DNA of 37,111 bases. Source: Desulfobacterales bacterium (lineage in GTDB: Bacteria > Desulfobacterota > Desulfobacteria > Desulfobacterales > JAHEIW01). Below the pieces are notes generated by a model. That model made no database searches and had not been told where the DNA came from. It saw nothing but the letters and a program-made list of their open reading frames with translations. Shown here one piece after another: positions 1-37,111 of the stretch (positions are counted from its first letter, which is position 1; every line of letters begins with the position of its first letter). The stretch is taken from contig CP070694.1 in assembly GCA_020353355.1 (NCBI GenBank), positions 3,426,687 to 3,463,797 of the forward strand, written 5' to 3'. Made by a program: the position numbers and the translations under genes.

Positions 1-8
1 TTAGAATA

Positions 9-359
9 ATGTATTCATCAGACACACGCACGGCTGCGCGACAAATCGTACGAGAATCGCTAGATCAAATCCTGGCGGGTAATTATCAGATACCGTCAGT
101 GGAAGAAATGATAACTATTTTGCAAGAAAATTTTGAATATTCCTTTGATGAGTATAAAGCCAAGCAACGCATCGTTCGCTCACATTGGGACTGGAGCGAT
201 TCACAGGTATTGGATGAACTGGAGCGGCAAAAGCGTCATTATGAAAATGAGCTGCGCGTCAATTTGAAAGTAACCGCTTTAAATACGATTGAAGAGGTTG
301 AAAACCTGATCAGAAGCTTGAATCATACGATTACCACCTGGAAGGTCAAAAATCTCTAA
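9..359 (+). CDS. Small hypothetical protein, 116 aa
   Basis: I do not recognise this protein. It is hydrophilic, rich in charged residues and predicted to be largely helical, with no signal peptide, membrane segment or Cys/His metal site. The middle (about residues 45-85) carries Trp-Asp-Trp and a charged helix that could form a short coiled coil. The ATG at position 9 lies almost at the window edge, so no ribosome binding site can be seen. The frame stays open to the window start and the true start may be upstream. It runs towards era, with only 73 bases between the two stop codons. Function cannot be assigned from sequence alone. Confidence 0.6.
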   Translation: MYSSDTRTAARQIVRESLDQILAGNYQIPSVEEMITILQENFEYSFDEYKAKQRIVRSHWDWSDSQVLDELERQKRHYENELRVNLKVTALNTIEEVENLIRSLNHTITTWKVKNL

Positions 360-432
360 TCTGACCAGACCTTCTCGCGGTTATCGATGACGCGCCCGAC
401 TTTGTGGGTGGCTCGTTCCAGGGTATTTTTTT

Positions 433-1341
433 TCAATATCCGAATTTTCGTAAAGCTTTGGTATCCTTGCGCCAGTTCTTTTGGACCCTCACAAATAGCT
501 TCAAAAACACCCTGGCCCCCAGCATACGCTCAATCTCTTGGCGAGACTCGGTGCCGATGCGTTTCAGCTTGCTGCCGTGTTTGCCGATGATGATACCTTT
601 CTGAGAGTCACGCTCCAGATGGATGGTGGCCTCGATTTTGATAAGCTTGCCTTCTTTTTCTTCTTTAAACGACTCTATGGTTACCGCCGTGGCATAGGGT
701 ATTTCTTCTCCGGTTAAACGGAAGATTTTTTCTCGAATCAGCTCCGCCGCAAGAAATCGTTGCGGTAGATCCGTGAGCGCATCTTCCGGGAAATACGGCG
801 GGCCTTTGGGAAGAGCGTTTTCTATGGATGCAATCAATTCATCGACCTGGGTGCCCGCGGTTGCCGAAATGGGTACGACATCTTCAAAGTAATATTCTTT
901 GGACCACTTGGCGATGATTTCAAGCAGCGATGATTTTTCAATTAGATCGATTTTATTCAGGGCTAAAATGACCGGGCGCGCTTCATTTTGCAGGCGTTTG
1001 ATCAGAAAGTATTCTGAATCCGGATCCGGATTGGCCACATCCAGGATAAACAAAATTGCGTCGGCGTCATTAATGGCGGCCAGGGCCGTATCCACAATTC
1101 GCAGGTTCAACGTGTCCTTGGCCTTGAAAATCCCTGGAGTATCGAGAAAAATGAGCTGGGCTTTTGGTCGGTGTAGCGCTCCCAGGATGCGGTTGCGAGT
1201 GGTTTGCGGTTTTTTGGAGGTAATCGATATCTTTTCACCGAGCATGCGGTTCAACAGGGTGGATTTGCCCGCATTGGGAGCTCCCACGATGGCGACAAAG
1301 CCGGATTTGAAATCGGCATATTTTTCGTTGATGGCTGGCAT
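433..1341 (-). CDS. era: GTPase Era, ribosome assembly factor
   Basis: Era binds the 3' end of 16S rRNA and helps mature the 30S subunit in the cytoplasm. The chosen ATG gives 302 residues, the family's usual length. G1 is at residues 20-27 (GAPNAGKS), followed by DTPG, NKID and a SATAG G5 motif. The C-terminal KH domain has the GIIIGKHGSKLKRIG signature that binds RNA. An upstream in-frame start would add 17 residues (MCPQAKPARGGQAGG...). It was rejected because that stretch is encoded by a GC-rich intergenic repeat and matches nothing in Era, while the internal ATG sits behind a GGTGG sequence. The 3' end is convergent with the small unknown gene at the window start. Confidence 0.97.
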   Translation of the reverse strand: MPAINEKYADFKSGFVAIVGAPNAGKSTLLNRMLGEKISITSKKPQTTRNRILGALHRPKAQLIFLDTPGIFKAKDTLNLRIVDTALAAINDADAILFILDVANPDPDSEYFLIKRLQNEARPVILALNKIDLIEKSSLLEIIAKWSKEYYFEDVVPISATAGTQVDELIASIENALPKGPPYFPEDALTDLPQRFLAAELIREKIFRLTGEEIPYATAVTIESFKEEKEGKLIKIEATIHLERDSQKGIIIGKHGSKLKRIGTESRQEIERMLGARVFLKLFVRVQKNWRKDTKALRKFGY

Positions 1342-1405
1342 TTTTTCACCACCCGCTTGTCCGCCTCTGGCGGGCTTCGCTTGAGGGCACAAAGGATTTT
1401 ATTTT

Positions 1406-1497
1406 TTTGCATTGCCGGGACCTGCCTTCGCTAAATAGCTACGGCAAGGCAGGGACGACGGCAATGCAAAACCATCTGAAGCTGCGCTTCAATGGTT
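1406..1497. repeat. Tandem intergenic palindromes between era and engB
   Basis: Two adjacent inverted repeats fill most of the era-engB spacer. The first has perfect 12-base outer arms (TTTGCATTGCCG at 1406-1417 and its complement at 1459-1470) and inner arms CCTGCCTT (1421-1428) and AAGGCAGG (1446-1453). The second pairs AACCAT (1470-1475) with ATGGTT (1492-1497), plus inner GAAGC/GCTTC. Neither is followed by a clear T-run on the coding strand, so they look more like REP-type dispersed palindromes than simple terminators. They may still fold in the RNA that reads from engB into era. Confidence 0.7.
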
Positions 1498-1616
1498 ATG
1501 GTTGCATAGTTCAATAAATCAAATTAATTCATGCTGATCGGCCCAGTTCTTATCAGAAAATATAAGGACTGCACAAGAGTTTGCAAATATAGCTGAATAA
1601 TGGATAGGATGAGATA

Positions 1617-2219
1617 TTAGGCGCTTTTGTCATCTTTTATGTTTATCAAAGATAAAATGGCATTCCAGACGGCGTCCCGGCCCAGACGGGTTTTGGCGGA
1701 AAACAGAATCACCTCCGCCTTATGGATTGCCAGCGCTTGGATGATTGCAGCCTGATGGTTCAGCTGTCTGTTTTTGGAGAGTTTATCGGCTTTGGTGATG
1801 ACCAGGATACGGGCGATGTTATAATGGTTCAGCCAGTGGATGAGATCGAGGTCCTCCGTTTTGGGTGTACGCCGAATATCCAAGATGACCACCACCCCTT
1901 TTAAGGTTTCTCTTTTAGATAGGAAGGTCTCAATCATGGGACCCCATTGTTTGCGGACGGCTTGCGGTACCCTGGCATACCCGTAGCCCGGAAGATCCAC
2001 AAAGACCATGGCATTATTGATATTGAAGAAATTAATCATTTGCGTTCGTCCGGGCGTGCGGCTGGTTTTAACGAGATGTTTGCGGTTGACCAGAGTATTG
2101 ATCAAGCTTGATTTTCCCACATTGGAGCGGCCGGCAAAGGCAATTTCCGGCAGGAGAGCCGGCGGATACTGGGAGGCTTTGGTGGCGCTGGTGATAAATT
2201 CGGCGGACTTTATGATCAT
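1617..2219 (-). CDS. engB: GTPase EngB/YsxC, large-subunit ribosome biogenesis
   Basis: EngB (YihA/YsxC) is a small single-domain GTPase needed for late 50S subunit assembly. At 200 residues it has the usual length. It shows a circularly conventional TrmE-Era family G domain: G1 GRSNVGKSS near residue 30, the conserved switch region with SRTPGRTQ, G3 in DLPGYGYA, and G4 TKADK. The gene lies upstream of era in the same direction, but a 275-base spacer containing two palindromes separates them, so co-transcription is uncertain. The ATG has no strong Shine-Dalgarno sequence. No anomalies are visible in the catalytic motifs. Confidence 0.96.
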   Translation of the reverse strand: MIIKSAEFITSATKASQYPPALLPEIAFAGRSNVGKSSLINTLVNRKHLVKTSRTPGRTQMINFFNINNAMVFVDLPGYGYARVPQAVRKQWGPMIETFLSKRETLKGVVVILDIRRTPKTEDLDLIHWLNHYNIARILVITKADKLSKNRQLNHQAAIIQALAIHKAEVILFSAKTRLGRDAVWNAILSLINIKDDKSA

Positions 2220-2297
2220 AACAGTGAGTGCTGGGTATTCGGTATTGGTTACGATTTAATATTTTTAGTGATAGATATGACAACGCAAAGCGCAAAG

Positions 2298-2372
2298 GGC
2301 ATAGCGCAGAGCGTAATATTTGCAAATAACAATTCGTTGGTTTGATCTTCGCTATGCGCTATGCGCTATGCC
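2298..2372. repeat. Inverted repeat of the GCATAGCGC family, copy 1
   Basis: A 16-base arm at 2298-2313 (GGCATAGCGCAGAGCG) pairs with 2357-2372 (CGCTATGCGCTATGCC), with one mismatch and a 43-base loop. The right arm is itself part of a short tandem of GCTATGC units starting at 2350. A related shorter palindrome sits at 29021-29054, and both are followed by a GAATA-type sequence. It lies between the aminotransferase stop and the engB start. It is probably a dispersed repetitive palindrome. Confidence 0.7.
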
Positions 2373-2413
2373 GAATATGGATCTTCGAGAAGTTTGATAA
2401 AAGTTTCTGGCCA

Positions 2414-3571
2414 TTAAGCACCCTTTTCGAGGTACTTTTGGAGTCTGTTCATGCCTTCTTCGATATTTTGCAGGGAATTCGCATAGGAAAATCTGAGATA
2501 GCCTTCTCCATTTTGACCAAAATCTATCCCCGGTGCAACCCCAACATGAGCTTTTTCTAAAATATCGAAAGCAAGGTTATACGAATCACCGGATAAATGC
2601 TTGGCATTGGCAAACACATAAAATGCGCCGGTAGGTTCCACGGTAATACCAAACCCCAGTTCCTTTAACCGGCGAATCATAAATTGCCTGCGTTCATTGT
2701 AAATTTTCTGCATCCGGGCCACATCATCTCCGGCTTCTTTCAAGGCTGCGATACCGGCTTTTTGTACCATGGCGTTGGCGGATATAAAAAAGTTTTGAGA
2801 AATTTTTTGCATGGATCGAATGAATTCCCGCGGGGCAATAACATAGCCAAGGCGCAAACCGGTCATGGCAAATGCTTTCGAAAATCCGTTCATCACAAAG
2901 GCACGATCAGTAAATTCCAAAATGGAATGTTCTTTTCCCTCGTAAACCAGACCGTGGTAGATTTCATCGGATACGATATAAGGTGAACCCGGTTTTTCTA
3001 CCATGATCGCAATTTCCCGCATGCGCTTTTCAGACAGAAGATTGCCGGTTGGATTCGATGGCGAGTTGATAAATATAGCTTTGGTTTTTGGAGATATTTT
3101 TTCCCTGATGGCTTCGGGTCGATATTGAAATCCGTCTTCTTCATAAACGGAAATGGTGACCGGTACACCATCGACAAACTTAATAAAATTAGGATAACAG
3201 GCATAATGCGGATCGGAGATGATGACCTGGTCGCCTTTTTCCAGCAATGCCGAAAACACGAGGAATATCGCCGGCGACGACCCTGAGGTAACGATAATCT
3301 GATTTGGGTCTACGGATACCTTATAGGTTTTTAAAAAGTATTCGCCGATAGCTTCGCGAAGTTCGAAAAGGCCCAAACTGTGGGTGTAATGGGTATGGCC
3401 GTCGTCAAGTGCCTTACAGGCGGCTTCCTTTACGCAGGGTGGTGTATCGAAATCCGGCTCACCAACTTCTAAATGAACGATGTCCACACCCGCGCGCTCC
3501 ATTTCGTTGGCTCTTTCCAGAACATCCATCACAATAAATGAGGTCATTTTTTCGGTTCGCTTTGAAATCAT
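2414..3571 (-). CDS. PLP-dependent class I/II aminotransferase
   Basis: A fold-type I aminotransferase of 385 residues, close in layout to bacterial AspC/PatA-type aspartate or aromatic aminotransferases. Visible family landmarks are the SPSNPTG loop with Asn172, the PLP-ring Asp202 in SDEIYHG, the Schiff-base Lys232 in GFSKAFAMTGLRLGY, and the carboxylate-binding Arg in YLRFSYANS near the C-terminus. Start: ATG behind AAAGGG at 7-base spacing. It is not in a specific biosynthetic operon, although hisI-hisG lies upstream on the same strand. The substrate (aspartate, aromatic, or a diaminopimelate/methionine intermediate) cannot be decided from sequence. Confidence 0.9.
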   Translation of the reverse strand: MISKRTEKMTSFIVMDVLERANEMERAGVDIVHLEVGEPDFDTPPCVKEAACKALDDGHTHYTHSLGLFELREAIGEYFLKTYKVSVDPNQIIVTSGSSPAIFLVFSALLEKGDQVIISDPHYACYPNFIKFVDGVPVTISVYEEDGFQYRPEAIREKISPKTKAIFINSPSNPTGNLLSEKRMREIAIMVEKPGSPYIVSDEIYHGLVYEGKEHSILEFTDRAFVMNGFSKAFAMTGLRLGYVIAPREFIRSMQKISQNFFISANAMVQKAGIAALKEAGDDVARMQKIYNERRQFMIRRLKELGFGITVEPTGAFYVFANAKHLSGDSYNLAFDILEKAHVGVAPGIDFGQNGEGYLRFSYANSLQNIEEGMNRLQKYLEKGA

Positions 3572-3607
3572 TGGTTAGCCCTTTAATTTTATTATCATCC
3601 TGATATC

Positions 3608-3632
3608 ATCGCGGCTGGAAGCCGCTCCCACT
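3608..3632. repeat. Short dispersed palindrome, GCGGC..GCCGC type, copy 1
   Basis: ATCGCGGCTGGAAGCCGCTC, followed by CCACT, contains the hairpin GCGGCT-GGA-AGCCGC. A related sequence (ATCGCGGCAAGATACCGCTC followed by CCACT) occurs at 9655-9679, sharing both flanks. It sits between hisG and the aminotransferase. It is likely a copy of a short interspersed repeat. Confidence 0.6.
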
Positions 3633-3678
3633 CATTTTTTTATCGGTAGTTGCCTTAGAAGTTATTCTAAAAAAAAAG

Positions 3679-4554
3679 CTAGACCACTTTATTGAGAGGA
3701 TATTCTATTATCCCTTCCGCTCCGTTTTCCAGTAGTTTTGGAATCAGATCTCTGACCACATCCGAATTGACCACAATTTCCACCGAAAACCATTTGGACT
3801 GGTAAAGCGGAGCCACCGTGGGTGCGTTTAGACTGGGAAGCAACGCAATTACGGTTTCCATTTGCTCTTCGGGCACATTCATCTTCAACCCGACCATTTT
3901 TTCCCCTAACAAGGCGCCCTTGAGCAACAGCGCAATTTGTTCGACTTTTTTGCGTTTGTCCGAATCCTTCCAGGCGTCATGGTTAACGATGAGTTGGGTG
4001 TTGGTTTGCATCAATTCGTCCACGATGCGAAGGCCATGGGCCTTGATGGTGCTCTCGGTTTCGGTAACTTCAACCACCGCATCCGCCAGCCGGGAGACAA
4101 CCTTCGCCTCGGTGGCCCCCCACGAAAATTCGACCTTTACCTCAATGTTGCGCTCTGCGAAATAGCGCTCCGTAAATTTAACCAGCTCCGTGGCGATTTT
4201 TTTGCCTGCCAGATCTTCCAAACACTGGATTGGCGATTCATAAGGTACCGCAACGACCCAGCGCGCCGGTCGCGAACTGACTTTGGAGTAGATGAGATCC
4301 GTGACCACATGGACATCCGAGTTGTTCTCTGCGATCCAGTCTTTTCCGGTAAGTCCGGCATCCAGCGTACCGCTTTCGACATACAGAGACATCTCTTGAG
4401 CCCGGCATATCGCACATTCGATGGTATCATCGTTTATTTCGGGAAAGTAGCTTCTTCCGTTAATATTAATGTTCCATCCGGAGCGTTTGAACAATGCGAT
4501 GGTAGCGTTTTGAAGGCTTCCTTTTGGCACTCCCAATTTTAATTGTTTCGTCAC
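3679..4554 (-). CDS. hisG: ATP phosphoribosyltransferase HisG, long form
   Basis: HisG catalyses the first step of histidine biosynthesis, joining ATP and PRPP to phosphoribosyl-ATP. The 291-residue length, with a C-terminal ACT-like regulatory domain (about 215-291, including [10 protein letters not shown]), marks the long HisG_L type, which does not need HisZ and is normally inhibited by histidine. The N-terminal [14 protein letters not shown] and the GLTGKDWI motif are typical. The start is GTG, overlapping the hisI stop as GTGA. This implies translational coupling to the upstream hisI. The other his genes are not in this window, so the histidine pathway is split in this genome. Confidence 0.96.
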
Positions 4555-4928
4555 TTCTTATATACCTCCTGAGGGTCAACTACCGGTTTGCCGACAATGG
4601 TAACCGACCCATTTTTTACTTTTTTATGAAAACAGCTGCGATGTCCGGTATGACACGCCGCATCACCGAGCTGTTCCACTTTCAATAGGACTGTATCGTT
4701 ATCACAGTCGATTCTTATTTCCTTGACAAGCTGCAAGTGGCCGGACGTTTCGCCCTTTACCCACAGCGTTTGTCGACTGCGGCTGTAATAGGTGGCCGTG
4801 CCGGTAGAAAGCGTTGCATTCCATGCCTCCGGATTCATATAGGCCATCATCAGGACTTCACCGCTTTTGTAGTCTTGAACAATAGCCGGAATTAACCCGC
4901 CGGTTTTTTCGAAATTAAGTTTGATCAT
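4551..4928 (-). CDS. hisI: Phosphoribosyl-AMP cyclohydrolase HisI
   Basis: HisI opens the purine ring of phosphoribosyl-AMP (third step of histidine synthesis), a zinc- and magnesium-dependent reaction in the cytoplasm. The protein has 125 residues, the monofunctional size, without a fused HisE domain. It carries the MMAYMN motif, [18 protein letters not shown], the acidic DCDND metal site and the CHTGHRSCF cysteine/histidine motif. It is the first gene of a two-gene unit with hisG. The ATG has only a weak ribosome binding site. Confidence 0.96.
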
Positions 4929-5134
4929 TGTTTTTCACGATCAGCAGCTTTTAATGGTAAAATGTTTTAAAACTAGTATTGAATTTGTTGCTTATTAAAG
5001 TTAATATAATATTTTTAGAGGGTAGCGATTGACCTATTATATTTTCATCAAATACGTTCATTAAACTTTTATTGCTACCCATTACCCGATATAATGTCAA
5101 ATAATTTTTTTGTGCAATCAGGGGTACTTGGATA
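4929..5134. promoter_or_regulatory. Divergent promoter region hisI / PBP1A
   Basis: This 206-base AT-rich spacer separates divergent genes and must hold promoters for both. A TATAAT hexamer at 5090-5095 is well placed for the penicillin-binding protein but lacks a good -35 at 17 bases, so it is only a candidate. A weak inverted repeat pairs GGGTAGCGAT (around 5020) with ATTGCTACCC (5071-5080). No gene was seen here. Confidence 0.35.
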
Positions 5135-7561
5135 ATGCTAAAGCCAAAAAGTACATCTGAAATTTTAAAGCAGAGAGCCAGACGGAAAAAAAGGGGATTT
5201 TTCAGAAAATTTTTTCTATGGTTTCTTTTGGTGGGATTCATTCTTATCCTGTTCGCGGCGGCGGCTGGTGTCGCCACATTTTATTATTTGAGCCAAGACT
5301 TGCCCAAAATTGCGTCGTTAACCGATTACAAACCTTCGGTTATTACCACGGTGTATTCAGACGACGGGCGCAAAATTGCAGAATTTTTCAAAGAACGGCG
5401 CATTGTGATACCGCTTTCTGAAATGCCCCAAATGTTACTGAAGGCCTTCATCGCTGCGGAAGACGCGCGCTTTTACAAGCATAAGGGCATTGATGTGTAT
5501 AGCATCATGCGAGCATTTTTCAAAAATATTGAAGCGGGAACAATTGTGCAGGGGGGCAGCACCATTACCCAGCAAGTGACCAAATCATTTTTCTTAACCC
5601 CGGAACGCAGCTATACCCGCAAGTTAAAAGAAGCCATTTTGGCGCACCGCATCGACAAGGCGTTTAACAAAGACGAAATTCTGTATCTGTATTTAAATCA
5701 AATTTATCTGGGACACGGCGCTTATGGGGTGGGCGCAGCTGCCGAAAATTACTTTGGAAAATCCGTTAAGGACTTAAATCTTGCCGAATGTGCGATACTG
5801 GCAGGTTTGCCTCAGGCTCCCAGTAAATACTCTCCATTCAAGCATTCGGAAAGGGCCCGGCAGCGGCAGATATACGTTTTAAACCGGATGCTGGCCGAAA
5901 ATTATATTACCAATGATCAAATCAGCGCAGCCCTGAATACCCAATTGGACATAAAGCCCCGGCGGAATGTCTATATTGAAGAAATCCCGCATTATACCGA
6001 GCATATTCGGCGCTACATTGAAAAAAACTATGGGGAAGACGCGCTTTATACCCAGGGACTCAAGGTCTATACAGCCGTTAATGTTGAAATGCAGAAAATT
6101 GCCCGCGAAGAAATACAAAAAGGGCTTTATGATTTAGATAAGCGACAAGGGTACCGCGGCCCGGAGAAACACCTCAAACCGGAAGAAATTGAGGGATTCT
6201 CCCAAGAACTTCAAACCGAGCTGGAGACCACTCCCTTGGAAGAGGGTCAAACGGTAAAGGGGGTCGTTGTAAAAGTAGACGACCGTGAAAAAACGGTTAG
6301 CGTTCGGATGGGTAAGGCGTTAGGCCGGATTGAGCTTGCCGATATGCAATGGGCCCGCAAACCGGATCCGGAAGTTGCCTATTATGAAACCAAAGTCAAA
6401 AAACCGAGTGAAGCCCTTCAGGTGGGTGATGTCATACTCGTAAAACTGAAAGAAAAGGTAAAAGAAAAGGATCTGTGGGCCCTTGCACTGGAACAGGAGC
6501 CCATTGCCCAGGCGGCATTGTTGTGCATTGAGGCGGAAACCGGATTTGTTAAGGCCATGGTGGGTGGTAGGGATTTCCGTGAATCGCAATTTAACCGTGC
6601 GTTTCAATCCAGACGACAGCCGGGATCGGCCTTTAAACCCATTATTTATGCTGCGGCCTTGGACAAGCAATTTGATGAACCCGAAAAATTTTATACGCCA
6701 GCCACCGTTATCATCGACTCTCCCATTGTGTTTGAAGATGAAGAGCGTGACTTTACCTGGAAACCGAAAAACTACAAAGAAAAATTTTTCGGTCCCACGC
6801 TTCTGCGAGATGCCCTGGCAAAATCGCGCAATGTCGTTACCATAAAAATACTGCGAGACATCGGGATTGATTATGCCATTGAGTATGCCAACAAACTCGG
6901 TATTACCTCTGAATTAAGCAAGGATCTATCCATTGCGCTCGGTTCATCGGGCGTGTCTTTACTGGAGTTGACCAATGCCTATTCGGTGTTTGCCAACCAC
7001 GGATTTATGATTGACCCCCTTTTTATTACCAAGATTGAGGATCGGGATGGCAACGTGATTGATGAATTTGTTCCTGAGCGCACCAAAGTGATTGAAAAGA
7101 CGACGGCCTACCTGATGACCCACCTGCTGGAAGGGGTGGTCAAATACGGTACCGGATGGAGAGTCAAAGCATTGGGCAGACCGGTTGCCGGTAAGACCGG
7201 AACTACCAACAATTTGTTTGATGCCTGGTTTATGGGCTATACGCCTGAATATATAACCGGCACCTGGGTGGGTTTTGATGATGAAGCTCCTCTTGGCCAA
7301 GGGGAAACCGGTTCCCGCGCAGCCAGTCCGATATGGCTGGGCTTTATGACACGGGTGCTGGAAGGCAAACCGGTCAAGGTCTTTCCCGTGCCGGAAGGCG
7401 TGGTGTTTTCCAAGATTGATGCCGATACCGGCTTGTTGCCCATTCCGGAGTCCAAAAACACTGTATTTGTTTGTTTTAAGGAAGGAACGGTTCCGACTGA
7501 ATCCACGAAACCGCCGCATCAGGTTACTGAAACGGAAGATTTTTTTAAAAAAGACCTTTAG
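5135..7561 (+). CDS. mrcA: Class A penicillin-binding protein 1A
   Basis: A bifunctional peptidoglycan synthase of 808 residues, anchored in the inner membrane with its domains in the periplasm. A short basic cytoplasmic tail is followed by a membrane helix (about 27-50). The GT51 glycosyltransferase domain (about 75-250) carries catalytic Glu109 in EDARFYKHKG and the GGSTITQQ motif. An OB-like insert (about 330-450) follows. The transpeptidase domain has the nucleophile Ser498 in SAFK, SRN at 564-566 and KTGTT at 687-691. All catalytic residues are intact. The start ATG lies 10 bases after AGGGG. It is monocistronic and convergent with the next gene. Confidence 0.96.
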   Translation: MLKPKSTSEILKQRARRKKRGFFRKFFLWFLLVGFILILFAAAAGVATFYYLSQDLPKIASLTDYKPSVITTVYSDDGRKIAEFFKERRIVIPLSEMPQMLLKAFIAAEDARFYKHKGIDVYSIMRAFFKNIEAGTIVQGGSTITQQVTKSFFLTPERSYTRKLKEAILAHRIDKAFNKDEILYLYLNQIYLGHGAYGVGAAAENYFGKSVKDLNLAECAILAGLPQAPSKYSPFKHSERARQRQIYVLNRMLAENYITNDQISAALNTQLDIKPRRNVYIEEIPHYTEHIRRYIEKNYGEDALYTQGLKVYTAVNVEMQKIAREEIQKGLYDLDKRQGYRGPEKHLKPEEIEGFSQELQTELETTPLEEGQTVKGVVVKVDDREKTVSVRMGKALGRIELADMQWARKPDPEVAYYETKVKKPSEALQVGDVILVKLKEKVKEKDLWALALEQEPIAQAALLCIEAETGFVKAMVGGRDFRESQFNRAFQSRRQPGSAFKPIIYAAALDKQFDEPEKFYTPATVIIDSPIVFEDEERDFTWKPKNYKEKFFGPTLLRDALAKSRNVVTIKILRDIGIDYAIEYANKLGITSELSKDLSIALGSSGVSLLELTNAYSVFANHGFMIDPLFITKIEDRDGNVIDEFVPERTKVIEKTTAYLMTHLLEGVVKYGTGWRVKALGRPVAGKTGTTNNLFDAWFMGYTPEYITGTWVGFDDEAPLGQGETGSRAASPIWLGFMTRVLEGKPVKVFPVPEGVVFSKIDADTGLLPIPESKNTVFVCFKEGTVPTESTKPPHQVTETEDFFKKDL

Positions 7562-7676
7562 ATAGCCGCTGGTTGCTGGAGACTGGAACCGGTCCCTGGA
7601 TTCCGGTATCAAAATGAATTGAGATCTTTTCAGGTCTATTAGCCTGCCCCATGTTTCTGAAACAGAGAACCTTTAC

Positions 7677-8870
7677 CTACCGGTCTTTCCATCTTGGAAT
7701 GGGATAGATATATTTTTGGGGTGCAATTTTTTTCGGCCATACAATTGCGAGTTCGCTGTTTATCCATTGAACCAATAAAGTCGGCAACTGGTTTTGCTGG
7801 ATCTTTTTATTGTAAGAGACGAATTTTACAGGACCAAACACGGTCATCATATCGGTTTTAGCTAAAGCGTTTCTCACTCCTTGGGCAGTTAGTGTTTCTG
7901 TCCGCTTCAGCGCATCGGCGATGACATGCATTGCGGCATAAGCCTGAGCACCATGATAGTCCGTTGCAATACCGTATTTAGCAACGAACTTATCATGATA
8001 TTCCTGAGCGCCAGGATATGGTGCTGAAGGGATCCACCGGGCAATGGAATAGACATACTCCGATGCGTTGCCGGCCTTTTTTTGAAAATCAGGCAGGCTA
8101 AATCCAGCTGCATTGCCAATGAACAGCTTGGGGCTCAGCTCGAGCTCTTGGGATTGACGCATCAAAAAGGAAGCATCCATACCGTTCGCAATCATGCATA
8201 CCAAATCCGGCTCTCTTGCCTTAACGCTGATTAACGATGGCCTGAAATCCGTGGTGTTGGGTTCAAAACTCTGCTGCAGGACAATTTGCAAGCCAAGCTC
8301 TTCCGCGTGTTTGATGAATTTTCTGGCTTCATACGCCCCAAACCCAGAATTCACATGTAATATGGCAAGGGTTTTGATGTCAGAGGCGACTTCCTGGACA
8401 AACGATTTGAATGTACCGAAATACTCACTGACCGGTTGATTCAACCGGAAAATGTATTCCCAGCCTTGTTCGGTGATCCTATCCGCAGATCCAGTGTTTA
8501 CCAGGAACGGCACCGCGTTTTGTTGGGCGATTGCAATGGTTGCCCAGGTTACAGTGCTTGAATATCCTCCACCGATCACGATCACTCTGTCCTGCTTAAT
8601 TAATTTTTCAATGGCGGAGCGCCCGACATCCGATCTTCCGGAAGTGTCTTCTATGATGAGCTCGATTTGTTTGCCGTTGACGCCACCCGCAGCATTAATC
8701 TCATCTACTGCCAGAAGGAAAGATTTATTCTCAATCTCGCCGAATTTGGCAAGTTTGCCGGTCAACGGCAGAATTACCCCCACTTTTATCCGGTCAGCAG
8801 CCGATGCGCTGCCAAGCGTTAAGCCAATTAGCAATATAAAATAAGTTATGCCTACAGTAATTTTTTTCAC
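7677..8870 (-). CDS. ABC transporter substrate-binding protein, LivK/Peripla_BP_6 type
   Basis: A 397-residue periplasmic binding protein of the branched-chain amino acid / amide type. Residues 1-24 form a classical signal peptide ending in ASA-AD. The mature part begins with IKVGVILPLTGKLAKFG, followed by EIENKSFLLAVDEINAAGGVNGK and EDTSGRSD, all typical of Peripla_BP_6 proteins that bind leucine, urea, amides or aromatic acids. The start is GTG with GGAG 9 bases upstream. No permease or ATPase genes (livHMGF) are adjacent, so it is an orphan binding protein. It may work with a transporter encoded elsewhere or feed a sensor. The ligand cannot be predicted. Confidence 0.88.
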   Translation of the reverse strand: MKKITVGITYFILLIGLTLGSASAADRIKVGVILPLTGKLAKFGEIENKSFLLAVDEINAAGGVNGKQIELIIEDTSGRSDVGRSAIEKLIKQDRVIVIGGGYSSTVTWATIAIAQQNAVPFLVNTGSADRITEQGWEYIFRLNQPVSEYFGTFKSFVQEVASDIKTLAILHVNSGFGAYEARKFIKHAEELGLQIVLQQSFEPNTTDFRPSLISVKAREPDLVCMIANGMDASFLMRQSQELELSPKLFIGNAAGFSLPDFQKKAGNASEYVYSIARWIPSAPYPGAQEYHDKFVAKYGIATDYHGAQAYAAMHVIADALKRTETLTAQGVRNALAKTDMMTVFGPVKFVSYNKKIQQNQLPTLLVQWINSELAIVWPKKIAPQKYIYPIPRWKDR

Positions 8871-9095
8871 TCAACGAATCTCCTTCTTCGACATCATTGA
8901 CTGTCATCAGCCTATCAAGAAACAACAGGAATGCAACATATTTATGGTTGGATTTTTCGGGTTTATAGAATAAGAGTCTTGCATTGTCATTTGGTTTCAT
9001 TGTAATATTCACCATTACCGTTGGGTAAAGCTCGCTATCCGATCGTTTTTAATAAAATGTATATTCCATCAATTAATTAGAAAAGAGGCAGAAAA

Positions 9096-9617
9096 ATGAT
9101 ACTTCCAAAAGTTGACATCAAAAATATACTCTATACGACTGACCTTTCTGAAAATGCACGCTATGCGTTTGCATACGCGGTGAGCTTGGCCAATCTTTAT
9201 GATGCAAAAATTACCCTCTTGCATGTATTGCCCGAAGTTCCGGCGCTGGCGGACAAAAATATTATCGGATATATTGGCGCAGATCGCTGGCAACAAATAA
9301 AGGCGCACCATTTTCAAGAGGCAAAAGAAGCACTTATCGGGAAGCGCAGAGATCACCTGGCCATCAAAGATGTGCTCCAACAATTTAGTGAAAATGCAAA
9401 GAAAGGTGAAGCTGTTGGCACCGATGAGATTATTGTAGAAAGGGGAAATCCGGTTGAAGAGATTTTAAAACAGGCTGAAGAACGACGCTGCGATCTCATT
9501 GTGATGGGAACCCACGGACATGGAGTGTTGGAAGAGGCCATGATCGGAAGTACCGCGCGACGGGTGGTCCGGCGTTCCAAGATACCGGTTCTGGTGGTCA
9601 GGTTGCCGGAAGAATAA
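9096..9617 (+). CDS. Universal stress protein, UspA family
   Basis: A 173-residue cytoplasmic Usp domain with the ATP-binding signature near the C-terminus: GTHGHG, nine residues, then GSTARRVV (G-2x-G-9x-G-S/T). The N-terminus (INILYTTDLSENA-like segment) and the VLHVLPE strand fit the Usp fold. Intact nucleotide-binding glycines suggest an ATP-binding UspFG/MJ0577-like member. GAGG lies about 8 bases upstream of the ATG. It is transcribed alone, divergent from the binding protein, and marks the left edge of the phosphate-related island. A second Usp gene lies in the island at 16.3-16.8 kb. Confidence 0.92.
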   Translation: MILPKVDIKNILYTTDLSENARYAFAYAVSLANLYDAKITLLHVLPEVPALADKNIIGYIGADRWQQIKAHHFQEAKEALIGKRRDHLAIKDVLQQFSENAKKGEAVGTDEIIVERGNPVEEILKQAEERRCDLIVMGTHGHGVLEEAMIGSTARRVVRRSKIPVLVVRLPEE

Positions 9618-9765
9618 GAATAGTGTCCATCCGAAATGGCCTCTTTTTCGCTGAATCGCGGCAAGATACCGCTCCCACTGTGGGGGTGGCTTCGACTCGG
9701 CTGAGCGGCTCGACCTGAGCTCGTCGACAGGTCTCGTCGCAGGCCAGCCACGATAAAAACCCCTG

Positions 9766-9809
9766 CCCGCCATCGTCCGCCTGAGATAGGCGGACTCAGG
9801 CAAGGCGGG
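9766..9809. repeat. Nested GC-rich hairpin
   Basis: The outer arms CCCGCC (9766-9771) and GGCGGG (9804-9809) enclose inner arms TCCGCCT (9776-9782) and AGGCGGA (9788-9794) with a 5-base loop. No T-run follows on either strand within a few bases, so it is not a standard terminator. It resembles REP-like elements. Confidence 0.6.
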
Positions 9810-10081
9810 AGGATTTGTGCGGCCCTGGTAATCGAAAAAAATCCTCATTTCCGAATTGGAAATTAATTTGTGCCATCTTTTCAGGGTTTTTCTTTTTCGG
9901 ATTGGCACTCACCAACCTTGAATTAACCATTTCTTTTCTACATTACCCGTGAATAATCTAGCCGCAACATCAATAATAGTCCTGTTGATTGCTTTTTTTC
10001 TTGGTTTTTAAAATACTAGTATTCGACAAAATGCCCTGGAACGGTTTTGATTTTTTGTAAAAATCGTCATGGCGTTTCAAC

Positions 10082-10113
10082 TTGACAATCTCAGGCTGCT
10101 ATCTGTATATAAT
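10082..10113 (+). promoter_or_regulatory. Sigma-70 promoter of the PPK2 operon
   Basis: A perfect -35 TTGACA (10082-10087) is followed by the AT-rich TATATAAT at 10106-10113. The spacer is 18 bases to TATATA or 20 to TATAAT. It precedes the HhH-protein start by about 65 bases and is the only good promoter before the six-gene plus-strand train. Confidence 0.65.
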
Positions 10114-10177
10114 ATAGTTCGATACGCAAACACTGCTGCTTCTCAGGCGATCATGGCAATTCAAAAAGGAGATAAGC

Positions 10178-10753
10178 ATGAAAAAGGACGACCTTACTGT
10201 GGTGAAACATATCGGTGCTGCGCGTATGCAAGTTCTCAACGATTCCGGCATCACCACCATCAAAAAGCTTTATGAAATACCGCTGGAAAAACTGGCCCAG
10301 GTAGAAACCATCGGTGAACGCTATGCGAAGCTGATCAAGGATGCTGTGGTGGAAGTTTATGTACCCTCCGCTGAAGAGATAGCCGCAAAGAAGGGAGCTG
10401 CCAAAGAAAAGCAAATAGAACCAATCGATCAGGGTTTACAAAAACAGATTAAAATTCTGAACAAACGGTTAAAGCAGGCAAATGAAAAATTAAAACCGCT
10501 GGGAAAAAAGAAGTATCTGGAATTATACGTCGATTTTAAAAAAAGATCCAAAACACTGAAAACCCGTCTCAAGGGCTTGAATCAATTAGAAGGAGGCCTT
10601 CCCAACAAGGTCAAGAAAAAAATCATTAAAAAAGCCGATGCGCTGAATGCAACGATGAAAAATGTCGGCAAAAAACCAAAAAAGAAAACCTATAAAACAT
10701 TATCTCAGGAAATTCAGTCGTTTTCTAAAATGCTCCGGGATACTCGCTCCTGA
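10178..10753 (+). CDS. Basic helix-hairpin-helix protein, 191 aa
   Basis: Residues 8-60 read as a helix-hairpin-helix module (VVKHIGAARMQVLNDSGITTIKKL, then VETIGERYAKLIKDAV), like the small DNA-binding domains found in the RNA polymerase alpha C-terminus and in radA/ligase-type proteins. The remainder (about 90-191) is a strongly basic, helical, lysine-rich tail. The protein is therefore probably a nucleic-acid- or polyanion-binding protein. The start is clear: AAGGAG 7 bases before ATG. Its TGA is immediately followed by the ATG of the metallophosphoesterase, implying translational coupling. It is the first gene of the PPK2 operon. The specific function is unknown. Confidence 0.8.
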   Translation: MKKDDLTVVKHIGAARMQVLNDSGITTIKKLYEIPLEKLAQVETIGERYAKLIKDAVVEVYVPSAEEIAAKKGAAKEKQIEPIDQGLQKQIKILNKRLKQANEKLKPLGKKKYLELYVDFKKRSKTLKTRLKGLNQLEGGLPNKVKKKIIKKADALNATMKNVGKKPKKKTYKTLSQEIQSFSKMLRDTRS

Positions 10754-11476
10754 ATGAAGAAATTATTATTATTGGGCGATATTCATGCAAATTATCCGGC
10801 CTTAAACGCAATCGAGAAGTATATCCAGCCGGAACGATTCGATCGGATTATCAACACCGGCGATTTCACCGTTTACAGTACCTTTCCCAATGAAACGATT
10901 CAATGGTTTCGTGAAAGAAAAAAAACCATCTGCATATTAGGCAATACGGATCTGCGCGTTTTAAGAATCTTAAAGGGTAAGAAATTAAAGAGACCCAAAA
11001 AAGATGAAAAGCGGGTTATGTATTTTTGGACATCTGAAAACCTGCATCCGGAGAATATCTCATATCTGAAATCCCTGCCCAAACAAACGGATTTCACCGT
11101 AGGCCAGATGCGCATCGGTCTATTTCATGGGACACTTGATGATCCGGATGAAGAACTGGATCCCTCTGTGCCCGAAAGCCGTTTCCATAAACTGGCTGAC
11201 CACTCGCGCTTTGAGGTTCATATCATGGGCCATTCGCATGTGCCCTATTATAAAATCGTCGGTGGGGTTCATTTTATCAATCCCGGCAGTGTGGGACGCA
11301 TGTTTGATGGAGATCCCCGGGCGTCGTTTGCCGTTCTTAAGATTTTTTCAGGAAATATAGCCGTGGAACATTTTCGAATCCCTTATCCGGTGGAGAAAGT
11401 GGTCGAGGGTCTCAAAGATCAGCAACTTCCGGATATATATGGCAAAATGTTTCGAGTCGGAAAGAAACTCAATTAA
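10754..11476 (+). CDS. Calcineurin-like metallophosphoesterase (YfcE/MJ0936 type)
   Basis: A 240-residue dinuclear metallophosphoesterase. The metal-binding motifs are in order: GDIHANYPAL (D-x-H) near residue 8, GDF around 36, GNTD around 60, and GHSHVPYY near 160, with a second histidine in LFHGTLDDPD. The family hydrolyses phosphodiesters or nucleotides in the cytoplasm; some relatives act on ApnA or cyclic nucleotides. The ATG follows directly after the previous stop with no own ribosome binding site. Placed just before two polyphosphate kinases, it could process a nucleotide or phosphate product, but the substrate is unknown. Confidence 0.88.
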   Translation: MKKLLLLGDIHANYPALNAIEKYIQPERFDRIINTGDFTVYSTFPNETIQWFRERKKTICILGNTDLRVLRILKGKKLKRPKKDEKRVMYFWTSENLHPENISYLKSLPKQTDFTVGQMRIGLFHGTLDDPDEELDPSVPESRFHKLADHSRFEVHIMGHSHVPYYKIVGGVHFINPGSVGRMFDGDPRASFAVLKIFSGNIAVEHFRIPYPVEKVVEGLKDQQLPDIYGKMFRVGKKLN

Positions 11477-11529
11477 ACCAGTGGTGCACAAAGGATATAA
11501 AATACACACCGAGAAGATTTGGAGCTGTT

Positions 11530-12510
11530 ATGAAAACCATGCAGGCCAAAAAAAGTAAGCCCGGAGAATCAGAAGATCGAATGCCTGGTTCGACGGCCCA
11601 GATACGGGATGTGATGAAGAAAGTCGAAGCGGATCTCACCTGTATTGCCCCGGACAAACGCTTTCGCAAGATAATGAGGGTTCTCAAAAAGAAAGATAAG
11701 CAAGAAATTGTCCAGGCGGTATTAGAGAAGTTTTACAATGCAGAGGAATTGAAACCCTACCAGGCGGAGCTGATCAAAATGCAGCGCCATCTGGAACGGA
11801 CCGGAAAGAAAATGGTCATCCTGTTCGATGGCCGCGATGCCTCGGGAAAAGGCGGAACGATCCGCCGGGTGACCCGCTATATGAATGAAAAAAGATATCG
11901 TGTCGTGGCCCTGGGCAAACCCAGTGAGCACCAGAAAACAGAGCTTCATATCAAACGCTATATCGAACACTTTCCGCGAGCCGGAGAGATTGTCTTGTTT
12001 GACCGAAGCTGGTACAATCGTGCCATGGTGGAACCGGTGATGGGATTTTGTACTCGAGATCAGTATAATCGCTTTATGAAAAAAGTGAACACCTACGAAC
12101 AAAATTTTCTCGAAGATGCCGGCAAGACCATATTGCTTAAACTTTATTTTTCGGTAAGCAAAGAGGAACAGGCCAGACGCTTTGAACGCCGAAAGAACGA
12201 TCCCTTGCGGCAGTGGAAATTATCCGAGGTGGACTTGCAGGCCCAGGACTTGTGGGATGAATTTACCGAAAAAAAATTCAAGTTGTTAAAAAAGACCCAT
12301 ACGAAAGAATCGCCCTGGTGGGTCATTCGGTCCGATGACAAGCATCTGGCCCGGCGGGAAACCATGAAGCTTATCCTGAATTCGGTGCACTATAGAGGAA
12401 GAAGCCGCAAACTGGATTTTAACCTGGATCCGGATATTGTTATCGCCGGCGACCGGGAAATAAAAATAATGAAAAAACAGCGCAAAAAATATGGCAAATC
12501 CCTGGTGTGA
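11530..12510 (+). CDS. ppk2: Polyphosphate kinase 2 family protein, first copy
   Basis: PPK2 transfers phosphate between polyphosphate and nucleotides, mostly to make NTP from NDP. The protein has 326 residues. Walker A FDGRDASGKGG lies at about 99-109 and Walker B LFDRSWYNRAMVEPVMGF at about 156-173, followed by the lid region. This is a single-domain layout. The N-terminal 70 residues precede the core and are basic. A GGAG motif stands about 7 bases before the ATG. It is the third gene of the operon and is followed at 87 bases by a second PPK2. Sequence alone does not tell an ADP/GDP- from an AMP-preferring enzyme. Confidence 0.93.
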   Translation: MKTMQAKKSKPGESEDRMPGSTAQIRDVMKKVEADLTCIAPDKRFRKIMRVLKKKDKQEIVQAVLEKFYNAEELKPYQAELIKMQRHLERTGKKMVILFDGRDASGKGGTIRRVTRYMNEKRYRVVALGKPSEHQKTELHIKRYIEHFPRAGEIVLFDRSWYNRAMVEPVMGFCTRDQYNRFMKKVNTYEQNFLEDAGKTILLKLYFSVSKEEQARRFERRKNDPLRQWKLSEVDLQAQDLWDEFTEKKFKLLKKTHTKESPWWVIRSDDKHLARRETMKLILNSVHYRGRSRKLDFNLDPDIVIAGDREIKIMKKQRKKYGKSLV

Positions 12511-12597
12511 TGGCTGAGATTTTTTGTGCCGGAAAAAATACATCAGATTTTTTAGATCCTGTTTTCTGTGTTTACCGATAAACTGGAGGGGCAAAAG

Positions 12598-13593
12598 ATG
12601 GCGAAAGAAACCAAAAACAAATCCAAACCCAAGGATCCAAAACCACCCAAATCGGAGCAAATCTCGGCAAAGGGGAAAAATGCATCAAAAGCAGAAAAGG
12701 AAACCAAGAAAGAAGGCAAAAAGAAGCTAAAAAAGAAATTATCCGAACACACGGCCTTTAAGAATAAGGACAAGAAAAAAAAGAAAAGCCGCCTGCCGGT
12801 TTGGGTAAAAAAATTTACCCTCGAATACGAAGAAGAACTGCACAAGCTGCAGATCGAACTGTTGAAGCTGCAAAAACATGTCAAGAAGAAAGGATTGCGT
12901 GTGGTGATGTTGTTTGAAGGACGGGATGCCGCGGGCAAAGGTGGCACCATCAAACGGATTATTGAGCATTTGAATCCAAGGGGCACACGGGTTGTGGCCC
13001 TTCAAGCACCCGACGACACGGAACGCACCCAATGGTATTTTCAACGCTATATTCAACACCTGCCGGCGGCCGGAGAGATCGTTCTCTTCGACCGCAGCTG
13101 GTATAACCGCGCCATGGTCGAACCCGTAATGGGCTTCTGCACCGATGAGCAAAATAAACGGTTTTTAAAAGATGTTCCCCTGTTTGAAGAGATGATTGTC
13201 AAAGACGGCATTATGTTATTTAAATTTTTCTTTTCCGTTTCCAAAGATGAACAGTTGCGGCGCTTTGACGCGCGCGAGACCGATCCGTTGAAACAGTATA
13301 AAATATCCCCGGTTGATCGAATGGCTCAAGAAAAATGGGACGATTATACCGTCAGAAAATTCCAGATGCTCAACGAAACCAACCGAACACTTTCGCCATG
13401 GACCATTATAAGATCGGACAATAAGAAACTGGCACGCCTCAACTGCATCAAGCATATTCTGTCTAAAATCGAATATGACGGTAAAATTTCCAAAAAAGAA
13501 CTCCGGGCCGATCCCGAGGTGGTGGTATCGGGCATTGAAGAAATCAGATTCTTGGAAGAGCATTTACTGGCGCCGGTGGAGTTGCCGGGATAA
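12598..13593 (+). CDS. ppk2: Polyphosphate kinase 2 family protein, second copy with lysine-rich N-terminus
   Basis: A second single-domain PPK2, 331 residues. Walker A FEGRDAAGKGG is at about 106-116 and Walker B LFDRSWYNRAMVEPVMGF at 163-180. The start was set at the ATG preceded by GGAGGGG 6 bases upstream; a GTG 30 bases earlier has no such site. Residues 1-65 form an extra tail made largely of lysine with acidic and serine/threonine residues, absent from the first copy. It is likely disordered and could bind polyphosphate electrostatically or be modified by it. The core is clearly paralogous to the preceding gene, so the pair arose by duplication or tandem acquisition. Confidence 0.94.
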   Translation: MAKETKNKSKPKDPKPPKSEQISAKGKNASKAEKETKKEGKKKLKKKLSEHTAFKNKDKKKKKSRLPVWVKKFTLEYEEELHKLQIELLKLQKHVKKKGLRVVMLFEGRDAAGKGGTIKRIIEHLNPRGTRVVALQAPDDTERTQWYFQRYIQHLPAAGEIVLFDRSWYNRAMVEPVMGFCTDEQNKRFLKDVPLFEEMIVKDGIMLFKFFFSVSKDEQLRRFDARETDPLKQYKISPVDRMAQEKWDDYTVRKFQMLNETNRTLSPWTIIRSDNKKLARLNCIKHILSKIEYDGKISKKELRADPEVVVSGIEEIRFLEEHLLAPVELPG

Positions 13594-13666
13594 CTGATGC
13601 TCTCGAACCTAGTTTGAATCAACACCGGGGCAATCATTTGGATCAAGGGAGAAAAAGGAGGACAAC

Positions 13667-13960
13667 ATGCCAGTTCAGGTTATCATCAAACGCAAATTCC
13701 ATGTCGCCAATCCGAAGGAGCTGATTCCGCTACTCACGGAGTTGCGCAACCATGCAAAAGTCCAGCCCGGCTATATTTCCGGTCACACATTAAAAAACCT
13801 TGACAATCCCGATGAGTACCTGGTCGTCAGCATGTGGGAGACGGCCGATGATTGGAAGAAATGGTTGCAGAGCAAAGAACGCAGAGACATCCAGGGCCGG
13901 GTGGATTCTCTGATCGGGGAAAGAACCTTTTACGATGTCTTTGAGCCCGTAAGCCATTGA
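13667..13960 (+). CDS. ABM-domain (antibiotic biosynthesis monooxygenase-like) protein
   Basis: A 97-residue dimeric alpha/beta barrel protein of the ABM/dabb superfamily, recognisable from the FHVANPKELIPLLTELRNHAKVQPGY start, the SMWET strand and the FEPV end. Members include quinol monooxygenases and heme-degrading enzymes, but many are uncharacterised. No heme ligand or catalytic residue can be pinned down here. AAGGAGG stands close before the ATG. It belongs to the PPK2 operon by spacing (73 bases after ppk2). Its link to phosphate is unclear. Confidence 0.8.
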   Translation: MPVQVIIKRKFHVANPKELIPLLTELRNHAKVQPGYISGHTLKNLDNPDEYLVVSMWETADDWKKWLQSKERRDIQGRVDSLIGERTFYDVFEPVSH

Positions 13961-14025
13961 CGGATGGCTATCTTTCCGGCATCGGCAAAAACAATAAGGC
14001 AAGCCGGAGAAAGGAAGAGCGTATT

Positions 14026-14400
14026 ATGCGGGTTAAGAAGCTATTGGATAAGAAAGGTCACGATGTGTTTTGCGTTTCGCCGGATACAACGGTCTACGAT
14101 GCCTTGAAGCTGATGGCGGAAAAAGAGATCGGCGCGCTGGTGGTGCTTGAGCAAGGAAAGCTGGTGGGGATCATGTCCGAGCGGGACTATGCCCGCAAGG
14201 TGATTCTCCAGGGCAAAAGCTCCAAGGAGACCGCGGTTCGGGAGATAATGACCTCAAAGGTTATTCATGTCAGTCCCGACAAAAAAGTGGGAAAGTGTCT
14301 ATCGTTGATGACCAAAAATCGCATCCGCCATATTCCGGTGCTGGAGGGGGAACGCCTGGTCGGAATGCTCTCCATCGAAGATGTCAAGAGCGTAACATAG
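14026..14400 (+). CDS. CBS-domain pair protein
   Basis: A 124-residue protein made of two CBS motifs (about residues 5-58 and 68-122), the Bateman module that senses AMP, ATP or other adenosine compounds. Landmarks are TVYDALKLMAEKEIGALVVLE, LVGIMSERDYARKV and the repeat KVGKCLSLMTKNRIRHIPVLE with LVGMLSIEDV. The ATG follows GGAAGGAAG. A longer reading from a TTG overlapping the previous stop would add 23 residues of no recognisable domain. It closes the PPK2 operon. As an adenine-nucleotide sensor next to nucleotide-phosphorylating kinases it could report energy charge, but this is inference. Confidence 0.9.
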   Translation: MRVKKLLDKKGHDVFCVSPDTTVYDALKLMAEKEIGALVVLEQGKLVGIMSERDYARKVILQGKSSKETAVREIMTSKVIHVSPDKKVGKCLSLMTKNRIRHIPVLEGERLVGMLSIEDVKSVT

Positions 14401-14436
14401 CTACCGGTTTTCCAAAAAGGGATCAACGTGGGCGCT

Positions 14437-16239
14437 TCAGGCAGCCTCCGAAATAACCGTCTTTTCTTCCCCTGATTCAGCTACTGTCATGGCTATCCGT
14501 TTGGCGTGATAGTAAATTCGTTTGAGCTTTTCAATGATTTCTACTTCCACACTGTAGGCCTCAAATTTTCCGGAATCTTCGCTGACGAGCCGCTTCGCCT
14601 GATGTAAATCGGCCTGCTCTACCAGACGGTCCATATCCTCACTCATGGAGATGGCGCGCACGGCAAAATCCTTGTCTTCCTCGACCAGCGCCCGCACGGC
14701 GGCCTTGAGCGCATCGGATACAACAACATGAACGGTGTTGATGACCTTCTGAGTCGCCTCGCTGATCTTGAATCCTTTTTTGAGCCTTTTCTCTCCCAGG
14801 TCCACCAGATTGACTTCGATTACGTCGCCGATGTGTTCCAGGTCATTGACGGCCCCCATGAGTTTTACCATTTTTTGAGTCTGGTATTCATTCAGTTGCA
14901 GCTTGCTGACTTCTGCCAGATAATTGACAATGTGCTTGTATAGGACATCGACCTCTTCATCCATCTCGCGCACAGCCTGCAGGGCTTCCTTGTTTCCGGT
15001 CAACACGGCCGGCAGCATGGCTGTGTTCATCAGATCCACCCGTTTTCCCATCAGCTTGATTTCATGCCGGGCCGCATCCAGAGCCAGGCTGGGTGTCTGA
15101 AACAGCATTTCACTCAAATATTTTGGTTGAATTTCTTCAACCTCCGGCAGGGGCTTATCCGGAACCAACCAAAAAACGAATCGGGCAAATTGGGCGACCA
15201 ATGGAAGAAAAAGAACCGCTATTGCTACATTGAACAATGTATGCGCATTGGCCACCTGGCGCGGCAGTACTGAGGCTGCTGCTTCCAGACTGGTAAGGCC
15301 TTCTGACGGGGAGGGGGAGATATAAACGATAAACTTTGCAAACGGTCCAATAAAGGGTAATAAAACTAGAACTCCTATTATCTTAAATAGCACGTGACTC
15401 ACGGCTACACGGACCGCCTCGCGCGGTTTGCCGAGCGAGGCCAATCCTGCGGTCACACAGGTGCCGATATTTGCACCAAGCGCCAGTGCGATTCCCGCCT
15501 CCAACGTGATCAACCCCTGCATCGCCAGCACGATCAGCACGCCCATGGTTGCAGAACTCGATTGAATCAGCGCCGTAAAAATTGCAGCTACCACAATAGC
15601 CAGTATCGGATTGGCCATGCTGGCCATCACATCAATAAATGGCTGAAAAGTTCTGAGGGGTTGCATGGCATCATTCATCACTCCCATACCAAAAAAGATC
15701 ATTCCCAGTCCCATGGTCATATAACCGTATTGCTGGATTTTTTCTTTTTTGGAGGAAAAAAGCATTCCGAAACCGATTGCCATCAGCAGCAACGCATACT
15801 TGGTCACCTTAAATGCCACAATTTGAGCCGTGATGGTGGTGCCTATGTCCGCGCCTAAAATCACGCCGATCGTTTGGGACAGCGACATCAAATTTGCGGT
15901 TACGAAACCGACCAACATGACCGTGGTCACCGAACTGGACTGTATAACAGCCGTCACGATCGCGCCGGTGATAAGGCCCATGATGCGGTTGTTGGACAAC
16001 ATCCCCAGGATGTCCCTCATTTTTTCGCCGGCCACAGTCTTCAGGGCGTCGCTCATTCGTTCCATCCCATACAAAAACAGGGACAGCCCCCCGAGCAATC
16101 CGATAGCCAGAAAAAACCAGCTGATTTCATGTTCGCTGGCATCGGTTTTGGCGTGGGCAGATATCGGTGAGAGCAATAAAAACATACATACCCCAAGCAA
16201 TCTCAGTTCGAATCTAGGATGAGAACTTATCCGTTTCAT
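14437..16239 (-). CDS. Na+/phosphate cotransporter with PhoU domain
   Basis: A 600-residue inner-membrane protein of the Na/Pi cotransporter family (NptA/YjbB type). An N-terminal signal-like segment (about 10-30, ending AHA) precedes two repeated Na_Pi_cotrans halves, each with the QSSS signature (AVIQSSSVTT and ALIQSSSATM) and a GA(D/N)IGT loop. After about residue 375 a cytoplasmic PhoU-like helical domain follows, ending in AKRIAMTVAES. The family imports or exports phosphate with sodium; YjbB-type members with PhoU have been linked to efflux. It follows the UspA gene by 33 bases, so the two are probably co-transcribed, and is convergent with the PPK2 operon. Confidence 0.93.
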   Translation of the reverse strand: MKRISSHPRFELRLLGVCMFLLLSPISAHAKTDASEHEISWFFLAIGLLGGLSLFLYGMERMSDALKTVAGEKMRDILGMLSNNRIMGLITGAIVTAVIQSSSVTTVMLVGFVTANLMSLSQTIGVILGADIGTTITAQIVAFKVTKYALLLMAIGFGMLFSSKKEKIQQYGYMTMGLGMIFFGMGVMNDAMQPLRTFQPFIDVMASMANPILAIVVAAIFTALIQSSSATMGVLIVLAMQGLITLEAGIALALGANIGTCVTAGLASLGKPREAVRVAVSHVLFKIIGVLVLLPFIGPFAKFIVYISPSPSEGLTSLEAAASVLPRQVANAHTLFNVAIAVLFLPLVAQFARFVFWLVPDKPLPEVEEIQPKYLSEMLFQTPSLALDAARHEIKLMGKRVDLMNTAMLPAVLTGNKEALQAVREMDEEVDVLYKHIVNYLAEVSKLQLNEYQTQKMVKLMGAVNDLEHIGDVIEVNLVDLGEKRLKKGFKISEATQKVINTVHVVVSDALKAAVRALVEEDKDFAVRAISMSEDMDRLVEQADLHQAKRLVSEDSGKFEAYSVEVEIIEKLKRIYYHAKRIAMTVAESGEEKTVISEAA

Positions 16240-16272
16240 GTGTCATCTCCCTTATGCCGATGAAAACACGAG

Positions 16273-16752
16273 TTACCTTTTCATTGAGGCTTTGACAACC
16301 GTTACCGGGATGGGGGAAAGCTGCACCACCCGTTCAGCCTTTGAACCCACCAGTAAATGGGACAATCCCGTGCGCCCATGACTTCCGACGATAATCATAC
16401 GGGCTTTTTCCTTCTCAGCGATTTCCACGATTCTCCTGACGGGAGTTCCCACCACGAGAAGCGGCATGGCTTCTTGAATAGGCTTCTGATCGGGATAGGT
16501 CTGACGAATTTTTGTAAGAAATTCGTCCATCATTTCTTCGGCAGCCTCTTCCATGGACTGGAGGAACTTCTTATTTTTCCCCTTTTGAGCATAAAATCCC
16601 GGTGCTTCTGCAGGATCATGGATAACATGAAGCACCAGAAGCCGGGCGTTTAGACATCCTGCCAGCTCGCTGGCAAAGATCAAGGCCTCTTCCGAATAGG
16701 AGGTAAAATCAACAGCAACCAACAGAATGTTATTATCCCATTTTGTAACCAT
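16273..16752 (-). CDS. Universal stress protein, UspA family
   Basis: A 159-residue Usp domain. The N-terminus ILLVAVDFTSYSEEALIFASELA and the ATP-loop GSHGRTGLSHLLVGSKAERVV (G-2x-G-9x-G-S) are intact, so ATP binding is expected. GAGGAG lies 9 bases before the ATG. It sits directly upstream of the Na/Pi transporter, and Usp domains are frequently found next to transporters, which suggests a regulatory role. It differs in the middle region from the other Usp at 9.1 kb, so this is not a recent duplication. Confidence 0.93.
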   Translation of the reverse strand: MVTKWDNNILLVAVDFTSYSEEALIFASELAGCLNARLLVLHVIHDPAEAPGFYAQKGKNKKFLQSMEEAAEEMMDEFLTKIRQTYPDQKPIQEAMPLLVVGTPVRRIVEIAEKEKARMIIVGSHGRTGLSHLLVGSKAERVVQLSPIPVTVVKASMKR

Positions 16753-16881
16753 TTTCTATTCTCCTCAACCTGCAGATGCATCAATCTTTTTCAAAATTTT
16801 TTTCCGCATCGATAGAAAAAAGGGCAGCCGAGCGTAATGGTCCAGATTGCCCTTGAATTTTATGGTTTTTGGAAACGACCG

Positions 16882-17097
16882 CTATTTCTTTTTTTTCGTT
16901 TTTTTTCCTTTTTTTCCCTGTTTCTTTTGTTTCTTCTTCGCTTTGGCTTTCTTCTTTTTCTTTTTTTGCCTTGCTTTTTCTTTTTTGGCTTTCTTCTTCT
17001 CTTTTTTTGCCTTCTTCTTTTCCTTTGCTACCTTTAATTCGGCTTCCTCAGTTTTCTGTTCTTTCTCTTTCTTTTCGGTCTCCTTTTTTTCTGCCAT
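16882..17097 (-). CDS. Extremely lysine-rich small protein (71 aa, 39 Lys)
   Basis: By hand count, 39 of 71 residues are lysine and 11 are glutamate. The N-terminal third mixes Lys and Glu, and the C-terminal half is almost pure Lys/Ala/Gln/Gly. There is no hydrophobic core, Trp, Cys or His, so it is surely disordered or single-helical. The reading frame is supported by an excellent ribosome binding site (AAGGAGGAGG, 7 to 9 bases before ATG) and by its position between sixA and uspA on the same strand. Phe-rich readings on the opposite strand are shadows. It resembles histone H1-like or nucleoid-associated tails and would bind DNA, RNA or polyphosphate. Function is unproven. Confidence 0.7.
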   Translation of the reverse strand: MAEKKETEKKEKEQKTEEAELKVAKEKKKAKKEKKKAKKEKARQKKKKKKAKAKKKQKKQGKKGKKTKKKK

Positions 17098-17159
17098 GGT
17101 GCCCCTCCTCCTTTCTTAAGTTTGCCGGTTCATTGATTGAACCGATGCATTGAGAATCA

Positions 17160-17654
17160 TCAAGCATGCTTCTTGGGAAACTCAAAGAATTTTAATTTAC
17201 CGCAGTGCTCGTTAATATTGGCCCATGATGAAATATTTAATTCCACACAAATTGCGCCGCAGGTTGGGATATTGCCGATAGGCTGATCGCCGACATAATT
17301 AGCCAATCCATTCAATGCCGGGTTGTGACCGACGACCATGGCCTTATTCACGGTATCGTCAATTTGTTTAACAACATGAAATAGGGCGTTTTCACTGAAT
17401 TCATACATCGTCTCGCTGTATCGAATATTTTCAAGCGGGTAATTGATCGCGGCGGCAACAATCCGTGCGGTCATGGCAGCCCTGTTTGCCGGGCTGGATA
17501 TGACGAGGTCCGGTGTCACCTTTAATTTTTTGAGAATTTTCCCCATGATCGGAGCGCTCTTGCGACCGCGCTTGTTCAGGGGTCTTTCAAAATCATCCAA
17601 GTTGGGATATTTCCAACTCGATTTGGCATGCCTGACCAGATAAAGGGTTTTCAT
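17160..17654 (-). CDS. sixA: SixA-type histidine phosphatase
   Basis: A 164-residue histidine phosphatase superfamily protein of the short SixA branch, known in E. coli to dephosphorylate phosphohistidine proteins. The RHG motif appears as LVRHAKSSW (catalytic His9 region), the FERPLNKRGRK segment follows, and the second catalytic histidine is in VVGHNPALNGL. It is cytoplasmic; no signal peptide is present. It lies between the 54-residue zinc protein gene and the lysine-rich gene. Many SixA-like proteins occur beside CHAD/CYTH or PPK genes, consistent with a role in phosphate-linked metabolism, but the substrate here is unknown. Confidence 0.92.
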   Translation of the reverse strand: MKTLYLVRHAKSSWKYPNLDDFERPLNKRGRKSAPIMGKILKKLKVTPDLVISSPANRAAMTARIVAAAINYPLENIRYSETMYEFSENALFHVVKQIDDTVNKAMVVGHNPALNGLANYVGDQPIGNIPTCGAICVELNISSWANINEHCGKLKFFEFPKKHA

Positions 17655-17703
17655 GTTTTTTCCCCGATGGCAGATAAGCGAAAATACACAATTTATAGTT
17701 AAT

Positions 17704-17776
17704 CGTTATTTGTTATTCGTTAATTGAATGAATATCATCCTCAAATCGGTTGCTATCAAACCAATAACAAATAACG
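17704..17776. repeat. Perfect 14-base inverted repeat
   Basis: CGTTATTTGTTATT (17704-17717) pairs perfectly with AATAACAAATAACG (17763-17776) across a 45-base loop. It lies in the 164-base spacer between the small zinc protein and sixA. AT-rich stems like this are weak terminators at best. It may be another dispersed palindrome. Confidence 0.65.
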
Positions 17777-17818
17777 TCTAACATGTAACATCTGATTGGG
17801 CAATGTCCAATTAGATTA

Positions 17819-17983
17819 CTACCTTAGTGCAATCGGTTTGTGCAACCACTTTTTTTTGTCAGCCACCCTTCCACACTTTGTGCATACGAATTTGGGATTT
17901 CTGACAATATCACTGAATTTATCGAGTTTATTAGATATATCTTCTTGCTTCCATTTGCAAAGCTCTTTTGTTTTTTTTGCCAT
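17819..17983 (-). CDS. 54-residue putative zinc-binding protein
   Basis: A short gene below usual length cut-offs, found by reading the minus strand. It starts ATG GCA AAA with GGGAG 6 bases upstream and ends in TAG. The protein is basic (many Lys), with Cys9, then Cys34-x2-Cys37 in FVCTKCGRVADKKKW and His48, which together could form a single zinc site (C-x24-C-x2-C-x10-H). The CTKCG knuckle is typical of zinc ribbons. No signal peptide is present. Spacing and strand fit the CYTH-sixA train. Its family is not one I can name with certainty. A larger overlapping frame (76 residues) is a shadow with no ribosome binding site. Confidence 0.72.
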   Translation of the reverse strand: MAKKTKELCKWKQEDISNKLDKFSDIVRNPKFVCTKCGRVADKKKWLHKPIALR

Positions 17984-18129
17984 TTTGTTCTCCCTTTTAG
18001 CGATGAGGCATTCATCCGGATTTTAAATCGTGTAGCACCGCTTTTCGGATTCATTCAATTTAACAACGAAAGACAGGCGTGTAAACGTGAGGCATCGCTA
18101 TCGTTTTTAGTTAGAACAAAATGCAACGG

Positions 18130-18588
18130 CTACCACGTTGAATACGGATGTTTTATCAGATTGGAATTGAAATAGCGTGGATCGCCGGTCACCTCTTCTC
18201 CAATCCAATCGGGCTTGGGAAACTGTTGATCTTCACTGTCCAGTTCCACCTCCGCAACGATTAATCCCTGGTTATCCCCTGTAAAATCATCGATTTCCCA
18301 GACCATACCTCCAATTTCCACCTTATAGCGGATTTTCTCTATCAGCGGTTTTTCACAGATGTTCAGCAGTTCATTGGCGTCCTGAAGAGGAATCTCATAT
18401 TCGAATTCCATGCGGGATGCCCCCACGGTAAGGCCTTTGATGGTCAGGTAGGCCTTATCGTCGATGGTGCGCACACGCACAATTCGTTCCTTTGTGCTGT
18501 TTAAATACCCCTGGCGATACTGGGTGCAATTTGCCTGGCGCCAGTTCCCTTCTTTTACGAGAAATTTTCGTTCGATTTCCCTGGCCAT
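18130..18588 (-). CDS. CYTH-domain protein (putative triphosphatase)
   Basis: A 152-residue CYTH (class IV adenylate cyclase / thiamine triphosphatase) fold protein. The signature ExExK motif is at residues 4-8 (EIERK), followed by the tunnel strands YRQGYL, RIVRVRTIDDKAYLTIKG, EFEYEIP and the late WEIDDF and VAEVEL strands. Single-domain bacterial members of this size are usually tripolyphosphatases or of unknown substrate, rather than cyclases. Metal-dependent hydrolysis of inorganic triphosphate would fit a polyphosphate island. The ATG is the only sensible start. Immediately upstream lies a hairpin separating it from the ppk1 operon. Confidence 0.92.
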   Translation of the reverse strand: MAREIERKFLVKEGNWRQANCTQYRQGYLNSTKERIVRVRTIDDKAYLTIKGLTVGASRMEFEYEIPLQDANELLNICEKPLIEKIRYKVEIGGMVWEIDDFTGDNQGLIVAEVELDSEDQQFPKPDWIGEEVTGDPRYFNSNLIKHPYSTW

Positions 18589-18695
18589 ATTATTCTTACA
18601 ATATCATTTTTTTTGTTTTTTTGACTAAGGCGTTTCCGATAAATTCGATATTCGGATTTAATTGCTCTCACAAGTATTAGCCTCAATTAAAATAA

Positions 18696-18715
18696 TTCGC
18701 CACAAACGTGGCGAA
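18696..18715 (-). terminator. Hairpin ending the ppk1-CHAD-parA operon
   Basis: TTCGCCAC (18696-18703) pairs perfectly with GTGGCGAA (18708-18715) around a 4-base loop. In the minus-strand RNA it is followed by a U-rich TTATTTT. It lies 50 bases after the stop of the divergent CYTH-like gene, a suitable place for a rho-independent terminator. Confidence 0.6.
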
Positions 18716-18764
18716 AGAAATTTTTTAGAAGCCAATTTACATCCAAATAAATTGGGTTATGTAT

Positions 18765-19367
18765 TTAATCCCCAAGGGGTTCCATACTCAAAATTCGCTT
18801 GATTGCCAGCAAATAATTCACATTTTCATATTCGTGCAATCCCAGCATTTGCTTGACCTTCAGTACTGCCTCGATATCCGCGGATTCTAACGCCATGGTT
18901 TGGATGGCTGCGCCGTTGATGAGCAGTTCTGCAATTTCGCCGATACAGCCTTTGATTGTATAACCGAAGCGGCGCTTGAATACCCGGGCTAAAACCAGTT
19001 GCGGATGGGGTGTCAGGATGTCTTCGAGAAATTGCGCCAGGGTATATTCAGATCGATTAAACTCCGGACCAGCTGTACCCAGCGCTGGAAACACGTCATC
19101 GCGGAGAACCTCCATCTTCACGGGAAATACTGCCTGTATGCGAGGTTTCCATTGCTGGAGGCCTTTTTCTTCTTTGACCCAAACCTTAATATCCAATGTA
19201 TCGTATCGAATTTTTACATTATTCTCGTTATTGCTTAAAGATAAGATGTAAATCTCCGAGCTTTCCCGGAATTTATCCAATTTGGAAAGCTTGCGCATCT
19301 TTTCTTCTGCCAGTCCAAAATTTTGGGCGAATGCCCGAAACTCATAGCGCGGTATTATGGCTTGCAT
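18765..19367 (-). CDS. Divergent CYTH-like protein, 200 aa
   Basis: Not a clear member of a named family to me, but its layout resembles a degenerate CYTH domain. It has an N-terminal YEFRAFA strand, ETYYL-like SEIYILS, then VKIRYDTLDIKVWVKE, a W followed by a P-rich turn, and later RRFGYTIKGCIGEIAELLINGAAIQTMALES with a final GLHEYENVNYLLAIKRIL helix. This order (substrate-tunnel strands, then a helix with YEN.NY) is like CYTH proteins, yet the ExExK motif is missing, so it may bind rather than hydrolyse. It is the last gene of the ppk1 operon. Structural prediction would settle the fold. Confidence 0.65.
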   Translation of the reverse strand: MQAIIPRYEFRAFAQNFGLAEEKMRKLSKLDKFRESSEIYILSLSNNENNVKIRYDTLDIKVWVKEEKGLQQWKPRIQAVFPVKMEVLRDDVFPALGTAGPEFNRSEYTLAQFLEDILTPHPQLVLARVFKRRFGYTIKGCIGEIAELLINGAAIQTMALESADIEAVLKVKQMLGLHEYENVNYLLAIKRILSMEPLGD

Positions 19368-19426
19368 ACTGCCACTGCTTTATTGAGATGGGTTGTAATT
19401 AAACTAGATAACATTCAATCTGTGAT

Positions 19427-20170
19427 TTAGGGTAGCAGATCCTTTTCCCATTTTTCCACTCGAGGGGGAGTCTCGCCCTGGAGCAGGGCGGCAAATGCCA
19501 GCAATGCCTTGCGCGCATCTCCGATGGGGTAATAAAACGCATCCCAGTGCTCGCTGTCTTCGCCGTCGTGGTTGGGAATGACATAATCAAACTTCCAGGC
19601 CTCCCTCAATTCTACAATCGCGCTCGCCACGCGCTGTTCGATGTTTTCCAAATCTTTTAGCGAAAGAATGGTTTTCTGGCGTTTGGTGCGGCGCAATAAT
19701 TTCCTGCGCATGATATCCGGCAGGAGTTTTTCAAGATCGGTCCGCTGCAGCGGATCTTTCAGGAACAGAATCTCGTCCCGGGATAGGGGAGCAAGAAAAA
19801 CCTTCAGGGTCGGAATTTCCTGCAACTCGCTTAATTCACTCAGTTTGGCCGGTATAAAAGGATTGCCTTCAAAAAACGCGTCCCGGCCTTGGTCAAGAAT
19901 CGCTCTAATACTGGCCAACTCGATGGCTTGTAAATCTCCCCGAACAATCGCCGACGTGTATCCGGATTTTTTTGCGAGCTCCTCGATTTTTGCCCGGGAT
20001 CGGAAATAGTAGTCCACACCTTCCCGTTCCCCGGGTCTTGGGTCACGGCTGTTGTACAGTACAACCTGCTGTAAATTATCGGCCAGATCCGGATAGAACT
20101 TGCGCAATGCACTATACAGTGGCCCCTTTCCAACACACGAGGGTCCCGATAATATCACAAATCGGCTCAT
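19427..20170 (-). CDS. Guanylate-kinase-like P-loop protein
   Basis: A 247-residue protein whose first 60 residues match guanylate kinase: P-loop GPSCVGKG (residues 9-16) and the GMP-site region NSRDPRPGEREGVDYYF (40-56) with Arg42, Arg45 and Tyr54/55. The P-loop is atypical: GKS/T is replaced by Gly-Lys-Gly-Pro, losing the hydroxyl that coordinates magnesium, and the body is longer than the usual 200-210 residues. The central part (EGNPFIPAKLSELSE) and the basic lid (RRKLLRRTKRQK) diverge. It could be an altered nucleotide kinase, or a binding scaffold like MAGUK kinases. The ATG overlaps the ParA stop by 4 bases, so the two are translationally coupled. Confidence 0.8.
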   Translation of the reverse strand: MSRFVILSGPSCVGKGPLYSALRKFYPDLADNLQQVVLYNSRDPRPGEREGVDYYFRSRAKIEELAKKSGYTSAIVRGDLQAIELASIRAILDQGRDAFFEGNPFIPAKLSELSELQEIPTLKVFLAPLSRDEILFLKDPLQRTDLEKLLPDIMRRKLLRRTKRQKTILSLKDLENIEQRVASAIVELREAWKFDYVIPNHDGEDSEHWDAFYYPIGDARKALLAFAALLQGETPPRVEKWEKDLLP

Positions 20171-20952
20171 CCTATACTCCCTTCTCGGTTCATTTCGTCT
20201 GGCTGCGGAGAAAGTATGGTACGTTGAACTTTATCCCACAGGTTTTGGTAAGATCGTGATGCCACGGACTCTGGTGAAAACACCGCCACCGGTGCCCTGT
20301 AGATTCCCATTTTTTCGATCTGGGCCAAATAAGGAATAAAGCTTTGCAAAACACCGTTATACGTTTTTGACGCCGTGGCGATGATTTCGCGGTGCATTTT
20401 TTTGTGCCGATCCACCATCGAAAAAAAGGTGTAAATCTTGCTGGCGTCATAGTTGTTCTTATTGCAAAAGGACAGCAAATGCTTATATGTTCGCACCGAT
20501 AGCGTCGTTGGAATCAGTGGAACAAGCGCGTAGTCAACGGCGTTCAATATATTCTCGGCCAGAATGCTGATGGTAACCGGACAGTCCAGGAAGATGAAGT
20601 CATATTCAGCTTTAAACGGATTTAGAATTTTTCTAAGCCGTTTTTTGGATCGCTTCACTTTGTCAAAGGCGACATCTAAATTGCGCAGAGAAAAATCTGC
20701 CGGCAGCAGATCCAGATTTTCATAATCCGTGCCTTTAACACTCTTGTAAACCTGTTTGCCGCCCTTAATAAACCCCTTTGCTCCAGATTTCAGTTTGGGT
20801 TTTACGCGAAAATAGTATGTTGCGGAACTTTGCGGATCCAGATCGCAAATGAGAGTTTTCGCGCCGCTCTGCGCTGCCAGATAAGACAGGTTTACTGCTG
20901 CGGCGGTCTTGCCCACCCCGCCCTTGTTACTGTAAAGTGCCAGTGTTGTCAT
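20167..20952 (-). CDS. ParA/MinD-family cargo-positioning ATPase
   Basis: A 261-residue ParA-type ATPase. The deviant Walker A KGGVGKT is at residues 10-16 with the signature lysine at 10. The A' motif is LICDLDPQSSAT and Walker B is FIFLDCPVTIS. It also has the PLIPTTLSVRTY segment. Such ATPases form nucleoid-bound dimers that move chromosomes, plasmids, chemoreceptor arrays or carboxysomes. No parB is adjacent, unlike chromosomal parAB; the partners are a CHAD protein (TGATG junction with its stop) and the guanylate-kinase-like gene (4-base overlap). The ATG was chosen over an in-frame TTG one codon earlier. Confidence 0.9.
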   Translation of the reverse strand: MTTLALYSNKGGVGKTAAAVNLSYLAAQSGAKTLICDLDPQSSATYYFRVKPKLKSGAKGFIKGGKQVYKSVKGTDYENLDLLPADFSLRNLDVAFDKVKRSKKRLRKILNPFKAEYDFIFLDCPVTISILAENILNAVDYALVPLIPTTLSVRTYKHLLSFCNKNNYDASKIYTFFSMVDRHKKMHREIIATASKTYNGVLQSFIPYLAQIEKMGIYRAPVAVFSPESVASRSYQNLWDKVQRTILSPQPDEMNREGSIG

Positions 20953-22508
20953 CAAACTACCTCTTGCGCTGTTGAAGCGAATAGTTCTCTGAATAGCGCC
21001 TGATTTGCAGGCGACGCAAAGTCGGTGAAGGTTTTGGCAAACGCATCTTTAACGGTCTGTTTTTCGTTGTCCAAGGATCCAATTAAGCTGCCAATTGCCG
21101 CCAGCGTTTTCTTAGAGCGTTTTGGAGCGGTCGGCAATTCCGCGATGATGTTCAGAAGATATTCTTTCTGAACCCACAGATCGTTAAAGTCTCCTAAATT
21201 GTCCTGTAATTTCTTCAATTGCTCAATCAGGGTATTCATTTTTTTGCGGGGAAACATGCTGGAGAAAAACTCCATCAAGTATCGCAGTTTCTTGCAATGA
21301 ATTCTGAGAACATGCAGCATCTCATCTTCGGTATTTTCAAGGATCTGGCTGCCAAGTTTCACAACATTGCGGTATTTTTTATAGATTCTGTTGCGTGCCA
21401 GATCGATTACAGGGAGCTTCGCATTCGATGCGGTGGCCGAATCTCTCAGCGGCTTCTTTAAAAAGGCCTCCCAATCCTTCATAATCTTTGTATATTTTTT
21501 AGCCTTCAAACCGCGAATGACCTTCTGCAAGGCCTTTGATCGCTTTTTCCGTAAATGGTCAAACAACGGATCAATGTCTCCCCGCAAAATAGGCGGAAGC
21601 ATTGCTTTGTAGGTATCTTCCTTTAGAAGGTAGACATCCAAGTCCCGTAGCTCGTTGGAGAGTTTTCCCACATAAGCAAAATCTTTCTTAAATCGAGCAG
21701 TTGTTTTGGCTGGGAACACATATTTAATTTGGCCCAATGCCGAGCGGGTTCTGCGTACCGCCACCCGGAAATCATGCAGGAATTCCGTATCCAGGTCCTT
21801 CTCAATATTGGCTTCGTTGATCCGCATGACATCTAACAAAAAGCGTAAAGTAACTTTCGTGGCTTTATCAGAGCGCATGTCAGGATCGAGTTGAAGATTT
21901 ATTTTTGCAGAATAACTGCCCGGCTTTTTGTTGACTGCTGCCAGTACGGTAAAAAATATATCGTCTGCTTTACTCAGGGTAAATCCGGCTGCTTCGATTC
22001 GTTTAGCCAGATTGCGCGCATATTTGGGGTATCCCTTCACGGGCTTCAACCATAAATACGTCGCCAGGACCGGGGTATCTTTTTTTGGGGGAGCTCGAAA
22101 TTCTTCGTAAGCCAGGCGGGCCACTGTTTTTTCCTGCGCGTTTAAAATGCGATAGGGGATCGATCTGGAATGCACCTCAACAAGCTTTAGTAGGGCCCGC
22201 ATTTTTATGATGGGAGCCAATTGGTTTTTTAATTCGCCATCTGGAAACTCCCTTATAAAAACGGGCAAAGTGCTGATTACGGCACTATGTATGATGTCGC
22301 TTTTTGCCAGTTTGCGTAAAAAGAGTCTCCTGCCAGATGCATACAATACCAGTGATTTGTTAAATAAGCGCCAATCAAACGTATCGCAAATCGTAATCTT
22401 CTCAGCAAGCATCGACTCTTTTTTGATGGTATAGTGGCCGGACAATTCTTTAATTAATTGCTGTTTATTATAATTGTCCGGTAAATTGTATTTTAGGTTA
22501 TTGAGCAT
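20952..22508 (-). CDS. CYTH-like / CHAD-domain polyphosphate-binding protein
   Basis: A 518-residue two-domain protein. Residues 1-220 resemble a degenerate CYTH domain (DTFDWRLF, KMRALLKLVEVHSR, LNAQEKTVARLAYEEF) lacking ExExK. Residues about 225-510 form a CHAD domain of two four-helix bundles. Its hallmark basic helices are FLHDFRVAVRRTRS (His245, Arg248, Arg252, Arg253, Arg255) and LHVLRIHCKKLRY (His399, Arg402, Lys406, Lys407, Arg409). CHAD domains bind polyphosphate, and some locate to polyphosphate granules. The start is uncertain: the chosen ATG has a weak ribosome binding site, and a GTG 93 bases upstream is possible. It is the second gene of the ppk1 operon. Confidence 0.92.
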   Translation of the reverse strand: MLNNLKYNLPDNYNKQQLIKELSGHYTIKKESMLAEKITICDTFDWRLFNKSLVLYASGRRLFLRKLAKSDIIHSAVISTLPVFIREFPDGELKNQLAPIIKMRALLKLVEVHSRSIPYRILNAQEKTVARLAYEEFRAPPKKDTPVLATYLWLKPVKGYPKYARNLAKRIEAAGFTLSKADDIFFTVLAAVNKKPGSYSAKINLQLDPDMRSDKATKVTLRFLLDVMRINEANIEKDLDTEFLHDFRVAVRRTRSALGQIKYVFPAKTTARFKKDFAYVGKLSNELRDLDVYLLKEDTYKAMLPPILRGDIDPLFDHLRKKRSKALQKVIRGLKAKKYTKIMKDWEAFLKKPLRDSATASNAKLPVIDLARNRIYKKYRNVVKLGSQILENTEDEMLHVLRIHCKKLRYLMEFFSSMFPRKKMNTLIEQLKKLQDNLGDFNDLWVQKEYLLNIIAELPTAPKRSKKTLAAIGSLIGSLDNEKQTVKDAFAKTFTDFASPANQALFRELFASTAQEVV

Positions 22509-22644
22509 AATTGATTTGCTATATCGTTTCCGACCGGAAATGATCCTTTTTCCGGTGAACTGCGTTCTCCCTGGAAATGACCGATGACTGCTCCCGAACA
22601 CGTCGTTTCACGAATGACAGGGATTTTTCTGAAGCTAGATAGGT

Positions 22645-24849
22645 CTAAACGTGAGATTTTTGCGAGACCTTATATCCGGGCAGCGATTGGCTGCTGATTA
22701 AATTGATAAATACTTCTTGAGCAGCGCGGCATGCTTCGCCTTTCAGTGGGCGTCGTTGTATGTATCTGCCGTCGGGCTGCATATCCCAAGCTGAGCAATT
22801 GTCGTTTTCATAAACCTGCAAAGTCTCCTCCAGCTCCTGTTTTAACTGCGGGTCGGTAACGGGCATCATGGTTTCCATGCGGCGGTCAAGGTTGCGCCGC
22901 ATCCAGTCAGCCGAGCCGATGAAGAATTCGGGGTTACCACCGTTTTCAAAGCGATAAATACGTCCGTGTTCCAAAAAGCGACCGAGGGTGCTGAAAACCC
23001 GAATGTTTTCGGACAGGCCGGGGACGCCCGCACGCAGGCAGCATAGGCCGCGGACATTAAGGCTGATTGGCACGCCCGCTTGGCTGGCACGATAGAGTTC
23101 ACGAACCGTGCGCATGTCCTGAAGCTGATTCATTTTGGCACGAATGCCTGCAGGGCGGCCCTCTTGGCTGTGCTGGATCTCGCGATGAATCAACTCCGTG
23201 AAGTGCTCGCGCAGATTATGGGGGGCAACCATCAGCTTGCCATAGCCGGGAGACGGCATGGCGCCAGTCAGTTCGTTGAACAAGGCTGCCACATTAGCGC
23301 CTAGTTCCTGATCACAGCTGAGAATGCCCAGGTCTTCGTAAATTCGGGCAGTGCCGGTGTGGTAGTTGCCGGTTCCGACATGGACATAGCGGCGAATGCC
23401 ATCCTGCTCCTCGCGAACGACGAGGGCCAGCTTGACATGTGTCTTCAGGCGCTCCATACCATAGGCGACGTGCACTCCCTCTTGCTCAAGAAGTCTGCCC
23501 CAGGCGATGTTGGGCGCTTCATCGAAGCGGGCGGTGATCTCCACCAGTACAGCCACCTGCTTGCCCTGACGTGCTGCCTCCACCAGCGCCTGGATAATCG
23601 GCGACTGGCTGCTGGTGCGATAGATGGTCAGTTTAATTGCCAGCACGTGCGGGTCAACCGCCGCACTTTGCAAAAAATGTAAGGTGGAGCTGTCGAAGCT
23701 ATGGTAAGGATGGTGCAGCAGGATATCGCCTCGGCGGATCTCGGTGAATATCTCTGCGGGGTCATCGGGGTCAAGCAGGCACAGGCGGGGGTGGGTTACG
23801 GGCTCATGGGGTGGATCGCGCAACTCTGGATATCCCTCCACCTGGAAGCCCATCAAGTCTGCCAGACCCAAGAAGCTCTCAGTTAATATGATGTCCTGCG
23901 GATCGGCATTGAGCTGCGCGGCGATCCAGTGTTGTAACTTCTTGGGCGTGTCGGCGCTCATCTGTAATCGTGTCACGCCGGCAAACTTTCGCGCTGTCAG
24001 CTCTGCCGTCACCATGCCGATGATACAGCCCGGCGCAAGCTCGGCTTCATCATCCTCCAGGCATATACGTTCCCACGGGTCATCCTTGGCACCGCGGGTT
24101 ACGCGAAATAAATAACAATTTAACCCAGCTGCCTTGGGAAACAACAGCTTGAGATTGGAGGCAATTATCTGCTCCAGAGGCACATAACCGCCGCCGGGCA
24201 GTGGCACCCAGCGCGGGCGGTTTGCCGGTACTTTGATCCGCACGAATCGGTTGCGTTTCTTCTTGGTTTCCGTTACCTCCACCGCAATGTTCAGGCCCAG
24301 GTTACTGATGAAAGGAAAGGGGTGCGAGGCATCCACAGCGAGCGGAGTCAGGATGGGTTCAACCGATTCACGGAAATAGCGCTGCATCTGTGCCTGCTGT
24401 TGCTCGTTCAACTGCGCGTATTCCATGATGGGAATCCCGGCCGCCGCCAAAGCAGGGCGGAGCTCATCTTGCACCAGCCGGGAAACAAGGTGAGCCTGTT
24501 TGTGTAACTCCTTCCTACAGGCCTCCAGTTCCTCGTCCGGGGTGAGCCCGCCGTGGGATAGTTTCTTTTTCTTTTTCCCTTTCTCGATCTTGCGCTTGAT
24601 CCCACCCATACGCTTCATCGCAAACTCGTCATACAGCATGCCCATGATGCCGGCAAACTTGACACGTTCAAGCAACGGTAAGTCAGGATCCTCTGCGAGC
24701 GCGAGCACGCGGCGTGCAAAACTGAGCCAACTCAGCTCACGGTTGATGAGCGTATCTGGCGAATCGATATCGATTTTTTTCGATTTTACCTCGGCTGTTG
24801 TTGCTTTTTCTGGGCCCACATTCTTTTCGGCAGGAAGGCCGCTTACCAT
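22645..24849 (-). CDS. ppk1: Polyphosphate kinase 1
   Basis: PPK1 makes long-chain polyphosphate from ATP. Landmarks are the N domain (LINRELSWLSFARRVL), the HKD-type phospholipase-D-like halves with His471 in THVK and His628 in FLEHGRIYRFENGG (spaced 157 residues, as in the E. coli enzyme), and VHVGTGNYHTGTARIYEDLG. The chosen ATG lies behind GGGGGC and gives 734 residues. A TTG start at 24948 would give 767 but has no ribosome binding site. The N domain carries a KRKIEKGKKKKK tract. Base composition looks more GC-rich than neighbouring genes, so this copy may be horizontally acquired. First gene of the polyphosphate operon. Confidence 0.95.
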   Translation of the reverse strand: MVSGLPAEKNVGPEKATTAEVKSKKIDIDSPDTLINRELSWLSFARRVLALAEDPDLPLLERVKFAGIMGMLYDEFAMKRMGGIKRKIEKGKKKKKLSHGGLTPDEELEACRKELHKQAHLVSRLVQDELRPALAAAGIPIMEYAQLNEQQQAQMQRYFRESVEPILTPLAVDASHPFPFISNLGLNIAVEVTETKKKRNRFVRIKVPANRPRWVPLPGGGYVPLEQIIASNLKLLFPKAAGLNCYLFRVTRGAKDDPWERICLEDDEAELAPGCIIGMVTAELTARKFAGVTRLQMSADTPKKLQHWIAAQLNADPQDIILTESFLGLADLMGFQVEGYPELRDPPHEPVTHPRLCLLDPDDPAEIFTEIRRGDILLHHPYHSFDSSTLHFLQSAAVDPHVLAIKLTIYRTSSQSPIIQALVEAARQGKQVAVLVEITARFDEAPNIAWGRLLEQEGVHVAYGMERLKTHVKLALVVREEQDGIRRYVHVGTGNYHTGTARIYEDLGILSCDQELGANVAALFNELTGAMPSPGYGKLMVAPHNLREHFTELIHREIQHSQEGRPAGIRAKMNQLQDMRTVRELYRASQAGVPISLNVRGLCCLRAGVPGLSENIRVFSTLGRFLEHGRIYRFENGGNPEFFIGSADWMRRNLDRRMETMMPVTDPQLKQELEETLQVYENDNCSAWDMQPDGRYIQRRPLKGEACRAAQEVFINLISSQSLPGYKVSQKSHV

Positions 24850-25060
24850 GGTTGCCCCCACATTTTTGGTTATCCAGTAGCCTATTAAATCCTCTGTTTC
24901 CTTCACCCACCACAATTGATGGGATTCGTGTTTTGTCAACGAACTCAACGGGAAATAGTGAATCGAAAAGAACTCGACGTGTGTGAGCTGATTTAGCCTA
25001 AAATACCTAGTTTGAAATGGCCTCAGGAATGTAACCGGATGTGGTGTCAGCTATTTCCCG

Positions 25061-25107
25061 TGAACTATATTTGTTTATAGTTCAGGGTTGAATTTGCTGT
25101 CAACCCT
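25061..25107 (-). promoter_or_regulatory. Promoter of the ppk1 operon with two palindromes
   Basis: On the minus strand a TTGACA (25103-25098) and a TATAAA (25079-25074) stand 18 bases apart. A palindrome, TGAACTATA-6-TATAGTTCA (25061-25084), covers the -10, and a second one, AGGGTTGA-8-TCAACCCT (25084-25107), covers the -35. Both could bind dimeric regulators. The distance to the ppk1 start is about 225 bases (ATG) or 125 (TTG). Confidence 0.55.
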
Positions 25108-25112
25108 AATTT

Positions 25113-26201
25113 TTAAGACGACGGCTTGTAACCAACTAATTTTTCATCATTTATAAGAATTAATCTATCTTCGGCGACAGTGGAATCCGGGATGATATCA
25201 ATTGATTTGAGGTGAAATCGTGCTCTCAGCTTTTTAATATTTTCGTTTTTTAAGCCCCGCAGCTTAGAAATGTTGCTGGGATGGATACGGATAATAATAT
25301 GACTTTCGTTTATTTCTGTTGATTTTAGGGCCGAGACGGTTTTGTCAAAAAATATCGCGGAATGGACGAGATGGCCGAAAGCCGGATGATAGGGTCCTGC
25401 CAAAATGCTTGAACCTTCGACTAAATCCTCCGAAGCTTGAAGCCCCATGCGGATGACCCGGATACCGTTTTTTTTAAACAGCAGATATAGTTGCTTTACC
25501 AGGGTGACACATTCTTCGAGAGGTGCAGGCACATATTTACCAGTTTGATACCATTTGGCCAGCGGACTGCCGGCCAATACGACTGTGGGATAAATGCGGA
25601 CAAAATCAGGTTTGAGATGTGCGACACGCTGAGCGGTATTCATCAGTTTTTTTTCATCGTCTCCCGGCAAGCCGATCATAATTTGAATACCGATCTCATA
25701 ATTATGGTTTTTCAGCAAATAGACGGCTTTTTCAGTGTCCACAGCCTTATGGCCGCGGCAGGATATCGCTAAAACTTGATCGTCCAATGATTGAGCACCC
25801 AGCTCAACTGTGCAAACCGGAAAATCTTGGATCATTTCCAGACGTTTGCGATCTATTGTATCCGGACGTGTTGAAAATCGGATGCCATCAACGACCCCCA
25901 GTTCAACGAATTTAGCTGCCTCCGCAAGTAGCGAATATATGTCATCTGCGTGCATTCCAAGAAAATTACCGCCATAAAAGGCAATCTGAATCGGGCGTCT
26001 TTGTCTGCTGTTATTTTTTAAAAACGATGCGATCTGCGAACGCAGATTATGCGTCGTGGGGTTTCTTTTTTTTATTCCGGTAATCGAGTGTTGATTGCAG
26101 AATATGCACTGGTGAGGGCAGCCGGCGTGGGGTAGGAAGATGGGGATTATCAAAGGACGAAGTTCTTTTAGATTTTGTTTGCTCGATTCCGAAAACATCA
26201 T
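25113..26201 (-). CDS. Radical SAM protein, Elp3/YhcC-like
   Basis: A 362-residue radical SAM enzyme with the CPHQCIFC cluster-binding cysteines (C-x3-C-x2-C) near residue 28 and downstream landmarks YGGNF, ELGAQSLDDQVLA and GIQIMIGLPGDDEK. This matches the Elp3-like class of radical SAM proteins, but there is no C-terminal acetyltransferase domain. The N-terminus has two adjacent ATGs with no strong ribosome binding site. It precedes the ppk1 operon on the same strand but ends before the promoter palindromes. It is often found near rnc in bacteria. Substrate unknown; a tRNA or protein modification is plausible. Confidence 0.88.
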   Translation of the reverse strand: MMFSESSKQNLKELRPLIIPIFLPHAGCPHQCIFCNQHSITGIKKRNPTTHNLRSQIASFLKNNSRQRRPIQIAFYGGNFLGMHADDIYSLLAEAAKFVELGVVDGIRFSTRPDTIDRKRLEMIQDFPVCTVELGAQSLDDQVLAISCRGHKAVDTEKAVYLLKNHNYEIGIQIMIGLPGDDEKKLMNTAQRVAHLKPDFVRIYPTVVLAGSPLAKWYQTGKYVPAPLEECVTLVKQLYLLFKKNGIRVIRMGLQASEDLVEGSSILAGPYHPAFGHLVHSAIFFDKTVSALKSTEINESHIIIRIHPSNISKLRGLKNENIKKLRARFHLKSIDIIPDSTVAEDRLILINDEKLVGYKPSS

Positions 26202-26221
26202 GCTTGTACAATACCATCTTT

Positions 26222-26331
26222 CGTTGGAGGATCGCCTCGCCTATGGCGGGCTTGAGGACTGCTGCGCTTAAGTTTTGAGGCCAAATAATTTAGCCTCCAA
26301 CCGTTAGGCCCGCAGGGCCGATCCTCAAACG
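26222..26331. repeat. Large structured inverted repeat
   Basis: CGTTGGAGGATCG (26222-26234) and CGATCCTCAAACG (26319-26331) pair with one mismatch. Inside are CCTCGCC/GGCGGGCTTGAGG (26236-26258) and TTGAGGC/GCCTCCAA (26275-26300) hairpins. No gene is present between rnc and the radical SAM gene. It is probably a dispersed palindromic element. Confidence 0.6.
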
Positions 26332-26365
26332 AAGTGCTCCTAAAATCCCGCTGCCAGAGGGATGC

Positions 26366-27067
26366 TCATTGAGATTCTTTTTTTAGAATCTCAATGACCT
26401 TGCGAGCTGCATCCTGTTCGGCCATTTTTTTGCTTTTGCCGCAGCCTGAAGTTTCAATCCCAAAAACGCTTAGGGAGATCCAAAATGTTTTGTCATGATC
26501 AGGCCCTTCTTCGCGGATAGCACTGTATTCCGGCATTGTCCCTTGTTGCTCTTGGACAAGCTCCTGGAGCTTGCTCTTATAATCGTGATGATTGCTAGTC
26601 GCCGAGCGGCCATCGAGCAACGGTAGAAAATTTGCTTCGATAATTCGAAAGGCCGCATCAAAACCGCCATCGAGATAAACTGCGGCAATGATAGCTTCAA
26701 AGGTATCGGCCAAGATTGAATTTTTCTCGCATCCATTAGTTTGCATTTCACCCTTGCCAAACCGAATATATGATCCAAGATCGATCGAGCGTGCAATTTT
26801 TGCCAGGTGAGATTCATTGACCAGGTTGGCGCGGGTACGGGATAGGTCTCCTTCCTTTAAATCCGGATAGCGCTGCATGAGGATATGACCGACGATAAGG
26901 TTTAACACGGCATCGCCAAGAAATTCCAATCGCTCATTATCCCGTAAATTGGAATCCATCTGTTCGTTGACAAACGAACTGTGTCGCAATGCTTCCTCCA
27001 ACAAGTCTACTGAATTAAATTGATAGTGCAAATTTTGTTGAATTTCAGTGTGATTGTTTACTTCCAT
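26366..27067 (-). CDS. rnc: Ribonuclease III
   Basis: Cleaves double-stranded RNA in rRNA maturation and mRNA decay; cytoplasmic. The RNase III domain (1-150) has the catalytic ERLEFLGDAVLNLIVG signature (Glu46, Asp52) and the DTFEAIIAAVYLDGG motif. The double-stranded RNA-binding domain (about 160-230) has GCGKSKKMAEQDAARKVIEIL. Length 233, as usual. It is flanked by the PHP gene 28 bases upstream on the same strand. Confidence 0.97.
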   Translation of the reverse strand: MEVNNHTEIQQNLHYQFNSVDLLEEALRHSSFVNEQMDSNLRDNERLEFLGDAVLNLIVGHILMQRYPDLKEGDLSRTRANLVNESHLAKIARSIDLGSYIRFGKGEMQTNGCEKNSILADTFEAIIAAVYLDGGFDAAFRIIEANFLPLLDGRSATSNHHDYKSKLQELVQEQQGTMPEYSAIREEGPDHDKTFWISLSVFGIETSGCGKSKKMAEQDAARKVIEILKKESQ

Positions 27068-27094
27068 CCCTAAATCCAGTTTTTCATTATTCGA

Positions 27095-27997
27095 TCATCC
27101 CAATATTCCAATTGAGGCCAAGTCCCTGAGTTCGGTGCTGATCAGTTTTTCATATAATTCATATGGAATGAATAGGTTCCCGTTTCCGGATCCCATTTTA
27201 ATTTTCGGCATGATATCGCCATGAAAATCCGTACCGCCGGTTATCAGCAGGTTGTGACGGTTTGCAATTTCTATGTAGAAATCCATTTGTTGCAAGGTGT
27301 GATCGGGGTAATAGACTTCTATGCCGTTTATGCCGATTGCCTTCAAGTTCACGACGAGCTCATCAAAATCTGTTTTGCTTTTGATATTCAGAAGGCCAGG
27401 ATGGGCCAAAACGGGGATTCCATCGGCGCCGAGGATGATGCGAATTGCTTCAGCACATGTAATGCGATATTTGTCCACATAAGCGGGTTTATCATTTCCC
27501 AAAAAATTATCAAACGCTTCATCAATCGATTGAACAAATCCCTTGTTCATCATGGCGCGGGCAATGTGTGGCCGGCCGATTTGTCCTGGTCCAGCCGCCT
27601 CCCGAACCTCCTCTAAAGAAAGCGGAAATCCCAATTTATTCAGCCGTTTCAGTATTTGCGGATTCCGGTTTTTTCTGGCCTCTCGAAGCTTATCCAGGCT
27701 TTGATTTAAGACGGTATCATCCAGCCGGATGCGATAGCCCAAAATATGAAAACTACCCGAACCCGGTAAAAACGGTGGGTAAGCCGCACTAATTTCAACA
27801 CCGTTTAAAAATTTGATGGAGGAAGGTATGCCGGCCCGAATCGCCGCTTTAGATCCTTCTAACGAATCGTGATCGGTTATCGCAATCGCTGCGAGTTTCA
27901 GCTTTTGGGCCTGACGGAGGATTTCAGATGGTGTTAATGATCCATCTGAGGCAGTTGAATGAATATGAAGATCTATCCCCAGATGATTATAAGCCAA
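27095..27997 (-). CDS. PHP-domain phosphoesterase
   Basis: A 300-residue PHP protein (YciV/RnaAM-like). Metal-binding motifs are DLHIHSTASDGS near residue 9, ITDHDS near 40, NGVEISA near 65, LAHPGL and GTDFHG near the C-terminus. Relatives hydrolyse 3',5'-nucleotide diphosphates or RNA 5' ends. It overlaps dksA by 11 bases and precedes rnc closely, so dksA-PHP-rnc is likely one operon. Confidence 0.92.
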   Translation of the reverse strand: MAYNHLGIDLHIHSTASDGSLTPSEILRQAQKLKLAAIAITDHDSLEGSKAAIRAGIPSSIKFLNGVEISAAYPPFLPGSGSFHILGYRIRLDDTVLNQSLDKLREARKNRNPQILKRLNKLGFPLSLEEVREAAGPGQIGRPHIARAMMNKGFVQSIDEAFDNFLGNDKPAYVDKYRITCAEAIRIILGADGIPVLAHPGLLNIKSKTDFDELVVNLKAIGINGIEVYYPDHTLQQMDFYIEIANRHNLLITGGTDFHGDIMPKIKMGSGNGNLFIPYELYEKLISTELRDLASIGILG

Positions 27998-28349
27998 GGG
28001 CTTTCTCTAGAGCCTCCTCTTTGGATTTGCATTCGATACATTGGGAGGTGACCGGGCGCGCCTTTAAACGCTTAACTGTAATTTCCTCCCCGCATGTTTC
28101 ACAGATTCCGTAAGTATCATTTTCAATCCGCTCAAGGGCTTGTTTTATCTTTTTGATAAGTTTGCTTTCTCTGTCTCGTATTCTTAGCATAAAATTTCGG
28201 TCAGCTTCCAAAGCAGCCCGATCTGTCGGGTCAGGAAAATTTTCATGGGCTGTCGTCATACCTGAGACGGTATCGTCAGCCTGACTCAGTAGTTCTTCAA
28301 GCCAGTTGGTTAGCAGTTTTTTGAAGTATTCTTTATCTTTCTTTTTCAT
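27987..28349 (-). CDS. dksA: RNA polymerase-binding factor DksA
   Basis: A 120-residue TraR/DksA-type protein. The coiled-coil tip motif DPTDRA (Asp40, Asp43, Ala45) is intact, and the four zinc cysteines are at 83, 86, 104 and 107 (CETCGE and CIECK). With ppGpp it enters the RNA polymerase secondary channel and reprograms rRNA and stress promoters. The internal ATG was chosen: it follows AAGG by 7 bases, while the ATG 21 bases upstream has a poor site. Confidence 0.96.
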   Translation of the reverse strand: MKKKDKEYFKKLLTNWLEELLSQADDTVSGMTTAHENFPDPTDRAALEADRNFMLRIRDRESKLIKKIKQALERIENDTYGICETCGEEITVKRLKARPVTSQCIECKSKEEALEKALGL

Positions 28350-28572
28350 GGCCAGACCTTTTATTTGCATCGTATTCGGATATAATCCTTTGTAAAATTA
28401 GTTCATGTAGCACAAGAAAACCAGAGTGTAAAGCATTAATTGTCAATCAGGCATCTTTTTAGTAACACGAGCTTAGACAGCGTGTTTGCAGAACTAATTT
28501 AATGACATTAAGCGAATTTATCGTAATTTCAAGAGATTGGTTGCACAACCGCTAAATTTATGAGAAATATAG

Positions 28573-28589
28573 TTTGTCAAATTGACAAA
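28573..28589 (+). promoter_or_regulatory. Palindromic operator over the -35 box
   Basis: TTTGTCAA-A-TTGACAAA is a perfect palindrome (8-base half-sites, single-base centre). Its right half contains the TTGACA -35 hexamer. A dimeric repressor bound here would block the promoter. The regulator is not identified. Confidence 0.6.
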
Positions 28590-28610
28590 ATTAATCTAAA
28601 ATGTTATAAT
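28582..28610 (+). promoter_or_regulatory. Perfect sigma-70 promoter
   Basis: TTGACA (28582-28587), a 17-base spacer and TATAAT (28605-28610): both hexamers match consensus and the spacing is ideal. Transcription should start around 28617, leaving a leader of about 160 bases. Confidence 0.85.
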
Positions 28611-28776
28611 TTCAGTGTGTTAGGATTTTAACTGGCGGGTACTTTTCACGTTAGTTGAGCTTTTGGTTGTATCGGTCGGATGGTGCTGCAACTTAAGAGG
28701 ATATTCTAAACTGATTTAAATCTTTCCGGTTTGATCACGTCATTTCATTAGTATAAAAAACATTGAGGTGAGCAAA

Positions 28777-29013
28777 ATGGGCAACGATCAGAATGAATAT
28801 GTAACGGATTATAGGTCTATTACCATAAAAACCACGGATGGTTCGACCATCAACGGCAAAGTTAATCTTACTTCAAAACAACGAGTTTCTGATCTTTTCA
28901 CCGAGTCAGGTTCACCATTTTTAATTATGGTAGATGCAGTCACTAGAGACGGCAGCGGTAAGATACTGTTTGTAAATAAAGAACATATTGTTTGGGCCGA
29001 ACCTGAAGAATAA
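28777..29013 (+). CDS. Small conserved-looking protein, 78 aa
   Basis: The ATG follows GAGGTGAG closely; a GTG three codons earlier was rejected because it overlaps that site. The protein is all-beta in appearance: ITIKTTDGSTINGKVNL, SPFLIMVDAVTRD, KILFVNKEHIVWAEPEE, resembling a small SH3/Sm-like barrel. No Cys, signal peptide or membrane segment. I cannot name the family with certainty. It is driven by a strong promoter with an operator and is convergent with fabD. Confidence 0.8.
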   Translation: MGNDQNEYVTDYRSITIKTTDGSTINGKVNLTSKQRVSDLFTESGSPFLIMVDAVTRDGSGKILFVNKEHIVWAEPEE

Positions 29014-29020
29014 GCATAAT

Positions 29021-29054
29021 GCATAGCGCAAAGCTTATGCGCCATGTGCTATGC
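29021..29054. repeat. Inverted repeat of the GCATAGCGC family, copy 2
   Basis: GCATAGCGCA (29021-29030) pairs with TGTGCTATGC (29045-29054) with one mismatch and a 14-base loop containing AAGCTT. It shares GCATAGCGCA(A/G)AGC and GCTATG(C/T) runs with the element at 2298-2372. It lies between the convergent stops of the small gene and fabD and may act as a bidirectional terminator. Confidence 0.6.
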
Positions 29055-29071
29055 TGAATACCTGCCAAAGG

Positions 29072-30010
29072 TCAACTGACGTCGTTTAGAAACCGTTCCA
29101 GTTGTTCCATATTGCTGACATTGTAAATTTGTCCGCCATAATCCCCTGGTAAGATCTTCTTTAAAATTCCGTTGAGCACCCGGCCTGGGCCTACCTCTAT
29201 AAAAATCTCCACATTTTCTTCGATTAATTTATTCATTGAGTCGTACCATTTTACGGGACTGCATAATTGGCGAGCCATGATGGATTTTATGTTGCCTGGT
29301 TCTTCTTCCGTATTCGCTGTCACATTAAAAATGATGGCGCTTTTGGGAGAATTGAACGAAAATTCGCTTAGGTAATTTGCAAACTCATCCTCCGCACCTT
29401 TAATCAGTTTGCTGTGCCAGGCCCCGCTAACTTTTAAAGGAATTGCTTTTGCCCCTTTTTCGGCAGCTAGCGCGGCAGCACGATTCACTGCTTGCGGGGA
29501 GCCCGTAATAACGATCTGTTTTTCCGTATTATGATTGGCCACAGAAAGCACTCCATCTTGTTGAACCTCAGCCACGAGTTCTTCAACCTCTTCAATGGAA
29601 AACCCGACGATAGCTTGCATGGCCCCTGCATGTTGGGTCGCCTCCCGGTGCATCAATTTTCCTCGTTTAAATACCAATTTGATGGTTTCTTCCTTTGAAA
29701 CAACACCGGCCGAACAAAGCGCACTGTACTCTCCAAGGCTGTGCCCGGCACAAAAATTCGCTTTTATACCTTCCTTTTCTATGGCTGCTAAACAGGCCAG
29801 GTTTACGGCAGTGACTGCCGGCTGAAGATTAACGGTCTCGGTCAGTTCTTCCATCGGACCTTTAAAGCATAGCTTTGATAAATTCATGCGTGTAATTTCT
29901 TCGGCCATGTCAAAAATTTCTCGGACGATGTCGTACTCTTGATAAAATTCATGACCCATTCCAATACTTTGGGAACCTTGACCGGGAAAAAGAAAGGCTA
30001 TTTTTCTCAA
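29072..30010 (-). CDS. fabD: Malonyl-CoA:ACP transacylase FabD
   Basis: Loads malonate onto acyl carrier protein for fatty acid synthesis. N-terminal FPGQGSQSIGMG, nucleophile Ser91 in GHSLGEYSALCSAG, His near 200 in GAWHSKLI. 312 residues, normal length. The start is TTG with GAGGAGG 7 bases upstream, a strong ribosome site for an unusual start codon. It lies 51 bases behind hemA; no other fab genes are near. Confidence 0.96.
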   Translation of the reverse strand: MRKIAFLFPGQGSQSIGMGHEFYQEYDIVREIFDMAEEITRMNLSKLCFKGPMEELTETVNLQPAVTAVNLACLAAIEKEGIKANFCAGHSLGEYSALCSAGVVSKEETIKLVFKRGKLMHREATQHAGAMQAIVGFSIEEVEELVAEVQQDGVLSVANHNTEKQIVITGSPQAVNRAAALAAEKGAKAIPLKVSGAWHSKLIKGAEDEFANYLSEFSFNSPKSAIIFNVTANTEEEPGNIKSIMARQLCSPVKWYDSMNKLIEENVEIFIEVGPGRVLNGILKKILPGDYGGQIYNVSNMEQLERFLNDVS

Positions 30011-30061
30011 GACGTGTCCTCCTCACGGTTTACAAAACTTGTTATGTATTGTGTTTCATTT

Positions 30062-31327
30062 TTACTCATCTAATTTAAAGAGTTTCCTGACGATATCGAT
30101 ATATAGGGTCGTATGGTCTCGCATACCGTTTTTCTTTAGAAAAACGGTTGGATCATGCAGCACTTTATTAATAATGGAATCGGTCATCTTTTGAAGTGCA
30201 TTCGCTTCTGGCTCTATCATTTTATTATTTTGAAACGTTTTCTTAATTTCAGCCTCCAGAATGGTTTCCATTTTTTTTCTTAAGGCAATTATGGTCGGTA
30301 CGACATCCAGACCATCATACCACTCACGAAAGCGAATTACGGCTTCATCGACAATTCGCTCCCCTTTAATCGCTTCTCTCTGACGATCTTCGATATTTTC
30401 GTCAATCACTCCTTTTAAATCGTCTATATCGTAAACATAGGTGTTGGTGAGCCAATTGACTTCAGGGTCAATATCTCTGGGAACGGCGATGTCAATGAAG
30501 AAAATCGGCCGAGTGCGTCGGCTGCGGATAACCCTTTTAACGTCCTCACGAGTAATGATAAAATCGGTTGCCCCCGTAGAGCTGATAATAATATCTGCGA
30601 ACGTTAAACAATCTCCGATTTCCTCGAATCGGATTGCTTTGCCGTTAAATTGTTTGGCCAGTTCAACAGCGTTCGCAAAGGTCCGATTGGCAACCAATAT
30701 ATTTCCCACTTTGTTTCGAATAAGATGCTCTACGGCAAGCTCGGCCATCTCACCGGCGCCGATAAGAAGCACTTTTTTCTCTTCAAGTGTCCCGAATATT
30801 TTCTTTCCAAGTTGAACGGCTGCATAGCTGATAGATACAGCCCGATCTCCAATTCCGGTTTCACTTCGTATTCGTTTAGCCACAAAAAACGTCCGATGTA
30901 ACAACCGATTTAAAATTACCCCGGAAGTTTTTAGCGTTGTGGCCGTGCGGTAGGCTTCTTTTACCTGTCCGAGAATTTGAGGTTCGCCAACGACCATTGA
31001 ATCCAGACTGGATGCCACTCTAAAGACATGACGAACAGCCTCATCATTCACATGGATGTAGAGGGCCTTTTCAAATTGTTCAATGGGGATTTTGTTGAAG
31101 TCAGCAATGAATTGTTTCGTTTCTGAAATGGCCTGAGATTTATTTTTGGACACCAATAATACTTCCACCCGGTTGCAGGTCGAAAACAGAACAACTTCAT
31201 CGATCAAGGGATTGCGGTGCAGAGTTTGCAGTGCACGCACGGAGTCATCCTGTGAAAAGGCGATACATTCTCGTATCTCAACAGGAGCAGTTTTATGATT
31301 TATTCCCAGCAGGACAATCTCGGACAT
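30062..31327 (-). CDS. hemA: Glutamyl-tRNA reductase HemA
   Basis: Reduces glutamyl-tRNA to glutamate-1-semialdehyde, the first step of the C5 tetrapyrrole pathway. Catalytic Cys51 is in FSTCNRVE; other landmarks are NHKTAPVEIRE, GEPQILGQVKEAY and the NADPH-site LLIGAGEMAELA. 421 residues. It follows the ccsA-type and siroheme genes, consistent with a tetrapyrrole/cytochrome operon. Confidence 0.97.
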   Translation of the reverse strand: MSEIVLLGINHKTAPVEIRECIAFSQDDSVRALQTLHRNPLIDEVVLFSTCNRVEVLLVSKNKSQAISETKQFIADFNKIPIEQFEKALYIHVNDEAVRHVFRVASSLDSMVVGEPQILGQVKEAYRTATTLKTSGVILNRLLHRTFFVAKRIRSETGIGDRAVSISYAAVQLGKKIFGTLEEKKVLLIGAGEMAELAVEHLIRNKVGNILVANRTFANAVELAKQFNGKAIRFEEIGDCLTFADIIISSTGATDFIITREDVKRVIRSRRTRPIFFIDIAVPRDIDPEVNWLTNTYVYDIDDLKGVIDENIEDRQREAIKGERIVDEAVIRFREWYDGLDVVPTIIALRKKMETILEAEIKKTFQNNKMIEPEANALQKMTDSIINKVLHDPTVFLKKNGMRDHTTLYIDIVRKLFKLDE

Positions 31328-31349
31328 GGTTTTGTTAATTTAGGGATTT

Positions 31350-31412
31350 AGGAATTCAGGAATTGAAGGATTTAATAATTCCAACATTTAATTCCTTAAT
31401 TCCTCAATTCCT
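31350..31412. repeat. AT-rich inverted repeat of GGAATT units
   Basis: The segment 31350-31374 (AGGAATTCAGGAATTGAAGG and on) is imperfectly complementary to 31388-31412. Both arms are runs of AGGAATT-like units. It fills the spacer between ccsA and hemA. Confidence 0.5.
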
Positions 31413-31413
31413 T

Positions 31414-32235
31414 TTACAATTTCGTAAAATCTTTATGATGCCCTTCCAAAAACAGATTAACCCCCAGAAACGTAAAAAGAAGCACCCCGAAGCCGATGAT
31501 GGCCATGATAGCGGATCGGCGACCTCGCCATCCGACTGTAAGCCTTTCATGCAGCAGGGCTGCGTAGAACAACCACGTGATACCGGACCATACTTCTTTG
31601 GGATCCCAGCTCCAGAAGCGGCCCCATATGGATTTGGCATACACAAATCCGGTAATCAATCCTAACGTAAGCATAGTAAAACCAACAACAATACAAACAT
31701 AGCCAACGCTATCCAACAAATCCAGTGATGGTAAGCGTCTGAAAAAAAACCGGTGTCGTTTGGTTTTTAATGCATTTTCCTGAAGAAGATAGAATAAACC
31801 GATTCCGCAGGCCAACGCAAAGGCGGCCTCTCCAATAAAAATAACAACGACATGCGAGATGAGCCAAAAACTCTTAAAGATCGTCTGCGTCTGCGAAGGC
31901 TCATCGGGTAATTGGGCGGCAATCAGCATCATCAACGCAATAAATGGCGCCGCATAAATTCCCAGTATTTTGATGTTAAATCGATATTGAATCAGCAAAA
32001 ATACGCCGGCTACAGCCCATGCGGCCATACACAGGGTTTGACGCAGGTTGCCTACTGGGACATGGCCGGATTCAACAAATCCAGAGACGATAATTGCGGT
32101 ATGACACATAAAACCGGCAAATAATAGAACGTAACCAATCCGCTGCAGGTAACTTTTTTGAAGAAAAAGATAGGTTAAATAACCAGCTGAACTGAGCATG
32201 TACAGAAACGGGGTAAGGGCGTTTAGACTTTCCAT
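31414..32235 (-). CDS. ccsA: Cytochrome c assembly protein, CcsA/HemX-like
   Basis: A 273-residue inner-membrane protein with about eight hydrophobic helices and the tryptophan-rich heme-handling motif WGRFWSWDPKEVWSGITW, as in CcsA/CcmC/ResC. Conserved histidines are present around helices (ISHVVV, LLHERL). The adjacent hemA suggests either a c-type cytochrome heme-delivery role or a HemX-like regulator of HemA; sequence cannot choose between them. Confidence 0.88.
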   Translation of the reverse strand: MESLNALTPFLYMLSSAGYLTYLFLQKSYLQRIGYVLLFAGFMCHTAIIVSGFVESGHVPVGNLRQTLCMAAWAVAGVFLLIQYRFNIKILGIYAAPFIALMMLIAAQLPDEPSQTQTIFKSFWLISHVVVIFIGEAAFALACGIGLFYLLQENALKTKRHRFFFRRLPSLDLLDSVGYVCIVVGFTMLTLGLITGFVYAKSIWGRFWSWDPKEVWSGITWLFYAALLHERLTVGWRGRRSAIMAIIGFGVLLFTFLGVNLFLEGHHKDFTKL

Positions 32236-32265
32236 TTTTTTCTTCGTTCGGGAGTTTGTGTTAAA

Positions 32266-32928
32266 TTACGACTTATGCATCAAGCTTTCATAGACAAAAC
32301 CTTCCCCGAGAGTTTGGCGTAGAAGGCGATTGATATCTTTTTTTCTGCCGTCTCGGATCAATTCAAGGAGCCCGTTGTCGATCAGTTGATTGAAAAGATG
32401 TTTGTGAGCTTCCGGTTCATGGGATTGGCTCAATAATTTTTTACGGATGACACCCATTAACTGCAGAAAATAGTCATATTCCTCACCGAATTGATCTTCC
32501 AATATTTTGCGCAGATGTTTTGACAACGCCGGGCTTTTTCCAGATGTAGATATGGTGATCACGAGATCTCCTCTGTGGACAATCGATGGAAGGATAAAAT
32601 TGCAAGCTGCAGGGCGATCGGCGATATTGCACAGGGTATTGCGCTTTTCAGCATCATCGCTGATTTGCTGATTGAGCTTATCATCATCGGTTGCGCCAAT
32701 CACCAAAAACATACCTTCTATATCAGAGGACCGATATCTGCGTTTTTCGAGGGTAATTGCACCAGTTTGGGCGAGCGCCTGCAATTTGTTAGATGTTTGC
32801 AGGCTGATCACCGTAACCTTTGCGCCGCAATTCAATAGGGTTTCTGCCTTGCGCGTGCCGACAGATCCGCCGCCGACCACCAAGCAGTTTCGGTTTTGGA
32901 TATCCAGATGTATTGGATAATATCTCAT
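32266..32928 (-). CDS. Precorrin-2 dehydrogenase / siroheme synthase N-domain
   Basis: A 220-residue protein homologous to the N-terminal half of CysG or to Met8: NAD-binding VVGGGSVGTRKAETLLNCGA, CNIADRPAACNFILPS and SGKSPALSKHLRKILE. It oxidises precorrin-2 to sirohydrochlorin (and may insert iron), for siroheme needed by sulfite and nitrite reductases. The methyltransferase half is absent. It is upstream of the ccsA-hemA pair by 31 bases. Confidence 0.92.
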   Translation of the reverse strand: MRYYPIHLDIQNRNCLVVGGGSVGTRKAETLLNCGAKVTVISLQTSNKLQALAQTGAITLEKRRYRSSDIEGMFLVIGATDDDKLNQQISDDAEKRNTLCNIADRPAACNFILPSIVHRGDLVITISTSGKSPALSKHLRKILEDQFGEEYDYFLQLMGVIRKKLLSQSHEPEAHKHLFNQLIDNGLLELIRDGRKKDINRLLRQTLGEGFVYESLMHKS

Positions 32929-32982
32929 TTAGTTACTGGAAAGTAGGGGATAAATTAAACTAATTAAACCAATCTAACCAAT

Positions 32983-33771
32983 TTAACCTATTTTTATTTT
33001 CATCAGGTCTTCTGCCAGAATTAGCGGCCCGTTATAGGTTTTGCGGCATTGTTTTTCAATATCCGTCCGATCACATTCCGGGTAGAAGTGGGTTAGAACC
33101 AATTGGTCGACCTTTGCCCGCGCTGCAATTTCACCGGCCAACGACGGTGTCAGATGGCCCTTGACTCGAAACTCGTCCGGAAACGCGCATTCACAAACGA
33201 GGAGATTTGCATGACCGGCCAGGCTGATAAGGCCTTCACTAAAATCCGTATCACCAGAGTACACTACTGATTTTCCGTCAGAACTGGTAACGCGATATGC
33301 AATACTTTCTTCATTGTGGACGACCGGCGCGGATTTTATTGAAAAGTCTTTGAACCGGTGAGCATCCTGTTTGCGATTGTCGAGCTCCATAATATTGAGC
33401 AGCCCTGGTGCTAGCTCTATCCAATGGCCATCTACGGCCTTAAGTCTGGTATAAAAATTTACAAATCCCCGGCCGGCTGTCACCGTAAGAGGGGCATTGC
33501 GCTGGTGGTCATCCGGGTATTTGGTGTAAAATAGAATCGGGATAAATTCGGCGCTGTGATCCGGATGAAAGTGGCTGTAGAAAATATGCGAAATTTCAAA
33601 GATGGTGGTGCCGGTTTCAAGCAATCTCCTGATGGTGCCGGGACCGGAATCAAACAGGAGTTTGGAAACGCCCACTTCCAGCAACACCGAACATGAACTT
33701 CGCTTCAGCGACGGCACGCAGGTGCCGGACCCCAGGATGGTGACGGTTATACCGGATTTGTTTGAAGGCAT
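32983..33771 (-). CDS. MBL-fold hydrolase, RNase Z-like
   Basis: A 262-residue metallo-beta-lactamase fold protein. The zinc motif is SHFHPDHSAE (HxHxDH); further ligands lie in VVYSGDTDFSEG and LTHFYPECD. Its length and TILGSGTCVPSLKRSSCSVLLEV start fit RNase Z / arylsulfatase-like relatives. True tRNase Z has an exosite arm that I do not see, so a general MBL hydrolase is equally possible. Confidence 0.85.
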   Translation of the reverse strand: MPSNKSGITVTILGSGTCVPSLKRSSCSVLLEVGVSKLLFDSGPGTIRRLLETGTTIFEISHIFYSHFHPDHSAEFIPILFYTKYPDDHQRNAPLTVTAGRGFVNFYTRLKAVDGHWIELAPGLLNIMELDNRKQDAHRFKDFSIKSAPVVHNEESIAYRVTSSDGKSVVYSGDTDFSEGLISLAGHANLLVCECAFPDEFRVKGHLTPSLAGEIAARAKVDQLVLTHFYPECDRTDIEKQCRKTYNGPLILAEDLMKIKIG

Positions 33772-33791
33772 CTGAGTTATTAAAATTCTTG

Positions 33792-34781
33792 TTACTTTTT
33801 TCCCGCTCTCTTTTCGGTGCTATTTATAATCCACCTCAGAAGCTTTTTTTCATCTTTGAAGTCGGTGTGATTCTTTAAAGCAGTCAAAGATATTTCTGCG
33901 CGGGCCATGTTTTTATGGCCGCCGGCCGATCCGATGTGGCCGAAGCTTTCTTTGGCCACATTCCCTGCGTTTTTACGGATACCATCGTTTCGAAAGATAA
34001 TGATTAGTTTTTTATCATACGTACCGGAAACAATGCTACATGTCACCGAGCTGATTCTCATAAAAAAATCCGCAATAATTACACAGATGTCCGGATTGAC
34101 CACTGCACCCAGATGGACAAAAACTCTTGACTTGCGCAGGCGAATGCCATTGATCGCATTTTTAAAATATCTCAGAAAATCGAGCCTGAGATCGGCCTGT
34201 TCAATTTTGCGAGCCAGATGAATATTCGCATACCGAAACAGATATTGAAATGCGAGGACATCGTCGATCAAGGTCGGCCCTTTGAAATCATTTGTATCCG
34301 TTTTAATAGCATGAAACAAGCCGGTTGCCAGCTTCACCGAAGGCTTTATCCGAGCCGCCCGCAGATATTCCGTCATGATGGTGGCGGTTGACCCATAGTT
34401 GGGCCGGATGTCTATAAAAGGGGCTTTCACGCCGGTATCCGGATGATGGTCAATAATCACATGGGGCTTTAATGCGGTCATCAATTCGTTGTGATCCGGC
34501 TGGGAATCTAGCAAAACGATGCGGCTGAAACGATCAACGTCAATTTCGGTGAAAGGAGCAAGCGTCACCCCCAGCAGTCGTGTCATTGCCAGATTATCCG
34601 GTCGATTAATCGTATTGACATTGGAGGTGGTCACATTTGACACTTTGCGCCACAGTAGACGACTGACCGCCATGGCACTGGCAATGGAATCCGGATCTGC
34701 ATTAATGACGATCAAGATTTGATCATTACCCGAAAATTGATTGTAAAACCGACGCAGTATTTCTTGAGTCGTTCGTTTCAT
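33792..34781 (-). CDS. DHH/DHHA1 phosphoesterase
   Basis: A 329-residue DHH-family protein like NrnA oligoribonuclease or RecJ relatives. The first motif is VINADPDSIASA (a variant of D-x-D), followed by VLLDSQPD, the DHH motif in IDHHPDTG, and the DHHA1 GSAGGHKNMARAEI substrate site. It acts on oligonucleotides or (p)Ap-type small molecules. It forms a short-spaced unit with the MBL gene downstream. Confidence 0.88.
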   Translation of the reverse strand: MKRTTQEILRRFYNQFSGNDQILIVINADPDSIASAMAVSRLLWRKVSNVTTSNVNTINRPDNLAMTRLLGVTLAPFTEIDVDRFSRIVLLDSQPDHNELMTALKPHVIIDHHPDTGVKAPFIDIRPNYGSTATIMTEYLRAARIKPSVKLATGLFHAIKTDTNDFKGPTLIDDVLAFQYLFRYANIHLARKIEQADLRLDFLRYFKNAINGIRLRKSRVFVHLGAVVNPDICVIIADFFMRISSVTCSIVSGTYDKKLIIIFRNDGIRKNAGNVAKESFGHIGSAGGHKNMARAEISLTALKNHTDFKDEKKLLRWIINSTEKRAGKK

Positions 34782-34841
34782 AAAAAATAATCCCCGACAA
34801 CAATCGAGAATATTACGATGTGTTCGGCAGGATTACAATAA

Positions 34842-34875
34842 AAAAAGCCCGGCGCGCCAAAAAGCCGGGCTTTTT
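34842..34875 (-). terminator. Rho-independent terminator after clpB
   Basis: The perfect stem AAAAAGCCCGGC (34842-34853) / GCCGGGCTTTTT (34864-34875) has a 10-base loop. On the minus strand it follows the clpB stop by 16 bases and ends in a T-run. Confidence 0.85.
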
Positions 34876-34891
34876 GGATTTTTAGTAATTC

Positions 34892-37111
34892 TTACTGGGT
34901 ATGAAAAACAATCCGGTCACCTTCAACTTCGGCGCTGACGCGGCTGCCTTCGGCAATATGGCCTTTAAGTATCTCCAGTGAGAGAGGATTTTCAATATAC
35001 TGCTGAATTGTCCGTTTTAGAGGACGAGCACCGTAAATCGGATCATATCCCTTTTTAGCAATGAATTCCCGGGAACCATCCGATAAAATAAGGTCAATTT
35101 TTTTATCGGCAAGCCTTCGGCCTAGCCGTTCAATTTGAATATCAACAACTCTTACGATTTCATCGGCTTTCAGGTTTTGGAAAATGATAATTTCGTCGAT
35201 CCGGTTTAAAAATTCCGGCTTGAATGTCGCTCGCAAGACTTCGGTGACCCGCCTTTCCATCTCTTCGCGTTGTGTGGCGCCTAGTTGCTGGATATACTGG
35301 CTGCCTACATTTGAGGTCATGATAACAATGGTATTTTTAAAATCCACGGTACGGCCGTGCCCGTCTGTCATACGGCCGTCGTCTAAAATTTGGAGCAGGA
35401 CATTGAAAACCTCCGGATGGGCTTTTTCAATTTCGTCAAAAAGTACCACGGAATAGGGTCGACGACGGACAGCCTCGGTTAAATAGCCTCCCTCTTCGTA
35501 TCCGACATAGCCGGGTGGGGCACCGATCAGTCTCGCGACGGAGTGTTTTTCCATGTATTCAGACATATCCACACGCACCATGGCCTGGTCACTGTCGAAA
35601 ATAAATTCTGCCAGTGCCTTGGCCAATTCGGTTTTTCCAACTCCGGTCGGTCCCATGAATATAAATGAACCGATGGGCCGGTTGGGATCCTGTAGACCGG
35701 ACCGCGCACGCCGGACAGCATTAGATACCGCCTCCACGGCTTCGCTTTGCCCGATAACGCGGTCGTGAATTCGCTCTTCCATTTGCACCAGTTTTTCCCG
35801 CTCGCCTTCAAGCATTTTGCTCACGGGAATACCAGTCCAACGGGAAACGACCTCGGCGATATCCTCATCATCAACCTCTTCCTTGAGCATTTTGCTGGTT
35901 TCCTGAAGCTCCGAAAGTTTTTGATTGGCGTCTTCCAGGCGTTTTTGGAGTTCTGTGGATTTTCCATACCGGATTTCGGCCACTTTGGCCAGATTACCCT
36001 CACGTTCAGCCATTTGTGCCTCGATGCCAAGCTGCTCTTGTTCTTCCTTGATTTTGCGGATGGTTTGAATCAGATCTTTTTCATTTTGCCAATGGGCCTT
36101 CATTTTTGTCAGCTCGGCGTTTATATCGGCCAGCTCGGCTTCCAATTTTTTCAGCCGTTCTTTGGAGGCGGTGTCGGTTTCTTTTTTGAGTGCCTGACGT
36201 TCAATTTCCGCTTGGGTGATTTTACGTTGAATTTCATCGATTTCTACCGGCATACTATCTATTTCGATTCTGAGCTTGGACGCGCATTCATCGATCAAGT
36301 CAATGGCTTTATCCGGCAGAAAACGATCCGTAATATACCGATGGGATAGGGTCGCCGCTGCGACAATGGCCGAATCTTTGATCCTGACGCCGTGATGGAC
36401 TTCGTATTTTTCTTTGAGTCCCCGCAGAATCGATATGGTGTCTTCCACCGAGGGTTGGCGCACCATTACCGGCTGAAATCGTCTTTCAAGGGCCGCATCT
36501 TTTTCAATGTATTTACGATATTCATTTAAGGTTGTGGCACCGACACAGCGGAGCGTACCCCTGGCCAAAGCCGGTTTTAACATGTTGGAGGCATCCACGG
36601 CGCCTTCTGCAGCGCCGGCGCCCACCACGGTGTGAAGCTCATCAATGAAAAGGATGATTTCGCCTTCAGCACTTTCCACTTCTTTCAACACCGCCTTGAA
36701 GCGATCTTCAAACTCTCCCCGGTATTTGGCGCCGGCAATCAGTGCCCCCATATCGAGGGCCACCAAGCGGCGATTTTTTAAGGTCTCGGAAACATCACCG
36801 GCCACGATTCGCTGAGCCAGGCCCTCAACAATAGCGGTTTTGCCCACACCCGGCTCCCCTATGAGGACGGGATTGTTTTTGGTTCTTCTCGAGAGGACCT
36901 GGATGATTCGTCTGATTTCATCATCTCGACCGATCACCGGGTCGAGATCGTCCTTTTTGGCAGCGGCCGTCAGGTCCCTGCTGAACCGCTCCAGTGCCTG
37001 GTACTTGTCTTCCGGGCTCTGATCGGTGATCCGTTGACCACCGCGGATATCGACCAGGACCTTGAGCACGTTTTCTCTGGTGATGCCGGCACCGGCCAGG
37101 ATCCTGGCCGC
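34892..37111 (-). CDS. clpB: Chaperone ClpB, 3' part
   Basis: A disaggregase of the Hsp100 family; partial because the 5' end, coding for about 120 residues, lies outside the window. Visible are nucleotide-binding domain 1 (Walker [10 protein letters not shown], Walker [10 protein letters not shown]), the coiled-coil M domain (about [20 protein letters not shown] to [14 protein letters not shown]), and domain 2 ([22 protein letters not shown]). The first visible residues, AARILAGAG, belong to the frame that continues beyond position 37111; the internal GTG at 37069 is not the start. It ends in a strong terminator. Confidence 0.97.

Follow-up and report, generated by a model that had tools for sequence, protein, structure and literature searches.

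The locus analysed here lies on the minus strand of a 37,111-nucleotide stretch of DNA from a Desulfobacterales bacterium (assembly GCA_020353355.1, contig CP070694.1, positions 3,426,687 to 3,463,797), referred to below as the window. In minus-strand order it carries ppk1, a CHAD gene, parA, a guanylate-kinase-like gene, an orphan of 200 amino acids, a CYTH gene and sixA; further along lie a lysine-rich open reading frame and genes for a universal stress protein and for a PhoU-containing Na/Pi cotransporter. The ppk1 gene (22645..24948) encodes polyphosphate kinase PPK1 with four PP_kinase domains (down to 3.1e-68) and lies directly upstream of the gene for a CHAD protein of 518 amino acids (20952..22508; Pfam CHAD 1e-55), the proposed granule adaptor, whose frame runs from ATG 22508 to a stop at 20952. 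GTG 22601 was considered as its start, but the homologues favour ATG 22508. The next frame, from ATG 20952 to 20167, encodes a ParA-type deviant-Walker ATPase of 261 amino acids (Pfam AAA_31 5.8e-35). One base is common to the CHAD stop and the ParA start (TGATG); at the other end of parA, 4 bases (ATGA) are shared with the guanylate-kinase-like gene, whose ATG lies at 20170. These frames and overlaps had been described in a sequence-only reading of the window and were confirmed by their coordinates; the CHAD and ParA genes are translationally coupled inside a polyphosphate cluster.

Downstream of parA, the guanylate-kinase-like protein (19427..20170; Guanylate_kin 2.1e-13) scores below the NCBIfam guanylate kinase cut-offs. 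The 200-residue protein (18765..19367) is conserved in the genus and has no Pfam or NCBIfam match; it was considered as a copy of the N-terminal domain of the CHAD protein and rejected, as BLASTP found no similarity. The CYTH (triphosphate tunnel) protein (18130..18588; CYTH 2.2e-17) and the SixA-like phosphohistidine phosphatase (17160..17654; His_Phos_1 4.9e-11, TIGR00249 below its cut-off) are both recurrent neighbours of the pair. Just downstream of sixA lies a gene for a polycationic protein of 71 amino acids, 55% of them lysine (16882..17097), and similar open reading frames recur at related loci. The Na+/Pi cotransporter with its PhoU domain (14437..16239; Na_Pi_cotrans 3.4e-62, PhoU 1.6e-17) places phosphate uptake in the same cluster. 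An anti-phage defence function was considered and rejected, the one weak PADLOC match being to the Walker region of ParA.

The CHAD protein (AlphaFold2 model, pLDDT 91) consists of a TTM-fold domain (about residues 1-198) and a CHAD domain (about residues 199-514). Residues 199-514 of the model superpose on the structure of CtCHAD (6qv7: Z 36.8, rmsd 2.0, 38% identity) and on its complex with polyphosphate (6qva: Z 36.1, 38% identity). Mutation of CtCHAD His253, Arg256, Arg260, Arg296 or Arg418/Tyr419 weakens polyphosphate binding (PMC6537752). The equivalent residues here are H245, R248, R252, R288, R409 and Y410, and all six are invariant in 67 of 67 sequences. The protein has, as far as sequence and model can tell, the fold and the residues of the polyphosphate-binding CHAD (phosin) family, and polyphosphate binding is predicted. 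CHAD proteins of other species bind polyphosphate (PMC6537752) and localise to polyphosphate granules (PMC9239181, citing earlier work).

The N-terminal half matches TTM folds with Z of about 13 and the yeast VTC polymerase with Z of about 11. Active TTM enzymes are defined by an ExExK motif in strand 1. This motif is absent from strand 1 here: positions 5-8 read LKYN in the window and are unconserved across the 67 sequences, so the domain is best described as a predicted TTM fold lacking the CYTH/TTM phosphohydrolase catalytic motif. Known partners of ParA/MinD ATPases engage the ATPase via a basic disordered N-terminus (PMC10241942). No such N-terminus is seen in the CHAD protein, which is predicted to be folded from residue 5 and carries a mean net charge of -0.4 over its first 30 residues.

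The residues expected of a ParA-type ATPase are intact in its neighbour, to judge from the alignment. The motifs read KGGVGKT, DLDPQ and LDCP; K10 and K15 of the deviant Walker A and D123 of Walker B are invariant in 67 of 67 sequences, D39 is kept in 66 of 67, and the basic positions 183/184 are conserved. R49, R90, E213, M215 and R219 are further invariant residues, particular to this family. The model (pLDDT 87.5) matches 8ray with Z 31.1, Soj with Z of about 30 (23-26% identity), McdA (6nop/6non) with Z 27 (20% identity) and BcsQ and FleN with Z of about 25; the chain ends after the last helix as in Soj, without a long C-terminal extension. By deviant Walker A motif and predicted ParA/Soj fold the protein belongs to the ParA/MinD (A/D) ATPase superfamily. 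Within that superfamily the CHAD-linked ParAs group as one clade, apart from the remaining ParAs of their genomes (99% SH-aLRT in a quick tree with only 10 outgroup rows). A score gap across 14 genomes separates them as well: no family member falls below 357 bits, and no other ParA exceeds 132. None of the NCBIfam models names this family, and none scores above its cut-off, which argues against MinD/FlhG, BcsQ, plasmid RepA and other named ParA families. Membership of a canonical ParABS system was likewise rejected, given the separate clade and the lack of an adjacent parB. The sequence-only reading had reported that no parB is present; the window indeed has none, and the sole ParB_N match of the genome lies 332 kb away, with no ParA beside it. 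That reading had also named a chromosomal ParB partner as evidence that would count against its proposal. In six relatives (G001, G003, G004, G005, G007 and G021) a canonical ParA lies elsewhere in the genome, next to a ParB-like protein that has an ALGRGLGALIP-like motif; therefore the CHAD-linked ParA is a distinct paralogue and not the ParA of chromosome segregation.

The pairing of the two genes extends far beyond the window. An unselected scan of 11.3 million public genome contigs with a CHAD alignment returned 80 loci, and in 73 of them a ParA of the same family lies directly downstream of CHAD on the same strand (in one of the 73 the ParA frame is broken). Three of the other seven contigs end at or just behind CHAD; the remaining four loci are truly without a linked ParA, and no ParA of the family was found anywhere in their genomes. 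Spacing is tight: among 72 measured pairs, 36 overlap by 4 bases and 67 have a gap of at most 50 bp. No CHAD-ParA fusion was found, and long frames (for example L194) were explained by overlapping reading frames. By database labels the linked loci span about 13 phylum-level lineages, namely Desulfobacterota, Chloroflexota, Poribacteria, Calditrichota, Verrucomicrobiota, Gemmatimonadota, KSB1, Deinococcota, Dadabacteria, Pseudomonadota, Aminicenantes, Latescibacterota and Acidobacteriota; because most loci come from MAGs, single assignments may be wrong. A MAG labelled 'Halobacteria' groups with Gammaproteobacteria in the ParA tree. Protein distances of CHAD and ParA correlate across loci (Mantel r 0.87; permutations at most 0.15).

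At the level of the order, a CHAD orthologue occurs in 8 of 40 genomes, the window's own included, and ParA lies directly downstream in all seven CHAD genomes whose contigs continue. The upstream position of PPK1 is kept in G001, G003, G004 and G005. The guanylate-kinase-like gene is present in G001 and G268 and absent from G003, G004 and G005; confined to the closest relatives, it was rejected as a regular component of the module.

Surveys with denominators refine this picture (class names are inferred from the database labels of the centre genomes). Among 291 genomes of Desulfobacteria, 36 carry the ParA, 39 CHAD and 34 both; the genes are adjacent in 33, and the remaining pair is split over two contigs. 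The corresponding counts for 274 genomes of Gammaproteobacteria are 44, 87, 38 and 31. In 199 genomes of Anaerolineae, 13 ParA loci were found in 12 genomes, with CHAD adjoining ParA at six loci and not at the other seven, although all 12 genomes have CHAD somewhere. CHAD is thus found in 34/36 genomes with the ParA versus 5/255 without it in Desulfobacteria, in 38/44 versus 49/230 in Gammaproteobacteria and in 12/12 versus 77/187 in Anaerolineae, with Fisher values, uncorrected for shared ancestry, of 1e-36, 2e-16 and 4e-5, respectively. From these adjacency and co-occurrence counts, the link is strong in Desulfobacteria and Gammaproteobacteria and looser in Anaerolineae. Exceptions run in both directions: 12 of the 44 gammaproteobacterial ParA loci are not beside CHAD, six of those genomes lacking any CHAD match, and many CHAD proteins occur without a ParA of this family. 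Further, the CHADs beside four gammaproteobacterial ParAs are short, of another type and without the TTM-fold domain, so the link persists when the CHAD type changes. Lack of conserved linkage in relatives had been set beforehand as the finding that would speak against the proposal; instead, linkage proved very widely conserved. Collectively, these comparisons of gene order indicate that the association is more than chance, and that it is strong but not obligatory.

The genes around the pair speak of polyphosphate. The commonest Pfam families among 146 flanking genes are CYTH (16), histidine phosphatase/SixA (15) and PPK1 (11-12), with Ppx (4) and PPK2 (3) lower in the same ranking. BLAST clustering of the neighbours at the 80 loci gave sixA at 25, CYTH at 22 and ppk1 at 15. 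The conserved neighbours of the CHAD-linked ParA included no recognised parB-like gene. The link to polyphosphate suggested earlier for the window is strengthened by this flanking set of ppk1, ppk2, ppx, sixA and CYTH genes and by the full conservation of the predicted polyphosphate-binding residues.

The presence of a ParA directly behind the CHAD gene in many unrelated bacteria suggests an undescribed motor system that spaces and shares polyphosphate granules. The two genes probably form a granule positioning or partition module with CHAD as the granule adaptor. The broader proposition is evenly balanced: that a ParA system dedicated to partitioning polyphosphate granules is widespread, in about 13 lineages with cable bacteria included, and works with an ATP-driven gradient on the nucleoid, a CHAD/inactive-TTM cargo adaptor and a mode of partner recognition unlike the basic disordered tail of known ParA partners. 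In the mechanism that we infer, the CHAD domain would coat polyphosphate granules and the CHAD protein would recruit ParA, whose ATP-bound dimers would bind the nucleoid non-specifically. Granule-bound CHAD would stimulate ATP hydrolysis and ParA release; therefore granules would follow ParA gradients and, by analogy with carboxysomes moved by McdA/McdB, might come to lie at intervals along the cell and be divided between the daughters. ParA might dock on the CHAD protein at invariant basic residues in its TTM-fold domain or at its helical bundle. The sequence-only reading had already proposed a ParA that distributes granules through a CHAD adaptor. The distinct paralogue, the wide linkage and the polyphosphate context support this in part, whereas the basic disordered N-terminus expected of such an adaptor did not materialise, which is the main point against positioning; the several unlinked members of the ParA family are the second.

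The leading rival holds that ParA regulates or helps to assemble the polyphosphate machinery in an ATP-dependent way, comparable to BcsQ in cellulose secretion or to FleN acting with FleQ. On this view it binds CHAD or PPK1 and matches the making or breakdown of polyphosphate to the ATP state. The rival would account for the tight coupling with CHAD and ppk1 and for the flanking polyphosphate enzymes, and it gains, as the positioning module does too, from one CHAD-less gammaproteobacterial genome in which ParA sits some 8 bases behind ppk1, as well as from the resemblance of the ParA model to BcsQ and FleN. However, structural similarity is highest to Soj/ParA and McdA (Z 27-31), and the protein is short and soluble with its hydrolysis residues intact. 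Regulation is still compatible with both points, and we consider this reading unlikely, at roughly one chance in five.

Much less probable is a link in the reverse direction, in which CHAD and polyphosphate would control a second ParA acting on the chromosome or on canonical ParB and so couple segregation to phosphate or starvation. Positioning of polyphosphate granules in Caulobacter depends on chromosome replication and segregation (review PMC13052382), and the MAG of the window has a ParB-like protein with no recognised canonical ParA beside it; however, the separate canonical parA-parB pairs of the six relatives and the missing parB-like neighbour argue against it. Least probable of all is that the adjacency reflects an operon of unrelated housekeeping functions, with the cargo or partner of ParA elsewhere: the unlinked family members in Anaerolineae and Gammaproteobacteria would fit, but order and near-zero spacing are the same across the lineages, the link is retained where the CHAD type is replaced, and the genes co-occur even where unlinked, as in the Anaerolineae.

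Positioning by ParA and CHAD is thus retained as the preferred reading, and what it describes is likely positioning of the ParA type, with a cargo newly predicted for such ATPases and an adaptor that is atypical. The claim that no such system had been described held up in the open-access literature, in which no description joining ParA with CHAD, phosin or polyphosphate was found; since the search covered open-licence papers other than bioRxiv preprints, novelty is likely but not certain. A 2025 review names AlgP of Pseudomonas alone as a positioning factor of polyphosphate granules, lists the proteins behind granule positioning in Caulobacter as unidentified, and states that the use of ATP or energy in granule localisation remains unknown (PMC13052382). 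With the conserved pair, the placement and sharing of granules can be put to a direct test; the ParA/MinD family gains a new predicted cargo, and CHAD proteins gain their first predicted partner beyond polyphosphate itself. Thin filaments of cable bacteria mostly contain two similar polyphosphate granules, one per pole (PMC9159916). The pair is carried by Candidatus Electrothrix aarhusensis, maybe not the species of those filaments, and is a candidate for explaining such regular polar granule pairs.

Among known systems, ParA/Soj-ParB-parS is the closest in fold and sequence class (Soj Z 30, 23-26% identity) and shares the KGGVGKT, DLDPQ and LDCP motifs, but the CHAD-linked ParA has no adjacent ParB gene and forms a separate clade, with canonical parAB coexisting in relatives. 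The CHAD phosins (those of Ralstonia and Pseudomonas, PptA of Streptomyces, CtCHAD of Chlorobium) share the CHAD domain and its polyphosphate-contacting residues, whereas a ParA partner is not described in the CHAD papers found in the open-access literature. AlgP, a histone H1-like protein of Pseudomonas aeruginosa, spaces polyphosphate granules evenly on the nucleoid, and the CHAD-ParA cluster also encodes a small lysine-rich protein; unlike the system proposed here, AlgP works without a known ATPase (the review PMC13052382 lists ATP dependence as unknown). McdA/McdB positioning of carboxysomes differs in that the cargo side here is a CHAD protein, predicted to bind polyphosphate, in place of McdB, that the N-terminus of this protein is predicted to be folded instead of forming a basic disordered tail, and that the ParA sequence is nearer Soj than McdA. 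It is alike in having a ParA-type ATPase without ParB beside a cargo gene, in the match of McdA structures to the ParA model, and in the conserved partner gene beside the ATPase (73/80 loci; 33/36 Desulfobacteria and 31/44 Gammaproteobacteria genomes; 6/13 Anaerolineae loci).

The family ParA, a member of the CHAD-linked clade, is not invariably encoded next to CHAD. All seven family ParAs of the Anaerolineae loci L218-L224 lie apart from CHAD among assorted metabolic genes, and every one of these genomes carries CHAD elsewhere. Divergent relatives of the ParA, to which the broad model assigns roughly 248-292 bits, occur without CHAD in the genomes G039 (L029:9876-10661) and G040 (L157:2073-2822). 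Directly upstream of the G040 ParA gene is a gene for a 206-aa protein, predicted to be coiled-coil-like, which could serve as a different adaptor. At two Desulfobacterota-type loci without ParA, another gene lies directly behind CHAD with the identical 4-base overlap (L050:2406-3128; L053:11560-12282); its product, which starts with a DIHANYPAL-type motif, is apparently a metallophosphoesterase.

The guanylate-kinase-like protein of the window (19427-20170, minus strand) scores under the guanylate kinase model cut-off and has been observed in close relatives only. A small Lys-rich protein (17819-17983, minus strand) with conserved cysteines in a zinc-ribbon-like CxxC arrangement is found in the same cluster of several relatives (L024:9847-10014; L028:6569-6757).

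Short ORFs with 43-59% lysine recur across loci, with one in the window (16882-17097, minus strand) and further ones elsewhere (L171:1-244, L051:13065-13523, L038:5494-5730, L027:11730-11924, L040:13362-13532 and others). They are repeatedly present in Desulfobacterota-type loci, often directly 3' of sixA; the scan found them at 17 of 99 loci, which are partly duplicates, and 140 kb of background loci held none comparable. Such ORFs are reminiscent of a target of polyP binding or, alternatively, of the polycationic tail of AlgP, the polyP granule spacer of Pseudomonas.
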